NCBI GenBank assembly: GCA_030431635.1 | Contig: JAUIIL010000012.1 | Span: forward strand, 1 to 64,000 | DNA length: 64,000 nucleotides | From: Bacteriovoracia bacterium | GTDB lineage: Bacteria > Bdellovibrionota > Bacteriovoracia > Bacteriovoracales > Bacteriovoracaceae | Reading direction: 5' to 3' | Shown here: piece by piece, positions 1-64,000 of the stretch | Position numbering within the stretch: position 1 is the first letter of the stretch | Layout of the letters: the number at the start of each line of letters is the position of its first letter | The notes under the pieces: model-generated | Databases searched by the model: none | Seen by the model: only the letters and a program-made list of their open reading frames with translations | What the model was told of the DNA's origin: nothing | Program-made: the position numbers and the translations under genes

Positions 1-2
1 AG

Positions 3-146
3 AAACATAAGGTAGACTTTAAAATACATGTTTACCCCAAAACCTTGCACGGCTTTCACAATAATTCGACGCCGCGATACAATAAAGAGGCGGCTCAGCT
101 TGCATGGGATCGGACCATTAAGCTTTTCAAAGAAACACTTAAGTAG
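3..146 (+). CDS. Dienelactone hydrolase family protein, C-terminal end (5' part outside window)
   Basis: An open frame enters from the left edge and ends at the TAG at 144-146, giving 47 residues. The stretch VYPKTLHGF followed by NNSTPRYNKEAAQLAW is the usual C-terminus of dienelactone hydrolase family alpha/beta hydrolases. The His of the HGF motif is the catalytic histidine in that family. The nucleophile and acid residues lie outside the window, so the substrate cannot be judged. A hairpin follows the stop codon. Confidence 0.75.
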   Translation, partial: KHKVDFKIHVYPKTLHGFHNNSTPRYNKEAAQLAWDRTIKLFKETLK

Positions 147-179
147 ATTTACAACAAATTTAACTCCGCAAAATCGAAT

Positions 180-199
180 GGGGCTGATTTCTCAGCCCC
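180..199. terminator. Hairpin between convergent genes, possible bidirectional terminator
   Basis: GGGGCTGA and TCAGCCCC form a perfect 8-bp stem with a 4-nt loop. It lies between the hydrolase stop codon and the 3' end of the opposing secreted-protein gene, where a shared terminator is expected. On the minus strand it is followed by an ATTCGATTTT stretch. On the plus strand there is no clear T-run, so activity in that direction is uncertain. Confidence 0.45.
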
Positions 200-207
200 G
201 CTCCTGA

Positions 208-1233
208 TTACATCATAGGTGTCGATTTAGGCACGAAGTATTGATCAAAGTCTGATTCAGGCTCTTCTGAAACGTCATCTGTTCTGCGAACAGTCCTTGA
301 TTCTGGGTCGTATACGAAGTTTGCTCCATCATTGATCACATCTCGAATGATGATGTCACCATTACACCCGTTCTGTCGACAATGCTCGTCCACATCTCTG
401 AGTACCTCGTCAAAGTCAGGCTCTCCATCGGCAAGAAAACCAGTTCGACCGTTTTCGTCGATGATAAACGATCCGTCCATACCGGGTTTATCGATAACTG
501 TTTTTGTTGAGCCATCGGGATAGGTGTATTCATTCTGAGTGGATCCAGCACCATTTTCTAGAGTTTTTCGATCGACCCATCCGCTGCGCGGAAACTCACC
601 TGATTCTTCGAGGATCTGGGCATCGTGAAGGTTAGAGCTTGTATCCGTACTTCCGAGCTCAGTCTTTTGATGTGAATTTGTTCCAGATGTCTTTTTCGAA
701 GTACCATCTTGAGTGGCTTGTTTTTTCGAAGAGTCCTTCTTGCTTGATTGCTTTTTAGAACCACCTTTTTTTGAAGGATTTTTCTTGTCTACGTTTCTTC
801 GAGGTGCTTGTACCTTAATATTTCGACGGTCGTTTTTAGATCCGTTTTTTTTGTCACGTAATCTGTCGCGGAGCCTATTAAATACATTTCGCTTGCGATC
901 TTTTTTGCTTTCGTCGGATTTTGCATTCTGGTTTTTGTCGGTCTTGCTATCCTTTTTAGTATTAGATTTTCTATCGGACGTGCTGTCTTTGTCCCGGTCC
1001 TTTTTAGTATTAGATTTTCTATCGGACGTGCTGTCTTTGTCCCGGTCCTTTTTGTCGGCATTGGACTTTTTGCTGCCTTTTTTTGAGCTCGATGAGCTTT
1101 TTGTGCTTTTCGAGCCTCCGCTTACAGCCTTTTTTGTTTTCGCTTCGGCGGTATCGAGCATTGAAACATTCAAAAAGCCAATTGTACAAAATAGACTAAC
1201 AAGTAAAATTAAATATTGTCTTTTAAAAATCAT
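208..1233 (-). CDS. Secreted Lys/Ser/Asp-rich low-complexity protein
   Basis: 341 residues with no family recognised. Residues 1-31 are a Sec-type signal peptide (basic start, hydrophobic core, TAEA just before the mature part). Residues 32-190 are extremely rich in Lys, Ser, Asp and Arg and include two identical 16-residue units around KKDRDKDSTSDRKSN. The last ~130 residues look folded and acidic, with YPDGSTKTVIDKPG, NGRTGFLADGEPDFDEV and a Cys pair in CRQNGCNGD. This suggests a basic, disordered linker that could bind nucleic acid or wall polymers, carrying a small C-terminal domain; that is inference. A long opposite-strand frame here is a composition shadow. Confidence 0.7.
   Translation of the reverse strand: MIFKRQYLILLVSLFCTIGFLNVSMLDTAEAKTKKAVSGGSKSTKSSSSSKKGSKKSNADKKDRDKDSTSDRKSNTKKDRDKDSTSDRKSNTKKDSKTDKNQNAKSDESKKDRKRNVFNRLRDRLRDKKNGSKNDRRNIKVQAPRRNVDKKNPSKKGGSKKQSSKKDSSKKQATQDGTSKKTSGTNSHQKTELGSTDTSSNLHDAQILEESGEFPRSGWVDRKTLENGAGSTQNEYTYPDGSTKTVIDKPGMDGSFIIDENGRTGFLADGEPDFDEVLRDVDEHCRQNGCNGDIIIRDVINDGANFVYDPESRTVRRTDDVSEEPESDFDQYFVPKSTPMM
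951..1046. repeat. Two perfect tandem 48-bp repeats inside the secreted-protein gene
   Basis: Units 951-998 and 999-1046 are identical and a third, partial unit starts at 1047. The length is a multiple of three, so copy-number change would lengthen or shorten the basic linker by 16 residues without breaking the frame. Confidence 0.9.
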
Positions 1234-1440
1234 AAACCCTCCCAGATTTTTTCCGGAGACTGATCTCCCAAGACCTTTCTGTCAAAAAATACTCAGGTGC
1301 GCCATCCAATCAGCGTACGTGAATACGGACAATTTTTAGAGAGGTCTGTAAAAAATGATTTGTGTTAAATATCCGGAGTTTGAGAACATTATTGATTAGA
1401 CCTGTAGACTTTTGCCGCCTTCTCTTTTACTTTATTGTTT

Positions 1441-2274
1441 ATGAGTAATATAGATTTGCGCCCACTATTTAAACAAGCCGATGATTTTTCAGACTTCGTA
1501 AAGAGATTCCTTAACGAACTTAAATCTTTGGATAGCAAATATTCACTACGATGGCTTTCGGGGCGATTGGGTTATAAAAATCCCTCCATACTTTCAGATG
1601 TGGTCAACCGAAAGGTTATGGCAAGCCAAGATTTCTACGAACGTCTTTTACTTTATCTACAACTCAATGGCTTGGAGAAGCAGGCTTTCAATAATTTGTT
1701 TTTGCAAGATAAAGTGAAGTCCCAAGAACTCAAGGGTAAACTTCAGGGTGAAAATAAACTAATATTTGAGTACTGGGACTACGGTGACTTTGTAATTAAG
1801 CCCGTGACAACCAAAGACTTACTCGTTCGCACATATTTTGAGTCAGATACTTCAATACAGGGGGCCGTTGAGTGTTTTAGTCCCTATTTCAACAAAAATG
1901 AAGTTTTGGCCATTATCGAGAAACTCCTTCAAGTGGGAGAACTCGTTCAATCTGAAAATGGTGAAGTGGCGGCAGGGAAGAGCTCAAAGGTCAACAATAC
2001 TCAGAAGGATACGGCTGATATTGTTGATTTTATAAGTGATCGCCTCAAAGAAAATAAATTTGATGGTGATATTCATTCACTGAATCTTTGGGTCGACGAG
2101 GATCAAATCAAAGAGATTAATCAAGCAATGATCGACACTCTTGAAAAGATAATCGTCAAAGCCATAGATTCAAAAAAAGAAGTTTCTCCTGATTTTCCAA
2201 CAAAATCCAAGCGCCGGAGTCTAATAAGTATTCTGACGGCGATTCCGGTTATTGGTCATCAGAAAGTCGAGTAG
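1441..2274 (+). CDS. TIGR02147 family protein
   Basis: About 277 residues from the ATG at 1441; a TTG two codons upstream is a weaker alternative. The N-terminal SLRWLSGRLGYKNPSILSDV followed by a YLQLNGLEKQAFNNL-type segment matches the N-terminal region of the TIGR02147 family (DUF4423-like). This family is expanded in Bdellovibrio and Fibrobacter and is thought to be regulatory. The helical start resembles an HTH. The middle (EYWDYGDFVIKPV) is the family's typical hinge. The target is unknown. It overlaps the 3' end of the convergent membrane-protein gene by 16 bp. Confidence 0.7.
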   Translation: MSNIDLRPLFKQADDFSDFVKRFLNELKSLDSKYSLRWLSGRLGYKNPSILSDVVNRKVMASQDFYERLLLYLQLNGLEKQAFNNLFLQDKVKSQELKGKLQGENKLIFEYWDYGDFVIKPVTTKDLLVRTYFESDTSIQGAVECFSPYFNKNEVLAIIEKLLQVGELVQSENGEVAAGKSSKVNNTQKDTADIVDFISDRLKENKFDGDIHSLNLWVDEDQIKEINQAMIDTLEKIIVKAIDSKKEVSPDFPTKSKRRSLISILTAIPVIGHQKVE

Positions 2275-2831
2275 ATCGAAAGTTCATGGAAGAGCATCAC
2301 TAGAGGCGCAATAAAGCTTAAATACATCCAGCGAGGCCAGGGTTTTATGGCCAAGGGGAGTATTAGAACCAAAAGACTAAGCTTTGTTGGGCCCATTTCG
2401 ATCCAAAGAAGATTTTCTCCCATGGAAAGGCTGTCTAAGGGAGCGAGTATGGCTAAGAGAACTATCACTTTCCCTACTCTAGTGCTTTTGAATGCGAAGA
2501 GTTTTCCGCGAAAAAGAAAAAAGAATAGTACTGTCGATTGGAATAGGCAAAGGCCAAGAAGGTAATTCGAATACCAGGTAATCTCAGCGAAATAGTGTCC
2601 GTAGAAAGTGAACCCCAAAAAAAGATAGGTACAGGCGACCTTGGTAATGAATAATTTGCCTGACAGCGAACTCTTTGGCTTGAAAAGCAGATTATAAACG
2701 ATTGTTCCGATGAACCCTAATAAAAGTAGGAGTATGATTAGGTGGTTATTGTCGATAAACGAGCGAAAGGTCCCATTGTAAACTTCACTTGAAAACATGA
2801 TGAAGTCAGAAATAGAAAAGTTCTCGATCAA
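2259..2831 (-). CDS. Small polytopic membrane protein, DUF6064-like
   Basis: 190 residues with about six hydrophobic segments, for example at residues 30-48, 66-80, 90-108 and 122-135. The order of segments and the pattern KVACTYLFLGFTFYGHYFAE, then SMGENLLWIEMGPTKLS, resembles DUF6064 membrane proteins, whose function is unknown. Its ATG overlaps the stop of the upstream aldo/keto reductase by 4 bp, so the two are very likely co-translated. No catalytic motif is visible. Confidence 0.6.
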   Translation of the reverse strand: MIENFSISDFIMFSSEVYNGTFRSFIDNNHLIILLLLLGFIGTIVYNLLFKPKSSLSGKLFITKVACTYLFLGFTFYGHYFAEITWYSNYLLGLCLFQSTVLFFFLFRGKLFAFKSTRVGKVIVLLAILAPLDSLSMGENLLWIEMGPTKLSLLVLILPLAIKPWPRWMYLSFIAPLVMLFHELSIYSTF

Positions 2832-3808
2832 GAGAACCCCTTGGATAAAGCTTTGCGTAGTTCTGGTGAGAAAAAATCACCTTCGAGAGCTTTCATGTTT
2901 TCTACCATGTGTTGGACCTTTGATGTTGCCGGAATGGCGAGAGTCACTGTAGGGTGAGAAATAATCCATTTTAAAAACAATTCGGCCCAGCTCTTGATGC
3001 CGGCTTCTGTGGCGATGGCTGGGAGTTTCTTAGATTTAAAGTTACTCATGAGGTTTCCACCGTCATAGGGACGGTTGGCGATAACGGCGATTCCTCGATC
3101 CTTTGCTACTTTTAAAAGGCGGCTCTCGGCTTCACGATGAGTAATATTATAGGTCAGCTGCACAAAATCCAATGAATGGGATTTCATAATAGCTTCTAGT
3201 TCTTCGTGTCTTCTTCCATGGGAGGTTGTAATGCCGAGGTATTTAATTTCTCCCTCCGATTTCAGTCGCTGCAAATACTTTAAGTGATCCTGCCAGTTGA
3301 GGAGATTGTGGATTTGCATCAAATCTGCTTTTTTGACTCCCCAAAGGTTTTTGATTTCTTGATATTGCTTTGGACCTTCATCCGTTGATTGTGTCCAAAT
3401 TTTATCCGCCACAAAAAGCTTTTTAGGATAAGCGAGTTTGTCTAGGCTATATCCGAGGACTGATTGGGCGGAGCCATACATCGGAGACGAGTCGATGAGT
3501 TCTCCTCCCAGCTCAAAAAACTTTTTCAGGACTTGTGTTCTTTGGTCTCTGAGTTCTGTATTTGAGCCTACGTTAAAGGTAATCCACGTTCCCATACCTA
3601 TGGCACTTATTTTCGAGCCACTCGAAGGTATGGTTTTGGATAAGAGCTTTTTTTGTGGTGTCGCGCTTTTCTGTTTAGCCTTTTGTTGAGCACCAGAATT
3701 CTTTTCTCGGGCTAGAATGCTTTGGGGCAGGCAGAGAAGGCCCGAGTAAAGCCCCAGTTTTTTAATTAGAGTTCTGCGATTAATTTTTGAACGATCCATA
3801 TAATTCAT
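2828..3808 (-). CDS. Tat-exported aldo/keto reductase
   Basis: 326 residues. The N-terminus has NRRTLIKKLG followed by a hydrophobic stretch, a twin-arginine signal, so the enzyme is probably exported folded with its NADP cofactor. The AKR catalytic tetrad is visible: Asp and Tyr in GGELIDSSPMYGSAQ, Lys in LFVADKIWT and His in DLMQIHNLLNW. The C-terminal IPATSKVQHMVENMKAL is the usual cofactor phosphate-binding segment. The substrate is unknown. A second ATG three codons in (MDRSK) could be the start. It forms an operon with the DUF6064-like gene. Confidence 0.85.
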   Translation of the reverse strand: MNYMDRSKINRRTLIKKLGLYSGLLCLPQSILAREKNSGAQQKAKQKSATPQKKLLSKTIPSSGSKISAIGMGTWITFNVGSNTELRDQRTQVLKKFFELGGELIDSSPMYGSAQSVLGYSLDKLAYPKKLFVADKIWTQSTDEGPKQYQEIKNLWGVKKADLMQIHNLLNWQDHLKYLQRLKSEGEIKYLGITTSHGRRHEELEAIMKSHSLDFVQLTYNITHREAESRLLKVAKDRGIAVIANRPYDGGNLMSNFKSKKLPAIATEAGIKSWAELFLKWIISHPTVTLAIPATSKVQHMVENMKALEGDFFSPELRKALSKGFS

Positions 3809-3906
3809 AGATTGATATTAGCTTCTTTGCCGAACCCTCTTCAAGTAGTGAACAGTATTTTTTTGTCTTCATGAAGGCCCGTATTAGTGAAGTTGCATGC
3901 CAGTAG

Positions 3907-4833
3907 TCAGTAAAGCTTTTTGTATTCAATTTGAGAGAATTCTGTTTTGAGTGCCGGCTCTATATCGACAAGGTGACTGGAGCCGTACACGACAAGAACT
4001 CGATCAAACTGCGAAAACATTTCAGTTATGGTCTCTACAAGGTTTTGATCTCTAATGAGTGTTATTTTGTTTGAGATTTTTTGCGAATAGGTCGCGTTGG
4101 CTCCACCATGAGGGGCAGCATCATTATTTTTTATATCATAGAAACTTTTCGGTGAAGGCATCTTCTGGGCGTACCAGCTCTTGAACTGTTCAAAATCAAA
4201 ATTACTTTCAGCGCCGATTTTAGTCTTGAACTTTTCGATGAGTTCGGAAGCAAGTTTTGGGAACGTTTTTTTTGAGAAGGTTCCTTGGCGAATTAACTGG
4301 GGGATTTTACGAATCAGGTAAAAGCTGAGCAGGTCTTCCGTTGTAAAACCAGTAGCAAGAAGACGCCTGTGAATGAATTCGTCCGTAGGTTCGCCGGTAA
4401 TATAGTGGCTTTTGTTTTTTTGCGCCTGATTGATCGTAAAAGTGGATTCTCCACATTTTTTGTACTGAGTTTCAATACAAGATTCCGCGTGTTTTAGAAT
4501 TGATTGAGGCGAAAGTTCTTTGCCCGTATTAATGCCCTCAACGATTGAAACTTCGGGCTGGTAGTCAGAAAATACCTTTTTTATTGTTTTAAGAGTTGGA
4601 TGTTCAAGAAGGTTAGGGTATTCGACAGATGAGAGGTGGCGAGAAGCGATAAAGTAGAGCTCTTTGTTACCTTTTTTGTAGATTGCAAGGTAGGGGTTTT
4701 TCTTGTGTTTTTTCTTTTCAAGTTCAAACGTGTAGGAAAGTACCTTTTCGGGGTCGAGGTGAACCTGAGTTTTGCTCTTTGAAATACAGCTGATCACGCT
4801 AAATAGACTTATTAATAAAAGTAAAAATCTCAT
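3907..4833 (-). CDS. TraB/GumN-like predicted lipoprotein
   Basis: The ATG at 4833 has GGAGG 8 bp upstream and is preferred over an ATG six codons earlier. The product has 308 residues. A lipoprotein signal ends in SVISC. Two spaced motifs recall the TraB/GumN (Tiki-like) family: an early IASRHLSS followed by VSIVEG, and a late LVVYGSSHLVDIEPAL. The metal or active-site role of these His residues is inferred from the family. It would sit on the periplasmic side of a membrane. No operon partner is evident. Confidence 0.55.
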   Translation of the reverse strand: MRFLLLLISLFSVISCISKSKTQVHLDPEKVLSYTFELEKKKHKKNPYLAIYKKGNKELYFIASRHLSSVEYPNLLEHPTLKTIKKVFSDYQPEVSIVEGINTGKELSPQSILKHAESCIETQYKKCGESTFTINQAQKNKSHYITGEPTDEFIHRRLLATGFTTEDLLSFYLIRKIPQLIRQGTFSKKTFPKLASELIEKFKTKIGAESNFDFEQFKSWYAQKMPSPKSFYDIKNNDAAPHGGANATYSQKISNKITLIRDQNLVETITEMFSQFDRVLVVYGSSHLVDIEPALKTEFSQIEYKKLY

Positions 4834-4934
4834 CGCTCCTCCAATTCGCATGCAGAAATTAATAGTTCTGACCGCTTTTCTGCAAGCTTGCCCGGTTCTA
4901 TTTACATTTCATTTGTATTTGGTGTTTGAGTTAA

Positions 4935-5543
4935 TTACCTTTCGTAGAACTCTCTAGGGAAAGCCTCGCGCTCTTTGTGATTTTCCATGTAATCGGCGAG
5001 ATTTTTTTGTTTAATGGAGTCGCCCATGGAAATCCAGTTCAAAACATAGGTCATTGAAATATCAGCTAATGTAAACTTGTTGCCAACTAGAAACTCTCTC
5101 GTATCAATCTCATCACTTAGTACTTCCAATTTTCGACCGATATTTACCATAGCTCTTTCAACTTCTTTGGGGTTTTTAAGGTTATCTGGATAAATAAAGC
5201 GATTGTAGAAAGAGCTTTGCTGCTGGGGTTCAAGTGTTGAGTTGGAGTAAAAACACCACTGGTCACATAGTGCTCGTTCCTGAGTGCCCTCTCTCGGAAG
5301 AAGGTCAGTGCCAGGGTGCTTTTGACAGAGGTATTGCATAATAGCTAAAGATTCATTGAGGACGAAATCACCGTCTTTCATTGCAGGTACGAGCTTAAAG
5401 GGATGAACCTTTTGGTAGTTTTCATCACCAAAGCTGCCATCTTTAAAATCAACATTAACTTCTTTATAGTCGATTCCCAACTCTCGAGCTGTCCAAAGAC
5501 ATTTTGTCCACCGAGTAGGGCCATTCCCGTAAATTTCAATCAT
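4935..5543 (-). CDS. Glutathione S-transferase family protein
   Basis: 202 residues from the ATG at 5543; the frame also continues 19 codons upstream but conserved sequence begins at MIEIYGNGPTRWTK. The N-terminal thioredoxin-like half carries the cis-Pro segment KLVPAMKDG and the glutathione-binding LNESLAIMQYL. The C-terminal helical half has FLVGNKFTLADISMTYVL, the conserved N-capping box Asp of GSTs. It is probably a cytosolic conjugation or detoxification enzyme. The substrate cannot be told. Confidence 0.85.
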   Translation of the reverse strand: MIEIYGNGPTRWTKCLWTARELGIDYKEVNVDFKDGSFGDENYQKVHPFKLVPAMKDGDFVLNESLAIMQYLCQKHPGTDLLPREGTQERALCDQWCFYSNSTLEPQQQSSFYNRFIYPDNLKNPKEVERAMVNIGRKLEVLSDEIDTREFLVGNKFTLADISMTYVLNWISMGDSIKQKNLADYMENHKEREAFPREFYER

Positions 5544-5670
5544 AATAGTCTCGATCCTTTTTGTTTGAGGACCATATTCAAATCTATTTGGAAAGTCCAC
5601 ATTGATGAGGGGCTTGGAAAAAACAAATCAAAAGTGGTGAAGTGACAACAAACAGAATTATGGCTTTGAT

Positions 5671-6162
5671 TTGGTGGACCTAGACACCGCCAGCGCGGAA
5701 AATGTGCTCAATCTTCATTTCTCAATGGAATCATACACTTACATTACTTCAGAGTCTATATCTGCTGATGTTCTCAGGCAAAAATATCTCGAAAATCGCC
5801 TCTCTATGAGGGATATTGCCAAGGAATTTATGTGCTCAAAAACCCAGGTCAGAAACCTACTTTTAAAGCACGAAATCCCCCTCAGAGAGCCTTCAAAATA
5901 TCACAAAGACCATTCTCGATCCTTTGGAAAACGCCAGGTCAATGGCGAAGCCGTGGACCACAAGAAAGAACTACGCATCATTGAAACCATAAAAGGGATG
6001 CGTGAAGAGGGGATGACAGCCAGAGCTATCGCCCGCACACTCGACACTATGAAAATCCCCACCAAGAAACAGGGGAAGGGGTGGCATCACCACATGGTCA
6101 TAACTATTTTAAAGCGAGAAGGGTTTTACGAAACCAAATGTAAACCAGGGAGGAAGAAATGA
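5671..6162 (+). CDS. Recombinase-like DNA-binding protein
   Basis: Up to 163 residues; the start may be TTG/GTG at 5671-5676 or the ATG at 5725, with no clear ribosome-binding site for either. Residues 45-75 form an HTH (SMRDIAKEFMCSKTQVRNLL). Residues 115-155 (ARAIARTLDTMKIPTKKQG, then WHHHMVITILKREG) resemble the DNA-binding recombinase domain of large serine recombinases, but no catalytic resolvase domain is present. It could be a regulator or the remnant of a mobile element next to the mer block. Confidence 0.5.
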   Translation: MVDLDTASAENVLNLHFSMESYTYITSESISADVLRQKYLENRLSMRDIAKEFMCSKTQVRNLLLKHEIPLREPSKYHKDHSRSFGKRQVNGEAVDHKKELRIIETIKGMREEGMTARAIARTLDTMKIPTKKQGKGWHHHMVITILKREGFYETKCKPGRKK

Positions 6163-6332
6163 ATACCATCGTCAACCTAATCATCACCGCACTATTTTTG
6201 CTTGGGTCGGGATATGCAGCTAAAGAACTACTTTTTACTGTAGAGAGGGCAGCTATCAAACGAATCGACAAAGGTTTATCAAAATCAGAGCCTTTTGCCC
6301 AAAAATTGACGGGAAAGAAACTAAATTTCTAA
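6159..6332 (+). CDS. Small membrane-anchored protein, 57 aa
   Basis: The ATG at 6159 overlaps the stop of the preceding gene (ATGA) and has GGGAGG at the right distance, so translation is well supported. Residues 3-22 form one hydrophobic segment (NLIITALFLLGSGYA). The rest is basic and ends in TGKKLNF. The function is unknown; coupling suggests it works with the recombinase-like protein. Its end overlaps the 3' end of merA on the other strand by 4 bp. Confidence 0.5.
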   Translation: MNTIVNLIITALFLLGSGYAAKELLFTVERAAIKRIDKGLSKSEPFAQKLTGKKLNF

Positions 6333-7753
6333 CTTGCGCAGCAGCTTAAAGTTTTTACGTCTTTATCAAAAGTTTGAGCTGCAAGTTTCACAGCTTCTCC
6401 AAGTGTAAGATATGGATGCATCATAGCCGCCACTTCAGAAACGGGAATTTTGTATTTTATCATTAGACTTATTTCCATAATCAACTCAGAACCTTCAGGC
6501 GCGACAATTCTTGCCCCTATCAATTGATCCGTTCCAGTTTTTCGAAGTAATTTCACAAATCCTCTTGTGTCTCTCGCTGCTATAGCTCGGGGCACATTAT
6601 CCAAAGTGAGTTTTGAAACATCGTACTCAATGCCTGCTGCCTTTGCTTCGGCTTCACTAAGCCCTACACCAGAGACTTGTGGGTCAGAAAAAATAACCCA
6701 AGGAACAGTGTTGTAATCTGTTTCCCTCTTGTTTCCATTGCAAGCATTTTCTGCTGCCAGGTTTCCCTCGTAGGCTGCGACATAAACTAGGGCTGGGCTA
6801 CTCAGAACATCTCCGGCAGCATAAATATTGTCTTGGGTTGTTTGATTGAATTCATTTACTTTGATAGAGCCATTTTTATTAATTTCCAGTCCTGCTAAAT
6901 CTAAATTTAAAGAATTTGTATTAGGTGATCTGCCTGTGGCAACCACAACTTCATCAACTCTAAGATCAGACATCTCGCCTTTTCGATTGATTTTGATAAG
7001 TTTTTCTTTACCTTCAGTTGAAACAGCTTCTACGGTCGATTGATTCATAACTTCAATTCCTTCTGCCTTAAAGCTTTCAGTCATGTATTGGGAAACGTCT
7101 TGATCTTGGTTAAAAAGAATTTCGCTTCGTTGAATAACTGTAACCTTTGTTCCGAGCCTGTGAAATAGTTGAGCAACTTCAAGAGCAACATAGCCGCCCC
7201 CTAAAACTGCCATTGAGCTGGGGAGTTCTTTCAATTCGAAAGCGGTTGTGCTGGTAAGGTATCCACTTTCTCTAAGGCCTTTGATTCGAGGGATAAAGGG
7301 CTTGCTTCCTGTCGTAACAATAATTTTGTCACTGGTAACTTTCTTTCCTGCAACTTCAAGAGTGTGATTGTCTATAAATTTTGCTTCACCTTCGATCAGT
7401 GAAATGTTCTCGTTTGATTCTAAAACAGAGTAATACTTAGCTCCACGCAGCTCCTCGACTAAAGAGTCTTTTTCCATCATCAATTTCTGGAAGTTAACGA
7501 CCGGGCTTCCCATTTCAATTCCTGAAAACCCACTATATTCTCCACGGTGCTTGGTTTCTGCTGCCCGAATTAATGTTTTTGAAGGAACACATCCTACGTT
7601 GACACACGTACCTCCGAGAGTTCCTTTTTCAATTATTCCAACTTTTTTGTCAAACTCAGTCGCCTTTATGGCTCCGGCAAAAGCGGCAGAACCACTTCCT
7701 ATAAATAAAACGTCATAATCGTAATTTGATTGGTCTTTACTGCAACAATCCAT
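6329..7753 (-). CDS. merA: Mercuric reductase MerA
   Basis: 474 residues, a flavin-dependent NADPH:Hg(II) oxidoreductase of the cytoplasm that reduces Hg2+ to volatile Hg0. The FAD-binding GSGSAAFAGA is at residues 19-28 and the redox-active disulfide is GGTCVNVGCVPSK (Cys50/Cys55). The C-terminal vicinal Cys pair (SCCAS, residues 471-472) that hands Hg to the active site is present. The N-terminal HMA metallochaperone domain of many MerA proteins is absent; instead the protein starts MDCCSK, a second Cys pair of unknown role. It is the last gene of the merTBPA operon. Confidence 0.95.
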   Translation of the reverse strand: MDCCSKDQSNYDYDVLFIGSGSAAFAGAIKATEFDKKVGIIEKGTLGGTCVNVGCVPSKTLIRAAETKHRGEYSGFSGIEMGSPVVNFQKLMMEKDSLVEELRGAKYYSVLESNENISLIEGEAKFIDNHTLEVAGKKVTSDKIIVTTGSKPFIPRIKGLRESGYLTSTTAFELKELPSSMAVLGGGYVALEVAQLFHRLGTKVTVIQRSEILFNQDQDVSQYMTESFKAEGIEVMNQSTVEAVSTEGKEKLIKINRKGEMSDLRVDEVVVATGRSPNTNSLNLDLAGLEINKNGSIKVNEFNQTTQDNIYAAGDVLSSPALVYVAAYEGNLAAENACNGNKRETDYNTVPWVIFSDPQVSGVGLSEAEAKAAGIEYDVSKLTLDNVPRAIAARDTRGFVKLLRKTGTDQLIGARIVAPEGSELIMEISLMIKYKIPVSEVAAMMHPYLTLGEAVKLAAQTFDKDVKTLSCCAS

Positions 7754-7761
7754 TTAGAACC

Positions 7762-8091
7762 TCACCCTTTTTTCTCGGAGCAAATTCTTTCAGTGGCTTT
7801 GTAGCCAACTGAGTTAATTTTTCCTTTAATAGCTTTTGAATCAACTAGAGATGGCTCATAGCTAACCTTGGCACTGCCTTCATCCGAAGATGCTTCAACA
7901 TTTAAAATGCCTTCAAGTTTGTTCACCGAGGCCTTAAGGGTTGTGCTACAAGTTACACAAGTCATTCCTTCAACTTTAAAACAAGCTGTTTTTGAGCTTG
8001 CACTGGACTTTACAGGGGATGGTGATTTACCAGCAGTACATCCTGCAATTGAAAAACTCGAAAAAACTAAGAAAATTACCAGAGACCTCAC
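7762..8091 (-). CDS. merP: MerP-like mercury-binding lipoprotein
   Basis: 109 residues. The signal sequence ends with SIAGC, a lipobox, so this MerP is predicted to be lipid-anchored rather than soluble. The HMA fold begins at about residue 36 and carries the metal site GMTCVTC. It then follows the family to VGYKATERIC. It would pass Hg2+ to MerT at the inner membrane. It overlaps merB by 4 bp. Confidence 0.85.
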   Translation of the reverse strand: MRSLVIFLVFSSFSIAGCTAGKSPSPVKSSASSKTACFKVEGMTCVTCSTTLKASVNKLEGILNVEASSDEGSAKVSYEPSLVDSKAIKGKINSVGYKATERICSEKKG

Positions 8092-8753
8092 TGGGTACCT
8101 CCTTTATCAACGTCTAATACTAAACCTAATTTTAAACTATTCTTCTTTTTTCCAATTAAGAATCCCTCTTCCAAACTGATCGAGAAGGTGTTTGGCTGAT
8201 TAATTTGCCATTTCTCAAAGGCTTCTTCGGAGCTGAAAAAATGGATAAAATGGCAAAATTTGTTTATTACATTTTCTTCCAAAGAATCTGGGATTAGAAA
8301 CGATAAAACTGTTTTCTGTGGAGAAAATGATTTTATCCCCTCAGGCGATACTGTTAGCTCGATTTTTTTACCCGATATTGGACAAACAGATTCAATGCGG
8401 GCCTCTTTTCCAATTATTTCCGGAAGAAAAAGAGTATCCCAAGCACACCATGCATTCATCTCTTTTCCATCGACAATAAATTTGTGAGGAGTATCCATTG
8501 CAACAGTTAGCCCCCAAAAACCGACAATATTTTTGCTCTCATCTTTATATATTCCAGTAAAGCTCTCTAAAATTTCTTCAATCAGATTTGGGGGTAAATC
8601 CATTTTCTGAGATAATTTTTTTGGATTTACGAAAATTCCTTCAGCCAACCCTTTGTATATACCCACAGCAACCCTTTGGGATTGTTTCCCCAGTTTGGGG
8701 ATACATGGTTTTAAGCCCTCAATTACCTTATCCACTCGATTTTGATTATCCAT
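8088..8753 (-). CDS. merB: Organomercurial lyase MerB
   Basis: 221 residues from the ATG at 8753, which has AGAGG upstream; an in-frame ATG 11 codons earlier would overlap merT. It protonolyses C-Hg bonds. The catalytic residues are visible: Cys103 and Asp106 in NAWCAWDTLFLP and Cys167 in NKFCHFIHFF, matching Cys96, Asp99 and Cys159 of the R831b enzyme. The N-terminal winged-helix segment (KKLSQKMDLPPNLIEEIL) is also typical. Its position between merT and merP is unusual, since merB normally lies after merA. Confidence 0.93.
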   Translation of the reverse strand: MDNQNRVDKVIEGLKPCIPKLGKQSQRVAVGIYKGLAEGIFVNPKKLSQKMDLPPNLIEEILESFTGIYKDESKNIVGFWGLTVAMDTPHKFIVDGKEMNAWCAWDTLFLPEIIGKEARIESVCPISGKKIELTVSPEGIKSFSPQKTVLSFLIPDSLEENVINKFCHFIHFFSSEEAFEKWQINQPNTFSISLEEGFLIGKKKNSLKLGLVLDVDKGGTQ

Positions 8754-8764
8754 TAGAACCTCTT

Positions 8765-9121
8765 TTAAAAAAACCACGTCACCCAATAGGGTGAGAAAAT
8801 TCCCAGAATTGCTAGTACAAGGCCGATCCAGTATGCTCTAACCATATTTTTGTATTTTTTAGGATCGGCACAAATTGAACCTGGCTCACATACATCTTTT
8901 TTTCGAAACAGATAAAAACCAGCGGCGCCAAACAGAGCAACCACGATGATAATCATAGGAACTCTAATTATTTCAAACTTGGCCAACACCGCTGCCCCAG
9001 AAACCCCAAGAATTGTGAGGACTAAAGGCCCGATACAACAAATGGCGGTAGTTATTGAGGCAAGCACACCGCCGCCAATTAACCATCCGGACTTATTTTC
9101 AGGGTTCTTAATTTGGGACAT
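8765..9121 (-). CDS. merT: Mercuric ion transporter MerT
   Basis: 118 residues and three membrane segments. The vicinal Cys28/Cys29 in TTAICCIGPLVL are the Hg-binding pair of the first helix. The second Cys pair is in the cytoplasmic loop (DVCEPGSICADP). It imports Hg2+ to MerA. GGGAGG lies upstream of the ATG. It is the first gene of the operon, directly downstream of the MerR-type promoter. Confidence 0.93.
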   Translation of the reverse strand: MSQIKNPENKSGWLIGGGVLASITTAICCIGPLVLTILGVSGAAVLAKFEIIRVPMIIIVVALFGAAGFYLFRKKDVCEPGSICADPKKYKNMVRAYWIGLVLAILGIFSPYWVTWFF

Positions 9122-9155
9122 ACAAGAATCCTCCCTTTCACTTATTACATGAATT

Positions 9156-9187
9156 AGTATAAACTATGTACTATAGTACAAGCTCAA
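9156..9187 (-). promoter_or_regulatory. MerR-type promoter and mer operator for merTBPA
   Basis: On the minus strand a -35 TTGAGC (9187-9182) and -10 TATACT (9161-9156) are separated by about 20 bp, the over-long spacer of MerR-activated promoters. The perfect dyad TGTACTATAGTACA (9167-9180) fills the spacer. Its GTAC-N4-GTAC core is the same as in the Tn501/Tn21 mer operators. MerR bound here would repress without Hg and untwist the spacer with Hg. Confidence 0.85.
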
Positions 9188-9230
9188 GCATTTTTATCTT
9201 ACTGAAATCACTGAGCTTATAGAGGTTGAT

Positions 9231-9641
9231 ATGAAGCCAAAAGAGATTATTCAAGCTGCTGGGATAGACCGAGAAACCCTCCGGTTTTATGAAACAAAGG
9301 GGCTTTTGCCCAAAGCCAAACGGACTTCCTCTGGGTATCGGGATTTTCCTGATTCAATTCTTGATCGCCTAAGTTTTATCAAAACCTCTAAAGATGCTGG
9401 ATTCACTTTGCGAGAAATCAAGGAACTCATAGAGTTAAAAAGCAAAAAAGTCACTTGTAGAAATGGACGTGACATTGCTTTAAGAAAACGCCAAGAAGTT
9501 CTTGATAAAATGAAGGCGCTTCGTGAAATGAAGAAAATCTTGGATTGCTTTGTCGACGCCTGCAATGAAAAGGGAGAAAAAGGCTTAAGTCGTCCCTGTC
9601 ATTTTTCTTTTGACACCATTTCTTGCAAATTCGGAAAATAA
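9231..9641 (+). CDS. merR: MerR mercury-responsive regulator
   Basis: 136 residues. The winged HTH with GIDRETLRFYETKGLLP is diagnostic of the MerR family. Three Cys residues in the arrangement expected for Hg(II) binding follow: Cys in SKKVTCRNG, Cys in VDACNEKG and Cys in LSRPCHF. It is transcribed divergently from merT across the operator at 9167-9180. AGAGG precedes the ATG. Confidence 0.92.
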   Translation: MKPKEIIQAAGIDRETLRFYETKGLLPKAKRTSSGYRDFPDSILDRLSFIKTSKDAGFTLREIKELIELKSKKVTCRNGRDIALRKRQEVLDKMKALREMKKILDCFVDACNEKGEKGLSRPCHFSFDTISCKFGK

Positions 9642-9861
9642 CTCATTGTTGACTCTGAGTAGTGTTTAAATTTCACTTTTTTCAACCACGAAGAATTTGC
9701 AATTACCGAAATAGAACTAAAGTTCGTCTGCACTCGGTGCTACGTAACACAAAATCTCTCATCATTCCCATTGCGGAGCTTGGTTTTGAACGGATGGCCT
9801 ATCAAAATGACCAAATTCTCCAGGAATTACAAAATCCGAAGATGCTGCAAATAAGGCCAAA
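9642..9861. other. Intergenic stretch without a supported gene
   Basis: 220 bp between convergent merR and the RND gene. A 67-codon plus-strand frame here has no family resemblance and no ribosome-binding site. No strong hairpin was seen. Confidence 0.5.
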
Positions 9862-12800
9862 TTAATGTTCATGCAGAGCTTCAACTTTTTTTGCTGCCAA
9901 ATGATGTTTTTTGTCTTTCTCAACAGGAAGCTCCATAAACCGTTCAAAAACTAAATACAAAATCGGCAACACAACCAATGTGAGAAGGGTTGACGAAAAT
10001 AGTCCACCAATAACCACTGATGCCAAAGGTCGTTGGACTTCTGCTCCGACTCCTGTAGATAACATCATTGGAACAAAACCAAACATTGCAACAAGAGCGG
10101 TCATTAGCACAGGCCGAATCCTTAACACTGTCCCTCGTTTTATTAGTTCCAACCCCCTTAATCCTGTAGCTCGTAGATCATTAAAGCAATTGACTAACAC
10201 AACTCCATTCAGAACTGAAATTCCTGATAGAGCAATAAAGCCAACTCCAGCTGAAATACTAAAGGGGAGTCCATTGAGCATAAGCCCAATAACGCCTCCA
10301 ACTAACGCAAATGGGACCCCCATAAAAACAAGAAGTGTTTGCGCGACACTTCCGAAGGCCATAAAGACCATTGCTAAAACCAATAGCAATGCTATTGGTG
10401 CGAATATCGCCAGGCGATTCCTTGCCTCAATAAGGTTTTTAAAATTTCCACCCCACTCCAAATAGCTACCGGGAGGAAGTTTAATCTCGCTTTCAACCTT
10501 CGCCTGAGCTGCCCGCACAAATGTTTCTGTATCAACGCCCCTTGGATTTATAAGTACAGCTACACGACGTTTCATTTGTTCACGATTGATAACTCCATAG
10601 CCCTCATCAAACTCAACCGTAGCAGCTTGACTTAGTGGCACCAAGGTTCTTTCACCAAGTTCAACTGGAAGAGAGCGTATGACACTTAAATCTGATCGAT
10701 GTTTTTCAGCGAGCCGGACAATAACCGGGAACTTCCGAACTCCTTCGTAAATGTAGCCAACCTCTTCACCACCCATAGCAATTTTTACAGTTTCAAGTAT
10801 CTCTCCCTTTGGCACTCCTAACGAGGCTAGGATTCCCTGATCCGGGGTTACTGTTAAGATGGGAGAAGTACCTTGAAGCTCGGTCTCGGCATCTCCAGCG
10901 CCAGGAACTGTGCGAACAATTTCAGCAATTCTTTCTGACACTTCAACTAAGGTCTCAAAATCGTCTCCAAAAACTTTAACCGAAACATCGGCTCGCGTTC
11001 CCTCTAGAAGTTCATTAAAACGCATTTGAATTGGTTGACTGACAAGAACACGCTGTCCCGGAATTTCTGCCTCTAGCTGACTTACTATTTTTTGTGTCAA
11101 TTCAGCCCATGTTGTAGGTTGGTCCTTACCTGTTGGCCACTCTTCTCTATTTTTAAACGTAATGAAAGTGTCGGCAAGATTCACTCCCATAGGATCAGTT
11201 GCGACTTCTGCCGTTCCTATGCGACTAAACACGGCCTTTACTTGAGGAAACTCCTTAATGACAGATTCTGAGCTTTGTTGAAGCCTAATTGCTTGATCGA
11301 GGGATACATTTACGGGACGTACAAATTGTAGAGTTCTCGATGCCTCATCCATCTGTGGAAGAAACTCCCCCCCAAGTCTATTAAACAGCAACACTCCAGC
11401 TAGAATAGACAATACGCCAACTAATATAGTAATTGTCTTAAACCTTGCAGCGGAGGCAAGAAGAGGCTTGTAAAAACGCTCAGCCTGTCGCATAAGCCAG
11501 GGATCTTTTTCAACCACCTTTCCACTCATAAAGCTACTTGCTAATGCTGGTACAGTTGAAAATGAAAGAACTAAAGCACAAAAAACAGCAAGTGCGAATG
11601 TAGCAGCCATCGGTTGAAACATTTTCCCTTCGATGCCGGTTAAAGCCAAAACGGGAAGGAAAACAACAACAACGATTAGCTCGCCGAAACCAGCCGCTGT
11701 TCTAATTTCGACCGTAGCTTCGTAGACTACCCTCTGAATTTCAGCTCTCGTCAGGCGTCTTCCCAGGCTGCCCCCTGCCTCTTTTAGCTTTCTCACGCAA
11801 TGATCGAGTACAATAACGGCTCCATCAACAATGATCCCAAAATCAAGAGCGCCGAGACTTAAAAGATTTCCTGAAATACCAAAACGCTTCATTAAAATAA
11901 AAGTTAAGAGCAAAGATAGTGGAATAACCATAGCTGTTATTATGGCAGCGCGAACATTTCCAAGAAGAAACAACAATATAAGTATGACTAGAGCTGCCCC
12001 CGTTAAAAGGTTGTGCTCAATCGTACCGAGTGTTTTGTTTACGAGATCGGACCGATCATACAAAACTTCTAGTTGAACTCCTTTGGGAAGTGTTTTTTCA
12101 ATCTCCTTAACTCTTTCTGCTACTCGCTGGCTTACATCGCGGCTGTTTTCGCCAAGCAACATCATCGCGGTTCCAATTACAGCCTCTTTCCCGCGCACGA
12201 GGGCCGCCCCAGTGCGAAGCTCAGAAGAGAGTTTGACTTCAGCAACCTCCTTGATGAGTAATGTAGTAACTGAGTTTAGGGGCTTGAGCGGAGTGTTTTC
12301 TATGTCCTCTAGGTCAGAAAGTAATCCCTGTCCTTTAACTACAAATTGTTCTCCTGACTGTTGAACATATCCGCCACCCACATTAAGGTTAGTCTCCTCT
12401 AGAGCCTCGACAATACTTGAAAAACTGACTCCATATCGTCTTAACTTTTCTGGGTCTGGAATAACATGAAATTGCTTTTCAAAGCCGCCTATGGTGTTGA
12501 CCTCTGCCACACCTGGCACAGTCAATAATCTGGGTTTTACGACCCACTCTTGAAAGGACCTAAGATCCATTAGATTTTCAAATTCTTTGCTGTCCTTTGA
12601 TACGTTCTCATCATACTTAAGTGCATAAAAGAATATTTCCCCAAGTCCAGTTGAAATGGGACCTAGTTTTGGCTCAGCATCATTAGGTAGTTCAGAAGCT
12701 ATAGTTTGAAGTCTTTCTGATACAAGCTGTCTTGCTCGATATACATCGTACCCATCTTCAAAGACTACGGTCACAACCGACAGACCGAAACGACTAATCG

Positions 12801-13047
12801 ACCGTACCTGCTTAACCCCCGAAATACCTCCCATTGAATTTTCAATAGGAAAAGTTATCGAGCGTTCAGCTTCTTCAGCAGAAAGACCACCGGCTTGCGC
12901 AAATACCTGCACCTGAGTGTTGGTAATGTCTGGTACAGCATCAATTGGGAGGTGTGTAAAGCTAAACCATCCCAACAGAGCTAGAAGGGCCGTAGCAAAA
13001 AGCACCACACCACGGTGATAGACAGAAAAATAAATAATCTTGTTCAT
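9862..13047 (-). CDS. Heavy-metal efflux RND pump, CzcA/CusA family
   Basis: 1061 residues, the usual length. The N-terminus (residues ~10-70) ends with the HME-RND signature LPIDAVPDITNTQVQV. The proton-relay helix TM4 reads DFGIIVDGAVIVLDH, the DFG-DGA pattern of CzcA-type (Zn/Co/Cd) pumps; the last acidic residue is Asp where Glu-Asn is usual. Two large periplasmic domains and 12 membrane helices are laid out as expected. It is the final gene of an arsR-tolC-adaptor-pump operon, in which the adaptor is unusually short. Confidence 0.9.
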   Translation of the reverse strand: MNKIIYFSVYHRGVVLFATALLALLGWFSFTHLPIDAVPDITNTQVQVFAQAGGLSAEEAERSITFPIENSMGGISGVKQVRSISRFGLSVVTVVFEDGYDVYRARQLVSERLQTIASELPNDAEPKLGPISTGLGEIFFYALKYDENVSKDSKEFENLMDLRSFQEWVVKPRLLTVPGVAEVNTIGGFEKQFHVIPDPEKLRRYGVSFSSIVEALEETNLNVGGGYVQQSGEQFVVKGQGLLSDLEDIENTPLKPLNSVTTLLIKEVAEVKLSSELRTGAALVRGKEAVIGTAMMLLGENSRDVSQRVAERVKEIEKTLPKGVQLEVLYDRSDLVNKTLGTIEHNLLTGAALVILILLFLLGNVRAAIITAMVIPLSLLLTFILMKRFGISGNLLSLGALDFGIIVDGAVIVLDHCVRKLKEAGGSLGRRLTRAEIQRVVYEATVEIRTAAGFGELIVVVVFLPVLALTGIEGKMFQPMAATFALAVFCALVLSFSTVPALASSFMSGKVVEKDPWLMRQAERFYKPLLASAARFKTITILVGVLSILAGVLLFNRLGGEFLPQMDEASRTLQFVRPVNVSLDQAIRLQQSSESVIKEFPQVKAVFSRIGTAEVATDPMGVNLADTFITFKNREEWPTGKDQPTTWAELTQKIVSQLEAEIPGQRVLVSQPIQMRFNELLEGTRADVSVKVFGDDFETLVEVSERIAEIVRTVPGAGDAETELQGTSPILTVTPDQGILASLGVPKGEILETVKIAMGGEEVGYIYEGVRKFPVIVRLAEKHRSDLSVIRSLPVELGERTLVPLSQAATVEFDEGYGVINREQMKRRVAVLINPRGVDTETFVRAAQAKVESEIKLPPGSYLEWGGNFKNLIEARNRLAIFAPIALLLVLAMVFMAFGSVAQTLLVFMGVPFALVGGVIGLMLNGLPFSISAGVGFIALSGISVLNGVVLVNCFNDLRATGLRGLELIKRGTVLRIRPVLMTALVAMFGFVPMMLSTGVGAEVQRPLASVVIGGLFSSTLLTLVVLPILYLVFERFMELPVEKDKKHHLAAKKVEALHEH

Positions 13048-13058
13048 ATAAATGTCAC

Positions 13059-13493
13059 CTAGTTCCCGTCTGCACAGGCGTCGGCTTCAGGCCCAAAAAC
13101 ATCAAGCTCCACAACTCTTAGCAAGTTGCCGTTTCTAACGACAACCTGATCACCAGATCGAAACTCTGTGGAACTAAATATTGCATAGTCTCCCTTAAAA
13201 GTTGGCTCAACTTCTATGGATCGATACCAACCATCTCTTAGACGGTACACAGACAAAAAATCCAAAAAACTCACTAACGATTTCCTTGGCACAGTTACCG
13301 TTTGTCCCTCTACGGTTTCAGTCTCTATATTTAAGTTCTCGTTTGCCTTCTCAGATAGTTTGAACCCATCCTTTTCACTTGCAAAAGTAACTGCCTTTCC
13401 GGGACCAATTCGATCTTTTGACATTTTCTCTTCTTGTCCGTGGGCCGAACAAGCCAGGAAAAAGGCAAAAATTATCAGAGTATGTATTTTCAT
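13059..13493 (-). CDS. Truncated membrane-fusion (CzcB-like) adaptor, C-terminal domain only
   Basis: 144 residues with a signal peptide ending in CSAHGQ. The folded part (about residues 55-130: TVTVPRKSLVSF, WYRSIEVEP, FRSGDQVVVRNGNLLRVVEL) matches the membrane-proximal beta domain at the C-terminus of RND adaptor proteins. The hairpin, lipoyl and beta-barrel domains, about 250 residues, are missing. The reading frame is clean at both ends and overlaps the TolC gene by 4 bp, so it looks like an established short protein rather than a fresh deletion. It may complete the pump with another adaptor. Confidence 0.6.
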   Translation of the reverse strand: MKIHTLIIFAFFLACSAHGQEEKMSKDRIGPGKAVTFASEKDGFKLSEKANENLNIETETVEGQTVTVPRKSLVSFLDFLSVYRLRDGWYRSIEVEPTFKGDYAIFSSTEFRSGDQVVVRNGNLLRVVELDVFGPEADACADGN

Positions 13494-14695
13494 AAAAACT
13501 CCTTGGGGACTTCACCAGAAAACGAGCGAAGCATCCAGTATAGTTGATAAGCGATTAACTCTTTTTCTTGTACAGCCTCTAGCGTTTCGAGTGTAGAACG
13601 ATAGCTCTCAACAATTGCCGCTGGCTGTATCATTCCTCTAGAAAAGAGCCGCAATGAATTCGCAATAGAGTTCTTCAAGCTTTTTTGAGAAGGACTATTC
13701 TTAAGAAACTTCACGACATCATTATATTGTTCTAGATACACTTTAACTCTAGAAGCCTCTTTAAATCGAGTTTGAGATACTATTGCCTCTGATCTCGACA
13801 GTTCGGCTCGACTTCGTTGCCTAGCACCACCGTTGGTGTTTAAAAGTGGAATTGTAAACTCGACTTTAGCTCCCCAGGAAGTTTCATTGCCGTCTTGTTT
13901 TTCCATGGTGGGGCCGACAGACAGTTCAGGCCAAGCTAGACTCTTTTCAAGTTCGACTTCCCCCCTTACTCGTTCTACGGAGGCCACGGCCAATCTAGTT
14001 TTGAAAGTTTCATTCACTTTGTTTGAATCCAATGGAGGCCACTCTCTTCTTTCACTGGAACTAAGTGTTTCTGAGCCCTTTAATACTCTGCCGATAGACG
14101 CTTCAAGATTAGTTTTAACTAATTTTAATTCCTGATTTAGAGTTAAAATTTGAGTATCGAGAACTGTTTTTTGCATTGAAAAAATTGAAACTGCTGTCTT
14201 CTCTTCCGGTGTGCGGACAGCTTTTGCTCTTAATCGACCAGTTAAATTCTGAAGCGAGCCTTTCATTTTACTAAGAAGTGATGACCTGGTCATAATTTGA
14301 CGATATCGCACAAGTGACAATGCTAAATCTGTTGCAATTTTTGCTACTGTTGATTCATCTTCAATAAAAGAAATCTTGTTCTCCGCATCGGCAATTTTTA
14401 TCCGCGAAGACCGTTTACCGCCAATTTCAATCGGCTGTACAATCGAGATGTTCTGGCTTTTTTCTGAGGTAAAAGTGAACTCCGACTCTACTTCAGGGTT
14501 TGGTATTTGTGCAGCCTCATCCCGTCGCCCTTGTCTTTCTTCATTTCTCATACTGAGAGACGAAAGTCTTTTATCTGCTTTAAGGGCGCAACGGTAAAAT
14601 TCCTTTGCCGAAGCAATATTAGCTTCGCAAGTTTGCGCTAGTAATTTCGGGGAAATGATAAAAAGAGATATGACTATTATTACAATTTTAGCCAT
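13490..14695 (-). CDS. TolC-family outer-membrane efflux protein
   Basis: 401 residues with a Sec signal peptide (cleavage near LLAQT). The body is long amphipathic helix with the repeated halves typical of the outer-membrane factor family. The segment LAWPELSVGPTMEKQDGNE ending in EFTIPLLN is the conserved strand near the second repeat. It would form the outer-membrane channel for the CzcA-type pump. It lies 4 bp downstream of the arsR-family gene and overlaps the short adaptor gene. Confidence 0.8.
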   Translation of the reverse strand: MAKIVIIVISLFIISPKLLAQTCEANIASAKEFYRCALKADKRLSSLSMRNEERQGRRDEAAQIPNPEVESEFTFTSEKSQNISIVQPIEIGGKRSSRIKIADAENKISFIEDESTVAKIATDLALSLVRYRQIMTRSSLLSKMKGSLQNLTGRLRAKAVRTPEEKTAVSIFSMQKTVLDTQILTLNQELKLVKTNLEASIGRVLKGSETLSSSERREWPPLDSNKVNETFKTRLAVASVERVRGEVELEKSLAWPELSVGPTMEKQDGNETSWGAKVEFTIPLLNTNGGARQRSRAELSRSEAIVSQTRFKEASRVKVYLEQYNDVVKFLKNSPSQKSLKNSIANSLRLFSRGMIQPAAIVESYRSTLETLEAVQEKELIAYQLYWMLRSFSGEVPKEFL

Positions 14696-14699
14696 ATTT

Positions 14700-15113
14700 T
14701 TAAAATCCTTGCTGGAGCTGTTTTAACAGTCTTTCACCTTTGGAGTTGCCTCTTCTGCAACGGTCAGAAGTTCTTTTTTTAATTTCTGATTTAAACCCAG
14801 AAAGATCCTTTTTAAAGGAACCGTCCTTATCAGGGAGACTAGCAATCACTTTATAAAATGGCAGCATTACTTTAGATGGCACGAGCCGGTGGTAAACCCA
14901 TCGCCCTTCTTTTTCAGACATAAGAAGGCCAGACTGACGAAGCGCTTTTAGATGCCTTGACACGTTGGGCTCTGGTTCTTGCAAAGCGTCGGTCATTTCA
15001 CACAAACAGACTTCCTCGCGAGGCATGGAAACAAGAACTCTTAGAATTCTGAGCCTAGTTTGGTCAGAAAGGGCTTTAAATATTTCTGTTGGTTCTACAT
15101 TTAATTGATACAT
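14700..15113 (-). CDS. ArsR/SmtB-family metal-sensing repressor
   Basis: 137 residues. The winged-helix repressor begins FKALSDQTRLRILRVL. The metal site EEVCLCEMTDAL (two Cys) sits on helix alpha-3 as in ArsR/CadC, and EPNVSRHLKALRQSGLL is the recognition helix. The C-terminal ~40 residues are basic and unusual in length. It is the first gene of the efflux operon and probably represses it. Its ATG coincides with the predicted transcription start, suggesting leaderless translation. Confidence 0.85.
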   Translation of the reverse strand: MYQLNVEPTEIFKALSDQTRLRILRVLVSMPREEVCLCEMTDALQEPEPNVSRHLKALRQSGLLMSEKEGRWVYHRLVPSKVMLPFYKVIASLPDKDGSFKKDLSGFKSEIKKRTSDRCRRGNSKGERLLKQLQQGF

Positions 15114-15148
15114 ACTTGCATTATGGTGTAAGTGTGTTGCCTTGTCAA
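15111..15148 (-). promoter_or_regulatory. Strong sigma70 promoter and operator dyad for the arsR-efflux operon
   Basis: On the minus strand TTGACA (15148-15143), a 17-bp spacer and CATAAT (15125-15120) make a near-consensus promoter. Start of transcription would fall about 7 nt past the -10 box, at or next to the A of the arsR ATG (15113). A dyad CACACTTA-N10-CAAGTATG (6 of 8 positions symmetric) spans spacer and -10, where an ArsR-family repressor would block RNA polymerase. Confidence 0.7.
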
Positions 15149-15184
15149 GAAATTAGAGAAAAGGTTTTAATACAAGGAGTAGAC

Positions 15185-15436
15185 ATGAAAAATGTAGTAA
15201 TCGCTTTAGGCTTGATCGCAGGGTTTATGACAACAAATGCACTTGCCGAAGATGCGACCGATGATTTAGTAAAGAAATTTGTGAAGTCATGCCAAGAATA
15301 CTGCAAGAAAGCTAAAACTCCTGAGAAAATCCATAAATGCATTGAGAAAAAGGGGCGTCTAAATAAATCCTTTAGAAAGACAAAGTGCTGGGAAGTAAAC
15401 GAAATTTATGAGAAAAAGGACAAAGAGTCAAAGTAG
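15185..15436 (+). CDS. Small Cys-containing secreted protein
   Basis: 83 residues from the ATG at 15185, preceded by AAGGAG. The signal peptide ends TTNALAED. The mature ~60 residues are highly charged and have four Cys (SCQEYC, HKC, TKC) in a spacing that could bind metal or form two disulfides. No family recognised. It is divergent from the efflux operon and followed within 5 bp by a CDF transporter, so a metal-related periplasmic role is likely. Confidence 0.6.
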   Translation: MKNVVIALGLIAGFMTTNALAEDATDDLVKKFVKSCQEYCKKAKTPEKIHKCIEKKGRLNKSFRKTKCWEVNEIYEKKDKESK

Positions 15437-15440
15437 CATC

Positions 15441-16268
15441 ATGCAGTCTCAAAACCAGGAGTCCAACCTGTTTAAGTCAGTAGTGTTGATAAAAAAGATG
15501 GATTGTCCCTCAGAAATAAAGCAAATTGAGGCATTATTTGGGAGCAATGATGGCATAAGACAAATCAACTTCGACCTTGGTAAAAGAGAAGTCACATTTT
15601 ACCATACGACACCTATTCAAGAGATTCTAGGCTCTCTTGAAAGAGTGAGCTTAAATGGCGAAGCCCTGGAAACAAATACCATATCTGAAAATGACATTGA
15701 AAGAAGCGAGGCCTCTGTTGAGACTGGCACTCTAAAAATATTGCTATTTATTAATTTTGGAATGTTTCTTTTCGAAATAGTCTTTGGGTTTTTATCAGAG
15801 TCCACTGGCCTCATTGCTGACTCTATTGATATGCTAGCCGACTCTCTTGTATACGGCGTTAGCCTCTATGCTGTGGGAAAAGCAGGCTCCATTAAAAACA
15901 AGGCAGCAGTGGCCAGTGGGTACTTCCAAATGGCTTTAGCTCTTGGAGTATTATTTGAAGTGGCAAGACGATACATTTATGGGAGCGAACCCTTATCTAC
16001 TTATATGATTGGCATATCTATTCTTGCCCTTGCTGCCAACCTTGCCTGCCTTGTACTCATTCACAAACATAAGGACGGTGGTGTCCACATGAAGGCCAGC
16101 TGGATTTTTTCAGCAAATGATGTGATTGCTAATATAGGTGTCATAATTGCCGGAGCCTTAGTGGCTTTCACCGGGTCAAGGTATCCCGACTTAGTTATCG
16201 GAATTCTCATATCAATTATTGTTCTTAATGGAGCTATTAGAATCTTGAAGATTTCAAAAGAGACTTAA
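15441..16268 (+). CDS. Cation diffusion facilitator-type transporter with N-terminal HMA-like domain
   Basis: About 275 residues from the ATG at 15441; an in-frame ATG at 15408 would overlap the previous gene. The first ~65 residues resemble a heavy-metal-associated domain but keep only one Cys (KKMDCPSE). Six membrane helices follow, with the CDF metal site on TM2 (IADSIDMLADSLVYG) and on TM5 (IFSANDVIANIG). These Asp/Asn residues replace the common HxxxD on TM5, suggesting altered metal choice. It probably exports Zn, Co or Cd. Confidence 0.75.
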   Translation: MQSQNQESNLFKSVVLIKKMDCPSEIKQIEALFGSNDGIRQINFDLGKREVTFYHTTPIQEILGSLERVSLNGEALETNTISENDIERSEASVETGTLKILLFINFGMFLFEIVFGFLSESTGLIADSIDMLADSLVYGVSLYAVGKAGSIKNKAAVASGYFQMALALGVLFEVARRYIYGSEPLSTYMIGISILALAANLACLVLIHKHKDGGVHMKASWIFSANDVIANIGVIIAGALVAFTGSRYPDLVIGILISIIVLNGAIRILKISKET

Positions 16269-16460
16269 TCCAAACGCCATAAATAGGAGTCCACAAGGAG
16301 TTCTTATTTTTCTAAAACCTTAAAAGTTGAATGTTTCCAGCTAAATTTTACTGCCAATCCTCTTCCAGCGTATAGAGAACCTGAGAGCATGAAGAAGGTT
16401 ACTTAGAGAAAGACCAGTGGCAAATTGGACTTTAAAGTGACACAAAATGAGGATGTCACT

Positions 16461-16736
16461 ATGACAATCAACTTTCCACACAAAAATCTCGCATCATGCC
16501 CATGGAACCATGCTCTAGGTTATGACAGTGAAATGGGAAGTATCCTGTATAATGCTGAGATGAAAAAAATGGGAATGAGTCAAAGCGATCTCGGCAGACA
16601 AGTTGGAGTTGAACGCAGTGACATCAACAAATATCTAAGAGGAAGCAATACTGCCGTGAGTTTTGAAAGAATATTAGAGATGGCTGAGGCTGTTGATTTA
16701 GAAGTTGACGTGACGATTAAAAGAAAAAAAGGATAA
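16461..16736 (+). CDS. XRE-family transcriptional regulator
   Basis: 91 residues from the ATG at 16461, with GAGGAT upstream. The HTH covers about residues 38-70: MSQSDLGRQVGVERSDINKY then LRGSNTAVSFERIL. The N-terminus has Cys-Pro-Trp (ASCPWNHALGYD). It begins a three-gene plus-strand group ending in the serine recombinase. Confidence 0.75.
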   Translation: MTINFPHKNLASCPWNHALGYDSEMGSILYNAEMKKMGMSQSDLGRQVGVERSDINKYLRGSNTAVSFERILEMAEAVDLEVDVTIKRKKG

Positions 16737-16754
16737 TTCATACCCTGCGAAAAC

Positions 16755-17036
16755 GTGGGTAGAGAATGTGGGAGATGTGCAAATTTTAAAAAATGGAATC
16801 AATTTCATAAAAAGAGAAATGGTCACTATGGTTATGATAGCCGTTGTAAAAAGTGTAGGAAAATGGAAAGAGCAAGAAGAAATAAAGAGTTGAAATTACA
16901 AAAAGGTTTTTTTGTAGATGAAGAAAATCTTGTTTTTGATTCTGAAATTGTAGGCGAAGTGAGTCAGGAGCAAATCACGATGGCTTCAATGATTATAGCA
17001 CAGGCTTACAAAAATAGAGGAAGTCGCAATGGCTAG
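16755..17036 (+). CDS. Four-cysteine zinc-finger protein
   Basis: 93 residues starting at GTG, the only usual start in the frame, 18 bp after the XRE gene. CGRC and CKKC are 25 residues apart with aromatic and basic residues between, a treble-clef-like finger often found in HNH or phage-associated proteins; no HNH catalytic residues are seen. It overlaps the recombinase start by 8 bp, so it may assist that enzyme, for example in DNA binding or directionality. That role is inference. Confidence 0.55.
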   Translation: MGRECGRCANFKKWNQFHKKRNGHYGYDSRCKKCRKMERARRNKELKLQKGFFVDEENLVFDSEIVGEVSQEQITMASMIIAQAYKNRGSRNG

Positions 17037-18774
17037 AAGAAGATTAAGCCATAAAGAGGTAAAGAAACTAGTTCTAAAAGTCGTTTCCGACTGTAAAGCA
17101 CTTGCGAAAAGTCATGTAAAGAACTGGAAGCCTGTGGATAAGAAGTGGCCCACAATTAATGGAGCTGTTTATTTAAGACTTTCGGATGATACCCAGGTTG
17201 CCGTAGAGAGAGGATCACTTGAGCAGCAAATTCATATTGCTATCGCAGAGTCACAATATCGTTCTGAACAAGAGCGAATCAATTATAGAATTACTGAATT
17301 TTATATTGAGCCTGGAATCACTGGGACCCATGATAATCGTCCTGAATTCATTCGACTCCAACACAATATAGGTCTTCAAAAGCATAGATTTATTATCTTC
17401 AAAGAAATTTCTCGCTTGGTTAGAGATGTTGAAATCTGGAAGCGTTTTTTCAAATTATGCCAAACTTATGACTGTGAAATTTGTATTCGCGGATTGCCCT
17501 TTAATCCCAACGATCCAGCCTCAATTTTGCAACTTGACCAATTGGCTGCCTATGCTGAATTTGAATCACGCACTACTTCAAAGAGAATAAAAGAAAGCAA
17601 TCACTCGGCTTTGATTACATCAGGAAAATTCAATGGCAATTTTCCATTGTTGGGTTTTGATGTCGTCAATAATGAACATGGCGAAAGCACAGGTGTTTAC
17701 AGGCCAAATAAGAAGGAGCTAAAACAGGTCGAATGGATTATGAAATCATTTCTCAGAGCTGACCAGTATAAAACTCTAATTCAGTGGTGCGATGACAAAA
17801 ATATCAAGAATAAGAGAGGTCAAAAGTTTAATCATGCCAGTATAAAAGCCCTTCTGAGTAATCCTCGATACATTGGTAAATGGTATCGAAATAAGCATAA
17901 TGAAGGGAAACGGCAGAATAAACTGATGCCTTATGACAGATATACTGAGGTTAGTTTTGATTATGGTTGCGTTATTGAAGAGTCCTTGTGGAGCAAAGTT
18001 CAGGAAAAAATCAAGGAAATGGAAAGTGCAAGAGTCAGGGGCGTTAGACGATGTTACCCTCTGTCTGGTCTTCTTGTATTTGACGATGGATCAACTTTTG
18101 TCGGCCATAGTGCTAAGGGAAGAAGTAGTGGGCTGACTTATTATTACAATAAGCAGAATAATCTCAGAATACGGTCGGAATTATTTGAGACTGAAGTTGA
18201 AAAAATATTAAGACAAATTGTATGCAACTCTGATGAGTTCCAGCAAAGCATTTCTAATTTTATGTCTGAGAGAGACAATGCAGTTGATGTAATGAGTGCA
18301 AAAATTCAGGAGATAGATGATAGGCTCCAAGCCCTAGATGATGAAAAAGCTCAATTAGATAAACGCTTAAATTTTCTTTTAGATGATGACGACCCTGACA
18401 TGGCCCAATCATTTAAAGAGGAATACAAAAAGCAATACTTGCTTGGGAAAAAAGAGCGACAAGAGCTTCTTGAGAAGAGGGAAAAATTCTGCTTGCTACA
18501 AGATCAGGTAGCGAGAGCGGAAGCCTTTGGCAAGGCAGGAGATATGAAAGTCGTAAATGCTGCCCTTGGCCATTTACGCCGAAATGACTTAATTTCACTT
18601 AAGTCTCTCTACAAAAAATTGTTTCCAAAAATTCTCGTCCGTTTTCAGGACAATTCCAAAATTCAATTAAAATTCTTTTTTAACAATGTGTCTTCAACCC
18701 TTGGCAGGGTTGAGGACATTTTCCGCGCTTGGATTAAAATGGTGGAATCGTCGGGATCTCACCTAAGTATATAG
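17029..18774 (+). CDS. Large serine recombinase
   Basis: 581 residues, the usual size for site-specific integrases of the phiC31 class. The resolvase domain (about residues 45-190) has the catalytic Ser in YLRLSDDTQ and the Arg-rich EISRLVRDVE. The recombinase domain (about 200-320) ends in LLSNPRYIGKWYRN. A coiled coil lies at about 420-500. The zinc-ribbon position (LSGLLVFDDGSTFVGHS) lacks all the Cys found in the family. The start is supported by AGAGGAAG. It may be the integrase of a separate small element that ends here. Confidence 0.88.
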   Translation: MARRRLSHKEVKKLVLKVVSDCKALAKSHVKNWKPVDKKWPTINGAVYLRLSDDTQVAVERGSLEQQIHIAIAESQYRSEQERINYRITEFYIEPGITGTHDNRPEFIRLQHNIGLQKHRFIIFKEISRLVRDVEIWKRFFKLCQTYDCEICIRGLPFNPNDPASILQLDQLAAYAEFESRTTSKRIKESNHSALITSGKFNGNFPLLGFDVVNNEHGESTGVYRPNKKELKQVEWIMKSFLRADQYKTLIQWCDDKNIKNKRGQKFNHASIKALLSNPRYIGKWYRNKHNEGKRQNKLMPYDRYTEVSFDYGCVIEESLWSKVQEKIKEMESARVRGVRRCYPLSGLLVFDDGSTFVGHSAKGRSSGLTYYYNKQNNLRIRSELFETEVEKILRQIVCNSDEFQQSISNFMSERDNAVDVMSAKIQEIDDRLQALDDEKAQLDKRLNFLLDDDDPDMAQSFKEEYKKQYLLGKKERQELLEKREKFCLLQDQVARAEAFGKAGDMKVVNAALGHLRRNDLISLKSLYKKLFPKILVRFQDNSKIQLKFFFNNVSSTLGRVEDIFRAWIKMVESSGSHLSI

Positions 18775-18853
18775 AATAACTGAAACCTACTTCTTTGATG
18801 TAGCCAAAGTAGCCAGTCTTCATATTAGGAATTCTAACTACATTTTTGGCCAT
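18734..18853 (-). CDS. Possible 39-aa small protein downstream of the integrase
   Basis: Minus-strand ATG at 18853 with AAAGGA upstream; reads MAKNVVRIPNMKTGYFGYI and ends IPTIPPF. It starts 31 bp after the tyrosine integrase stop and overlaps the end of the serine recombinase by about 40 bp. There is no family match. The left attachment site of the conjugative element is expected in or near this stretch, so the frame could be element-end sequence. Confidence 0.3.
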   Translation of the reverse strand: MAKNVVRIPNMKTGYFGYIKEVGFSYSIYLGEIPTIPPF

Positions 18854-18884
18854 TATCAAATCCTTTCTAGGAAAAAGAGACAGC

Positions 18885-20051
18885 TTATGCCGCCTCTTTT
18901 TTAATTAATGTGGGAATACTTAGCGCAGTGCCATCAGTCTTTTTTGGGGTCGGAGAAGTCAAAAATTGAAGCTTCTCCGTAGCACCTTTCTCACTGATAC
19001 CAGAAAGCCTAATATAGATCTGAAAGCTCTTAATATCCTTCCAGCCTCCAATTAGCCTCACTACTGATGGTTCAACACCAGCAGCCAGCAAATGCGTAGC
19101 AAAGCAAGCTCTGAGCGTGTGAAATCGTACTGAGGGAATCCCTATATGGTTGCAAAACTCTCTTAAGACTTTTGCTTGCTCCCTTCCTTGCCATTCCTTT
19201 AGGCGAGGAAGTAGGAATTCTCCATCTGGGTTTGCTTCCATAATTTCTAGAAGAAGTTTTTTTAGGTCTTCTGAAATTGGTACATTTCGCCAGTATGATT
19301 TCTTAGTAGGCTTAAGCCTTTCGTTCAAAAAATCCCATGAGTTTGTGATCCGAATTAATCCAAGTTCAAAATCAATTGATTCTTTTCTTAGGGCATAAAG
19401 CTCACCATTACGGCATCCTGTATTGAGGGCCATTGCCCATACATGATACCAGGCATGATCTAGCCTCTGAGCTTCAGACAAAAGCCTTTGGCACTCTTCA
19501 AGGGTCAAAATCTCCTTAATCTTATCTTCCTGTTTAATTTTAAACTGAAGATTATGAACAGGGGACACAGTAACTCCCTTGATGATTCCTTCCTCAATCC
19601 CATAGTTATAAACTGTATTGATGGCACACTTGATTTTTCGAGTATGAGACTTTGACAGTCCAGAGTCTAAAGCTTCTCTTAAGACTTTCTTTCCATGTCC
19701 TCTGTTTAGATCTTCACAAGGAAGTTCTAACCAGCTTTCAGTCCATTTCTTAAGTGTGTTTACTATTCCATCAATTGTTTTGTCGCTGAGATCGCTGAAA
19801 TAACCTTGTTTAGCATCAAATTCCCAACGTCCAATAACAACTCGCCAGATTGAGCTTGTGCCTTCTCTGTGAGCTATTTCTTGAACAATCTCTTTAAGGT
19901 ATTTTTTTTCAATTCTAAGGGCCTCAGCCTGTGAGGAAATCCCTTTTCTTCGTTTTTGAATACGAAGTGTGGGGATTTTTTTACTCCTTACATTCACATA
20001 TACCTCATAACGCTTGGTATTTTCATCATCATTGTACGTTCTAATTGCCAT
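18885..20051 (-). CDS. Tyrosine recombinase (integrase)
   Basis: 388 residues. The catalytic domain holds Arg in NTGCRNGELYALR, the HxxR box in FHTLRACFATHLLAAG, and the nucleophile Tyr in GGWKDIKSFQIYIRLSG. The N-terminal arm-type binding and core-binding regions precede. It lies at the left end of the conjugative module next to an excisionase-like gene, so it probably integrates and excises the element. Confidence 0.9.
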   Translation of the reverse strand: MAIRTYNDDENTKRYEVYVNVRSKKIPTLRIQKRRKGISSQAEALRIEKKYLKEIVQEIAHREGTSSIWRVVIGRWEFDAKQGYFSDLSDKTIDGIVNTLKKWTESWLELPCEDLNRGHGKKVLREALDSGLSKSHTRKIKCAINTVYNYGIEEGIIKGVTVSPVHNLQFKIKQEDKIKEILTLEECQRLLSEAQRLDHAWYHVWAMALNTGCRNGELYALRKESIDFELGLIRITNSWDFLNERLKPTKKSYWRNVPISEDLKKLLLEIMEANPDGEFLLPRLKEWQGREQAKVLREFCNHIGIPSVRFHTLRACFATHLLAAGVEPSVVRLIGGWKDIKSFQIYIRLSGISEKGATEKLQFLTSPTPKKTDGTALSIPTLIKKEAA

Positions 20052-20061
20052 TGAAGCCTCC

Positions 20062-20295
20062 TTAATGTGCAGAAGATTCCAACATCGAATCTAGATCGCT
20101 TTTCTTAAAATACAATTTCCCAAGCCATTTATATCGAGTAATTTGACCTCGATGAACAGCAATGCGAATTGCATTTTCTGATCTCCTCAAATACCTAGCG
20201 GCATCCTTAATCGTCATCCATATTAAATTTTCAAAGAGCCTATCAGTCTCACACATTTCGTGATTTACAGACTGACTTTTAATAGAATTAATCAT
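20062..20295 (-). CDS. Excisionase-like HTH protein
   Basis: 77 residues with a MerR/excisionase-type wHTH: MTIKDAARYLRRSENAIRIA then VHRGQITRYKWLGKLYFKKS, common in Xis and DNA-binding helix-turn-helix_17 proteins. GGAG precedes the ATG. It is 10 bp upstream of the integrase in the same direction, the usual xis-int order, and probably sets recombination direction. Confidence 0.7.
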   Translation of the reverse strand: MINSIKSQSVNHEMCETDRLFENLIWMTIKDAARYLRRSENAIRIAVHRGQITRYKWLGKLYFKKSDLDSMLESSAH

Positions 20296-20342
20296 ATCAA
20301 TATCTCCAAATAATTTTAAGTAAAAAAGTTGTTCCTGAATTT

Positions 20343-20675
20343 TTAAGCAGACAGACTTTGATTCATTAAAATTCCAAGAAAATCATCTTTAGATATTTTT
20401 CCGTTTTTCTTAACGTACTCACGAAATTTAATTTCAAGTCGATCAGTATTTGATAGTGAATTTTCCTGTAATTTTTTAATATGGTGATCTTGAATCAAAT
20501 CTAGTGCTGATTCGATAATCTCCATTGCTAGAACACGTTTGCCGTAATCTTTCTTATTAGCTTTAGAGAGAATGTTGGATAGTTTTTTCTGAACTTTTGA
20601 GCTGATTCTGACAGCAGTAAAGTTGTTCTGTTTTTTAATTTCTTTTGTTCTATTTTCTAATTTATTTTGTTCCAT
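20343..20675 (-). CDS. Small DNA-binding-type protein, paralogue of the protein at 62925-63356
   Basis: 110 residues with no named family. The order TAVRISSKVQKKLSNIL, then MEIIESALDLIQDHHIKKL, then REYVKKNGKISKDDFLGIL recurs in the protein at 62925-63356. The first part looks like a ribbon-helix-helix-type strand and helix; that is inference. It may be an element-encoded regulator or accessory transfer factor. Confidence 0.55.
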   Translation of the reverse strand: MEQNKLENRTKEIKKQNNFTAVRISSKVQKKLSNILSKANKKDYGKRVLAMEIIESALDLIQDHHIKKLQENSLSNTDRLEIKFREYVKKNGKISKDDFLGILMNQSLSA

Positions 20676-20744
20676 TTTAAGTCCTCCGTTTTGTTAAAAA
20701 AACGAGAAGACCGCTTTGTGGTAGTAGGTTTCTCTTTGGTTAGG

Positions 20745-22646
20745 TTATCTACTAAAATCTAAACCTTTTTCTTTCGATCTAGATTTTCCAGATATATCAA
20801 TGAAATTAACTTTAATTCCATGTTTTGATAGCTCCATCTTTTTTTGTGAGCTTAGTTCTTTAGCGTCAAAGCCAAACAAGTCAATTTCCTTAACTGACTT
20901 GTTGTTGGCCAAAAAGAAGTCAAGGGCCTCTAAATTCTTGTCACCCAAGACTAATATGTTATCGCTACTTTTATAGTTCATAAGACCCTTTGAGTTAGTT
21001 TCTTTCATAAACTCAAATGGGTCTTTAAAAAGGTGCATCTTAGGGCTAGTGCCGTGTTGCTTTAAAAAGCTGCTTGTTAACTTTCCAAGCAAGCTTTTGT
21101 TATAAGTTCCATCTTTTTTAGGTGAGTAACTTACAGCACCATCATTCTTATCACCCAAAAGGAAGCGAATCACTCCCTGGGTGTTAACTTGAACTCTTTT
21201 AGTCTTATATAGCCACAAAGACATTTCAGACTTGTGTCCAAGAGACTTTAAGAGTTTGCTTATCGCTGAGACACTTTCTTTTTCATTTTTTCTTCTTGAA
21301 AAAGGAATTGTGAACTCACGATAAGTTTTGTCCTCAAGTCCAAGATAGGACTGAAGTAGGTGCAATCTTTCATTCCCAGTAATAAGAGCAATTGATTCTA
21401 AAAGATTTACGTCCTTATGATTAGCTACAAACTCAATTAATGTTCCTTGGGTGCCAACCTTACGACCTTTCTTTGTCTTGATGTTTTCCCATTTATTACC
21501 TTTAATTAAGATATGCTCACGGCCTTTTATTGTATAACTTCCATCTTTGTTCTCATTAAGGGCAATTCCATTGTTTTTGCAATACTCGACAATTGATCTA
21601 TTACTAGCTTCTGTAATGGATCTATGAATAGAATCATAAATAGTATAACCAAGGTTATCAGCAAATACTTTATCTTGATTTTTAGTATTTGATTCTCTGT
21701 CTCCATTATGAATAGTTTCATCTCTTTTTTGAATGAGTTGTTTTTTAAACTTTTGATGTCCGCCTGGATGGTATGGAAAATCGTCTTTATCTCCCAAAAG
21801 ATTTCCTTTTCCATCATGAAGATATTTGCTTTGTTCTTCGAGGTATTTTCTAATTTTTGGTCTTGCTCTTTGCTCATACTCATTTCTTTTGAATGTTTCA
21901 AATAGTTGCTCCTTCTTATACAATTCTCCAAGTTTTCGATCACGGATACCTTTTTCTCTGTTTGCTGGAAAATAGGTTAAGACATTACCACGATCATTTA
22001 CACGGACACCAAGTTCACCCATAAAAGATATAAACTCTTGCAGATTAACTGAAATTCTCCTCGCAATGTCTGCTTTTCTCATTACTGAATGTTGATGAGA
22101 AGTTCTTCCATGCTTAACAGCTTCTCTAGCTGCTCTAGAGAGTCTTTCTTTCTGCTTGGAGTTTCTTTTTTCCACAGTAGAAAGGCCGTTTTCTCTAGAT
22201 GACTTATCACACACATTGTTCCAACGACTTCTATTTTTCCAGTCACTTTTCATAGCAATACCATCATTTGAAATGCGACAAAATAAGACATGAGTGTGGA
22301 AACAGCCATTGTCGTTGTAGTGTGGAACTACAACAAAGCTATGATTTGGAAATGCTGCCTTAGCATTATTAATTCCGATGCTATAAAGTTTCTCTGCGCC
22401 GACTCGTTTTGTTTCTTCTGGCGACCAAGATTCAACATATTCTATAGCTAGGTTATTATTCAATTTCTTATGTTCCTTTGCAATTGTCATAAAATCTATG
22501 TTCCAGTTTCTCCCGCAATCTTGATAATAAATGTCCATCTCAGGGATTTTTTTATCTTCAAGATATTTTTTATAATCTTCAGCATTTCGTTTTCTTGGTT
22601 TGTCTTCCTTTATTCGTCTGTATCCGACTTGTTTAGGCACTGACAT
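20745..22646 (-). CDS. MOBP-type relaxase with primase-like C-terminal region
   Basis: About 633 residues from the ATG at 22646 (MSVPKQVGYRR), which overlaps mobC by 14 bp; an ATG 12 codons earlier is possible. It nicks oriT and pilots the strand. The metal-binding histidines are in HYNDNGCFHTHVLFC, the H-x2-D-N-type motif III of VirD2/MobA relaxases. About residues 350-440 resemble a DnaG N-terminal-like domain (YTIKGREHILIKGNKWENI, GTLIEFVANH) lacking zinc Cys. The last ~110 residues (NILVLGDKNLEALDFFL, EIDLFGFDAKEL) resemble a Toprim fold, as in DUF3991-Toprim proteins. A linked primase-like function would fit replacement-strand synthesis. Confidence 0.8.
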   Translation of the reverse strand: MSVPKQVGYRRIKEDKPRKRNAEDYKKYLEDKKIPEMDIYYQDCGRNWNIDFMTIAKEHKKLNNNLAIEYVESWSPEETKRVGAEKLYSIGINNAKAAFPNHSFVVVPHYNDNGCFHTHVLFCRISNDGIAMKSDWKNRSRWNNVCDKSSRENGLSTVEKRNSKQKERLSRAAREAVKHGRTSHQHSVMRKADIARRISVNLQEFISFMGELGVRVNDRGNVLTYFPANREKGIRDRKLGELYKKEQLFETFKRNEYEQRARPKIRKYLEEQSKYLHDGKGNLLGDKDDFPYHPGGHQKFKKQLIQKRDETIHNGDRESNTKNQDKVFADNLGYTIYDSIHRSITEASNRSIVEYCKNNGIALNENKDGSYTIKGREHILIKGNKWENIKTKKGRKVGTQGTLIEFVANHKDVNLLESIALITGNERLHLLQSYLGLEDKTYREFTIPFSRRKNEKESVSAISKLLKSLGHKSEMSLWLYKTKRVQVNTQGVIRFLLGDKNDGAVSYSPKKDGTYNKSLLGKLTSSFLKQHGTSPKMHLFKDPFEFMKETNSKGLMNYKSSDNILVLGDKNLEALDFFLANNKSVKEIDLFGFDAKELSSQKKMELSKHGIKVNFIDISGKSRSKEKGLDFSR

Positions 22647-22971
22647 GGGACACAAGTAGTTCTCTAATTTTTGAAATATCATCAGAACACTCTTCAAACG
22701 AACTGTGCCAACCTTTCCTAAAACCACTATTTAGGTGTCTTGCAATTTGATTAAAATTGTTTCCTATTCTTTTAAGTTCAGTCACAATTTTATTGCAACT
22801 ATCTTGAGGCATAAGCGGTCTGTGAACTGCTTTGTTTAAAAGACAAGACTTCGCATAGCTATTAACTTTTTCGCCTCTTTCATTTGCAATTTTCTCAATA
22901 TATGAAAGTTCTTCTTCTGTTACTCTTAAGTAAATAACAGGTCTTTTCTTTTTGTTTGATTTATTATCCAT
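22633..22971 (-). CDS. mobC: MobC-like mobilisation accessory protein
   Basis: 112 residues from the ATG at 22971, which has AAGGAG; the frame opens 11 codons earlier. An N-terminal ribbon-helix-helix (VIYLRVTEEELSYIEKIA) is followed by the MobC signature ELKRIGNNFNQIARHLNSG. It helps the relaxase open oriT. It overlaps the relaxase start, the usual mobC-mobA arrangement. Confidence 0.85.
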   Translation of the reverse strand: MDNKSNKKKRPVIYLRVTEEELSYIEKIANERGEKVNSYAKSCLLNKAVHRPLMPQDSCNKIVTELKRIGNNFNQIARHLNSGFRKGWHSSFEECSDDISKIRELLVSHVSA

Positions 22972-23032
22972 AGACTTCTCCTTTGTATTAAGAAAAGTCC
23001 TCATTTGTGATTGTTGACTTCTTTAGATTTAT

Positions 23033-23224
23033 TTAAAGTAATACTAATTCTTTGATTTCTTTTACCAATTTTACTAGCTCAGAAATTACACATTTGACAT
23101 TACTGAGATCAACCTCGTCGTCAAAATCTTCTTCATTGAGCTTTTCAGTGTTTTCTTCTAATTTAGCAATGTTTTCAGCTAAATTATTTTCCTTTTCAAT
23201 CATTAGTTCTTTCATTTTTCCCAC
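23033..23224 (-). CDS. Small coiled-coil protein, 63 aa
   Basis: GTG start with AAGGAG 7 bp upstream; it overlaps the end of the lipoprotein gene by 29 bp. Nearly the whole protein is predicted coiled coil, with heptads from residue 8 onward and an acidic break EEDFDDEVD. There is one Cys. Function unknown; it sits between a transfer-type lipoprotein and mobC. Confidence 0.5.
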   Translation of the reverse strand: MGKMKELMIEKENNLAENIAKLEENTEKLNEEDFDDEVDLSNVKCVISELVKLVKEIKELVLL

Positions 23225-23513
23225 AATGACACTCCTTTTTTTGCTTTGGCGTGAGCTTATTTATAACAACTTTGTTTGAGTTATAAATTGTCTTGAGAGC
23301 TTCATTTTGAATTTCGTTGTTCTCACAAGTTGAATTCTTTGGATTTGAATTATTTGACATAACTGCTTCTATTGTTGAATTTTGAAGTTCTAATGTCTCA
23401 ATTAATTTCATGTCTCTTTTGTTATTTGTAGTGCAGCCACTTGTTATTGTTATAATTAGTAGAGTTGATGTTATTTTTTGTAGTTTAGTTGGTTTGTTTA
23501 TTTTGTTATGCAA
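23196..23513 (-). CDS. Small lipoprotein
   Basis: 105 residues starting at TTG 23513, chosen because GGAGG lies 4 bp upstream and the signal begins right there. The lipobox is TITSGC. The mature part is Asn/Lys-rich with Cys at STCENN and ECHCGK near the end. Conjugation systems often carry such small lipoproteins (VirB7/TraV-like), but homology cannot be shown here. Confidence 0.5.
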   Translation of the reverse strand: MHNKINKPTKLQKITSTLLIITITSGCTTNNKRDMKLIETLELQNSTIEAVMSNNSNPKNSTCENNEIQNEALKTIYNSNKVVINKLTPKQKKECHCGKNERTND

Positions 23514-23598
23514 TTTTCCTCCTTTTTTTACTTGTTTCTTATTTTTGTTGTTCTTTGTTTGATTGACAGCAAGATAGACCTTTGCAAGCAAATGTCCC

Positions 23599-23664
23599 AA
23601 AACGTCCCTTCGGGCAAGGGCCTTTGGCCACGTTTAGCTTGTTGGGGGACACCCCCAATCCCCC
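23599..23664. other. Candidate origin of transfer (oriT) with clustered inverted repeats
   Basis: A GC-rich island in AT-rich surroundings, non-coding, between the transfer operon end and the lipoprotein-mobC-relaxase genes. AAACGT (23600-23605) pairs with ACGTTT (23630-23635) and encloses CCC-TTC-GGG and GGCC-TTT-GGCC. Just beyond, TTGGGGG-ACA-CCCCCAA (23642-23658) is a perfect 7-bp hairpin. Location upstream of mobC and the palindromes fit an oriT. The nic site cannot be placed. Confidence 0.5.
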
Positions 23665-23689
23665 GACGGTCGCTTCGCTCCCTTGTCTT

Positions 23690-25219
23690 TTATGCGCCAT
23701 TTTTTGCTCCTGTTGATCCTATGGGAAGTCCTGTCGCTACTCCTGCAATGTTACTTGCTGAATTCTTAGCTCCATCAACGAATTCAGGCTTATGCTCTGA
23801 ATCTGTCTCTGTAAGTATGGGTCTTAAGAAGTATAGAACCATGCCAGTTGTGGCAAATGGGACCATTGTTTGAGCTAATGTGAATACTGAGTAGCTATAA
23901 TAGATCCTCTCTAAGACAAGCTCTGCGGAATATAGACTAATACCATCAGAAAGGCTTCCGTATGCAGATAGTACGTTTGCTGATTTAGAGATATTATTCA
24001 TCACATGATACATGATTGTCCAAATAGGAGTCCACATACAGACTGACAGGTACACCCAAAACCAAGAAGTGATGACCTTCCATTTTCCAGCTACTACAAA
24101 AAAGATGAGCCAGGGGAAGATCCCAATAAGCACCATTTGTGTGATACCCTTTATATGGGGTGCTCTCGCCAAGAGTTCGCTAAATTTTTGCGCTCTCTCT
24201 GCTGCTTCTGATGCACCATGAATGTTTGACCATTTTCCAAGACTTATCATTGATAAGAAAGAATCCCAGGAGAAAAACCTGTTCATGTATTGGAAAACTG
24301 TGCCCGCTGTTCCTGGTGGATTTGAACCTTTATGAACGCCCCAAAACCCTTCTTTTTTGTCCTTGTAGTAATTGTTGAGCATTGAGGACATAGAGGCATT
24401 AGCTATTGAAACTCTTGCTTGTGGATCATTTTCTAATGCACCTGCTGTGGGATAGAACTTCTTTTTTGCCGTATAACGACGTAGGCTTTCACGAATATTA
24501 CTTTTCAAGTCTCTACAGGTAAAGGCACTGCCAAATTCAGTTTTTGAAAGCTCAATCTGGTCTAGCATTCCATTAATCCAGCTATTTCCATTGTAGAAGC
24601 CACTGAGATTAATATGCTCATTTTCGGCCTTGTTCACCTTGGAATAAACTCTCATTATACAATTTCTTGTATAGCTATTTATTTGCTTTTGAATCTCTGG
24701 GTCTTCGATAGTTGCTGATCCAGCTAACATAATTGCTTTTGCATAGCCATGAGGTCCATTGAGGTATGAATCACTTTCTGTTCCGAAAATATACTCACCA
24801 GCATGAGCAGTATATCTACTGATCTCTTCAGCAGTTCGGCTTAATATATCGAAGATGAAGCTTACTTTATAATCACGATTAGCATTGCCGAATCTTTTTT
24901 GGATATAAGAATTTTCATTCCATGATATTCCGTTATAGCCTTTAATTTGTGATTCTGACCCGATTCTCAATATTGAAATACCAAGGACCAGGCAAAGAAT
25001 AATTTTAACAAATTGAGATAGTGGAACATTATAGCGTTTGACCAAATTTCCCATAATATGTCGTGCTGTAAATTTCCAAGTAGTAAGTAGAAATAAACCA
25101 CCAAATAAAAGGAGTAGAAGTCCCTTGAAAAAAGGTTCAGAAGTAATGATCTCAATAGAACCTGAGTGAAACATGAGTCCAAGGTATTTATAAAGAGCTT
25201 CATAGGCAGTATTTGAAAA
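23690..25219 (-). CDS. traG: TraG-like mating-pair stabilisation membrane protein (N-terminal type)
   Basis: 509 residues from the ATG at 25219, with AGGGGG upstream and 2 bp after the previous stop. Hydrophobic segments at about residues 30-50, 72-90, 375-395 and 445-465 surround a large periplasmic region, as in the N-terminal half of F TraG. The long C-terminal periplasmic domain of F TraG (~940 aa) is missing. The segment APHIKGITQMVLIGIFPWL is typical of the family. It is the last gene of the transfer operon. Confidence 0.65.
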   Translation of the reverse strand, partial: FSNTAYEALYKYLGLMFHSGSIEIITSEPFFKGLLLLLFGGLFLLTTWKFTARHIMGNLVKRYNVPLSQFVKIILCLVLGISILRIGSESQIKGYNGISWNENSYIQKRFGNANRDYKVSFIFDILSRTAEEISRYTAHAGEYIFGTESDSYLNGPHGYAKAIMLAGSATIEDPEIQKQINSYTRNCIMRVYSKVNKAENEHINLSGFYNGNSWINGMLDQIELSKTEFGSAFTCRDLKSNIRESLRRYTAKKKFYPTAGALENDPQARVSIANASMSSMLNNYYKDKKEGFWGVHKGSNPPGTAGTVFQYMNRFFSWDSFLSMISLGKWSNIHGASEAAERAQKFSELLARAPHIKGITQMVLIGIFPWLIFFVVAGKWKVITSWFWVYLSVCMWTPIWTIMYHVMNNISKSANVLSAYGSLSDGISLYSAELVLERIYYSYSVFTLAQTMVPFATTGMVLYFLRPILTETDSEHKPEFVDGAKNSASNIAGVATGLPIGSTGAKNGA

Positions 25220-25221
25220 CA

Positions 25222-26532
25222 TCAATGGCCCCCTTGTTCGCAATAAACACCATCTGCACAATCAAAGAATGAATTATACAAGTCATTTGATCTTGAGCTT
25301 GCGGTTTCATTGTTTAAATTTTGTTCAGTTTCACTTGATTCAATATTTCTTCCTTCCATATTTATTTGGGCTAAAATCGTGTTAATTGGTTGATTCACTT
25401 TTTGCTCTAGCTGCAAAGAAACCTCAACAGAGTCCTTGAATCGACTTGCTTTTCTCTCTAGCTCTCTTTTTCTATGCGGTGGTAGATTAGGGTTGTTACT
25501 TAATTCTGATAAAATATGAATTGATCGCCCCATATCTAATGAAAACTTAGACATTGCAATTGAAGCAGAAAGTTTTTCACAATAGCTGTTTCTTTTAAGT
25601 GGTGGCATTAAGGCTAGATAATATAGAGATTGTCGATCAATATAGTTCTTACCCTCAGAGTTGATTTTCTCTAGCTCCTTATTGCTAAACTGGCTTAAGA
25701 CCTTATAGGCAGAGCTTGATTCATTTAGCTTTTCAAGTATTCCAACACAAAGCTCATTGTAGGTTTTCGATTTAATATCTCTTAAATACTTACTTGGTGA
25801 GAGTGCATTTTTATGAGGACCATACTCTACAGAAATTTGGCCTTGTGAGACTACGCTATCACCAACAAATGCTTTGACGAGGTTGACTGCTTTCTTTGCG
25901 CTTGGGCTAGTTAATCCAGCCCATTTTGCTGAAGAGTCTATGAGTTTGTTTGTTTTTACCTTTCCACCAAAGCTTTCTCCGGCCCAATTTGCTAAATCTT
26001 TTTGGTAAATTCCAGAGCCTCCACACCTTGATACAGCTTCCTCATGATTACCGCCTGTGCGCTGGAGTTCTTTATGTAGGCAATCCTGTCTCTCGGCATA
26101 ATAGTCTTCAACTCTAGAGTCTACATACTTGTCCATGAGAGAGCATTGGTCCAAACGGATCTGAGACATCATTTGTGCATTCATACGGAAATGCTTTGCT
26201 AGTGAGCAAGCAGTTGGCGAGAAATAGCAGAGAGTTAGTAGTGGTGCCCCAGCTACAATTCCATCCAGAGCGTTACCGAAGAGGGAAGGATCTAAAATTT
26301 TGTCAATTGAGCTTTTTAAAGTACCTTTCAGGTTTAAACGCCCACAATCGACTCCAGAAGAGAGATCAATTCCAAGGTTAATAGTTCTATACTCATCAAA
26401 AACAGAGTCTTGAGAGCGTCCACGGTCCCTTAAAAGGTAATCTGAGGGAGAATGGCTAAATTCATAGGAGTTTGCTAGGGCAATGCTGTCACATAGTAGT
26501 AACATAATTATGACTAAAGAATATCTAAACAC
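25222..26532 (-). CDS. TraH-like secreted conjugation protein
   Basis: 436 residues with a Sec signal (cleavage near ALANS). After it, DLSSGVDCGRLNLKGT and later IRLDQCSLMD resemble the N-terminal Cys motifs of F-type TraH, and a helical C-terminus follows. Its position between traC-type and traG-type genes fits TraH. Sequence identity to F TraH is low by eye, so a lineage-specific pilus assembly protein is the alternative. Confidence 0.5.
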   Translation of the reverse strand: MFRYSLVIIMLLLCDSIALANSYEFSHSPSDYLLRDRGRSQDSVFDEYRTINLGIDLSSGVDCGRLNLKGTLKSSIDKILDPSLFGNALDGIVAGAPLLTLCYFSPTACSLAKHFRMNAQMMSQIRLDQCSLMDKYVDSRVEDYYAERQDCLHKELQRTGGNHEEAVSRCGGSGIYQKDLANWAGESFGGKVKTNKLIDSSAKWAGLTSPSAKKAVNLVKAFVGDSVVSQGQISVEYGPHKNALSPSKYLRDIKSKTYNELCVGILEKLNESSSAYKVLSQFSNKELEKINSEGKNYIDRQSLYYLALMPPLKRNSYCEKLSASIAMSKFSLDMGRSIHILSELSNNPNLPPHRKRELERKASRFKDSVEVSLQLEQKVNQPINTILAQINMEGRNIESSETEQNLNNETASSRSNDLYNSFFDCADGVYCEQGGH

Positions 26533-29102
26533 TATGCCACCTCCATGTTCTCGTCATTTTTTGAGAATTCAAGGAGGTGATCTAAAGTCTTTCCAGCTTC
26601 TCCAATTTCTTTATATGCTTCCTCAGCAATGTGGTTATCTGTGGAATTAGTGGGAGCAATCCACCTATCAATAGGGGTTCTTAAAAACCTAAATGCCCCT
26701 GATTCTGTTCCATCTTTGTTGGTATAGAAAACATCAGCATATAAATCCTTTACTGTGCGAATAGATTTAACAATTGAACTCGTTGTTTCATTTAATACGG
26801 ATGAATTTTCTTTTATGTAATTTACAGAATCCGGCTTTAACTGCATGAAGAAGTAATTATCGGCTGATTCCCACGCAGCTTTTCCTGCATCACTCGTAAA
26901 AAAGTTTTCTGGCCTTGGGGCGATGCTAATTAACCAAAACCCTAATTTTCTAATTGTTTCTGCAAAATCTACGACATATTTAGCAGCAGTGGGGTTATTT
27001 TTTCCTAACTGACCCATTTCCTCAAAAACAATAAGCCCACCACGACCTCGGTTTTCATCAAGGCTTATAATTCTTCTAATTTCAGAAAAAATTGATAAGG
27101 TGACTAATGCCTGTAAAGTTGGGTCTGATTCAAGTCCATCAAGGTCATAAACATAGAAGCTATAGTTCTTATTTGAATTGCTGCCATTTCCACGAAAAAA
27201 ATCAGCATACTTGCCATCACCATAAAAATCTCTAAGTTTTGTGACAAGCTCATCAATTTGAGCAGACATAGATTTAAAGTTTTCATCTTCATGGAGTGAA
27301 CCCATAGAGTTGATAACATCATCCATGTTAATGACCTTATCTTCTTCTCCTGTACTTACGAAGTCACCATCTTGATACTGGATTGCTGTTTCTTCACATT
27401 TTCGTTTATATGCTAATTTTAGTGACTGACCAATTATTGAAGAGTGTTCACTTTCAACGACAAAGCTTGGACTTGTCAATTTAACAGCACTGCCGATTAA
27501 TAATGTTAAGAAATTAACTTTAGAATCATCAAATTTCCCTCTAAATGGAGAAAATGGAATATTCTTTCCAATTTGAAATTCAGTAACTTCACCATCAAAA
27601 TATCGGCAAAGCATTTTGGAGGAGGCCCTTTTTTCAACATAGAAAATGATAGGATCTGGGTTTAAACGCTTATATGCTTGAACACAGTCAAGAACAAAGG
27701 CAGATTTACCAGATCCTGTGTCGGCGACGACACAAGAATGATTACTATTTCTGTTTTCATTAATGATTGAAAATGGAACAAGATTATTTTCTCTTGATAA
27801 GAAAAGCTGCATTGGTTCTTTTGTGCCCTTGTATGAATCGAAAATTGGAAGAAAGTTTTGTAGATCACTTCTTAGTATTTTGATTGAACGCCTTGTAGAG
27901 AAATCAGTATCTGAACTATACATAAGGGGAAGTGAGTTAAGGCATAGTCCAAGTCCAATGTCTGTTTCTTTAATCGCCTCACATTCAAGATCATGCTTAA
28001 ATATACTGAGTATTTTTCGTGTTCTTTCATCAATTTGCTCATCCGTTTCACCTTCAATGACGATTGTAAAAGTCATTTGTAGGCACCGATCATCATGGGC
28101 CAATTTTTCTTCAACTAAATCAAGATCATCTTTTAGTTTCCTTGATTCTGCTGTTGGAGTATTTTCGAGAAAGAATGCTTTTAGTCCTAGAGAATTCTTG
28201 ACTTTATTCTTTTTGGGCAAGGATATATTCAGGCATACTCTATATGGAAAATTAAGTTTAAGAAAACTTGCCATTCCCCCAGGAAGACCGTATCTGGGAC
28301 AGTTCTTTAAACTTATAGATTTAGTCTTTACATTTTCTCTTGATAGAGATTCATAAGACAACTCTAATGAGTTATATATGACTTGATCCGAAATAGAGAG
28401 GTTGGGATTGTATGATACAAAATCCCTTTTATAAAACTCTTTGGGGTTGAAAAACCTTCTGAGAGATTCAACAAGCTCGTCAGCGTTGATTCTTCTGAAA
28501 TTAAGCCCTTTGATAACTTCAATATCTTTTAATATTTTGTCGAACTCGCGTAGATCTGTAACAAAAGCTTTTACTTCTTCTGGGAGAAGATTGTCTCCAT
28601 TTTTAATTATACTCCTGTAAAGCCGTTGGTTTCTCTTTGTTGGATAATACTTGATGCAAAAAAATGTTTTTCTTCTTAACGGTCTAAACTCATTATCTTC
28701 AGTGCAAAGCTTTTTATAGGTTTGAATTTTATTTTTAAGAACCCTTTCTGATAGAGAGCTAGGAGCAGGGTAAAATTCTTGAACTTCATCCCACTTCTTA
28801 TCAAGTTTTGAAATGGGGCTTTGCTCATGGATAACTTGTAAAACACAGTTGTCAGGAACACTAAAAAATGCCTTTGTTAACGCCACTTTTTCAACTATTT
28901 CATCGCCGCTTAATGGTTCATGTTCAACTAAATTTATGTCGAAAATTGCACCGAGTGAGCCGTCACGATTAGCAAAGATATTGTAATCGCTAATAAACTC
29001 TTCATAGGTTAAAAATTTTGAAAGTGAGTCAGGTCGATCAAAGAGTGCTTTTGTAAATCTATCTTTTTGAGATAGATATTCATTAAATAATTTTGCTGCC
29101 AT
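26532..29102 (-). CDS. traC: TraC/VirB4-family conjugation ATPase
   Basis: 856 residues. The N-terminal TraC domain is followed by Walker A ADTGSGKSAFVLD (about residue 460) and Walker B GGLIVFEEMGQLGK (about 700), then SIAPRPENFF and the C-terminal motor. It powers pilus assembly at the inner membrane. Its length agrees with F TraC (875). The stop touches the TraH-like start. Confidence 0.9.
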   Translation of the reverse strand: MAAKLFNEYLSQKDRFTKALFDRPDSLSKFLTYEEFISDYNIFANRDGSLGAIFDINLVEHEPLSGDEIVEKVALTKAFFSVPDNCVLQVIHEQSPISKLDKKWDEVQEFYPAPSSLSERVLKNKIQTYKKLCTEDNEFRPLRRKTFFCIKYYPTKRNQRLYRSIIKNGDNLLPEEVKAFVTDLREFDKILKDIEVIKGLNFRRINADELVESLRRFFNPKEFYKRDFVSYNPNLSISDQVIYNSLELSYESLSRENVKTKSISLKNCPRYGLPGGMASFLKLNFPYRVCLNISLPKKNKVKNSLGLKAFFLENTPTAESRKLKDDLDLVEEKLAHDDRCLQMTFTIVIEGETDEQIDERTRKILSIFKHDLECEAIKETDIGLGLCLNSLPLMYSSDTDFSTRRSIKILRSDLQNFLPIFDSYKGTKEPMQLFLSRENNLVPFSIINENRNSNHSCVVADTGSGKSAFVLDCVQAYKRLNPDPIIFYVEKRASSKMLCRYFDGEVTEFQIGKNIPFSPFRGKFDDSKVNFLTLLIGSAVKLTSPSFVVESEHSSIIGQSLKLAYKRKCEETAIQYQDGDFVSTGEEDKVINMDDVINSMGSLHEDENFKSMSAQIDELVTKLRDFYGDGKYADFFRGNGSNSNKNYSFYVYDLDGLESDPTLQALVTLSIFSEIRRIISLDENRGRGGLIVFEEMGQLGKNNPTAAKYVVDFAETIRKLGFWLISIAPRPENFFTSDAGKAAWESADNYFFMQLKPDSVNYIKENSSVLNETTSSIVKSIRTVKDLYADVFYTNKDGTESGAFRFLRTPIDRWIAPTNSTDNHIAEEAYKEIGEAGKTLDHLLEFSKNDENMEVA

Positions 29103-29182
29103 GCTAATACTCCTTTTAAGTATTTAGAAAGCAGCATTTCAAAAGTGGTTGTTATGCTGATTTAATTTATTAGATTTAATAA

Positions 29183-29437
29183 TTACTTAATTTCTAATTC
29201 TAACCATCCTCCCAAGAATCTATCTCCATTTGGAAGTACAGACTTATGTCTCCAGGCATAGACTGTAAAAGATTTGGCCTTTCTTTTTGGCTTATTTTTG
29301 TGATTCTCAAGACTTAAATCTTCAACATCTTTGAAGTATTCAGCTCTATTTTCAAGCATATTCTCTGCCTTATCTGAACTGGCGCAGCCAACAAGCAAAC
29401 TATTTAACAAGATGCTTAAGCAAATTAATTTCTTCAC
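29183..29437 (-). CDS. Small TraV-like lipoprotein
   Basis: 84 residues with lipobox LLVGC and a basic patch KNKPKRKAK before a compact C-terminus (VYAWRHKSVLPNGDRFLGG). The start overlaps the end of traB by 38 bp. F-type systems place the lipoprotein traV between traB and traC, the same position as here, so a core-complex lipoprotein role is likely, though TraV homology is not visible. Confidence 0.5.
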   Translation of the reverse strand: MKKLICLSILLNSLLVGCASSDKAENMLENRAEYFKDVEDLSLENHKNKPKRKAKSFTVYAWRHKSVLPNGDRFLGGWLELEIK

Positions 29438-30104
29438 GTTCCTTCCTCCTTTTTCTTAAATTAAAGTATGACTTAGGCAAGATTACTTTTTCGTTCATAA
29501 TGACAAAGACATCTCGTCCACTTTTTACATTTAGTGTTGCTGATAAGTTTTGAGCTTGTTGTAAATACCACTGGGCAACTGACGTTGCTGCATTTGAAGC
29601 TCCTTGTTGAACTATAACATTTGATGTGTTTGTGTCAGGGTTGGCCCCACCAATGTTTTGAGCCTTTCTATTTATGATTTCTCCGATGCCATTGACAATG
29701 GAGTTCATAAAGGCCATTTGTGCAACTCTTGATTGGTTGGATTTCAATTCAGCTTTAATTGCTAAGTTCTGGTCTTTGTTATCTACAACAAAGCCATTTA
29801 CTTTGCGTTCAAGCATTTTTCCTTTTGGTGATACACAACTAAGTTTATATACCTGAAACTCAATCCTTTCTGTACTCATTGATGCCTGGGCTTTGGCAAG
29901 AGCGAAGCAGCCTGATAAGTCTATTTTTGACTCATTGGGTCCTGTATAAGATTTCTCTAGGACTAGTAGAGATGGAGATATTTTTCCCTCTGGAGTTTGG
30001 ACACCTGTCATTAATTTGGCCTTCACATAGCTCCCAGGTGGGACAACAACATTCAACTTTTGTTTTTTCTTCTTAATGGGAAAATTCACCATCTTTTTAG
30101 CCAC
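29400..30104 (-). CDS. traB: TraB (VirB10-like), C-terminal part in the -1 frame
   Basis: 234 residues are listed from a GTG at 30104, but the frame is open back to 30247 and has no good start. It carries the TraB core-complex domain: NVVVPPGSYVKAKLMTGVQT, LSGCFALAKA, YKLSCVSPKGKMLERKVNGFVVD. The N-terminal anchor and coiled coil are in the upstream frame (30125-30601). A -1 shift at the A AAA AAG heptamer 30215-30209 joins both into a 400-residue protein (F TraB has 475). TraB bridges inner and outer membranes in the secretion channel. Confidence 0.8.
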   Translation of the reverse strand: MAKKMVNFPIKKKKQKLNVVVPPGSYVKAKLMTGVQTPEGKISPSLLVLEKSYTGPNESKIDLSGCFALAKAQASMSTERIEFQVYKLSCVSPKGKMLERKVNGFVVDNKDQNLAIKAELKSNQSRVAQMAFMNSIVNGIGEIINRKAQNIGGANPDTNTSNVIVQQGASNAATSVAQWYLQQAQNLSATLNVKSGRDVFVIMNEKVILPKSYFNLRKRRKEREEINLLKHLVK

Positions 30105-30124
30105 TCTTTTTTTGGTTGAGGATT

Positions 30125-30601
30125 TTACGACAAAGTCTTTTGAGTTTTCGGCAATTGGTCCTGATAATGGAATTTGATTTTCAACTGTTTTTGCACTCGT
30201 TGATTCAACTTTTTTCCATAATGTTCCTTTAGTTTCTTTAATACATCATCCTGGGCAGTGGGTTCTTCATTGAGTTGGATACTGTTTTGTTTTTCAAGTT
30301 TTGTTAATGCGATTTGCAGGTCTTTGATCTGCTTATGGAGCTTGTCTTGAGAATTCTTAACGGTATCATATTGTTTTGACAGGAGCCTATCCTTGGTTTG
30401 GTAATAGTCAGATGCTCTATCAAAAACAATGTCACCACCCTTGAAGTCAGATGATTTTGATTGAATTACAACTGATTCCTTAAAATCAGAATTTTTACTA
30501 AAGGCATACATTGATAAAACCACAATAGTTATCATGCCGATAACAATATATTTTTTCTCATCTGAGTTGAGGTTATACATAAAATCAAAAATCCGATTCA
30601 T
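30125..30601 (-). CDS. traB: TraB N-terminal part (zero frame up to the slippery site)
   Basis: 158 residues if translation does not shift. Residues 19-35 form the inner-membrane anchor (VIGMITIVVLSMYAF) and 70-105 a coiled coil, the standard N-terminal layout of TraB. After residue 131 (YGKK) the zero frame adds 27 residues of basic nonsense-like sequence, while the -1 frame continues into the TraB core domain. The start overlaps the traK stop by 4 bp. Confidence 0.75.
   Translation of the reverse strand: MNRIFDFMYNLNSDEKKYIVIGMITIVVLSMYAFSKNSDFKESVVIQSKSSDFKGGDIVFDRASDYYQTKDRLLSKQYDTVKNSQDKLHKQIKDLQIALTKLEKQNSIQLNEEPTAQDDVLKKLKEHYGKKLNQRVQKQLKIKFHYQDQLPKTQKTLS
30181..30230 (-). promoter_or_regulatory. 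Predicted -1 frameshift element in traB
   Basis: The zero frame reads GGA AAA AAG TTG, giving the heptamer A AAA AAG at 30215-30209. AAAGGA at 30230-30225 is a Shine-Dalgarno-like motif 9 nt upstream, as in E. coli dnaX. Five nt downstream TCAAC (30203-30199) can pair with GTTGA (30185-30181). A -1 slip leads to GTT GAA TCA and into the TraB core domain. Confidence 0.6.
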
Positions 30602-31377
30602 TTTTTGCCTCCATCTTTTAATTTAGCTGTCGTCATTGGTAATTTAGTGTTCTTGTAGTTAGAACTAGGCTCTGTAACAACTCTTAGAAATGTTTCGTAT
30701 GTTCCATTATTCTTAGGGTAAAGGACAGAATGATCTGATTGACTTAATACTGCCAGGTCTGGACTTCCAAAAGTTACATTTCTTACATCAATGTAAACAT
30801 TATTCTTTTTTAAGTGGTTAGTTAGTTTAAAGACATAGCCATTCATGTTTCTTCCCTCGTATGTTCTAACGAGTCGAGAGCTAACACCTCTTTGCTTAAA
30901 GTTAACAGATTTGCTTACCTTTTTTCGCTTGAATCCAGATACCTGTGAGTCCTTAACCATTGCTTTAAGCAAGTCAACTTCACCAATAACAGGTGCTTTG
31001 GAAGGATTTGAATAAGTCTTTGATTTAAAGATGTAGGTTGTCTCTTTGAAAGTAGAAGAATCATTGACTTTCGTTTTGAACTTAATTCTAGCAATCTTTC
31101 TATCTTCTAAAACAAATGATACCTTTTCTCTGCCTGAAGTGAATTTCGGAACAATAACTAAAGTTGTATAGTCAGGATCATTTTCATCTTCAGCTTTAAT
31201 CATATAGTTTTTGGCTGTTGAATAGCTCTTGACTCGTTTTTCAAATTTTAAAACTGTGGGTTCTCCAAAAGGTACTTCAAGTGTTTTTGTTGAAGTGCCA
31301 AAAAATACCACTTTTTCATTCTCTGCAAACGAATTCATGGTAAAAAATAATGAATAAAACAATATAAAATACTTCAT
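30598..31377 (-). CDS. traK: TraK-like (VirB9/secretin-type) protein
   Basis: 259 residues with a Sec signal (FAENEK). The C-terminal domain has GYVFKLTNHLKKNNVYIDVR followed by VLYPKNNGTYETFLRVV, matching the TraK family. It forms the outer-membrane core with TraB and the lipoprotein. GAGGAG precedes the ATG. The gene order traE-traK-traB is that of F. Confidence 0.75.
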   Translation of the reverse strand: MKYFILFYSLFFTMNSFAENEKVVFFGTSTKTLEVPFGEPTVLKFEKRVKSYSTAKNYMIKAEDENDPDYTTLVIVPKFTSGREKVSFVLEDRKIARIKFKTKVNDSSTFKETTYIFKSKTYSNPSKAPVIGEVDLLKAMVKDSQVSGFKRKKVSKSVNFKQRGVSSRLVRTYEGRNMNGYVFKLTNHLKKNNVYIDVRNVTFGSPDLAVLSQSDHSVLYPKNNGTYETFLRVVTEPSSNYKNTKLPMTTAKLKDGGKK

Positions 31378-31386
31378 GATACTCCT

Positions 31387-32076
31387 CTAAATAGGTTTCC
31401 TGGAAAAATTGTTTATTTGAAATGTCCATTCTTGGTCTGGTTTGGGTTGCTGAACAATCAATGTCATTTCAATTTTTTCAACTGCTGTGCCTAAAAACTC
31501 TGCGTTTTCACGACGATCCCTTCTGATTATTGCCTTAACTTTGAAAACGCCACTTTTTCCATCATAAGGAAATTCAATTTTTGTAGGCTCAACTTGTTCA
31601 TAGATTCCCTTTTTCTCTGCTAAAGAAACCCATTCATCAACATCAGCTAAAAAGTTTGATCTCAATTTTGGTTCCATATAGCTTGCAAATCTGCCGAGTT
31701 GATCTCGAATTCCACTTGGAGTTGTTGTGCCAGCCATCTGGATAAATGATTTTATCGCAGATTTGACATAGGATTTTGGAACAGACTGAGGTGTAGCGGG
31801 AGTGTGGCCTACAATTTTTGAGGGTACTAATATAAATTCTTTTTCCCTGAACTTTGATTGCCAAAACTCAATTCTGTTATTTTGAATTACAAAAGTAGAA
31901 AGCCAAGCTGCGCCAATAAGTATTATTAAAAAATGTAGATTAATTTTTTCTTTCATTGTTGCTGCTTTATAGCTGACAAATTTAGGTAAAACTCTCAAGT
32001 CTACTTCACCGTAAACACCAGCAGGCGGCTTACTTAATTCAGCCGCCTTTATCCCTTTGTCTATTGCATTAAGCAT
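31387..32076 (-). CDS. traE: TraE-like (VirB8-type) protein
   Basis: 229 residues from the ATG at 32076. The frame is open upstream to 32295, but that part shadows the 80-aa gene. Residues 46-64 are a single membrane anchor (LHFLIILIGAAWLSTFVI). The periplasmic domain ends with EKIEMTLIVQQPKPDQEWTF, as expected for TraE. It nucleates inner-membrane assembly. It overlaps the preceding gene by 8 bp. Confidence 0.7.
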   Translation of the reverse strand: MLNAIDKGIKAAELSKPPAGVYGEVDLRVLPKFVSYKAATMKEKINLHFLIILIGAAWLSTFVIQNNRIEFWQSKFREKEFILVPSKIVGHTPATPQSVPKSYVKSAIKSFIQMAGTTTPSGIRDQLGRFASYMEPKLRSNFLADVDEWVSLAEKKGIYEQVEPTKIEFPYDGKSGVFKVKAIIRRDRRENAEFLGTAVEKIEMTLIVQQPKPDQEWTFQINNFSRKPI

Positions 32077-32311
32077 TTCCTTGTTCCACCGAGCTATTGC
32101 TATTGTTTGCCTCAAAAAGATCGCCTTCACCTTGTTTTTTGAGGCTATCCAACTCAACCTTAGAAATGTAACTCCTCGGCACAACATGGATAGTAATGTC
32201 TTTAAAAACCCAATATTTGCCATCTTTTGAAATGGATGCTTTAAATTCTCTATTTGGTTTGTGCTCATAAAATCCTCTCCCTTTTTTCTGTTCATTTTGT
32301 TTCTTGTTCAT
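32069..32311 (-). CDS. Small conserved-type hypothetical protein in the transfer operon
   Basis: 80 residues, basic N-terminus (MNKKQNEQKKGRG) then a short beta-rich core (FKASISKDGKYWVFKDITIH). There is no signal peptide or family. It lies 9 bp after traL and overlaps traE, so it is co-translated. Possibly cytoplasmic. Confidence 0.55.
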   Translation of the reverse strand: MNKKQNEQKKGRGFYEHKPNREFKASISKDGKYWVFKDITIHVVPRSYISKVELDSLKKQGEGDLFEANNSNSSVEQGNA

Positions 32312-32320
32312 AATTTCTCC

Positions 32321-32632
32321 TTAATCTGAATAGCGTTTATTGCCTCTTGGGTTAATTAAGCCTTTCAGTTCCATTTTTAGAGCTTTATAAGGCCAGTGAA
32401 TTAATATTCCTCTGTTGTAGTGTTTTTTGATGTACGGGTTGATTGCCAGTGTCCATACTAGTGATACGAGCAGTAAAACCCATGAATAAAAAATAAGCCC
32501 AAAAATGAGAATTGAGGAAAGGCAGAGTAAAAGATCACTTAGTTCCCAAATGTTAGCGAACATAATAGGTGAATCTAATGTCTGACTGATTCTACATCCA
32601 TGAGTCTTTTTTAATTCTTTATAGCTGTGCAT
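32321..32632 (-). CDS. traL: TraL-like pilus assembly membrane protein
   Basis: 103 residues. It has an N-terminal SQTLDSPIMFANI resembling the start of TraL, two close hydrophobic segments (residues ~30-65) and a basic C-terminus with HWPYKALKMELKGLI. Length and position between pilin and traE match F traL. Confidence 0.7.
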   Translation of the reverse strand: MHSYKELKKTHGCRISQTLDSPIMFANIWELSDLLLCLSSILIFGLIFYSWVLLLVSLVWTLAINPYIKKHYNRGILIHWPYKALKMELKGLINPRGNKRYSD

Positions 32633-32640
32633 ACATTCTC

Positions 32641-33036
32641 CTATCTAAAGACACCGCCGCCACCACCAATTTCAAAAATATTTACAACCCAGGCAGGACT
32701 TGATCCGATAACTAGTGCGCCAAGTACACACACTACAGCAGGCCCAAATTTTTGTTCCTTAATGAGCCAGCCGCTTGATAAGATACAAAGGCCAGCTAAA
32801 ACTCTAGCAAGCCATACAAAGATTGCTGTATCTGCTAGTCGAAGCAATGTTCCTGCACTTTGAAGTTTCTGTGATTGATCTTGCCCAGGTATCCTTACCT
32901 GTGCGTGGGTTTCAGCAGCTATAATTAAAAGCGGCAACATTATTGCGCCAATAATTATCAACCAATGATTGTGCTTATCCCATAGTTCTTGGAATGTTTT
33001 CCGCGAGCTAAGGGTAAGCGTTAAGATGGTATCCAT
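32641..33036 (-). CDS. Conjugative pilin (TraA/VirB2-like)
   Basis: 131 residues with a long leader, hydrophobic IIIGAIMLPLLIIAAETHA and a likely cleavage after THA. The mature ~85 residues have two membrane helices separated by KEQKFGP and end in a Gly run (IGGGGGVFR). This is the layout of VirB2/TraA propilins. AAGGAGG lies directly before the ATG, fitting high expression. A 6-bp hairpin (TCGCTC/GAGCGA) lies in the leader at 33053-33080. Confidence 0.7.
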   Translation of the reverse strand: MDTILTLTLSSRKTFQELWDKHNHWLIIIGAIMLPLLIIAAETHAQVRIPGQDQSQKLQSAGTLLRLADTAIFVWLARVLAGLCILSSGWLIKEQKFGPAVVCVLGALVIGSSPAWVVNIFEIGGGGGVFR

Positions 33037-33088
33037 CTTACCTCCTTTGTTAGCTCGCTCGCTTTTTTGTAGTAGAGCGATTAGATGT

Positions 33089-33694
33089 TTAATTTTTGCT
33101 TTTTAGTAGTTGTACTATGTTTTCAATTTGAGTTGGTGTCTGATAGCCTTTTATCGGTTCAGATATAACTTTACTTTTTAAATCAGCAATTAATACAAAG
33201 GGAACACTTGTTATATTGTGTTTCTTTACATCTTCTGGATTTGCGTGGCTAATTTTTAAAGGGAAATTTGCTTTATAGAGACTCCCTTTGTTTAATTGCA
33301 TGGCTTCTACATAAAGACCCTTTTTTTGCAAAGAATAAAGTGTTTGCATCATTCTTTTGCAGTGAGGACAAGTTGACTCAAAATACATTCTTAATCTGAA
33401 TCTATTGTAATCTTTTGTATTGAGTGCATTTTGTTTATACTTTAATCCTTCTAAAGTTTTAGGTGGTATTTTTCTCAAGTTATTATTCTTGGAGATATAC
33501 TCATTTATTCTACTTTGAAGTCGCTTTGCTAGTTTACTTTTTGTGTCCAAATACCTTAACCACAGAGAGATGTTTCTATCTGATGGGTTTTTTGCTACCT
33601 CAATAAAAGGAGCAGGAGGCTTATGATTTCCTTCCTTATAGAATTCCTCATTGTTTGGATCTAAGTGTTTTTCCCAGGAAAAGCTTTTATTCAC
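33089..33694 (-). CDS. traF: TraF-like thioredoxin-fold protein, main part in the -1 frame
   Basis: 201 residues from a GTG. The thioredoxin-like half begins RFRLRMYFESTCPHCKRMMQ with the CPHC active site and ends with cis-Pro TSVPFVLI. No signal peptide exists in this frame; it is encoded in the frame at 33742-33864. Joining by a -1 shift at 33751-33745 adds 40 plus 17 residues and gives 258 residues, close to F TraF (247). It acts in the periplasm on disulfides of transfer proteins. Confidence 0.75.
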   Translation of the reverse strand: MNKSFSWEKHLDPNNEEFYKEGNHKPPAPFIEVAKNPSDRNISLWLRYLDTKSKLAKRLQSRINEYISKNNNLRKIPPKTLEGLKYKQNALNTKDYNRFRLRMYFESTCPHCKRMMQTLYSLQKKGLYVEAMQLNKGSLYKANFPLKISHANPEDVKKHNITSVPFVLIADLKSKVISEPIKGYQTPTQIENIVQLLKSKN

Positions 33695-33710
33695 CTTTTT
33701 CCCAGCTTTT

Positions 33711-33751
33711 GAATCAGTTTCCTTATTGTTAGTTTCTGACTCTACTTTTTT
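33711..33751 (-). promoter_or_regulatory. Predicted -1 frameshift element in traF
   Basis: The zero frame reads GAA AAA AAG TAG, with A AAA AAG at 33751-33745 next to the stop. A -1 slip continues GTA GAG TCA into the TraF domain. GAGTCAG (33742-33736) can pair with CTGATTC (33717-33711), 7 bp with one G-U, beginning 2 nt after the heptamer. No convincing upstream Shine-Dalgarno-like motif is seen. Confidence 0.55.
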
Positions 33752-33864
33752 TCACTTGGCCAATAATCTATACCTTCTTCAAAGTAGCTTATTGCTTTAA
33801 CCTGTTTGACCAGGAAGAGGCTCAGTGCCAAAATAGTTGCCTTGGCGAAGTAATTCGTTTTCAT
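33742..33864 (-). CDS. traF: TraF signal peptide and N-terminus (zero frame, stops right after slippery site)
   Basis: A 40-codon frame from the ATG at 33864, overlapping the end of the ATPase gene. It reads as a clear Sec signal peptide (KATILALSLFLVKQVKA) followed by ISYFEEGIDYWPSEKK and TAG. The last two codons are AAA AAG of the heptamer A AAA AAG; without a -1 shift translation ends at once. Confidence 0.7.
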   Translation of the reverse strand: MKTNYFAKATILALSLFLVKQVKAISYFEEGIDYWPSEKK

Positions 33865-34984
33865 CTATAACTCCTTTTTTTACTAAGTTTAATGCAAGTG
33901 TTCCTATGTTTTGTTTTAAGTTGATGGTGTCACCCTGAATTTCATTTGCAGTAAAATACTCAAATATTAATTCTCTTGTGCCGTCGATTCCTCCGTTACA
34001 GTTTTGACAACCTTTCTTGTTAATAAGTTTTGAGTTTTTAAAAAGTTTTCCTTTTAAAGAACAGTGTTGACACAACCTAGCAATCAATCTTTGATTTACG
34101 CCCAAAATTAAAGAATTCATAAGTTGCAATTTATCTGCACCATAGTATTCAAATACTTTTGGGATATTTAGAGCAGTATTTGTATGCATTGTTGAGATTA
34201 CAAGATGGCCTGTAGAACCAGCTCGTACAGCAAGCTTTGCTGTTGCTTCGTCTCTGATCTCACCAATCAAGATAACATCAGGGTCTTGTCTCATTAATGC
34301 TCGTAATCCATCTGAAAAACTAAAGCTTGGAGTGATTGGGGTATGATTAACACCATCAATAGTTCTTTCAACAGGATCTTCCAAAGTTGAAACATTAAGT
34401 CTTTCTCTGTCAATATGCTCTATCATTGAATAGATTGTAGATGTTTTGCCACTTCCAGTTTCGCCAGTAATAATTATTAATCCTGATTTCTTTTCAAGAG
34501 ATTGTTTAACATCATTGAGTGCAACTTTGCTTAATCCAATGTCAGTAATCTTTTTAGTAGATGCTTTATTGAAGAGTCTAAATACAAATTTTTCTCCATG
34601 AGTGACAGGAGTCTTGTTTATTCGTATGCTCATACCTCTTTCGGGTAATTCGACACCTCCATCTTGTGCAATGTTTTGTTTGCCTAACTGAACATTAAAG
34701 ACAGATTTCAATGTTGTCGTGATACCATTTCTTAGTATATCGGGCTTGATAGAGTTATTTTTAGACTTTCTGAAATCATAAAATGTCATTAAAATGCCAC
34801 AAATCCTTAGTCGAATTTTGTAACCTTCTTCTGTTGGTTCAAAATGAATGTCGCTTGCATTTGCTGTAATAGCAGAGTCAATTGCATCTCTAATAAGGCC
34901 AGTGTAGGTTCCTGCCTGATTTAGTTTTTGTTCTGGTGATAGGGTTATGTGAATTGATAGCCCATTTTCTTTTTTAATCGACAT
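33797..34984 (-). CDS. GspE/PilT-family secretion ATPase
   Basis: 395 residues. Walker A GETGSGKTSTIYSMIEH, Asp box LEDPVERTIDG, Walker B ALMRQDPDVILIGEIRDEAT and the His box STMHTNTAL are all intact. A four-Cys zinc module (CQHC, CQNC) as in GspE/PilB follows. F-type transfer systems normally have no VirB11-type ATPase, so a type II/type IV pilus-style ATPase inside the operon is unusual. It could drive pilus retraction or assembly. The ATG overlaps the traU end; AAAGGG lies upstream. Confidence 0.85.
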   Translation of the reverse strand: MSIKKENGLSIHITLSPEQKLNQAGTYTGLIRDAIDSAITANASDIHFEPTEEGYKIRLRICGILMTFYDFRKSKNNSIKPDILRNGITTTLKSVFNVQLGKQNIAQDGGVELPERGMSIRINKTPVTHGEKFVFRLFNKASTKKITDIGLSKVALNDVKQSLEKKSGLIIITGETGSGKTSTIYSMIEHIDRERLNVSTLEDPVERTIDGVNHTPITPSFSFSDGLRALMRQDPDVILIGEIRDEATAKLAVRAGSTGHLVISTMHTNTALNIPKVFEYYGADKLQLMNSLILGVNQRLIARLCQHCSLKGKLFKNSKLINKKGCQNCNGGIDGTRELIFEYFTANEIQGDTINLKQNIGTLALNLVKKGVIDENELLRQGNYFGTEPLPGQTG

Positions 34985-36917
34985 TGGCCATCCCTTTGCA
35001 AACAGACTCTATAATTGCCAATTCGGCTTTATATACTGGAACTTCATACCATTCTTTTTTACAGCTAACCTGTTTCCATGTTGTAAATAGATTTCCTTGT
35101 AGGTTTTTCTTAACTAGTCTTCCTCTATTGTTGGCTTGTCTAATTGTTTCTAATCCTCCGATATTCTCAAATTCTCTAAAACAACTACTCGAATTAGGGG
35201 ATAGCATGGACCATTTTTCACTTGGGTCTGCTGGCATATTCTTGAAAACTTCTACTGAAAGACTTTTTATTCTGCTGGCAATAGATAAAGATCCAATAAT
35301 TTCTGATCCTCCAACTTGTGTTCCGTATCTGGGGAACATTACACCCCATCCTGTGCAGACAGGCATCGAAGATGGTGGAAAGACTGGAAGCACTTGAAAG
35401 GGATAGCTACAAGTTCCTGACCCTGCGCCCATACTTGAAGGGCGGCCACCTCCAATTGAGGTAGCCGCTCCTTTTAGTAAGCACAACTTTGGGCTTGCTT
35501 TCCAAGCAAGAAAAGCTGGCTGCATAAGATCGCCCTTACCTGTAGACCAATGTGGCTCGATATGTTCACTCATGCCATCAAAACAAAGTTTTTCCTGTCT
35601 TTCTCCACCACAGGGCATCCCAGAAAAAGCTAATTGAGTTAAGGGAACTGCTATAGTTCTGGCTTGGAAAGCTTGAGTATCATCATCATTAACAGCTCCG
35701 AAAGGTGTAGTCTTATCCACTCCCGCGAGCTGAGAAGCCGCTATGGGGAGAGTATTAAAGTGTGAGATACCTTTTGACGTAGTTGTTTCTATAAACGTCT
35801 GTGGGATGAAATATGAGATTCTAGCGCAGCTATGAGGTGGCAGAGGGAAAGGGCTTGGGCACATATCTGGAGTTACTGTAAAAGTCATGCAGGACCTAAA
35901 GCTAGGTTGCGCAATTACTGTGCAGATATTGGGAAAAGCATTGGCGGTACTTCCTGCCAGTAAAAATGGAGTCGCCTTTTTGATAAATCCTTTTAGTAAC
36001 CGCCAGGATTTTACCTTTTTAATTCCTGCCGCCTCATTGAGAATATCTTCGTGAGGTGTATTGGGTTTAGAAAGAAAGTTTGGCTTAGTATATATTTTTT
36101 GGAGACTAGTCTGAACACCATCAAAAACCAATGCCCATGCCTCAAAAATCTTAAGGTCCAAGAACTCTTTACCAGTTAATACCCATTCTTTTTGAGTAGA
36201 GACATTTACAGACTCGCTTATATTTGCATTTTCTGAGTCAAATCCTCCTAGTATAAAATTCCGTTCAGTTCTTTGGGCAATTTCTGAAATACTTCTGGAT
36301 TCTTTATTTTTTTCTGTTTGTCCAACAAGCATTTTAAAATTATTAATTGTTTTTTCGTCTTCTGAATGAAATGCAATTTTAGTTCTGAAGTTTTGGATAA
36401 ATTCATTAACAGCATTGTCATTTTTTACTGTGTTTAACAGTGACGAGTAACTTTGTGTTGCTAAGATGCAAATAGCGTTTGCTTCACGACACTTATCTAT
36501 AAATCTATCATCTCCAAGTGCGTTTCCACCGCCAACTGTAATTAGGCCCTGGTATTCATCGCCAAAGATAAACGCTGGGTGACTAGTCTTTCTGTTTGGG
36601 TTTGCAAGTCTGTTTAAAATTGACCTTTGATAATGCAGTTTAATCATTGTTCCCATTGATCTTGCTAAAGCATCGTTATCAATATCAACAAGAAGAATTT
36701 CACCTTTATCTATCACTGAATCCATTGATAGAATTGTTATCTCTTCTTTTTTTGGACAGAATATTTTCGATGATCTATACTCTTGAAACTGATTTAAGAA
36801 ACTAGTTGCTGTTGCAAGGATACCAGTTTTAACCTTTTCATCAAAATTTCTGAATTCCTTATTAAAAAACTCTATAGCGCAGTTTATGTTGTAAATTTCT
36901 TCAACATCAAATTTCAT
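34974..36917 (-). CDS. Fused frame: TraD/VirD4 C-terminal motor domain followed by TraU-like domain
   Basis: 647 residues. Residues 1-300 are the second half of a coupling ATPase: SHPAFIFGDEYQGL is Walker B and ICILATQSYSSLL is the sensor segment. At about 303-333 a basic plus hydrophobic stretch (LLKGFIKKATPFLLAGSTAN, then AF) resembles a signal peptide. The remainder has 11 or more Cys and TraU-like blocks (MCPSPFPLPPHSC, FSGMPCGGE, VCTGWGVMFPRYG). No stop or normal start separates the two. The frame is entered from traD 5' by a -1 shift at 36974-36968. Confidence 0.7.
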   Translation of the reverse strand: MKFDVEEIYNINCAIEFFNKEFRNFDEKVKTGILATATSFLNQFQEYRSSKIFCPKKEEITILSMDSVIDKGEILLVDIDNDALARSMGTMIKLHYQRSILNRLANPNRKTSHPAFIFGDEYQGLITVGGGNALGDDRFIDKCREANAICILATQSYSSLLNTVKNDNAVNEFIQNFRTKIAFHSEDEKTINNFKMLVGQTEKNKESRSISEIAQRTERNFILGGFDSENANISESVNVSTQKEWVLTGKEFLDLKIFEAWALVFDGVQTSLQKIYTKPNFLSKPNTPHEDILNEAAGIKKVKSWRLLKGFIKKATPFLLAGSTANAFPNICTVIAQPSFRSCMTFTVTPDMCPSPFPLPPHSCARISYFIPQTFIETTTSKGISHFNTLPIAASQLAGVDKTTPFGAVNDDDTQAFQARTIAVPLTQLAFSGMPCGGERQEKLCFDGMSEHIEPHWSTGKGDLMQPAFLAWKASPKLCLLKGAATSIGGGRPSSMGAGSGTCSYPFQVLPVFPPSSMPVCTGWGVMFPRYGTQVGGSEIIGSLSIASRIKSLSVEVFKNMPADPSEKWSMLSPNSSSCFREFENIGGLETIRQANNRGRLVKKNLQGNLFTTWKQVSCKKEWYEVPVYKAELAIIESVCKGMANVD

Positions 36918-36919
36918 TT

Positions 36920-38053
36920 TTAAGCCACCAACGTTAGAGGCATCACTTTTTGTGGTCGCCTCATTGACTTTTTTCTTTCAATGATTTCTAAAAGATCGTT
37001 TCCTAAATTTGTACTGGTGGCATTAATCATTGATTGATAAATGTCCTTTAAGGTGAAGTATTCCTTGATTGCGGCACAGTAAATCACACAATTTTTAATC
37101 AAGTTAAAAGCACTGATTTCCCAAAAAGGTGAATCAGATTTTCCGCCAGAAAAGTTAATTGCACTTGCTCTAACCATTTCTGCAATTTCTACGAATCTAG
37201 AGGACTTTAAAGCTTTGTCCATGTAAACAGGATTAAAGGATTCACTTCCATCAAGCATTAATCTTCTTACTTTACGATCCTTGTCATGATTAGCAATGAT
37301 TTTAACTGCATTTGGGATAAATGTTCTCTTTGGATCAAGGGCAAGAATTGATGATTTATTAAAGTTTGTTAAAGACTGTCTAAAAAAAGGAAGTATTGCA
37401 CCTGCAGTTTTTCCACTTCCAGGTGATCCTGTAATTAAAATTGATCCATTTAACGCTTTTTGTGGAATAGTGATCCATTTTTCAGTTTTGTCTTCATTTT
37501 GTGTAGTACCTATTGTGATTTGATTCTCTTCTTTAGGAATTGTTTTGATTCTTTTTTTGTTTCCTTGCGAAAACTGAAAAATGTTTAAAAAGTCTGCTGC
37601 TCGATAACAAAATAATGATAAGAGCATTGAGGCATTTATTGAATAAACTTGCTCAACCCATCCGAAGTATTTGAGCTGACGAATAAATACTGGAATGTCA
37701 CTGCTGAAAATGTTCAGAAGAGATTCAACAGTGATGTTGCAAACAACAGCAATAAATATAAATCCTAACAAATACCTTCTTTTACTGTTTTCAGCATCAT
37801 TAATATTTCGCAGTCTTGCTCCTTGCTTAGAAAGTGTTAAGAATCTCCTTATATAGAGAGAAAGAATAATCACATTTAAAAACAAACAAATCAGGAATGA
37901 ATATAGATAAAATGAAAACTGTTCATGTAGTAGATAGGCCCAATCACCAGCTATTAAAATATTACTTTTAAATTGAAGTCCCATAAAAAGTATAAAGACT
38001 CCAAATGCCAGTAGCAAAGCTACTGGCAAACTTATGTCTTTGTTATCATTCAT
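36920..38053 (-). CDS. traD: TraD/VirD4-type coupling protein, N-terminal part
   Basis: 377 residues if unshifted. Hydrophobic segments at residues 8-26, 44-66, 94-112 and 135-155 precede the nucleotide-binding fold with Walker A ILITGSPGSGKTAGA and SDSPFWEISAFNLIKN. The Walker B half is missing from this frame. After residue 362 (IIERKK) the zero frame gives 15 unrelated residues, while the -1 frame continues for 17 residues into the ATPase second half. The joined TraD would be about 675 residues (F TraD 717). The start overlaps the upstream gene by 4 bp. Confidence 0.8.
   Translation of the reverse strand: MNDNKDISLPVALLLAFGVFILFMGLQFKSNILIAGDWAYLLHEQFSFYLYSFLICLFLNVIILSLYIRRFLTLSKQGARLRNINDAENSKRRYLLGFIFIAVVCNITVESLLNIFSSDIPVFIRQLKYFGWVEQVYSINASMLLSLFCYRAADFLNIFQFSQGNKKRIKTIPKEENQITIGTTQNEDKTEKWITIPQKALNGSILITGSPGSGKTAGAILPFFRQSLTNFNKSSILALDPKRTFIPNAVKIIANHDKDRKVRRLMLDGSESFNPVYMDKALKSSRFVEIAEMVRASAINFSGGKSDSPFWEISAFNLIKNCVIYCAAIKEYFTLKDIYQSMINATSTNLGNDLLEIIERKKSMRRPQKVMPLTLVA
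36937..36974 (-). promoter_or_regulatory. Predicted -1 frameshift element in traD
   Basis: The zero frame reads AGA AAA AAG TCA, with A AAA AAG at 36974-36968. A -1 slip continues GTC AAT GAG. Five nt downstream GAGGC (36962-36958) pairs with GCCTC (36941-36937), and CAC (36954-36952) with GTG (36946-36944) inside it: a two-part hairpin at the spacing used by bacterial -1 frameshift signals. Confidence 0.6.
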
Positions 38054-38271
38054 ACTGCTGACCTCGCAATCTGAAGTGATTTTGGCTTATCATTTTGAAG
38101 TTCACAAACTCTCAGTTTTGGCTCTGCCATAACACGAACACAGCTACCGTTATGGAAAATTAGTGAAATTTCACCAAAACGAAGATCAACTCCATATTTT
38201 TTCTTAACTTTTTGAATCATTTTTGCTGAAAATTCCTTAACTTCTTCGATTTCTTTTAAATCAATACTCAT
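38050..38271 (-). CDS. Small hypothetical protein upstream of traD
   Basis: 73 residues: a helical start (DLKEIEEVKEFSAKMIQKVK) and a beta-like part (FGEISLIFHNGSCVRVM). No family is recognised. It overlaps traD by 4 bp, so it is translated together with the coupling protein. Confidence 0.5.
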   Translation of the reverse strand: MSIDLKEIEEVKEFSAKMIQKVKKKYGVDLRFGEISLIFHNGSCVRVMAEPKLRVCELQNDKPKSLQIARSAV

Positions 38272-38281
38272 ACATACCTCC

Positions 38282-38473
38282 CTATGAAGTTAGTTGTTCT
38301 ATTCCGTTTCTAAAATATCTAGAATTTCTATGGCCATCCCAGTAGTCTTGAACCTCCAGAGCGAGTCTTTCCAATTTTAAGTATTCTTCGCTTACTTTAG
38401 GGTTATTACTAAGATTGGACTCTTTCATCTTATCCAAAAGCATTATTAATTTTTTAAATAGTGTTGCAGTCAC
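38282..38473 (-). CDS. Small hypothetical helical protein
   Basis: 63 residues from a GTG preceded by GAGGAGG. Mostly helical and charged (KLERLALEVQDYWDGHRN). The start overlaps the stop of the preceding gene, supporting a real, coupled frame. Function unknown. Confidence 0.5.
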   Translation of the reverse strand: MTATLFKKLIMLLDKMKESNLSNNPKVSEEYLKLERLALEVQDYWDGHRNSRYFRNGIEQLTS

Positions 38474-38724
38474 AGTGCCTCCTCGTATCCTTCTGAAATA
38501 TTCTCAAGATCAAATTGTGATTGAATGAAATTTAGTTCTTTCCTTATTTCCCAAAGTGACATTTCAATCTCTTCTTTGTTTTTGATTTTTGCTCCTATAG
38601 CGTTTACTTTTTCAGAAATAAAATCCCAAAGTTGTTCACTTGAAATAAATTGATGTAAATTTTCACAAGTGAACGGGAAATCAAGAATCTCTTCTTCGTT
38701 TCTTTCAGTTTTTAACAAATACAT
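38470..38724 (-). CDS. Small acidic hypothetical protein
   Basis: 84 residues, acidic, with two predicted helices (SSEQLWDFISEKVNAIG; EIEMSLWEIRKELNFIQSQ). No family recognised. Co-directional with tight spacing in the transfer operon leader. Confidence 0.5.
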   Translation of the reverse strand: MYLLKTERNEEEILDFPFTCENLHQFISSEQLWDFISEKVNAIGAKIKNKEEIEMSLWEIRKELNFIQSQFDLENISEGYEEAL

Positions 38725-38733
38725 TTGTTCCCC

Positions 38734-39021
38734 TTATTTACAGAACCCCTCATCTCGAAGTTCTTTAAGTTTTTTCACCGCTCGGTCTGTATTGTAGACA
38801 TCTGTTAGGTGAACATCTTCAATGCTTTGTCCTTCGTATCGAATTCCGTATTGAGTTCCTTTGAGAACGCAGAGGGGCGATGTTGGCTCACAACTGACTG
38901 TTGTAGCACCTGATGTAAGAAGCTCATCAACGGTCATAGATGTATTTTGCTCTAGTTGAGCATCAAAAGCATAAGAGCTAGTAGCACCAAAAAGAGCGGT
39001 TAAAAGAATTAGTTTTTTCAT
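38734..39021 (-). CDS. Secreted small Cys-containing protein, first gene of the transfer operon
   Basis: 95 residues from the ATG at 39021, chosen for GGAGGTAATT and because the signal peptide (LILLTALFGATSSYA) starts there. The mature part has Cys at VSCEPTSPLC and the last-but-one residue. No family recognised. It directly follows the sigma54-type promoter and is therefore the first transfer gene expressed. Confidence 0.6.
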   Translation of the reverse strand: MKKLILLTALFGATSSYAFDAQLEQNTSMTVDELLTSGATTVSCEPTSPLCVLKGTQYGIRYEGQSIEDVHLTDVYNTDRAVKKLKELRDEGFCK

Positions 39022-39070
39022 AATTACCTCCATTTTTGCGATTTTCATTAATCGCATACTAAGCCCTATA

Positions 39071-39086
39071 ACAACTATGGTGCCAA
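39071..39086 (-). promoter_or_regulatory. Sigma54-type (-24/-12) promoter for the transfer operon
   Basis: The minus strand reads TTGGCAC-CATAG-TTGT: the -24 TGGCAC is perfect, the 5-bp spacing to the -12 element is right, and TTGT differs from TTGC by one base. Transcription would begin near 39060, just upstream of the first transfer gene. A sigma54-activator gene lies divergently, which supports the call. Confidence 0.65.
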
Positions 39087-39161
39087 CTTTGGCCAACCTT
39101 ATAAGCCACTGTTATTTAAGTATTATTTAGTTTTTCATTCGGAAAATCGAAGAAAAAAAAT

Positions 39162-39207
39162 CAACGTAAAACGGTTTTCCGTTGCATAAAAAAACGTAAA
39201 TCCGTTG
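39162..39207. promoter_or_regulatory. Paired AACG-N6-CGTT dyads, likely activator binding sites
   Basis: AACGGTTTTCCGTT (39170-39183) and AACGTAAATCCGTT (39193-39206) share the half-sites AACG and CGTT and are centred 23 bp apart. AACGTAAA occurs before or in both. They lie about 85-120 bp upstream of the sigma54-type promoter, the normal place for enhancer sites of NtrC-like activators. Confidence 0.6.
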
Positions 39208-39272
39208 TTTTAATAGTTACCTTTTTACAATCAAGGTTGCTTAGTTGTGCTGTGGTGTTAAATAGAAAGAGT

Positions 39273-39296
39273 TTATTAGAGGTGTAGCTCTAATAA
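39273..39296. repeat. Perfect 9-bp inverted repeat in the regulator leader
   Basis: TTATTAGAG-GTGTAG-CTCTAATAA, 17 bp before the TTG start of the response regulator. It may be an operator or form an RNA hairpin close to the GAGGGG ribosome-binding site. Confidence 0.7.
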
Positions 39297-39312
39297 GGTA
39301 GAGGGGTAAAGA

Positions 39313-40809
39313 TTGACTGTTAACATCTTAATTGTAGATGACCATTTAGACTCTAGGTTCAGTACGCAAGCTAGAGTCACTAAAATGTTTTCTGATTTAG
39401 ATTCTAATGAACTAATCATTAAAACTGCTGCGACCATTGATGAGCTATATGCTCAAATCAAAGAATTTAGTTTTCATGTTATTTTACTTGATCGTGACCT
39501 TGGTAAGGATTCTGAAGGCAAGATGATTGATGGTGTAGAGCATATTGAAAACATCTTAGAACTAAGGCCAAAGACAAGATTGTATGTCCTAACAAGCTTT
39601 GAGGACATATCTCTAGCAAATAAGGCTAGAGATTATGGTGCCCATGGATATTTAACTAAGAATCCTTCTGAAGAAAATCAGAGATATATAGATGCTCAAA
39701 TCAAGCAAGCTGTTAAGGATTCTCAGCTTGAACTTGAGTTTGAGAGAATTAAGGCTGTAAGAGATTCAAGAGCGGCCACTTCTTATGTGAGTAAATCTCA
39801 TTCAATGAAAAGAATTGAAGGAAATCTTAAGTCATTAGCTGAGATAAACACACCAGTTCTTATAACTGGTGATTCAGGTCTTGGGAAAACCTATACAGCC
39901 AAAAGACTTCATAAATTAACAGAAGAATTTCATGGCGAAAAGAATAGAGCTTTCTTGTATAAAGATATAAATACAATTCCTAAAACATTACAAATTTCCG
40001 AACTGTTTGGGCATGAGAAAGGATCATTCACTGGTGCTAGTGAGCGTAAAATGGGGCTATTTGAGTTGGCAACAGGCGGAACTTTATTTCTTGATGAAAT
40101 TGGTGATGCTACACCTGAACTTCAGGGGGCATTACTTAATGTAATTGAAGAAAAGAGCTATAGAAGGCTTGGTGGAAAACAAGATTTAAAGATCAATGCA
40201 AGGATAATATTTGCAACAAACAAAAACCTAGAAGCTCTTGTAGCATCTGGTGAGTTTCGCCGTGATCTTTATGCTAGAATTTGTGCCATTGAGATTGAAA
40301 TGCCACCACTTAGTGAGAGAAAAGAAGATATTCCATTAATATGTGAATTTCTTTCTGGAGAAATAAATCGTGAAAATGGAAAAAATATTTCCTTTAATGA
40401 TTTTCCAGCTACATTGAAACAGTATTTTGTAAGTGCGAATTTCCCTGACAATATTAGGGGAATTCGGAACGACTTAGTAAGACTTGCAGCATTTTGTCCA
40501 ATAAAGCAAAGCGGAAAAGTGGACTATAGCTCATGGCGTTCTATTTTAAACTATACAAAGAAGCCTAATCATCAAAATCGTATTTCTCAAAAAACATTAG
40601 ATTCAATAGTAGAAGAGTTGGCTCAGTATGTAGGTTCACCAAATGGTCCAGGTTTGGCAGCAGCTTTAGATCTACTAGAGTATAAGTCATTAGAATATGC
40701 CTCCAGTAAGTATAAAAAACGTGTAAAGCAGGCTGAAATATTAAAGTTGAAACCATCTACGCTACAAACAAAGAAAAATAAATATTTTAAAAAAGAACTG
40801 AATGGATAG
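39313..40809 (+). CDS. NtrC-type sigma54-activating response regulator
   Basis: 498 residues from a TTG preceded by GAGGGG. The receiver domain (1-130) has VDDH and the phospho-acceptor Asp in ILLDRDLG. The AAA+ domain has Walker A GDSGLGKT, the sigma54-contact loop GSFTGA (a GAFTGA variant) and Walker [12 protein letters not shown]. The C-terminus ends in a helical DNA-binding region ([19 protein letters not shown]). It probably activates the divergent transfer operon. A lipoprotein and a histidine kinase gene follow directly. Confidence 0.88.
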
Positions 40810-40812
40810 GTT

Positions 40813-43692
40813 ATGAAAAAGCTAATCTTAAGCATATTAATAATTGGACTCCTTGCTGGATGCTCACTTCGAGAGGATTCAGAGCCACAGGTAAGAGAGG
40901 TTACACCGGAGCCTACAATAGAACAACTGAGAAGTGACCTGTTTGAAGCTGTGTTAAACGAAGATTTTAGGTCTGTTGAGAACCTTATTAAAAATGGAGC
41001 TGATTTAGAAGGGTATGACCAGCAAGGGCATACTGTCTTGATGAGAGCTGTTCAGTTAAGAAGCTCTATCATGGTTAATATTTTGGTTGATGGTGGAGCA
41101 AAAATATTTGCACCTATGAAAAATAATCCTTTAGAAACAGCGATCACTAAAGTTCATGCATCTGATGATGAAATTAAAAACATAATTAATAAAGAGAAAG
41201 TAAGGATTGCAAGTAAAGTTAAGTCTATAATCCTAGATGGTGATTACGTTGAGTTGTTGAGCTATGTGCAAAGCAATTTTATCCCTTATACGCTCTCAAT
41301 CGAAGGGAGTTCAGATCTTGCAAGCTATTCTATTGAATCTATCCAGGGCGTTGAAAATGGTGAGTTTGAGTTTATTAAGTATATGGCTGAAGGAAGGGGT
41401 CATGAAAAGCTAAATGTTTTTGACTTCAAAGATCAGCTTGTTCAGCTTTCAACTAGATTATCTAATATTGCAATATTTGAATACACTGTATCTAAGATTA
41501 GAAGCCACTCAAATTTAGATACACACCTAATCATTGAAGCAGATTCTGCTAATGCAGATTGGTTTTCTGAGAAGTTGTTTGTTCTTAGGAGGCAGTCAGT
41601 ATCGTTAAGCATTGACTTTCTATTATCTATGCTGCCTGGAGTAGAGAATTCAAATAGTAATTCTTTTGTAAAATTAAATAAGGAAGTTCTTTACTTTTAT
41701 CAAACAAGTTATGATAAGAACCAATTCTTAAAAAGTGTAATTGAAAATTTAATTAATCATTCAGCGGGAAATCAGCAGTATATTTCTTGGATCTCGCCAA
41801 CTATTGATATGTGGATGGGATTGAACATTGAATTATCAGGGTACTCAATTGATGAGTTGATGGTTTCCTTTTTAAGCACTACTGAAAAGTATGGTTTTGA
41901 CCTTTCTAGAATCACTTCTATAAATAGAAGCTTCCAGAGTTTTACTAAAAATAGAGACACTGTTAAGACTTTTGAATACATTTTTGGGTCAAGCTACTCA
42001 CTGGCACAAAAGTCAAAGTTATTAGATTTAGTCCTAACTTATACTGACAGACTTCCTGAAGGTGTTTTGGCATTAGCATCAAGTGCAGATTCTGTATTAT
42101 TGCTTAACAAGCTGCTTGATTCCAACAAGCCTTTTGACCCCTCTGAGCAATCTGGTGCTGTTTTAGCAGCTCTTGAAAATACAAGCTCGGGTGATGTTGC
42201 AAAGTCTCTTTTGTTAACATTAAAAGAAAAAGGAATACCCTTTAATACTAGAGAAGCTGCAAATGCTCTACTTTTTGCATATCAAAAGATGTGGAAAGAT
42301 AATGATATGACCTACTCAAAGGTTATTGACTTCTTAATCTCAATATCTCCCTCACCAATCAATGCTTTAACAAATGATGAAAAAGTTGATTTGTTGAGTA
42401 ACCATCTCGATTTTGTGATTCGAGGAGATAAGAATTTAAGTGACCTAGAGCAAATTATTCAAAGACTAAATCCAGCTATAAGTGGATATTCCCTTTATAC
42501 CCAAACGTACTACTTGGGTAATGTTCAGCATAATGCAACAACTACATTCGTCTGGGACTACATATCTACCATGTATAAGCATATCCAAAACAGCCCAGAT
42601 GATATGAGTTCTGCAATGGCAGTCCTAAATAAGATTGTAAAGAAATTTCCAGGTGATGAAATGTCACTCCTTTTTTACAATAATAGTATTGTTCAAGAGA
42701 AAGAGATTGTAACAAGAAAAATACTCCCACTAAGCCTAATGCTTTCATTTGATAACACTCTATTTTATAACTCAATAGAGAATAGTGAAGGCTACCACCA
42801 GGCATTTTCATTTCCAACACAAGTATCTCTATTCTCCTTGTATAGCGGTGCTTTTTATAGTGAATTCGGTGAAAATAAAGAATATTGGACAAATGTAGTC
42901 AGTGTCCTGTTAGACAATGGTTATAAGGTTAATACGATTAATCATCCATCGTATTCAAGATTTATAAAATCTGTTTTTGCAACTGATTCGTTCTCTAAAT
43001 TTCCAAAACTAAGGGAAGCACTTGGAGCAGAGAAGATTACATTACATAAAACTCACAGGGAATGTGTTTTTATACAGAAGGAATTGGCAGATCTTCATAG
43101 CGAAGGCGATTTGGGTACTGTAAGTGGCTGGACCACTTATGGATCATTTATTGCGCTAACTTCTTTAAAAAATAAAACTTGTCAGGGTAAGAAAGTTTCA
43201 ATGAGTGAAATAAGTTATGCCAAGGAATACATCAACAATAATTTAGAAGTTCCTAAGTTTGATTCTGCTGATTTTAACTCTGGAGTAACACATAATACTG
43301 AGTGGGGGCCGATTACCATTGATAACACTTCAAAGATGGTAAAGTGTGCTGCTCATAGAGAAGAAAATTTGGGACCTTATTCTAGCGAAAAGTCTCCACT
43401 TGGTGTCGCTTTCATCCGCCCTCCACAAGAGGGTAATGGAGAGACTACTAGTGATTCAATATTTGATATTATTTCAATTTCAGAAATCTCAATTATGGGC
43501 CAAAAATGTACCTATTACCCTTACTCACAAGGTAGGCATAATAGAGCTAAAATCGCATTCTTAAATCAATGGCTTAAATGCGCAGTAGATAATAATCACA
43601 CTGAATTGGTTAATATGTTTGAATCTTTAAACTCCGATTTTCACATTACAGCAAGTGATGAGGATTTTGGAATTAAAATATGTAAGTTTTAA
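40813..43692 (+). CDS. Large ankyrin-repeat lipoprotein
   Basis: 959 residues. The lipobox LLAGC places it on the outside of a membrane. Residues 35-110 contain ankyrin-like repeats (LFEAVLNEDFRSVENLIKNG, then TVLMRAVQLRSSIMVNILVD). The middle is helical and repetitive without a clear family; the C-terminal third holds several Cys (MVKCAAHRE, GQKCTYYP, WLKCAVD). Located between the response regulator and the kinase with 3-bp gaps, it may sense or modulate the signal for conjugation. That role is inference. Confidence 0.65.
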   Translation: MKKLILSILIIGLLAGCSLREDSEPQVREVTPEPTIEQLRSDLFEAVLNEDFRSVENLIKNGADLEGYDQQGHTVLMRAVQLRSSIMVNILVDGGAKIFAPMKNNPLETAITKVHASDDEIKNIINKEKVRIASKVKSIILDGDYVELLSYVQSNFIPYTLSIEGSSDLASYSIESIQGVENGEFEFIKYMAEGRGHEKLNVFDFKDQLVQLSTRLSNIAIFEYTVSKIRSHSNLDTHLIIEADSANADWFSEKLFVLRRQSVSLSIDFLLSMLPGVENSNSNSFVKLNKEVLYFYQTSYDKNQFLKSVIENLINHSAGNQQYISWISPTIDMWMGLNIELSGYSIDELMVSFLSTTEKYGFDLSRITSINRSFQSFTKNRDTVKTFEYIFGSSYSLAQKSKLLDLVLTYTDRLPEGVLALASSADSVLLLNKLLDSNKPFDPSEQSGAVLAALENTSSGDVAKSLLLTLKEKGIPFNTREAANALLFAYQKMWKDNDMTYSKVIDFLISISPSPINALTNDEKVDLLSNHLDFVIRGDKNLSDLEQIIQRLNPAISGYSLYTQTYYLGNVQHNATTTFVWDYISTMYKHIQNSPDDMSSAMAVLNKIVKKFPGDEMSLLFYNNSIVQEKEIVTRKILPLSLMLSFDNTLFYNSIENSEGYHQAFSFPTQVSLFSLYSGAFYSEFGENKEYWTNVVSVLLDNGYKVNTINHPSYSRFIKSVFATDSFSKFPKLREALGAEKITLHKTHRECVFIQKELADLHSEGDLGTVSGWTTYGSFIALTSLKNKTCQGKKVSMSEISYAKEYINNNLEVPKFDSADFNSGVTHNTEWGPITIDNTSKMVKCAAHREENLGPYSSEKSPLGVAFIRPPQEGNGETTSDSIFDIISISEISIMGQKCTYYPYSQGRHNRAKIAFLNQWLKCAVDNNHTELVNMFESLNSDFHITASDEDFGIKICKF

Positions 43693-43694
43693 TT

Positions 43695-45014
43695 ATGAGA
43701 AAAGATAGAATTAAATCTTTAGAGAAGTCTGTTGTTTGGGTCCTCTTGATCTCAGGCATCATTGTATCTTCTTTATACTTTATTCTTCAAAAAAATAAAT
43801 ACACAGAATACGGAGATAAAATATCATCTTATATTCAAGAAAGGGAGTATGAATTAGCGGAAAGTATTTTAGAAAAAACAAATTTAAAATCCACTGAAAA
43901 TGCTTTCAAAGTAATTCAATCATTTAATGCTTCTGCCTACATAGTATCTGATTCAAATAAAGCTATTTTTGAATGGCCAAATGGTGCATCAGCTATTTTG
44001 AAGTCATGTAAGAATACCGTTAATTACTCACTTACCCGTGGAATACCTGTTGGGAAGGTTGAGGTTTGTTTGTCTTCATCTAAAATTGCGAAATCTACAT
44101 TTACCACAGGTTCATTTTTAACGACCTTATTTCTAGTTATGTTCTCTTTGGCAGTCCTTTCTTCATTTATTTTGGTCGGATATAGAAAGTCTCTGGAAAA
44201 ATCATTAGATTCAACAATGCTTGAACTGACAGCCTGGAACAGAGACTCTAATAAGAAACTTAATATTTCCTCTGATGATAGACTCACAAATAAGATTTTG
44301 AACCTTGTAAAGCAAGGTTTTGAAACGAGACTTGAGCTATCCGAGGTTAAGGCTGATTTTGATAAGGAAAAGGAAGTTAATAAAGTTATCCGCCAAGTTG
44401 CCCATGATATTCGTGATCCAATACGTTCTGTTGTAACAAATATTAATCTTGTAAATGAAAATCTCGATGATACTACGAAGAAGGTTATAAATTATTCTTT
44501 AGAGCGAATTGAAGAAACATTTGACGATATTTTAAAGACAAAGCGCAAATCAAATGAAGATGCCGCTAAGAGAGCTAAAATTGTTGATGTAAAACCAATT
44601 TTAGAATCATTAGTTGAAAGGAAGAAGGAACTATATTCTGATATTAATTTCCAGTTAATTACACCTGAGAAAGCTAATGCTTTGTGTTCACCGCCTGAGT
44701 TTAAAAGAGTTATCTCAAATGTAGTTAACAATAGTATTGAATCTTTGGATAAAGGAAAAAAAGATATAACAATTGAAGTGGTTCCTTTAGATAGCAGACT
44801 TCAAATTACACTTACAGATAATGGCAAGGGAATCCCTAGTGAATATTTGGACGTTGTGTTTGAGGAGGACTTTACTTCTGGAAAGGAAAATGGAAATGGG
44901 CTAGGTCTTTTTTATGCTTCAAAGAAAATGGAAGAGTGGAATGGAGAAATTGGCGTAAGGTCTGAAATAGGATCTGGTACAGAGTTGAAAATGGAGTTTC
45001 AAACAACTCTTTAA
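43695..45014 (+). CDS. Membrane sensor histidine kinase
   Basis: 439 residues with membrane segments at about 14-31 and 139-160 and a ~105-residue periplasmic sensor between them. The H-box is RQVAHDIRDPIRS. The ATPase domain has NVVNNSIESL (N box), DNGKGIPSEY (G1) and NGNGLGLFYASKK (G2). It is the likely partner of the NtrC-type regulator two genes upstream and thus a controller of transfer. Confidence 0.88.
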   Translation: MRKDRIKSLEKSVVWVLLISGIIVSSLYFILQKNKYTEYGDKISSYIQEREYELAESILEKTNLKSTENAFKVIQSFNASAYIVSDSNKAIFEWPNGASAILKSCKNTVNYSLTRGIPVGKVEVCLSSSKIAKSTFTTGSFLTTLFLVMFSLAVLSSFILVGYRKSLEKSLDSTMLELTAWNRDSNKKLNISSDDRLTNKILNLVKQGFETRLELSEVKADFDKEKEVNKVIRQVAHDIRDPIRSVVTNINLVNENLDDTTKKVINYSLERIEETFDDILKTKRKSNEDAAKRAKIVDVKPILESLVERKKELYSDINFQLITPEKANALCSPPEFKRVISNVVNNSIESLDKGKKDITIEVVPLDSRLQITLTDNGKGIPSEYLDVVFEEDFTSGKENGNGLGLFYASKKMEEWNGEIGVRSEIGSGTELKMEFQTTL

Positions 45015-45028
45015 CATATAGGTATAAT

Positions 45029-45496
45029 ATGAAAAAAAATATATTTACATTTTCAATTTGTATAATTCTTTTTGCTACTTCAGGTTGTGCAACCAACTCA
45101 AAAACAAGGTACGCCCTTATGGGGGGCGCAGCTTCCGCTGGTGCAGCAGTTGGATATGCCACAACCAAAGAAGGAGACAGTAAGCCAGCTCATTCTGCAT
45201 TGTGGGCCGCCTCTTTTGGTCTTATCGCTGCTGTAGTAGGCAATTACTTTTTTAATGATGATGAAGAATTAACCACTCTGAGAAAAGAGAATGAGCTTTT
45301 AAAGACACCCAGGCTTGAGCTGATTGATGAAAAAACAGGTTATTACACTTCGCCATCTTTAAAAAATGGAAAGAAGCAAAAATATAAAGTCAGAATCTAC
45401 AAAACAAATAAGTGGATTGATACAGATGAAAACACCAAATACCACCAGGACATGAAGCTTGAGAAAATACCATTGACAGGCGAAAAGAAGGAATAA
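45029..45496 (+). CDS. Lipoprotein with glycine-zipper segment
   Basis: 155 residues, lipobox FATSGC. A Gly/Ala-rich hydrophobic stretch (ALMGGAASAGAAVGYATT) and a second one (ALWAASFGLIAAVVGNYFF) suggest two membrane-inserting glycine-zipper helices, followed by a charged C-terminus. TraT-like surface exclusion is a conceivable role in a conjugative element, but there is no sequence match by eye. Confidence 0.55.
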   Translation: MKKNIFTFSICIILFATSGCATNSKTRYALMGGAASAGAAVGYATTKEGDSKPAHSALWAASFGLIAAVVGNYFFNDDEELTTLRKENELLKTPRLELIDEKTGYYTSPSLKNGKKQKYKVRIYKTNKWIDTDENTKYHQDMKLEKIPLTGEKKE

Positions 45497-46392
45497 TGGT
45501 TAAGAAGAAGTTACTCAAAATCTTTTCTATTCTTTCTTTTTTGTCTATGGCTCTAATCATCATAGGACAATTCTACGTTTTAGAAAAAGAGGTCGGTTTT
45601 GATAAGGTTCTAAACAAGTATGTAAATCAAGAGTCTCAAGTAACTATAGGTGATTTTCAAACAGAAAAAGATCTTGAATATTTAAGAGACGTTGTTGTCT
45701 CATACTATTCTATGGACTCAACGGTTTCTTTTGAGGAAAAGAAAAGTATTCTAAAGTCATTTTTTTCAAAAAATGTTACATCAAAAATATTTTCGCAATA
45801 TAGCCAAATGGTTTCATTCTTTATCAAAAATGGTGGGAAGCAGCTCGCTGATATAGAGAAGATAATTTTATCTACAGATAAAGATAATTTTGATGTTTAT
45901 TTGTATGTTATCCAAGAAATACCTAAGAAGCCTATTTCAAAGCATTTAATTTATTTAAAGTTGAGATTAGATCGCAATAATGGAAGGGAGATTCTTTCTT
46001 GGAATGAGAAGATTTTGAATATTCCACCTGAAACACTTAGTCAGAAAGGTATCGCATTGAAGAAGGGAGCTACGTCGAGCATTAAACTACCTTGCAAAAT
46101 TCTTTCTGTAGCTGCTGTTAGAAATAAAAACCAAGTTGATGCGAACTTGGATTCTATTTCAAATCAAATACAATTTCACAGTAAAGATGCTCTTATTGAG
46201 AAATCAATATTTAGAGCCAATTGCAGGCGACGATATTTTGATCTAATTATTTCAGACTCTAAGCCTGAAATAACAGTCTTTCAGAGGCTTGCTTTTGCTG
46301 ATGGTGTTGGGCGGAAAAAGCTTTCGCCAGCAGAAAAAAGAAACATAAGTATAAGAAACCAACTGAAAAGCTGGGGTTTAGAAAGCAAGTAG
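45496..46392 (+). CDS. Membrane-anchored periplasmic protein of unknown function
   Basis: 298 residues, one N-terminal anchor (IFSILSFLSMALIIIGQFYV) and a periplasmic part. The first half (LRDVVVSYYSMDSTVSFEEK and onward) has the alpha-plus-beta look of VirB8/TraE-type domains, but no motif proves it. The second half has paired Cys (LPCKILS, FRANCRR). The ATG overlaps the previous stop by 1 bp, so it is a partner of the lipoprotein. Confidence 0.5.
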   Translation: MVKKKLLKIFSILSFLSMALIIIGQFYVLEKEVGFDKVLNKYVNQESQVTIGDFQTEKDLEYLRDVVVSYYSMDSTVSFEEKKSILKSFFSKNVTSKIFSQYSQMVSFFIKNGGKQLADIEKIILSTDKDNFDVYLYVIQEIPKKPISKHLIYLKLRLDRNNGREILSWNEKILNIPPETLSQKGIALKKGATSSIKLPCKILSVAAVRNKNQVDANLDSISNQIQFHSKDALIEKSIFRANCRRRYFDLIISDSKPEITVFQRLAFADGVGRKKLSPAEKRNISIRNQLKSWGLESK

Positions 46393-46672
46393 TGTTAAAT
46401 TAAATTTGATTTATCTATTATTTCAACCATATCAAAATTTAATACCCGACCATAGTTGATGGATTGCTCTCAATTCCTTTGGCCAGATTTCTCTTAAAAC
46501 CCGACCAAAACCTATCAAGTGTAAATCCCAAGTATCTAGAATTACTTACTTTAAATACTAAATAGTAGAGCGCAAAAAATCGACACAAATAATAGCCTAA
46601 GTCTTTAAACTTACGACGTTTTATTCCGATTAGTTGGCTAGCGAATTGATTAAAAAAATTAAGGAGAGATTC
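46393..46672. other. Intergenic stretch before the restriction operon
   Basis: 280 bp, AT-rich and non-coding on both strands. CCCGACCA occurs twice (46445-46452 and 46500-46507) in similar contexts, perhaps a pair of regulator sites. No strong promoter was assigned. Confidence 0.4.
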
Positions 46673-46894
46673 ATGTCGAATAAGAAACAGTGGATGGAAG
46701 GTGAATTAGATTGGTTTGACGAGTTATCTGGAAATGGTTTCATAAGAAGTAAAGACAATGAACTTTTTTATGTTCACAAAACGGCATTTGAAGAGTCTCC
46801 AAAGAAAATTGCTAAATCTAAATCTAAAAAAGTCAAATTCAAAGTATATGAAGACGTTTCTACGAAGCAAGTTGAAAAAGTAACTGGACTCTAG
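46673..46894 (+). CDS. Cold-shock-domain-like small protein
   Basis: 73 residues from the ATG at 46673, with AAGGAGAG upstream. GELDWFDELSGNGFIRSKD resembles the RNP1 region of cold-shock proteins (G-x-KWFN-x-KGFGFI), followed by FYVHKTAFEE and KVKFKVYED as in CSD folds, though several nucleic-acid-binding aromatic residues differ. It lies 7 bp before a restriction-modification gene, so it may bind RNA or DNA in that system's control. Confidence 0.6.
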   Translation: MSNKKQWMEGELDWFDELSGNGFIRSKDNELFYVHKTAFEESPKKIAKSKSKKVKFKVYEDVSTKQVEKVTGL

Positions 46895-46901
46895 GATAAT
46901 T

Positions 46902-49900
46902 ATGTCAAAATCTAATGCAGCTAAGAAGCAAGAGCAATTACCTTTAACGTTTGATAATGAGCTAGTTTATAAATTTTGGAAAAGTTCATTGTTTAATGAA
47001 GTATATCTAAAAAACGATCTTAAAAATAAGTATAAGGATATTTGGGATTTCGATGAGACTGGTCCTTTCTATGAATTTTTAAATTCATTTAAAAATCTAT
47101 GTACTGACCTAGAGGATGATGACTTCCACACATGGAGTGAAACTGAAACTATAAACAATTGGATCAAGCCAATTATGAAGTGTCTAGGATGGGAGCCTCG
47201 CAACAATGTCACTATGGAAGAAGTATCTTTTACAATTCCTGAAAATGGTAAAAAGAAAACATATAGGGCGGATATTTTATATGTAGCAGACCCAAAGGTT
47301 AAAAAAATAATTAAAGATGAAAAGGACCAAGAAAAGAGACGTTTACAAGGTAAAAAACATATAGAGATGCCTGTTGAAGCGAAGTATTGGGACCGTCTTG
47401 AACAATACAGGCAAGGCAAAAAGGAAACTTCTAAAAAACTCATAGGTAGAAAAAAGAAAGATGATGATAATTCGTTGTCTCCTGAAGAACAAACTCTTAA
47501 GTATATGGAAATTCTTGAAAAAGATTATGGTATTTTGTCAGATGGAAAAACATGGAAGCTACTACATTTAAGGGCATCCAATGATTCGATGCAGAGATGT
47601 TTTGAATTTGATTTAGGTGACCTAATGGAATTCTACTTGGGCAATACTCCAGATAGAATTAAGCATCCTATTTTAGAAGAGGCTGCAAAATTCTTTTTCT
47701 TCTTTTTCTCAAAGCAAAATCTAATAGATAAAAAAAACGACACCCCAATTGTAGATGAAGTCTTGGAATTTAGTGAGCAATATATTGATATGGCAGAGGA
47801 AAACCTCAAAGGTAGGTTTCTTCAGGCAATGAATATTGCTTGCAATGGTTTTCGATTTTCAATGCACGAGCAAGGAGAAGAAGAAAATCTAAATCTAATT
47901 AGAGCAATTTCAGAATGTCATTTATTTAATATGCTTTTCATTAAAAATTGCGAAGTTAAATATATACTACCATTGGATAATCTTGACTACAGAAGGTTTT
48001 CACTAACAGCAATTATTGAAAAACTAGACGCGGTAGGTTTTGATCCTAGTGTTGGGAAAGGTCTTAATGAATTGCCTCTAGTTAAGGCATTTAAAAATGA
48101 CTTTAAGTATACGCACGATGGAAATCAGCTTTACAAAAGGTTAATTGATTTAACAAAAATAATACATTCTGGAACAAAAGGAAAAGTTGATTCTGGATTT
48201 GAAATTGAAGGGTTCCGAGAAAGTGTATTTTCCAAAGAAGAATGGGCTGCTGTGAGGAAATATTCTCTCACGAATTATGAGGTTGTATCAATACTATTTC
48301 AACTTGGTTTTGCTGAAAGCAAAGTTCCTGGTAGATTATTTCAACAAATTCCCTACAATGCGTTCTCTCCGCGACAACTTGGATCTATTTATGAAAGTTT
48401 TTTGGAATTTAAGCTTAAAGAGGCAGATGCAAATTATGAGTTTAAAAAGTCAGGAAAGACTCATAAATGGGTAAAATCGAAACTTAATAAAAAGAAATTT
48501 GATGCCTTATTGACAGCAAAGGTTGAAAAAGGTGACTTATATTTTGCAACTGATAATGAAGATCGTAGAGCTACTGGTAGTTATTATACTCCAGATTGGG
48601 TCGTACAGTATATTGTTGAAAAAGTTCTTAGCCCTGCTGTAGAGGGAAAAAAATCTTCTGAGATAAAAAAGGTTAAGGTTTGTGACCCCGCAATGGGATC
48701 AGGTCATTTTTTGAATGCTGCGCTTAATTTTTTAACAAAAGCCTATCTCAAAGCTCTAAGAGAGGAGCAAGGAGATAACTTCAATATGACAACACCTCAA
48801 GCAAAAAGAGATATTCTTGATAGTTGTATTTTTGGAGTAGACCTTAATGACCGTGCTGTAAAACTGGCCCAGCTATCTCTATGGTTAGAGTCCGCTCATC
48901 CCGATCTTAAGCTTGAAAGGCTTGACGACCAGATAAAGTATGGGAACAGTCTTATTCCAAAGCATGAGATTAAAAATGGGGAGAAAAGAAGGTGGAAGGT
49001 CGCATTTGATTGGAATGAGTTTGATACAAATAATATGTATTTTATTGGAAATCCACCTTGGGGCGCAACTATCTCTGAGGAAACTAGAAATAAAATATCT
49101 GAAATATATGGTCTTGATAAAGATAATTTAAACTCATTTGAAGCGTTTTTGTTACTACCTTCTGTAGTGGGAAGTCTGAAGTCTATGTATATTATTCCTC
49201 GTAACTTTATTCGTACAAATGATTATGAATGTGCTAGGAAAAAACTTCTTGAATGTCAAAACCTACTAAGTGTTGGAGACTTTGGTGCTTGTTTTGATGG
49301 TGTAACTCAGGAAGCTGTTACTCTAGAATTTTCAGGTGATGAAATTCCTAAAAACGGTGTAGAATTAATTCCTTTTGCCAAAAATAAAGATTTTAAAGTT
49401 TACGGAAATATTAAACAAAAGCATATTTTAGATGATTCAAAAACTAGGTTCAATTTACTTTTTTCTGAAGATCTAGAACATTTAGCAGAAAAAATTGAAT
49501 GTGAAGCTGTTTCTTTAACAGATTATGTGGATCACTTTAGAGGTATTGAATATGGAAAGAATGGTGAAGTTACTGAATGTGCATCATGTGGAGTGTATAA
49601 CTCTTTACCAAAAAAGAAGAATAAAACAAAAAAATGTCATGGATGTGATTCAACAATTTCAATAGATGATGCAGAAGTTTACAACTTTATAAATAAAGAT
49701 AAAACTACAAGACATAAAACTCCTATCGTAGTGGGTAAAGTAATAGAAAGATACGGTTGTAGAGAATTTTACTATATGGAAAAGGGAGTTAATGGGATTG
49801 ATTATAAAGAAAGAGCATTTCGTGATGGTGAAAAAATCCTACTAATGAAGATTTCTGAAAGTCTAAAAGGTTATCTTGATTTCTCTAATAGCTATACGAC

Positions 49901-50324
49901 TCAAGGTATATATATGCTTTACTTAAAAGATGAGTATTCAGGTGAAATCTGCCTTGGGTCAATACTAGGAATTTTAAATAGTACCTTAATGAAATTTTAT
50001 TATGAGTATAGAGTAAACATGGGGGCGACTCTAACAACAAATGTGATTTTTGATGACATACTAAAGCTCCCAATGCCAGTATCAAAAGCATTGGCATCTA
50101 AAGAGATGAAAAACATTGATAAACAAGTTAGAAGCCTTCAGACGGCATTAAAAAATGGATCTAAGTCAAAAGTGCTAGATGCTGAAGAGAAAATTGAGAA
50201 ATTAGTGTTTCAAGCGTTTGGAATTGATTCAAAAGAACAGGAAATAATAAATTCATTTTTGGAGAAATTTAAAAATTCTAGAAATGAGGCTGTAGAGGAA
50301 GATGTCGATGAAGATGCTGCTTAG
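46902..50324 (+). CDS. Type IIG restriction-modification enzyme (single chain)
   Basis: 1140 residues. An N-terminal PD-(D/E)XK-type nuclease is suggested by YRADILYVAD and MPVEAKYWDR (about 123-165). A helical linker leads to the N6-adenine methyltransferase: GSYYTPDWVVQYIVEKVL, motif I VCDPAMGSGHFLNAAL (about 593) and motif IV NPPWG (about 716). The target-recognition part contains a four-Cys finger (CASCG, CHGCDS, about 895-925). One chain would both methylate and cut. Codon use resembles the other cargo genes. Confidence 0.85.
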   Translation: MSKSNAAKKQEQLPLTFDNELVYKFWKSSLFNEVYLKNDLKNKYKDIWDFDETGPFYEFLNSFKNLCTDLEDDDFHTWSETETINNWIKPIMKCLGWEPRNNVTMEEVSFTIPENGKKKTYRADILYVADPKVKKIIKDEKDQEKRRLQGKKHIEMPVEAKYWDRLEQYRQGKKETSKKLIGRKKKDDDNSLSPEEQTLKYMEILEKDYGILSDGKTWKLLHLRASNDSMQRCFEFDLGDLMEFYLGNTPDRIKHPILEEAAKFFFFFFSKQNLIDKKNDTPIVDEVLEFSEQYIDMAEENLKGRFLQAMNIACNGFRFSMHEQGEEENLNLIRAISECHLFNMLFIKNCEVKYILPLDNLDYRRFSLTAIIEKLDAVGFDPSVGKGLNELPLVKAFKNDFKYTHDGNQLYKRLIDLTKIIHSGTKGKVDSGFEIEGFRESVFSKEEWAAVRKYSLTNYEVVSILFQLGFAESKVPGRLFQQIPYNAFSPRQLGSIYESFLEFKLKEADANYEFKKSGKTHKWVKSKLNKKKFDALLTAKVEKGDLYFATDNEDRRATGSYYTPDWVVQYIVEKVLSPAVEGKKSSEIKKVKVCDPAMGSGHFLNAALNFLTKAYLKALREEQGDNFNMTTPQAKRDILDSCIFGVDLNDRAVKLAQLSLWLESAHPDLKLERLDDQIKYGNSLIPKHEIKNGEKRRWKVAFDWNEFDTNNMYFIGNPPWGATISEETRNKISEIYGLDKDNLNSFEAFLLLPSVVGSLKSMYIIPRNFIRTNDYECARKKLLECQNLLSVGDFGACFDGVTQEAVTLEFSGDEIPKNGVELIPFAKNKDFKVYGNIKQKHILDDSKTRFNLLFSEDLEHLAEKIECEAVSLTDYVDHFRGIEYGKNGEVTECASCGVYNSLPKKKNKTKKCHGCDSTISIDDAEVYNFINKDKTTRHKTPIVVGKVIERYGCREFYYMEKGVNGIDYKERAFRDGEKILLMKISESLKGYLDFSNSYTTQGIYMLYLKDEYSGEICLGSILGILNSTLMKFYYEYRVNMGATLTTNVIFDDILKLPMPVSKALASKEMKNIDKQVRSLQTALKNGSKSKVLDAEEKIEKLVFQAFGIDSKEQEIINSFLEKFKNSRNEAVEEDVDEDAA

Positions 50325-50746
50325 TATGTTACTAGGCATTCTTTAGCATATTTTATGCCCCTGGTTTTCGGGGGCATTTGTGGCTCTACAGCTCTGATAA
50401 CTTTTACTACCCATCCCCATTTATCTTTTTCCCTTGTATATCCATAAAGATCATCTCCGTCTTCAACAAGATGTCTCTTTTTGTCATCTAACCATGATTT
50501 TTTAGTTTTATAATGAATGCAGCGTTCTACAATGATTATTCCAATTATTCGTGTTTCAACACCAATTCTTTTACCCTCTTTACCAGGAGTCTCTATTAAG
50601 GCAAGTTCTTTCCCGAGGTGCTTTTCTGGAAGTGGGTAATGTCTTGTTTCGACGGTTTTTTTACCCTCTAAGATGTATCTTGACCATGGGTATTGAATAT
50701 TTAAGCCCGCGATTCGTCTTGTTGTTTTATTTTTTTGTGATCCCAT
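50321..50746 (-). CDS. ASCH-domain protein
   Basis: 141 residues. GLNIQYPWSRYILEGKKTVE followed by TRHYPLPE is the signature of ASCH domains, PUA-like folds that bind RNA or modified bases. It overlaps the radical SAM gene by 46 bp in another frame, and its stop overlaps the restriction enzyme gene end by 4 bp. Its link to the radical SAM protein suggests reading or acting on a modified nucleic acid. That is inference. Confidence 0.75.
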   Translation of the reverse strand: MGSQKNKTTRRIAGLNIQYPWSRYILEGKKTVETRHYPLPEKHLGKELALIETPGKEGKRIGVETRIIGIIIVERCIHYKTKKSWLDDKKRHLVEDGDDLYGYTREKDKWGWVVKVIRAVEPQMPPKTRGIKYAKECLVTY

Positions 50747-52161
50747 TGCATACTTCTTGTTTGGAATTCCTTAGACATTATTTTATTACTTATCCTATTA
50801 ATATCTAATTTTTGAATTTCGTGTTCTTTATCAAGTTTATTCTCCATATCTTGAACCTTTTGTGACATAAGAGTGTCTTTTGCGTGTTTATGTCTAATTT
50901 CCCACGCAATGTCTTGTGAAGTTTTGTTGAACTCTTTGACTTTCCCAACAATGTCGCAGCAGTCTTTTTTGTTGCTCCATAGATTTTGATATTGGTAATA
51001 GTCTTTGAAGTTATTGCCAATATAGCAAGTTGAAAATCTAACTCCACTAGCTGCTCCAAGGTTCGCTAGCATTTTATAATAGTATGAAATTTCTTTGTTT
51101 GAGAAATGGCTTTCTCCAGAGTTTGTATAGTTCTCAGGCTTAAAGAAATCTCTATAATTAATGTTTGTTGCTCTTGAGATTTGTGAAATAGATGTTTGAT
51201 TTAGTCTAACCACTCCAGCAAGAAAGCTTTGTACTTTAGCCTCTTTCATCTGATCCATAAACTCACTTGCTTTTTCTATATTAAATAAATTAAAGCGTGG
51301 AATATTCTTCCCAAATCTTTTTTGGACAGATTCAAAATCAGTAAAATAACCATCTGGAAAACATGGAAAAAGGGGGTTTATTCGTACTGTTGAATAAATT
51401 CCACTTTCATTAAGTTTCTTTAGGGCCTTAAGCCTTCTTTTTATGCTTGGTGCTCCAGGTTCGATTAATTTAGTTAATTCTTCGTCATTACCTGAAATTG
51501 AAAATTGAACTGCTGCTATTTTTGGATCAATGACTTCAATGTATTCATCATCTGCCACTAAGTCAGACCGAGTGAAGATTACATACGGATACTGATAATA
51601 TTTTAGGATTTTTAGTAGTTCATGAGTGACTCTATATTTTCTGTCCATCCACATAAAAGAATCACTCATTGATCCAATTCTTAGAGGGATTCTTTGCTCA
51701 AGAACTTCTCTCCATTTATTTTTCTTATTTGTTTCAAATACAGTATAAAAAATCTTTCTAACTTCAGATAAATCTAAAGGCATAGGGTGAGGTCTGTTCC
51801 AGTAACCTTTTAGGGTTAATTGGTCTTTAGCGTAGCAATACACACAATTGTGAATACAGCCTCTACCGTATGTATCTATTTCAAATGTATAATGGCATTT
51901 AGAACAAGAATGGTGGTAGTTGACGACCTTGAGGCTCGTTTTAAAAAGGACTCCACCTCTAGGCTGGTTGTCTCCAAACTTATTATAGAGCTTATCATAT
52001 ACAGACCAGTCAAAATTATCAGGATAATTGGAGCCAAGCTTGCTAACTTTTTTCCATAGAGGACCGGAGATTGGCCCGTTAAAACCTACTTTTTCATCAC
52101 CTACTGAACTCGCTAATTCGAGGTTTCCAAACTTAATTTCATCTTCATCTGATCTATACAT
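50701..52161 (-). CDS. Radical SAM protein, spore-photoproduct-lyase-like
   Basis: 486 residues. The [4Fe-4S] motif CxxxCxxC is in YGRGCIHNCVYCYAKD (about 96-110). FEIDTYGRGC before it and LRIGSMSDSFMWMDRKY after it are typical of the SPL/Rv2578c-type branch. A CSKCHYTF Cys pair lies just upstream. The C-terminal 90 residues are helical and basic. It could repair or modify DNA or RNA. Its mobile location beside a restriction enzyme and an ASCH protein hints at a defence or counter-defence role. Confidence 0.75.
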   Translation of the reverse strand: MYRSDEDEIKFGNLELASSVGDEKVGFNGPISGPLWKKVSKLGSNYPDNFDWSVYDKLYNKFGDNQPRGGVLFKTSLKVVNYHHSCSKCHYTFEIDTYGRGCIHNCVYCYAKDQLTLKGYWNRPHPMPLDLSEVRKIFYTVFETNKKNKWREVLEQRIPLRIGSMSDSFMWMDRKYRVTHELLKILKYYQYPYVIFTRSDLVADDEYIEVIDPKIAAVQFSISGNDEELTKLIEPGAPSIKRRLKALKKLNESGIYSTVRINPLFPCFPDGYFTDFESVQKRFGKNIPRFNLFNIEKASEFMDQMKEAKVQSFLAGVVRLNQTSISQISRATNINYRDFFKPENYTNSGESHFSNKEISYYYKMLANLGAASGVRFSTCYIGNNFKDYYQYQNLWSNKKDCCDIVGKVKEFNKTSQDIAWEIRHKHAKDTLMSQKVQDMENKLDKEHEIQKLDINRISNKIMSKEFQTRSMQWDHKKIKQQDESRA

Positions 52162-52165
52162 ACAT

Positions 52166-52223
52166 TGTAAGTAGCTTACATCACTGGTAAAAACCAGAAA
52201 AAATTACGCACTGTGTAATTTTT
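52166..52223. promoter_or_regulatory. Three adjacent palindromes in a divergent promoter region
   Basis: TGTAAG-TAG-CTTACA (52166-52180), CTGGT-AAAA-ACCAG (52184-52197) and AAAAATTAC-N7-GTAATTTTT (52199-52223), all perfect, sit side by side between the radical SAM gene and the divergent 52261 gene. They are likely operators for one or more regulators. Confidence 0.65.
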
Positions 52224-52260
52224 CGTAAGAATTTATGAGTGGTTGCGCTATATTGTCACT

Positions 52261-52962
52261 ATGTCTATTTCAAGTGTGATTCAGGTGGGTGCCAATTTAA
52301 GTAGGGATCTTGTAGTTGGCTTAACAAAAAGCCTAAATGATGACTCATTTCCAGGGGTTGTTGACTTGTTTATGGATCAGGCAAGAGGAAGAGGGCATCG
52401 AGTAGTTTTTGGGCATGATTTGTCTTATCTGCCCGAGATTTATGACAAGTTTGGGCTATCTGGAGTTTCAGGCTATTTTAAGCATTTATCGAAAGATGTG
52501 ATGAGTACGGACGGTGTGCCACTTCCATTTGCTTCTCAGGTTCAGGAAGTCTTAGAGTTATCTTCATTGCAATCTATAAATTGGCTTTGTCTTAATGTTG
52601 GAGATGTACTCTCTGGAGGAGTTTCGTTTTGGCATTCAAGGGAAGTCTTGTTGGTTTTGAAAAAAGGACAATTTTCTAACGGGTTTTTGGTTAAAGTTGT
52701 AGTCAGTTCAGGTTTAAAGGTTTTTATCTCAGTCTATAGTCCTAATCCACTTAGTTTAATTAGTGGATTGGTAGATTTGGGAAGTCTGGCTTATTTCACA
52801 TACCCTTCATATTCTAAGTATTTTAGCTCAGAAAAGGATAGACTTTATATTCGACTGAGAAAGATAAGTTCTTGCTGTTTGGAGCTAAGACAACTTTTTA
52901 GTCGACAGACTCACTCTGGAAATGTTGTGGGATTGGATTATATTCCAAATTACAGCCATTAG
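52261..52962 (+). CDS. Hypothetical protein
   Basis: 233 residues from the ATG at 52261 (a TTG six codons earlier is possible; neither has a clear ribosome-binding site). It is a soluble alpha/beta protein without recognised family. Conspicuous segments are FMDQARGRGHRVVFGHDLSY and MSTDGVPLPFA. A Cys pair (SSCCLEL) lies near the end. It stands alone between the palindrome region and the DUF2779 gene. Confidence 0.5.
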   Translation: MSISSVIQVGANLSRDLVVGLTKSLNDDSFPGVVDLFMDQARGRGHRVVFGHDLSYLPEIYDKFGLSGVSGYFKHLSKDVMSTDGVPLPFASQVQEVLELSSLQSINWLCLNVGDVLSGGVSFWHSREVLLVLKKGQFSNGFLVKVVVSSGLKVFISVYSPNPLSLISGLVDLGSLAYFTYPSYSKYFSSEKDRLYIRLRKISSCCLELRQLFSRQTHSGNVVGLDYIPNYSH

Positions 52963-53078
52963 TCCGGCCAATAGCTGATTTCAAAGTCTTAACCCGTTAA
53001 TTTCATTCACATTTTTTTGCTTATGTTCCGATAAGTAACTCATAGATATTTATTGAATTTTGTAAATTGAGAGTTAGC

Positions 53079-55082
53079 ATGGCAAATCCTAGATACTTAA
53101 CAAAGTCTCGTTTCAAGCTTGGGCTAGAGTGCCCCACAAAGTTGTACTTTACGAAAAAGAAAGAATATTTGGATCAGAAAATGGATGATCCATTTTTAGC
53201 AGCACTAGCTGAAGGAGGGTATCAGGTTGGTGAACTTGCAAAGCTATATTTTCCAAATGGACATGATATTACAACATTAGACTATGAAAATGCTGAAGCT
53301 CAAACGCTTGAACTGTTAAAACAAGATGAGGTTATCATATATGAGCCTGCAATAAGGTTTAAAAATCTGTTTATTAGAATTGATGTTCTTGTCAAAAGTG
53401 GAAATCATTTTGATTTAATTGAAGTCAAAGCAAAATCATTTGATGAATATGAAGAAGAACCATTTCTGAATAAAAATGGAACAATTAAATCACCTTGGAA
53501 ACCATATTTGTACGACATTGCATTTCAAAGGCACGTTTTATCAAGTGCCTATCCAAACTCTACTATCTCCTCATTTCTAATGATGGCAAATAAAAATGCT
53601 GAGTGTCCGACTGATGGATTGAATCAAAAGTTTAAAATTGTTCGTGATGAATCAAATATAAAAGGAATTAAAGTTTCTAGCACACTAACTGAAGAAGACC
53701 TGAAGAAAAGAATACTCATACAAGTTCCCGTAGAAGATGAAATACAGTTAATTTATGATTGCAAAGACTCCAAAGAGAGGCGCGAAAGAAACTTTTTTGA
53801 TGAAGTAGAGTTTCTGGCAGAAAAATATCAAAATGATGAGAAAGTTATAACAGAAATTGGATCGAAGTGTGCTAAGTGCGAATTCAAATGCTCTAGTGAA
53901 GATGAGGAAAATGGATTTAAAAGTGGTTTTAAGGAATGTTGGTCATCTGAACTTGGATGGCAGAAAGATGACTTCAATGCGCCAAATGTTTTGAGTATTT
54001 GGAATTTTAGAAAGAAAGACTCATTAATTAATAGTGGTAAGATAAAGTTAACAGATTTGGTCGAAGCGGATATTTCACCAAAACACGATAAAAAGCCAGG
54101 CATTTCAGCAAGTGAAAGGCAGTGGCTTCAAGTTGAAATGGTTCAGAATAATGAAACGAAACCATTTTTTGATGCCCAAGGATTAAAGCGCGAAATGGAT
54201 ACTTGGAAATTTCCATTGCACTTTATTGATTTTGAAACTACAGCAGTAGCGATTCCGTTCAACAAGGGACGCAAACCTTATGAGGGCGTGGCTTTTCAAT
54301 TCTCACATCATATTGTTTATGAAGATGGGACTGTAGAGCACGCAGGGCAATATTTAAATACTGAGCAAGGTAAATTTCCCAACTATGACTTCGTCAGAAG
54401 TTTAAAAGAACAATTAGAAAAAGATGATGGAACAATATTTAGATATGCTCCTCATGAGAACACATATTTAAACCTTATCTACCGCCAACTTTTAAATGAT
54501 CCAAGTGATATAACGGATAGAGGCGTATTGTGTGATTTTATTAAGTCTATCACTAAGTCTGTTGGTTCGAGTTCAGAAAAGTGGGAAGGTGATAGATGTA
54601 TGGTCGATATGTGGGATCTAGTGAAAAGATATTTCTATGACCCATATACTAATGGCTCAAATTCCATTAAATATGTGCTGCCTGCAATTTTAAACTCCTC
54701 TGATTACTTAAAGGAAAAGTACATAGAGCCCATATATGGCTCGCCTGGAGGTATAAAAAGTCTAAATTTTAAGAATTGGCAGTGGATTGAGTTGAAAGGT
54801 GGTATTGTTACTGATCCTTACAAAAGATTACCCAAAATGTTTCAAGATACCTCAGAAAAAAATATGGCACTGTTAACTGAAGAGGATGAGCTAGCAAATG
54901 GCGGGGCGGCTCTAACAGCGTATGGAAAGCTACAGTTTACGGAGATTTCTGATTATGAAAAGAATGAACTGGAATCAGCTCTTTTAAAATATTGTGAGCT
55001 TGATACGTTTGCGATGGTAATGATTTATGAAGCTTGGAGAGAGATGATAAGACTAGAATTAGAGGAAGACAGGGCGGCATAA
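53079..55082 (+). CDS. DUF2779 protein: Cas4-like domain fused to DEDD-type exonuclease
   Basis: 667 residues from the ATG at 53079. The first half is Cas4-like: Cys in LGLECPTKLYF, the PD-(D/E)XK Lys in FDLIEVKAKS and a second Cys group (CAKCEFKC and later KECW), as in Fe-S-cluster nucleases. The second half is DUF2779 with an RNase H/DEDD exonuclease pattern: LHFIDFETT, RYAPHENTYLNL and KYCELDTFAM. Such proteins turn up in defence islands. It is translationally coupled to a GIY-YIG nuclease. Confidence 0.8.
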   Translation: MANPRYLTKSRFKLGLECPTKLYFTKKKEYLDQKMDDPFLAALAEGGYQVGELAKLYFPNGHDITTLDYENAEAQTLELLKQDEVIIYEPAIRFKNLFIRIDVLVKSGNHFDLIEVKAKSFDEYEEEPFLNKNGTIKSPWKPYLYDIAFQRHVLSSAYPNSTISSFLMMANKNAECPTDGLNQKFKIVRDESNIKGIKVSSTLTEEDLKKRILIQVPVEDEIQLIYDCKDSKERRERNFFDEVEFLAEKYQNDEKVITEIGSKCAKCEFKCSSEDEENGFKSGFKECWSSELGWQKDDFNAPNVLSIWNFRKKDSLINSGKIKLTDLVEADISPKHDKKPGISASERQWLQVEMVQNNETKPFFDAQGLKREMDTWKFPLHFIDFETTAVAIPFNKGRKPYEGVAFQFSHHIVYEDGTVEHAGQYLNTEQGKFPNYDFVRSLKEQLEKDDGTIFRYAPHENTYLNLIYRQLLNDPSDITDRGVLCDFIKSITKSVGSSSEKWEGDRCMVDMWDLVKRYFYDPYTNGSNSIKYVLPAILNSSDYLKEKYIEPIYGSPGGIKSLNFKNWQWIELKGGIVTDPYKRLPKMFQDTSEKNMALLTEEDELANGGAALTAYGKLQFTEISDYEKNELESALLKYCELDTFAMVMIYEAWREMIRLELEEDRAA

Positions 55083-55942
55083 TGTCTGGGAAGTCACTTA
55101 GAGTATTTGTAACAGGTAATAGCCCAAGGTCATTAAAAAAAATATCAATGTTCAATTGGTCTGGGTATTCGTATTATGGAACAAGAGATCAAATTAAAGA
55201 CTTGAAGAAGCGTGAAGATGCTTCTAGCCAGGGCATTTATTTTCTATTCTCAGAAAAAGATGATGGGCCAGCTCGTCTTTACATTGGTGAGACAGAAGAC
55301 TTCACGAGAAGAGTTGAGCAGCACGCTCGAACAAAAGACTGGTGGTCAAGGTTCATCGTTTTTCAGTCAAAGGATAACCTTTTGAATAAGGCTCATGTCA
55401 AATACCTTGAGCATAAGTTTTGGACGCTCGCCAAAGATACTTTTGAATTAAACTTAGAGAATGGTGAACAAAAAGTTTCAGAAACAAAACTTTCAGAAGA
55501 AGATGAGGCCGACTTAAAGATATTCGAGGAGAATATTCTTTATATATTAGAGGGGCTAGATATAAGTTTTTTTAGTCAGAAAAATACAGCCCATAATGCT
55601 TGTGACTCTGACGAGTATTATATCGTAACATCCGATAAAGATTTCCCAGCTTTTATGATTAAAGCTGATGATTCTTATATTTTAAAGTCAGGGAGCTTTC
55701 TAAAAAGCGATGCTAAAAACAGCTTCATCAAACACAATCAAGGGTATTACAATAAATGGAAAGGCTTGATTGAGTCTGAAAAGGTTAAGCCTGTTAATGA
55801 TGAATATGTTCTGTTGTTGGAGGATATAGAGTTGTCATCCTCTTCACTTTGTGGGTCCTTGGTTAAGGGGCGTTCATGTAACGGGAATGTAACATGGAAA
55901 AACAAAGTTACTCATAAAACGCTACAAGAAGAGGTGGAGTAA
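55082..55942 (+). CDS. GIY-YIG nuclease-domain protein
   Basis: 286 residues; the ATG shares a base with the stop of the DUF2779 gene (TAATG). The GIY-YIG core is GIYFLFSEKDDGPARLYIGE, with Arg in FTRRVEQHA and the catalytic Glu in VKYLEHKFWTLA. The C-terminal region (ILKSGSFLKSDAKNSF and NKWKGLIES) resembles DUF4357. It is related to the GIY-YIG-DUF4357 proteins often found near restriction systems. Confidence 0.8.
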   Translation: MSGKSLRVFVTGNSPRSLKKISMFNWSGYSYYGTRDQIKDLKKREDASSQGIYFLFSEKDDGPARLYIGETEDFTRRVEQHARTKDWWSRFIVFQSKDNLLNKAHVKYLEHKFWTLAKDTFELNLENGEQKVSETKLSEEDEADLKIFEENILYILEGLDISFFSQKNTAHNACDSDEYYIVTSDKDFPAFMIKADDSYILKSGSFLKSDAKNSFIKHNQGYYNKWKGLIESEKVKPVNDEYVLLLEDIELSSSSLCGSLVKGRSCNGNVTWKNKVTHKTLQEEVE

Positions 55943-55947
55943 TAGCT

Positions 55948-56388
55948 TTGCTTTCTCAAACAACGGAAAATATACTAAAAATTATTAAAGAAAATAGTGA
56001 TAAATATTATAAGTATGTCTCTTCTTATTCAAGTCCGAGGCAAGCTGTATTGAATTATTTGATTTGTGAAGATCTCAAAGGGCAGCTTAAAGGTTGTGTA
56101 ATCGAGGCAGATGTAAAGCTAGATGTTGATGGGAGAGGTCGCTTCATAGATATGATTATTAAATGTAACAGCAATGAATTAATCTATATTCTATTGGGTC
56201 GTGAACATGGAAAAATTCAAATGCCATCAATGAGAGATTTGAAAAAACTAGAGTCATTAACACTAGCAGATAAAAACGCCTGTGGATTACATTTGTTTTT
56301 TTTGAAACAACCAGAAAGTGAGATTCACATTTTGTTTTATAAATGTGGTCAAAAACTAAAACTGTCTTCACTTGAGGATAAATACTAA
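55948..56388 (+). CDS. Hypothetical protein, third gene of the nuclease operon
   Basis: 146 residues starting at TTG with GGTGGAG upstream, 5 bp after the GIY-YIG gene. It has an alpha/beta layout: VIEADVKLDVDGRGRFIDMI and IYILLGREHGKIQMPS. The arrangement is reminiscent of a small nuclease-like fold, but a full PD-(D/E)XK motif cannot be identified. It is probably a partner of the two nucleases before it. Confidence 0.5.
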   Translation: MLSQTTENILKIIKENSDKYYKYVSSYSSPRQAVLNYLICEDLKGQLKGCVIEADVKLDVDGRGRFIDMIIKCNSNELIYILLGREHGKIQMPSMRDLKKLESLTLADKNACGLHLFFLKQPESEIHILFYKCGQKLKLSSLEDKY

Positions 56389-56980
56389 TATTTTGACTTT
56401 AGTATTACCCATCTCTTATTTTCCAAAACACTGCTTTTAGTATTAAGAGAATAGTAGCGATTATCCATTTTCTTTTAGCACACAACCTAAGATTGTAGCT
56501 GTTCATTGCAATCTTGATTTTCATTTCAATTACAATTTCATTTGGATTAGATGAATTTTCGATAACGACCTCCTTTTGCCCTAAGCTGAGGGAGGTTGTT
56601 GAGAAATTTATTAAGCAAAATCTATGTTTGATTGAGAAAGAATTCGCCAATCTATTTGAAGGTGGGCTTGTTCTGAGAAAGGTGGGGCTTCTCGTTGCTG
56701 TTGTCTTAATTCTAAGAATGTAGAATATCCTTTAGTCTATTAATTTTAGTCAAGTTACCTCATGTTTTGTAACCACTCCTGCAACGACAAAACGTCTTAT
56801 CCATTCTTGCATCTCTCACGCCATCCGCTTCGCTACTGTCATTCGATCTGCCGCCTTCGCTTACAGAATGGGACGTTCCGCGTAGCAGTCATTCAATAGC
56901 CCCTCCGTTGGGAGGCCTTCTCTTGGGGTGAAAGGCCCTCCACTTCGGGGGAGCCAAAAAACAAAACCCAGGAGGTAAAC
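56389..56980. other. 592-bp region with no clear gene; structured GC-rich part
   Basis: The left half is AT-rich with two opposed short frames that have no ribosome-binding sites. From 56780 the sequence becomes GC-rich. CCATTCT (56801-56807) with flanking ACGT pairs across 60 bp with AGAATGG (56865-56871) and ACGT (56873-56876). GTCATTCGAT (56838-56847) recurs as GTCATTCAAT (56889-56898). Further hairpins CCTCC/GGAGG and GGCCTT/AAGGCC lie at 56903-56941, ahead of the gene at 56981. It may be a structured RNA leader, a terminator cluster or a transfer-related site. Confidence 0.45.
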
Positions 56981-57205
56981 ATGAAAAAATCAATCAGACT
57001 AACAAAAGACAAGCAAGCATTCGTTGTAAGAATTGGAGAGCAAACAGCACTATTTGATGTCAACCTCATCAAATATCATCTCGAAATTCCCTATACAAAG
57101 AAAAATGGCGAGTCAGTTTCTTTAGAAGAAATCAAGCAAAAGAAACAAATTGCTCAAGAAAATTACATTGCAGCAATCAACAAAAAACAAGCTCAGGGTG
57201 CATAA
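56981..57205 (+). CDS. Small conserved-type plasmid protein
   Basis: 74 residues with AGGAGG before the ATG. MKKSIRLTKDKQAFVVRIGE starts a small beta-rich domain, followed by a Lys/Gln-rich helix. No named family. It sits after the structured region and 31 bp before a zinc-ribbon protein, so the two form a small operon. Confidence 0.55.
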   Translation: MKKSIRLTKDKQAFVVRIGEQTALFDVNLIKYHLEIPYTKKNGESVSLEEIKQKKQIAQENYIAAINKKQAQGA

Positions 57206-57236
57206 CCCTGAGTTTTCTCAGCCATTGGAGGTCATC

Positions 57237-57701
57237 ATGTTAAATGAAGCATTAAACAGTGAAACTTATGAAAATTTAGAAAAACTTGCATATCAAATGT
57301 CTAAGTCGTTTTGTTATGGCTGCTATCAAGAAGTAAAAGGTAAATATTGTAGTTCATGTCACTCAGACGACAATATGAGATTAGTAGAAGGTGTTGGCGT
57401 TGAATACGGTATAGAATGGGTAATTGAGCATATTATCGCTGATAACTGCAAGCCATTGGATGAAGACTTTGCGCATGATTCTTTAGCATCTTGTTATGAG
57501 GAAACCGTTAAAATTGGCTGGATTGAATATGATTTAATGTCAGCCATTAAAATACTAGATCCAATATCATACAGAATCGCATTGGATGAATATGTAGATG
57601 GTTTAAAAGAGGACCATCAAATTGTTGAAGTCGGAGGTGAAGACTATTGGGTAAGTGATCTGGAGAGTTTTATCGAAGAAAATCTTGAAGAAGTGGCTTA
57701 G
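57237..57701 (+). CDS. Zinc-ribbon protein of a mobile-element family
   Basis: 154 residues from the ATG at 57237, with GGAGG upstream. The four Cys in CYGCYQEVKGKYCSSC form a zinc ribbon. They are followed by EGVGVEYGIEWVIEHIIADN and KIGWIEYDLMSAIKILDPIS, blocks I associate with hypothetical proteins of plasmids and integrative elements. An acidic C-terminus resembles antirestriction proteins in charge, but that is only suggestive. Confidence 0.6.
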   Translation: MLNEALNSETYENLEKLAYQMSKSFCYGCYQEVKGKYCSSCHSDDNMRLVEGVGVEYGIEWVIEHIIADNCKPLDEDFAHDSLASCYEETVKIGWIEYDLMSAIKILDPISYRIALDEYVDGLKEDHQIVEVGGEDYWVSDLESFIEENLEEVA

Positions 57702-57718
57702 GCTTAGGCCACTTCTTC
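57687..57718. terminator. Strong hairpin at the end of the zinc-ribbon gene
   Basis: GAAGAAGTGGC and GCCACTTCTTC form a perfect 11-bp stem with a 10-nt loop containing the stop codon. The position between convergent genes fits a bidirectional terminator, though the T-run is poor. Confidence 0.6.
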
Positions 57719-57740
57719 AATTAATATGACACCTTGATAA

Positions 57741-58388
57741 TTAAACCTGCATTTGATGTTCAATGTATCTCACCTTGGAAGGTTTGCAGTTTAAGATGTA
57801 GTTAAACTCAGCAGTGTACAAAGCTAGAGAGGATTCTAAATTCATTTGAACAATTTGAATTTGGTCTTGGTTAAGTTTTGCCACCTTTTTCATGCCTTCT
57901 GGAAAATGGTCTAGGTCTACTTCAGCGTGAAGACGTAAATATGTAGCAGTTCTCATTCCATGAGCACCCTCAACTCTGTCAGCAGTTGATTTACAGACTC
58001 TGCAACTCAAGCCTTCTAAGAGGAGTGCGTATCCCAGTAGTGCATTTGGGCCAAATTTCGTTATATCTGAGTATTGTGTGGCAATCATAGCTCTTGTTAT
58101 TGGATCTATGACATCGCTATGTGGATTTCCTAATTTTTTTAGATCGTTTAAAATTAGCAAGTCATGATCCATTTCTTCACTCAAATGGTGTACCCATTCA
58201 CGAAAATCCTGTCTTTCAGCTACGCCAACATGACTTGCTGCAAGTGCCAAATATCTAGTAGAATTTTGAACAAGATAAAATTGCTGATTTAACCACTGCC
58301 GATATTTTTCCTTATCTTCAAATGGGAATATGTTAACCACTTTTTCAAGTTGGTCTATTGCTTCACAAAATATTTTCTCGATAGACAT
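57741..58388 (-). CDS. Haem-oxygenase-like diiron oxidase (HDO) family protein
   Basis: 215 all-helical residues. LSEEMDHDLLILNDLKKLG, LLEGLSCRVC and HAEVDLDHFPEG supply the Glu/His and H-x3-D-x2-H iron ligands of haem-oxygenase-like diiron enzymes (SznF, UndA, CADD group). These use O2 to oxidise amino acids, fatty acids or N-groups. The ATG lies inside the end of the upstream acyltransferase-like gene with AAGGAG before it, so the two are co-translated and probably act on the same product. Confidence 0.75.
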   Translation of the reverse strand: MSIEKIFCEAIDQLEKVVNIFPFEDKEKYRQWLNQQFYLVQNSTRYLALAASHVGVAERQDFREWVHHLSEEMDHDLLILNDLKKLGNPHSDVIDPITRAMIATQYSDITKFGPNALLGYALLLEGLSCRVCKSTADRVEGAHGMRTATYLRLHAEVDLDHFPEGMKKVAKLNQDQIQIVQMNLESSLALYTAEFNYILNCKPSKVRYIEHQMQV

Positions 58389-59112
58389 TTTTAGTTACTC
58401 CTTCTTTATATTCATCAGATTTTTCATGTTTTTCCCAAAGTAGGTTTATCGCATTTTGAACTTTATCATTTGGATATGGTAATGCCCCTTCAGTAATCAT
58501 TTGGCCGACAGGAACATTGTGCATTGTTATGTCGGTGCCAACTTGAAGCATTCCAAACTTTAAAGATGTTGTGTAAGAGGCATTATCTTTTCTTGCTAAT
58601 GTTATAGTTGCATCTAAATTATTTTTGATTTGCTGAAGAAATCCCAGTCCAGCTAATATTGCAGCTATGTTTTGGCCCGTTTGAAAAGGTCCAAACCCTT
58701 CTCCAACAATATAATGTTGCATACTTTGAAATGTAGTAATTTTTCTTTTTTGCAGGTTCTGAAAAAACTCAATTCTGTAATCAGAAAAATACGAGGTATT
58801 TAAAAGCTCGTTAAAATTCAAATTATGATGAGTTAGCGACTGGAGGGCTACGATTTTGCCATTGTGAAGTAATAATGAAATTCTCGTCTGGTTATGAAAT
58901 GACTCTTCCTTTGTTTCAAAGCCTGGGTCGATTTTGGCGAAAATTTTTGACCATTCACGCTGCCAGAAATCAAATGCAGCATTGTATATAGGTGTTCTTT
59001 TAAGTCTGTCTGGCGTTCCTTTTACTGTGACAAAGGATAGGTCTTCTAACTTCCATAAAGACCGTTTTCTTCCACTCAATACTCCCCCTTGATGCTTGAT
59101 TTGTGAGCGCAT
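58363..59112 (-). CDS. N-acyltransferase-like (GNAT/AHL-synthase-like) protein
   Basis: 249 residues. The fold pattern SLLLHNGKIVALQSLTHHN, a central IVGEGFGPFQTGQNIAAILA and LKFGMLQVGTDITMHNVPVG resembles the N-acyl amino acid synthase/autoinducer synthase-type GNAT group. No AHL-synthase signature residues could be confirmed. The C-terminal 26 bp overlap the HDO gene. Together they look like a two-gene small-molecule pathway under control of the divergent XRE regulator. Confidence 0.5.
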   Translation of the reverse strand: MRSQIKHQGGVLSGRKRSLWKLEDLSFVTVKGTPDRLKRTPIYNAAFDFWQREWSKIFAKIDPGFETKEESFHNQTRISLLLHNGKIVALQSLTHHNLNFNELLNTSYFSDYRIEFFQNLQKRKITTFQSMQHYIVGEGFGPFQTGQNIAAILAGLGFLQQIKNNLDATITLARKDNASYTTSLKFGMLQVGTDITMHNVPVGQMITEGALPYPNDKVQNAINLLWEKHEKSDEYKEGVTKNVYRENIL

Positions 59113-59191
59113 CTATTAAATTGGAAGCCATCTTTTGAAGGTGAGTTAGCCCAGAACCGAAAAACTGGGCAAAAATCGACTAAAAACACCA

Positions 59192-59219
59192 CAAAAAGGT
59201 TTATTTAAATACCTTTTTG
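59192..59219. promoter_or_regulatory. Perfect 9-bp inverted repeat, likely XRE operator
   Basis: CAAAAAGGT-N10-ACCTTTTTG lies 15 bp before the GTG of the XRE gene and 80 bp before the divergent acyltransferase-like gene. Size and site suit an operator for the XRE protein, controlling both directions. Confidence 0.6.
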
Positions 59220-59234
59220 GGTTAATTCCTGCTT

Positions 59235-59777
59235 GTGGATATTCAAATATTTGCCTTAAATAAAATCTCTGACTTGATGAGAAATAGAGGGTTAAATAAA
59301 AAAAGTTTAGCTCTGAAAAGTGGTTTGCCAGCTCCTTCAGTATATAAGGTTTTTTCAGGGCAGCGTGCGGTTACTCTAAACTTCTTGGAGAAGGTCGCCG
59401 TTGGATTAGAATGCAGTCTTGGTGAGTTCTTGCCGCCCCCTCACTCCCTTGAGTTCCAGTTTTCTAAAGAAGAGTTCCAAAAAGTTCTTCAAACTGTATT
59501 AGTAAATTTGAGAACTAACAGTGTGTTTGAAGGTTTAACCTCTACGGAACAAGCAGACTTAGATAAGTTAGTAAAACAATTTGGAGGGTGGAAGTTTCTT
59601 TTAAATTATTTAAGAGAAGAACTTGAGATTAGAAGCGAAGCTCAGAGTGACTACAATAAATTAAGAGATAGCATTACTTCAGATATGTCCTTAAGAGAGA
59701 TTAGCTCAATTAAAAAGAAGATGATAGTTGCCAATATGATCTCAAAAGTAAACATGAATGAAAGGATTGACAGATGA
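59235..59777 (+). CDS. XRE-family regulator
   Basis: 180 residues starting at GTG. The HTH is at about 14-60: MRNRGLNKKSLALKSGLPAP, then SVYKVFSGQRAVTLNFLEKV. The C-terminal part is helical and charged, for dimerisation or ligand binding. It is divergent from the acyltransferase/HDO operon and coupled (ATGA) to a second HTH-like gene. Confidence 0.75.
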   Translation: MDIQIFALNKISDLMRNRGLNKKSLALKSGLPAPSVYKVFSGQRAVTLNFLEKVAVGLECSLGEFLPPPHSLEFQFSKEEFQKVLQTVLVNLRTNSVFEGLTSTEQADLDKLVKQFGGWKFLLNYLREELEIRSEAQSDYNKLRDSITSDMSLREISSIKKKMIVANMISKVNMNERIDR

Positions 59778-60172
59778 CACCACTAGGGAAGCTTCTAAGA
59801 GGAATGAGATTAAACAGAAATATGTCAGAGTTAAAAGTTGCTAGGAGATGCGGCTTTGAAATAGACAAATATAACGAATTTGAAAAAGACCCTGGGAAAG
59901 TGCCAGGTACAAATTTGGCTAAAATATTTGAGGCCATTGATATTACACCAGATGAGTATGCTGATTTCTCAATGGTTGCCTATCTGATGTATAACCCAAG
60001 AGCAAGAGAAAGCCGTGGTGAAGGCAATGTGGAATCTAAATTTAGTAGTGTGGATTCTAATAATATTTTATCGAAATTGAGAGAAGATAATGCTGATGGC
60101 GTTTTGGATTTTGTTAAGCGTTCAGGCATAAGAAAAAATAACAAGAAAAAAGAAGAGGAAGGGGAACTCTGA
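59774..60172 (+). CDS. Second HTH-like regulatory protein
   Basis: 132 residues overlapping the XRE gene by 4 bp. The N-terminal LGKLLRGMRLNRNMSELKVA followed by RRCGFEIDKYNEFEKDPGKVPG has the shape of an XRE HTH. The C-terminus is low-complexity Lys/Glu. It probably works with the XRE protein. Confidence 0.6.
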   Translation: MTPLGKLLRGMRLNRNMSELKVARRCGFEIDKYNEFEKDPGKVPGTNLAKIFEAIDITPDEYADFSMVAYLMYNPRARESRGEGNVESKFSSVDSNNILSKLREDNADGVLDFVKRSGIRKNNKKKEEEGEL

Positions 60173-60190
60173 TAATAGAAAGGAATACTT

Positions 60191-60922
60191 ATGTTAGAAA
60201 ACATTAAAGTTGTCGATTTAAATAACGAATATAATTCGGAAATTATTTTTAATAATTATATTAAGCTTGCAAATGAGCTTTGCGATTATTTGTGGGAAGT
60301 TGAAGGGGTTGAAGCTAGAGCCTTACCTGAAGAACAGGTTGAGCTAGTTAAAAATGCCTTTTTTAGCTTTCCTCTAGAGGTTCAAAAACACAAGTATGAA
60401 TCTTTCAAGAACTATTTTCAAATTTGCCAAGAGTTGACGGCAAAGGGTGTGACTTTAAAAAATAAGCAAGAAGCCTTGTTTGCATTTTTGAGGAAATATG
60501 GTTTGAGTATTCCAGATGCAGATGAAGTATTTAATATGATTGATGACGACACATTTGTTGAAGTTTATGACAATCATTTTACACAAGTATTTAGGAGTGC
60601 AGACTTTATGAAAGTCACTAGCCACGGATTAATGGCTCTAGAAACTTGTGATTGGTTTAGCTTGTTTGAAAGGTCTCAAAATGTAACTGACGAGCAAATG
60701 GTTGTTGTGAAAAAGATTTTTGATGGTTCTCTCAAAAGGCCTATTTTTAAACCAGTAGATGACCATACAGTAAAAGAAATCAATTCATCATCACCAAAAA
60801 CTTCTCAATCAGAATCGTTGGTATATTCACCAGTGTACGGTGTTGATGGATCATTTCACGGTGGCTTGCACTTGTTTAGGGTATTTCAACAGAATTCGTT
60901 AGAATTTGAATTGGTTCAGTGA
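60191..60922 (+). CDS. Hypothetical protein in the XRE operon
   Basis: 243 residues, acidic and mostly helical (IKLANELCDYLWEVEGVEAR). The C-terminal ~60 residues are Ser-rich then beta-like (SPVYGVDGSFHGGLHLFRVF). No family recognised. Third gene after the two HTH proteins, 18 bp apart. Confidence 0.5.
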   Translation: MLENIKVVDLNNEYNSEIIFNNYIKLANELCDYLWEVEGVEARALPEEQVELVKNAFFSFPLEVQKHKYESFKNYFQICQELTAKGVTLKNKQEALFAFLRKYGLSIPDADEVFNMIDDDTFVEVYDNHFTQVFRSADFMKVTSHGLMALETCDWFSLFERSQNVTDEQMVVVKKIFDGSLKRPIFKPVDDHTVKEINSSSPKTSQSESLVYSPVYGVDGSFHGGLHLFRVFQQNSLEFELVQ

Positions 60923-60947
60923 AAAAGAGTGATTAATCAAGAGGTGG

Positions 60948-61457
60948 TTATTGTAGGCTCTTTTTCTTTCTCATTTTTTTTACTCTACTTCTTGAGCCAC
61001 AGGTTTTTGAGCACCACTTGACGTTTGATCGACCTATAAAAAACTTTTGACAGTCAGAGCTTTTGCACCTTTTAAGTCCTTCAAGCCATCCCAAGGAAGC
61101 CATGCTAGAGAAAAGATAGCAAGCGAAAATACCTGGGTCTGAACGGTGCTTTAGATGGGCAACATAAGTTGTAATAATTTTTTTGTCCTTCCTTCCTATA
61201 AAGCATTGATGCCTTACGGGTTCGAGAAATTTATTTAATTCATCTATTAGCTGATTGGTTGGACCATTTTTTTCATATTCATTCATGAGGTTATACAAAG
61301 ATTTAGAAAGGGCAACCTTGCTTTTAGGACCGTTTTCTCCATCTTCAAGGTAGCAGTTCGCTCCATCTATTAAAAAATCGACAGATTCTCTATCAAACCT
61401 TTGAGGTTCTTTGCCATCTTTTATTACCAAAACACAGTCATGTAACGCTTTTTTCAT
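60948..61457 (-). CDS. CGNR zinc-finger protein
   Basis: 169 residues. The C-terminal LKRCKSSDCQKFFIGRSNVK, then WCSKTCGSRSRVKK, is the CGNR treble-clef zinc finger (here CGSR), preceded by a ~120-residue helical ABATE-like region. Such proteins are presumed transcription regulators. Single gene between convergent and divergent neighbours. Confidence 0.75.
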   Translation of the reverse strand: MKKALHDCVLVIKDGKEPQRFDRESVDFLIDGANCYLEDGENGPKSKVALSKSLYNLMNEYEKNGPTNQLIDELNKFLEPVRHQCFIGRKDKKIITTYVAHLKHRSDPGIFACYLFSSMASLGWLEGLKRCKSSDCQKFFIGRSNVKWCSKTCGSRSRVKKMRKKKSLQ

Positions 61458-61536
61458 CTAAAACCTATCTTGAAGGTGTAACGGGTTTAATGTTTATATA
61501 CCGTTACATTATTTATTGCAAATTATAGGGGGAAAT

Positions 61537-62328
61537 ATGAAATATGCGTTGGTAGAAGGGCTAAAAGAGTCTCCAAAGCCTAATCTAGAGGGTGTTTGTG
61601 CTTTTTGCGGTGCTAGACTAATTCCCAAATGTGGAGAAATTAAGCTTTGGCACTGGGCGCACCATTCTAAGCGAGATTGTGATGTTTGGTGGGAGAATGA
61701 AACAGAATGGCATAGAGGGTGGAAAAATAACTTTCCGATAGAATGGCAAGAGGTCATCCATTATGCAGACGATGGAGAAAAGCACATAGCTGATGTAAAA
61801 ACGAAGCATAATTGTGTATTAGAAATTCAGCACTCATTTATTTCCAATAACGAGAAACACTCTCGAAACTCCTTTTACCCAAACATTGTTTGGGTTGTTG
61901 ATGGTCTAAGAAGGAAAAGAGATAAGAATCAATTTTTTAAAGCCTTGGATGATGGAGTTAAGGTTTTATCTAGTCCACTGTTGATTAAAATATTATCTGA
62001 TGAAAGTAGGCTTGTTAAGGAGTGGGGTACAAGCAATGCTCCAGTATTTTTTGATTTTGGAGAGGAAAAAAGAATTTGGTGGCTTTTGCCATTTAATGAA
62101 AATGGTTGGTCTTATGTTGTTCCGTTCTCAAGGGAAAATTTTATTGATTTTCACCTTGGTAAAATGGATAGAGATTTTCTTTCATTCTTGAATAAATGTA
62201 TTCATGACTATGGAGAACTTTTTAAGAAATTAAAAAGTAACCGCCATAGTCATCAAAGGATTATTGACCCTAGAAGGTTAAGTGGTTTTCAGCGTTATCT
62301 ATCTCGGAGAAGATCTAGGCGGCTTTAG
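61537..62328 (+). CDS. CoiA-like nuclease-domain protein
   Basis: 263 residues from the ATG at 61537, with GGGGG upstream. The zinc-finger-like CAFCGARLIPKCG is followed by LWHWAHHSKRDCDVWWENET and EWHRGWK. Then HIADVKTKHNCVLEIQHSFI supplies the D and ExQ (in place of ExK) of CoiA/competence nuclease folds. It may act on incoming single-stranded DNA, which would fit a conjugative element. The stop overlaps the antitoxin end by 4 bp. Confidence 0.7.
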   Translation: MKYALVEGLKESPKPNLEGVCAFCGARLIPKCGEIKLWHWAHHSKRDCDVWWENETEWHRGWKNNFPIEWQEVIHYADDGEKHIADVKTKHNCVLEIQHSFISNNEKHSRNSFYPNIVWVVDGLRRKRDKNQFFKALDDGVKVLSSPLLIKILSDESRLVKEWGTSNAPVFFDFGEEKRIWWLLPFNENGWSYVVPFSRENFIDFHLGKMDRDFLSFLNKCIHDYGELFKKLKSNRHSHQRIIDPRRLSGFQRYLSRRRSRRL

Positions 62329-62621
62329 GCCACCTCTTCAACATCTAAACGAGCTTTTAGTTTAAAAGGGGCTAACAGTTTATTTAATGTAGAAAACTTT
62401 GGAATATCACCAGTTGAAACAATTCGTGTAATTGCTGGCTGTTGCATATCAACCATTTTGGCAAATTCCTTGTGACCAATTATATCCATAACTTCTATTA
62501 AGCTTTCAACAAGGGTTTGAGGCTCATCACCTTCCATTGAAGCAATAATGTACTCTCTAGCGTAATCTACATTTTGGAGTCTTTTTGATAACATTTCATC
62601 AAATGATTTAGTTCTTCTCAT
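62325..62621 (-). CDS. HigA-like antitoxin, XRE HTH
   Basis: 98 residues: the HTH HKEFAKMVDMQQPAITRIVS is at about 50-75. It lies after and overlaps the toxin gene by 14 bp, the toxin-first order of HigBA modules. The antitoxin should bind and neutralise the toxin and repress the operon. Confidence 0.8.
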   Translation of the reverse strand: MRRTKSFDEMLSKRLQNVDYAREYIIASMEGDEPQTLVESLIEVMDIIGHKEFAKMVDMQQPAITRIVSTGDIPKFSTLNKLLAPFKLKARLDVEEVA

Positions 62622-62928
62622 TGAATTGCCTCCAATATTTCTTAGCTGTTAAAATGTCACGTTTTTGGGTGGATTTATCGCCACCCAAAAGGAGTAAAAT
62701 AATAACATTTTCTACTTCTCCAAAGTAAACTCTGAACCCTGAAGAGTAGTTGATTTTAATTTCAAAAATACCATCGCCAAGTGACTTAATGTTCTTTTTA
62801 GATCCTCCTAAAGCGATACGTTTAATGTACTTATCAATACGAGCTTGTGCTGGCATAGGAAGTCTGCAAAGCCACTCATCAAATGGTGAATTTCCATTTG
62901 AGGTCAGATACATTTCGATCTTCTTCAT
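62608..62928 (-). CDS. HigB-like (RelE superfamily) toxin
   Basis: 106 residues. EIKINYSSGFRVYFGEVENV, then IILLLLGGDKSTQKRDI and AKKYW, is the pattern of the addiction-module killer/Gp49-like HigB family, ribosome-dependent mRNA interferases. Its ATG overlaps the stop of the upstream regulator by 4 bp. Its role is probably element maintenance. Confidence 0.82.
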   Translation of the reverse strand: MKKIEMYLTSNGNSPFDEWLCRLPMPAQARIDKYIKRIALGGSKKNIKSLGDGIFEIKINYSSGFRVYFGEVENVIILLLLGGDKSTQKRDILTAKKYWRQFNEKN

Positions 62929-63356
62929 GCTGACCTCTTTTTATTAATAACAAAATTGTTATCAATAGTCAAGTCCTTATTCTCAGGGCTTTTATGTGAC
63001 CGAAATTCTTCTGGAAGATAGTCGTTTATTTCGATTTCATGTTCTTGAATAAGGTCAAAAAAGGCATCTTCTTTTATATCTCCATGTTTCTTAATGTAGT
63101 TTTTCCTAGCTATTTTTCTGCGATCAGAACCGTTTATAGTTTGCTCAAGAATTTGTTCAAAGTGATCTTCGCTTAAAAGAGAATATGCGAGTTCAATTAA
63201 ATCAGAAGGGATTATCTTTTTAGAACCTTTTTTTCTTTTGTTCAGTAACTCTACCTTTTCATTGATAGATTTTCTTAATCCATTTCTGACACGGATATTT
63301 GAAATTGCTGAAACGTCATCTGGCTTTGTTGTTTTCTTTGTGTTGGTCTTCTTCAT
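62925..63356 (-). CDS. Regulatory-type protein, paralogue of the protein at 20343-20675
   Basis: 143 residues. The N-terminus is Lys/Thr-rich; ISNIRVRNGLRKSINEKVEL, then LIELAYSLLSEDHFEQIL, then KNYIKKHGDIKEDAFFDLI parallel the 20343 protein segment by segment. No named family. It overlaps the toxin by 4 bp. It may regulate the toxin-antitoxin pair or element functions. Confidence 0.55.
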   Translation of the reverse strand: MKKTNTKKTTKPDDVSAISNIRVRNGLRKSINEKVELLNKRKKGSKKIIPSDLIELAYSLLSEDHFEQILEQTINGSDRRKIARKNYIKKHGDIKEDAFFDLIQEHEIEINDYLPEEFRSHKSPENKDLTIDNNFVINKKRSA

Positions 63357-63377
63357 TACTATCTCCTTTGTGATTGG

Positions 63378-63953
63378 TTAAAAGTTTTCTAAAATTGCGT
63401 TAATGCTTTTTAGTTTTTCTGTGTCTAGTTCTAATATTTTTTTGATACATTTGTGTTCAACACTTTTGCGGTCAAATGAAGTGTCTAAGTATTGTTTGAA
63501 CTTCTTAAGTGTGAAGCCAAGAATCTTTAAGATGTGCTTAAGTTTGTCCTCGGTAAGTTCTATTCTTCCTTGTTCAATGTGATTAATTGTAGTTCTATGC
63601 CAACCACATTTTTCAGTTAATTCGTATTGTGAATATTCTTTGATCTTGCGTAAGTGAATGAGGGCTTGGATTTCATCGGTTATGACTTTTTTATAACTTC
63701 TTCTAAGGTGATTGTTCTCAATAACTTTATCTTTTTGAACAATCTTTTCTTTGGAAAGTGTAATTTCCTTTCCTGCTTTGAAGCTCATATAATCAATTTT
63801 ACTGATGCAATATCTTTCTAAGAAATAGTTAACCTTGTCTATTGAAAGATTACTGATTCCTGATTCATAACGCTTGAGAGTAGATATGGAAAAGCCAAGA
63901 ACTTTAGAGGCTTCCGTTCTGTTCATGTCTAATTGAAGTCTTAGGTTTTTCAA
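63378..63953 (-). CDS. Double XRE-HTH regulator, start possibly beyond the window
   Basis: 191 residues from a TTG at 63953, but the frame stays open to the window edge and reads SDAHFLKNLRLQLDMNRTEA, so the true start may lie outside. The first HTH is RTEASKVLGFSISTLKRYES, the second YSQYELTEKCGWHRTTINHI then EQGRIEL. It heads a group with the 62925 gene and HigBA. Confidence 0.7.
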   Translation of the reverse strand: MKNLRLQLDMNRTEASKVLGFSISTLKRYESGISNLSIDKVNYFLERYCISKIDYMSFKAGKEITLSKEKIVQKDKVIENNHLRRSYKKVITDEIQALIHLRKIKEYSQYELTEKCGWHRTTINHIEQGRIELTEDKLKHILKILGFTLKKFKQYLDTSFDRKSVEHKCIKKILELDTEKLKSINAILENF

Positions 63954-64000
63954 AAAATGTGCATCACTAGTTTTGTCGATGACATAACTATTTTTTCTTT

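Follow-up and report, generated by a model that had tools for sequence, protein, structure and literature searches.

The window, the whole stretch of 64,000 bases analysed here (bases 1-64000 of contig C11, within the 3.3-Mb genome G000), carries on its minus strand, at 23.7-38 kb, an F-like conjugation cluster, and a coupling protein, TraB/TrbI, TraC, TraF, TraK, TraH, TraG, TraU, a relaxase, MobC and an integrase are encoded in this one cluster. The joined TraD and TraB products (see below), the relaxase and MobC gave Pfam matches, and the joined TraF matched the TraF family below the family cut-off; the remaining genes were named from their position and likeness, and the gene order is kept in relatives. 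Two identifications were made by reading of the sequence alone: a tyrosine integrase (18885-20051) and, between traU and traF, a VirB11/GspE-like ATPase (GETGSGKT, IGEIRD; 33797-34984, minus strand), which is unexpected for F-type systems. At the start of traE, two ORFs (32069-32311 and 31387-32295, minus strand) share about 230 nt, read in different frames; both are kept in G049 and G213:C8 and are possibly true overlapping genes. The tra operon is adjoined by genes for a sigma-54-type response regulator (39313-40809) and a histidine kinase (43695-45014, plus strand), which are conserved across elements and probably exert transcriptional control. A tRNA-Ala(GGC) gene just past the end of the window (contig C11 64422-64497; L067 4423-4498) is a possible integration site; a search for attachment-site repeats revealed no second copy of its 3′ end in the window. 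The same genome contains a second T4SS (L063; G000:C1:238500-258400), 47% identical, with unbroken traD and traB, in which no hairpins of the kind described below were found.

Three genes of the cluster end prematurely. The traD ORF (38053-36920), the traB ORF (30601-30125) and the traF ORF (start at 33864) all stop short, the remainder of each gene lies in the −1 frame, and an in-frame A AAA AAG is the sole feature common to the three breaks:

36968-36974, minus strand: slippery heptamer A AAA AAG of traD; 0-frame AGA AAA AAG
33745-33751, minus strand: slippery heptamer A AAA AAG of traF; 0-frame GAA AAA AAG TAG
30209-30215, minus strand: slippery heptamer A AAA AAG of traB; 0-frame GGA AAA AAG
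34974-38053, minus strand: traD-traU reading, 1026 aa; 0-frame from 38053 to 36968, then −1 frame to 34974
33089-33864, minus strand: traF reading, 258 aa; 0-frame of 40 codons with a signal peptide, then −1 frame
29400-30601, minus strand: traB reading, 400 aa; 0-frame with membrane anchor and coiled coil, −1 frame with TrbI domain

The earlier note on this DNA had reported the in-frame heptamer and the −1 continuation in traD, traF and traB, and we reproduced both the coordinates and the direction. Its joined lengths of 258 residues for TraF and 400 for TraB were also recovered; its estimate of about 675 residues for TraD was not, because the traD frame stays open through a traU-like gene, giving a joined product of 1026 aa. 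A traD-traU fusion is usual among relatives, in the form of a single unbroken ORF of about 1000-1050 aa.

As judged by pN and pS, the parts of the three genes beyond the junctions are under purifying selection (0.16 vs 0.68 for traB, 0.24 vs 0.81 for traD and 0.28 vs 0.79 for traF). Three broken genes within one operon could be taken for the decaying pseudogenes of a dead element. However, such strong constraint on the downstream parts, with pN well below pS, speaks against decay, as do breaks that are common to elements at 57-77% protein identity and that are all −1, and we give this explanation next to no weight.

The breaks recur in relatives. Altogether, 22 sites were found, in ten places and 8 genomes, the seven besides G000 being MAGs from separate projects where named; every break is −1, and its residue is mostly unchanged. 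The traD, traF and traB genes of G213:C8 (from JAUICP01, a MAG with a SPAdes name) share their break positions with the window, with A AAA AAG at every junction and a −1 continuation throughout. The same holds for traF and traB of G049 (CALGWV01, a MAG), whose traD is unbroken, the whole cassette being absent from a linker. In group 2 (G016, G033, G060, G089:C9, G213:C7 and G300) and in a third lineage, G089:C4, traF and traB are broken at matching linkers, counted as far as the contigs show these two genes. In the traB genes of L074 and L082, the shift is confined to overlaps of 28 and 16 nt, with no run of more than three bases, and both homopolymer error and transcriptional slippage are therefore excluded at these two sites. 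The window sites, all of which are A6-A7 runs and exactly one base short, do look like a typical homopolymer error, and the loss of one A per homopolymer during sequencing or assembly would account for them; but independent genomes, including the SPAdes-named MAG, are broken at the same residues, the L074 and L082 traB genes shift in the absence of longer runs, and covarying hairpins are conserved at the sites (see below). For the family, the comparison of genomes has already refuted sequencing error, and its probability is negligible.

These comparisons bear on three points of the earlier note. Its view that the breaks are not a sequencing problem is borne out by the same genes breaking in seven other genomes, two sites being without a homopolymer longer than three; and the heptamers, whose conservation in close homologues it had proposed as a check, are kept in the three genes of G213:C8 and in traF and traB of G049. 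It had also counted uninterrupted homologues against its reading. Such homologues do occur (G049 traD and most distant relatives), but they do not amount to a refutation, because other lineages are broken in the same way. In a tree built on TraC, elements with frameshifts make up three lineages, group 1 (100/100), group 2 (100/100) and G089:C4, and unbroken relatives lie between them. The breaks sit in variable linkers, and traF and traB are broken jointly in every lineage where both are visible; two group 1 members have the traD frameshift, and traD of group 2 and of G200 consists of two genes with separate starts. Repeated gain or loss in the same gene pair, traF and traB, argues for a function.

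In group 2 and G200 the coupling protein is divided, with Walker A on one side and the FNPVY motif on the other (L062, about 6700; L069, about 4440; L071; L073; L074; and L072, about 4340). It appears as a natural two-piece TraD, in which the second half has a Shine-Dalgarno sequence and an ATG of its own, in overlap with the first half. A +1 slip at xTT TAA in the group 2 traD was considered and rejected, since the second half is preceded by AGGAG, 6 nt from an ATG that overlaps the end of the first half; the open two-gene form in G200 also counters it. Bypassing or an inserted element in the group 2 traB was rejected as well, as the slippery A_AAG, the 5-nt spacer and the stem match those of traF. 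In G200, traG (L072, about 17900) is apparently interrupted around codon 50, where the frames overlap by 28 nt. Among viral contigs, no relatives were found.

All of the sites share one layout, that is, a slippery motif, a 5-nt spacer, and then stem, loop and stem. In the window, the hairpins are the following:

36937-36962, minus strand: traD hairpin GAGGC[gaccacaaaaagtgat]GCCTC, 5 nt past the heptamer
33712-33741, minus strand: traF hairpin AGTCAG[aaactaacaataaggaaa]CTGATT
30181-30203, minus strand: traB hairpin TCAAC[ga GU gcaaaa AC a]GTTGA, 5 nt past the heptamer

A stem begins about 5 nt past the slippery motif at 20/20 sites examined, and dinucleotide shuffles yield equally good stems with a frequency of only 0-0.022 per site (20 sites). 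Hairpins at the frameshift sites also fold better than shuffled sequences, with z of about −2.5 to −3.1, in five of the six tested. The outer stem covaries: all five pairs vary on both sides, and 92.6% of the cells are paired, vs 59% after shuffling. By comparison, such a hairpin is absent from two of the four further in-frame A AAA AAG motifs that were found in the window's unbroken tra ORFs, and is weaker at the other two. In a search of the whole genome G000 with covariance model R1, the three sites scored 34.6-35.6 bits and the next match 23.6, a genome-wide count of frameshift signals that derives from model searches. R1 also gave two strong matches outside its training set, in G300:C648 and G060:C49, each falling exactly on the traF break of its genome. 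An inspection by eye for pseudoknots of the loop with sequence further downstream showed a possible one in the window traD alone, and it is not conserved.

The slippery motif is A AAA AAG or A AAA AAA at the traD and traF sites and in the traB of group 1 and L081; in the group 2 traB it is an A_AAG tetramer (GCA AAG, with three A). The genome has a single tRNA-Lys, with anticodon UUU, a condition under which slippage at A_AAA_AAG is greatest in E. coli (PMC5009743); A_AAA_AAG and, among tetramers, A_AAG are the motifs of their kind that shift most readily in that organism (PMC5009743, PMC4066793). Transcriptional slippage on the A-runs, instead of ribosomal frameshifting, would suit the A6-A7 runs of the window, but the group 2 traB shifts at only three A, and a hairpin 5 nt downstream has the spacing of a ribosomal stimulator; we consider slippage by the polymerase very improbable. 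It is equally hard to believe that two polypeptides are made, with the downstream parts re-initiating as the second halves of traD seem to do in group 2 and G200, where a Shine-Dalgarno sequence and an ATG lie at the break. In the window an ATG at 36917 adjoins the traD stop, but in G213:C8 there is no start near the traD junction; moreover, the downstream part of TraF would have no signal peptide and that of TraB no membrane anchor, and the slippery motif and covarying hairpin would be left unexplained. By these lines of sequence evidence, traD, traF and traB almost certainly carry genuine −1 programmed frameshift signals, and the proposal of real −1 frameshifting in core T4SS genes is upheld by conservation in 8 genomes, the covarying hairpin, purifying selection and the single tRNA-Lys(UUU).

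Hairpins of the same form are found in 5′UTRs of these elements. Folding gave a two-helix structure, formed by a variable outer stem, an asymmetric NA/A (or C) internal loop and a covarying 2-bp inner stem, and closed by an A/C-rich loop of 6-9 nt of the ACCACAAA type. Four such hairpins lie in the window:

22993-23022, minus strand: mobC 5′UTR hairpin (ATG at 22971), loop AACAATCACAAATGAG; the 3′ arm can pair with the Shine-Dalgarno sequence
29131-29160, minus strand: traC 5′UTR hairpin CAGCAT[AACAACCACTTTTGAA]ATGCTG
33055-33080, minus strand: traA (pilin) 5′UTR hairpin TCGCTC[TACTACAAAAAAGC]GAGCGA; the 3′ arm can pair with codons of the traA start region
20704-20734, minus strand: 5′UTR hairpin of a 110-aa gene after the relaxase, GAGAAACC[TACTACCACAAAGC]GGTCTTCTC; matching copy in G049:C121

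A search with the loop sequence of group 2 (see below) found it at the tip of further 5′UTR hairpins: before traC (G049 and G200), traA (G200 and G256) and mobC (G351), before mobC and past the relaxase of G213:C8, and before mobC and a serine recombinase gene in a mobilizable element of G016. This probable mobilizable element (L126; G016:C53:94000-106000; mobC-like, relaxase-like and serine recombinase genes) lies on a different contig from the T4SS of G016. In G189, a descriptor scan detected a family hairpin, TGGCC ta CG acaaaa CG c GGCCA (L078 353, minus strand), followed by a Shine-Dalgarno sequence and a start, downstream of traG.

Among 35 hairpins, in alignments that were made by hand and are biased towards structure, 94.7% of the cells pair in the two-helix structure, vs 54.8% after shuffling, with compensatory changes in both helices; the inner 2-bp stem forms in 29/29 distinct interiors (3.1 expected). 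Model R3, trained on 13 UTR hairpins alone, recovered 11 frameshift hairpins among its best 16 matches in 465 kb, and a plain structural descriptor gave 34 matches on both strands of 24 loci, mostly known frameshift or UTR sites. In group 2, the loop ACGRCCRCAAACGA is identical in traF and traB of one element; as it is read in different frames in the two genes, the RNA itself is conserved. The bare loop 15-mer was not above background across the phylum (14 matches vs 17 for the reversed control), and the signal is therefore carried by the hairpin context. No Rfam family matched at the gathering score (124 kb, 4227 families). The family is not uniform: the traF and traB loops of group 1 fit the UTR loop consensus loosely, in some frameshift elements (group 2) no UTR hairpin could be recognised at either traC or traA, and in G200 the UTR hairpins occur in the absence of frameshift sites. 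On covariation and model recovery, it is highly probable that the frameshift and UTR hairpins form one RNA family, which supports the idea of the earlier note that the genes are coupled to one translational switch, and does so more strongly than that note could foresee.

In the UTRs, the minimum free energy structure is an alternative fold and not the hairpin in 10/10 cases, being more stable by 1.0-7.5 kcal/mol; in this fold the 3′ arm of the hairpin pairs downstream, usually over the Shine-Dalgarno sequence or the start codon. Forcing the hairpin opens the Shine-Dalgarno sequence in seven of the ten UTRs and leaves its openness unchanged in the other three, and the duplex formed by the 3′ arm is better than 95% of shuffles in 6/10. 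The modelled folds suggest that the UTR copies would resemble an ON switch if something stabilises the hairpin.

Taken together, the sequences point to an RNA regulon, in which genuine −1 signals and a shared hairpin, with a common factor that we infer, would switch the transfer genes together; we give this reading a probability of about 0.7. When the ribosome does not slip, the sole products would be a truncated TraD (the Walker A half), the signal peptide of TraF plus a short tail, and the membrane anchor of TraB; the full coupling ATPase-TraU fusion, periplasmic TraF and the TraB channel scaffold would come from frameshifted translation only. Upon induction of transfer, a common factor (a protein, a small RNA or a ligand) would bind the hairpin, opening the start sites in the UTRs, and the same stabilisation of the hairpin at the frameshift sites would raise −1 slippage, so that relaxosome, pilus and channel would be switched on together, post-transcriptionally. 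A shared trans factor is favoured at about even odds, on the strength of the UTR folds and the shared hairpin, and the chances are evenly balanced that one such factor recognises a single hairpin and, by its location, either frees start sites or triggers −1 frameshifting.

A 73-aa protein encoded before traD, common to groups 1 and 2, was considered as the factor and not adopted: elements that lack the sites also gave weak matches to it, and at the G200 locus it could not be found. For an antisense RNA from the element, no complement to the loop was found beyond the hairpins' own opposite strands; short pairing may still occur.

Frameshifting at a constitutive, set ratio would also be compatible with real −1 signals. 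The hairpin would then act purely in cis, the ratio of short to long product would be fixed as in dnaX, and the likeness to the UTR hairpins would reflect common descent or the use of one stable fold, with no trans factor. A slippery motif with a nearby stem suffices in E. coli (PMC5009743, PMC4066793), the site hairpins do beat their shuffles, and no candidate for a factor was identified. However, within one element the traF loop agrees in detail with that of traB despite the different frames, the frameshift sites are recovered by the UTR-only model R3, and a mechanical stimulator need not keep an internal loop and inner stem. A set ratio therefore seems to us rather unlikely, though it is the alternative to the regulon that we take most seriously.

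Programmed frameshifting in bacteria is known mainly from dnaX, prfB, copA and insertion sequences, with one site each time. The sites described here resemble those of dnaX and the IS3 family in the A_AAA_AAG motif, the −1 direction, the stem close downstream and the single tRNA-Lys(UUU), but differ from them in that three core T4SS genes are targeted at once, the structured hairpin family is conserved and common to 5′UTRs, and the frameshift product is a full-length, presumably functional protein. In ICEMlSymR7A, one +1 site in msi172/msi171 yields the excision activator FseA (PMC5009743). The transfer of that integrative and conjugative element relies on programmed frameshifting (PMC5009743), but the single site governs a transcription activator of excision, with no shared hairpin and no T4SS structural gene. 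In cardioviruses and arteriviruses, a factor that binds the RNA beyond the slippery site determines how efficiently frameshifting occurs (PMC5009743, PMC4937337); those are eukaryotic viruses, whereas here the factor is inferred and the RNA motif also occurs at start sites. As in riboswitches and protein-bound operators, the hairpin and a fold predicted to sequester the Shine-Dalgarno sequence would exclude each other, and the bound form would be ON; unlike bacterial 5′UTR switches, the motif has no Rfam match and is reused within coding sequence as a frameshift stimulator. In a literature search that covered few subscription journals, no report was found of frameshifting in T4SS structural genes, or of one RNA motif as both 5′UTR switch and frameshift stimulator.

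The analysis points to a previously undescribed control of conjugation at the level of RNA. Frameshifting would here govern three structural components of a secretion system, and it recurs across separate T4SS lineages, always in the traF-traB pair; in annotation, genes broken in this way would be filed as pseudogenes. If the regulon is true, it would be a bacterial frameshift switch controlled in trans and acting on several structural genes at once, with mobilizable elements bearing the same hairpins. If the common factor exists, bacterial frameshifting would here be regulated by a separable controller that is amenable to genetics, and the system would illustrate how an element silences a costly, envelope-spanning machine after transcription.
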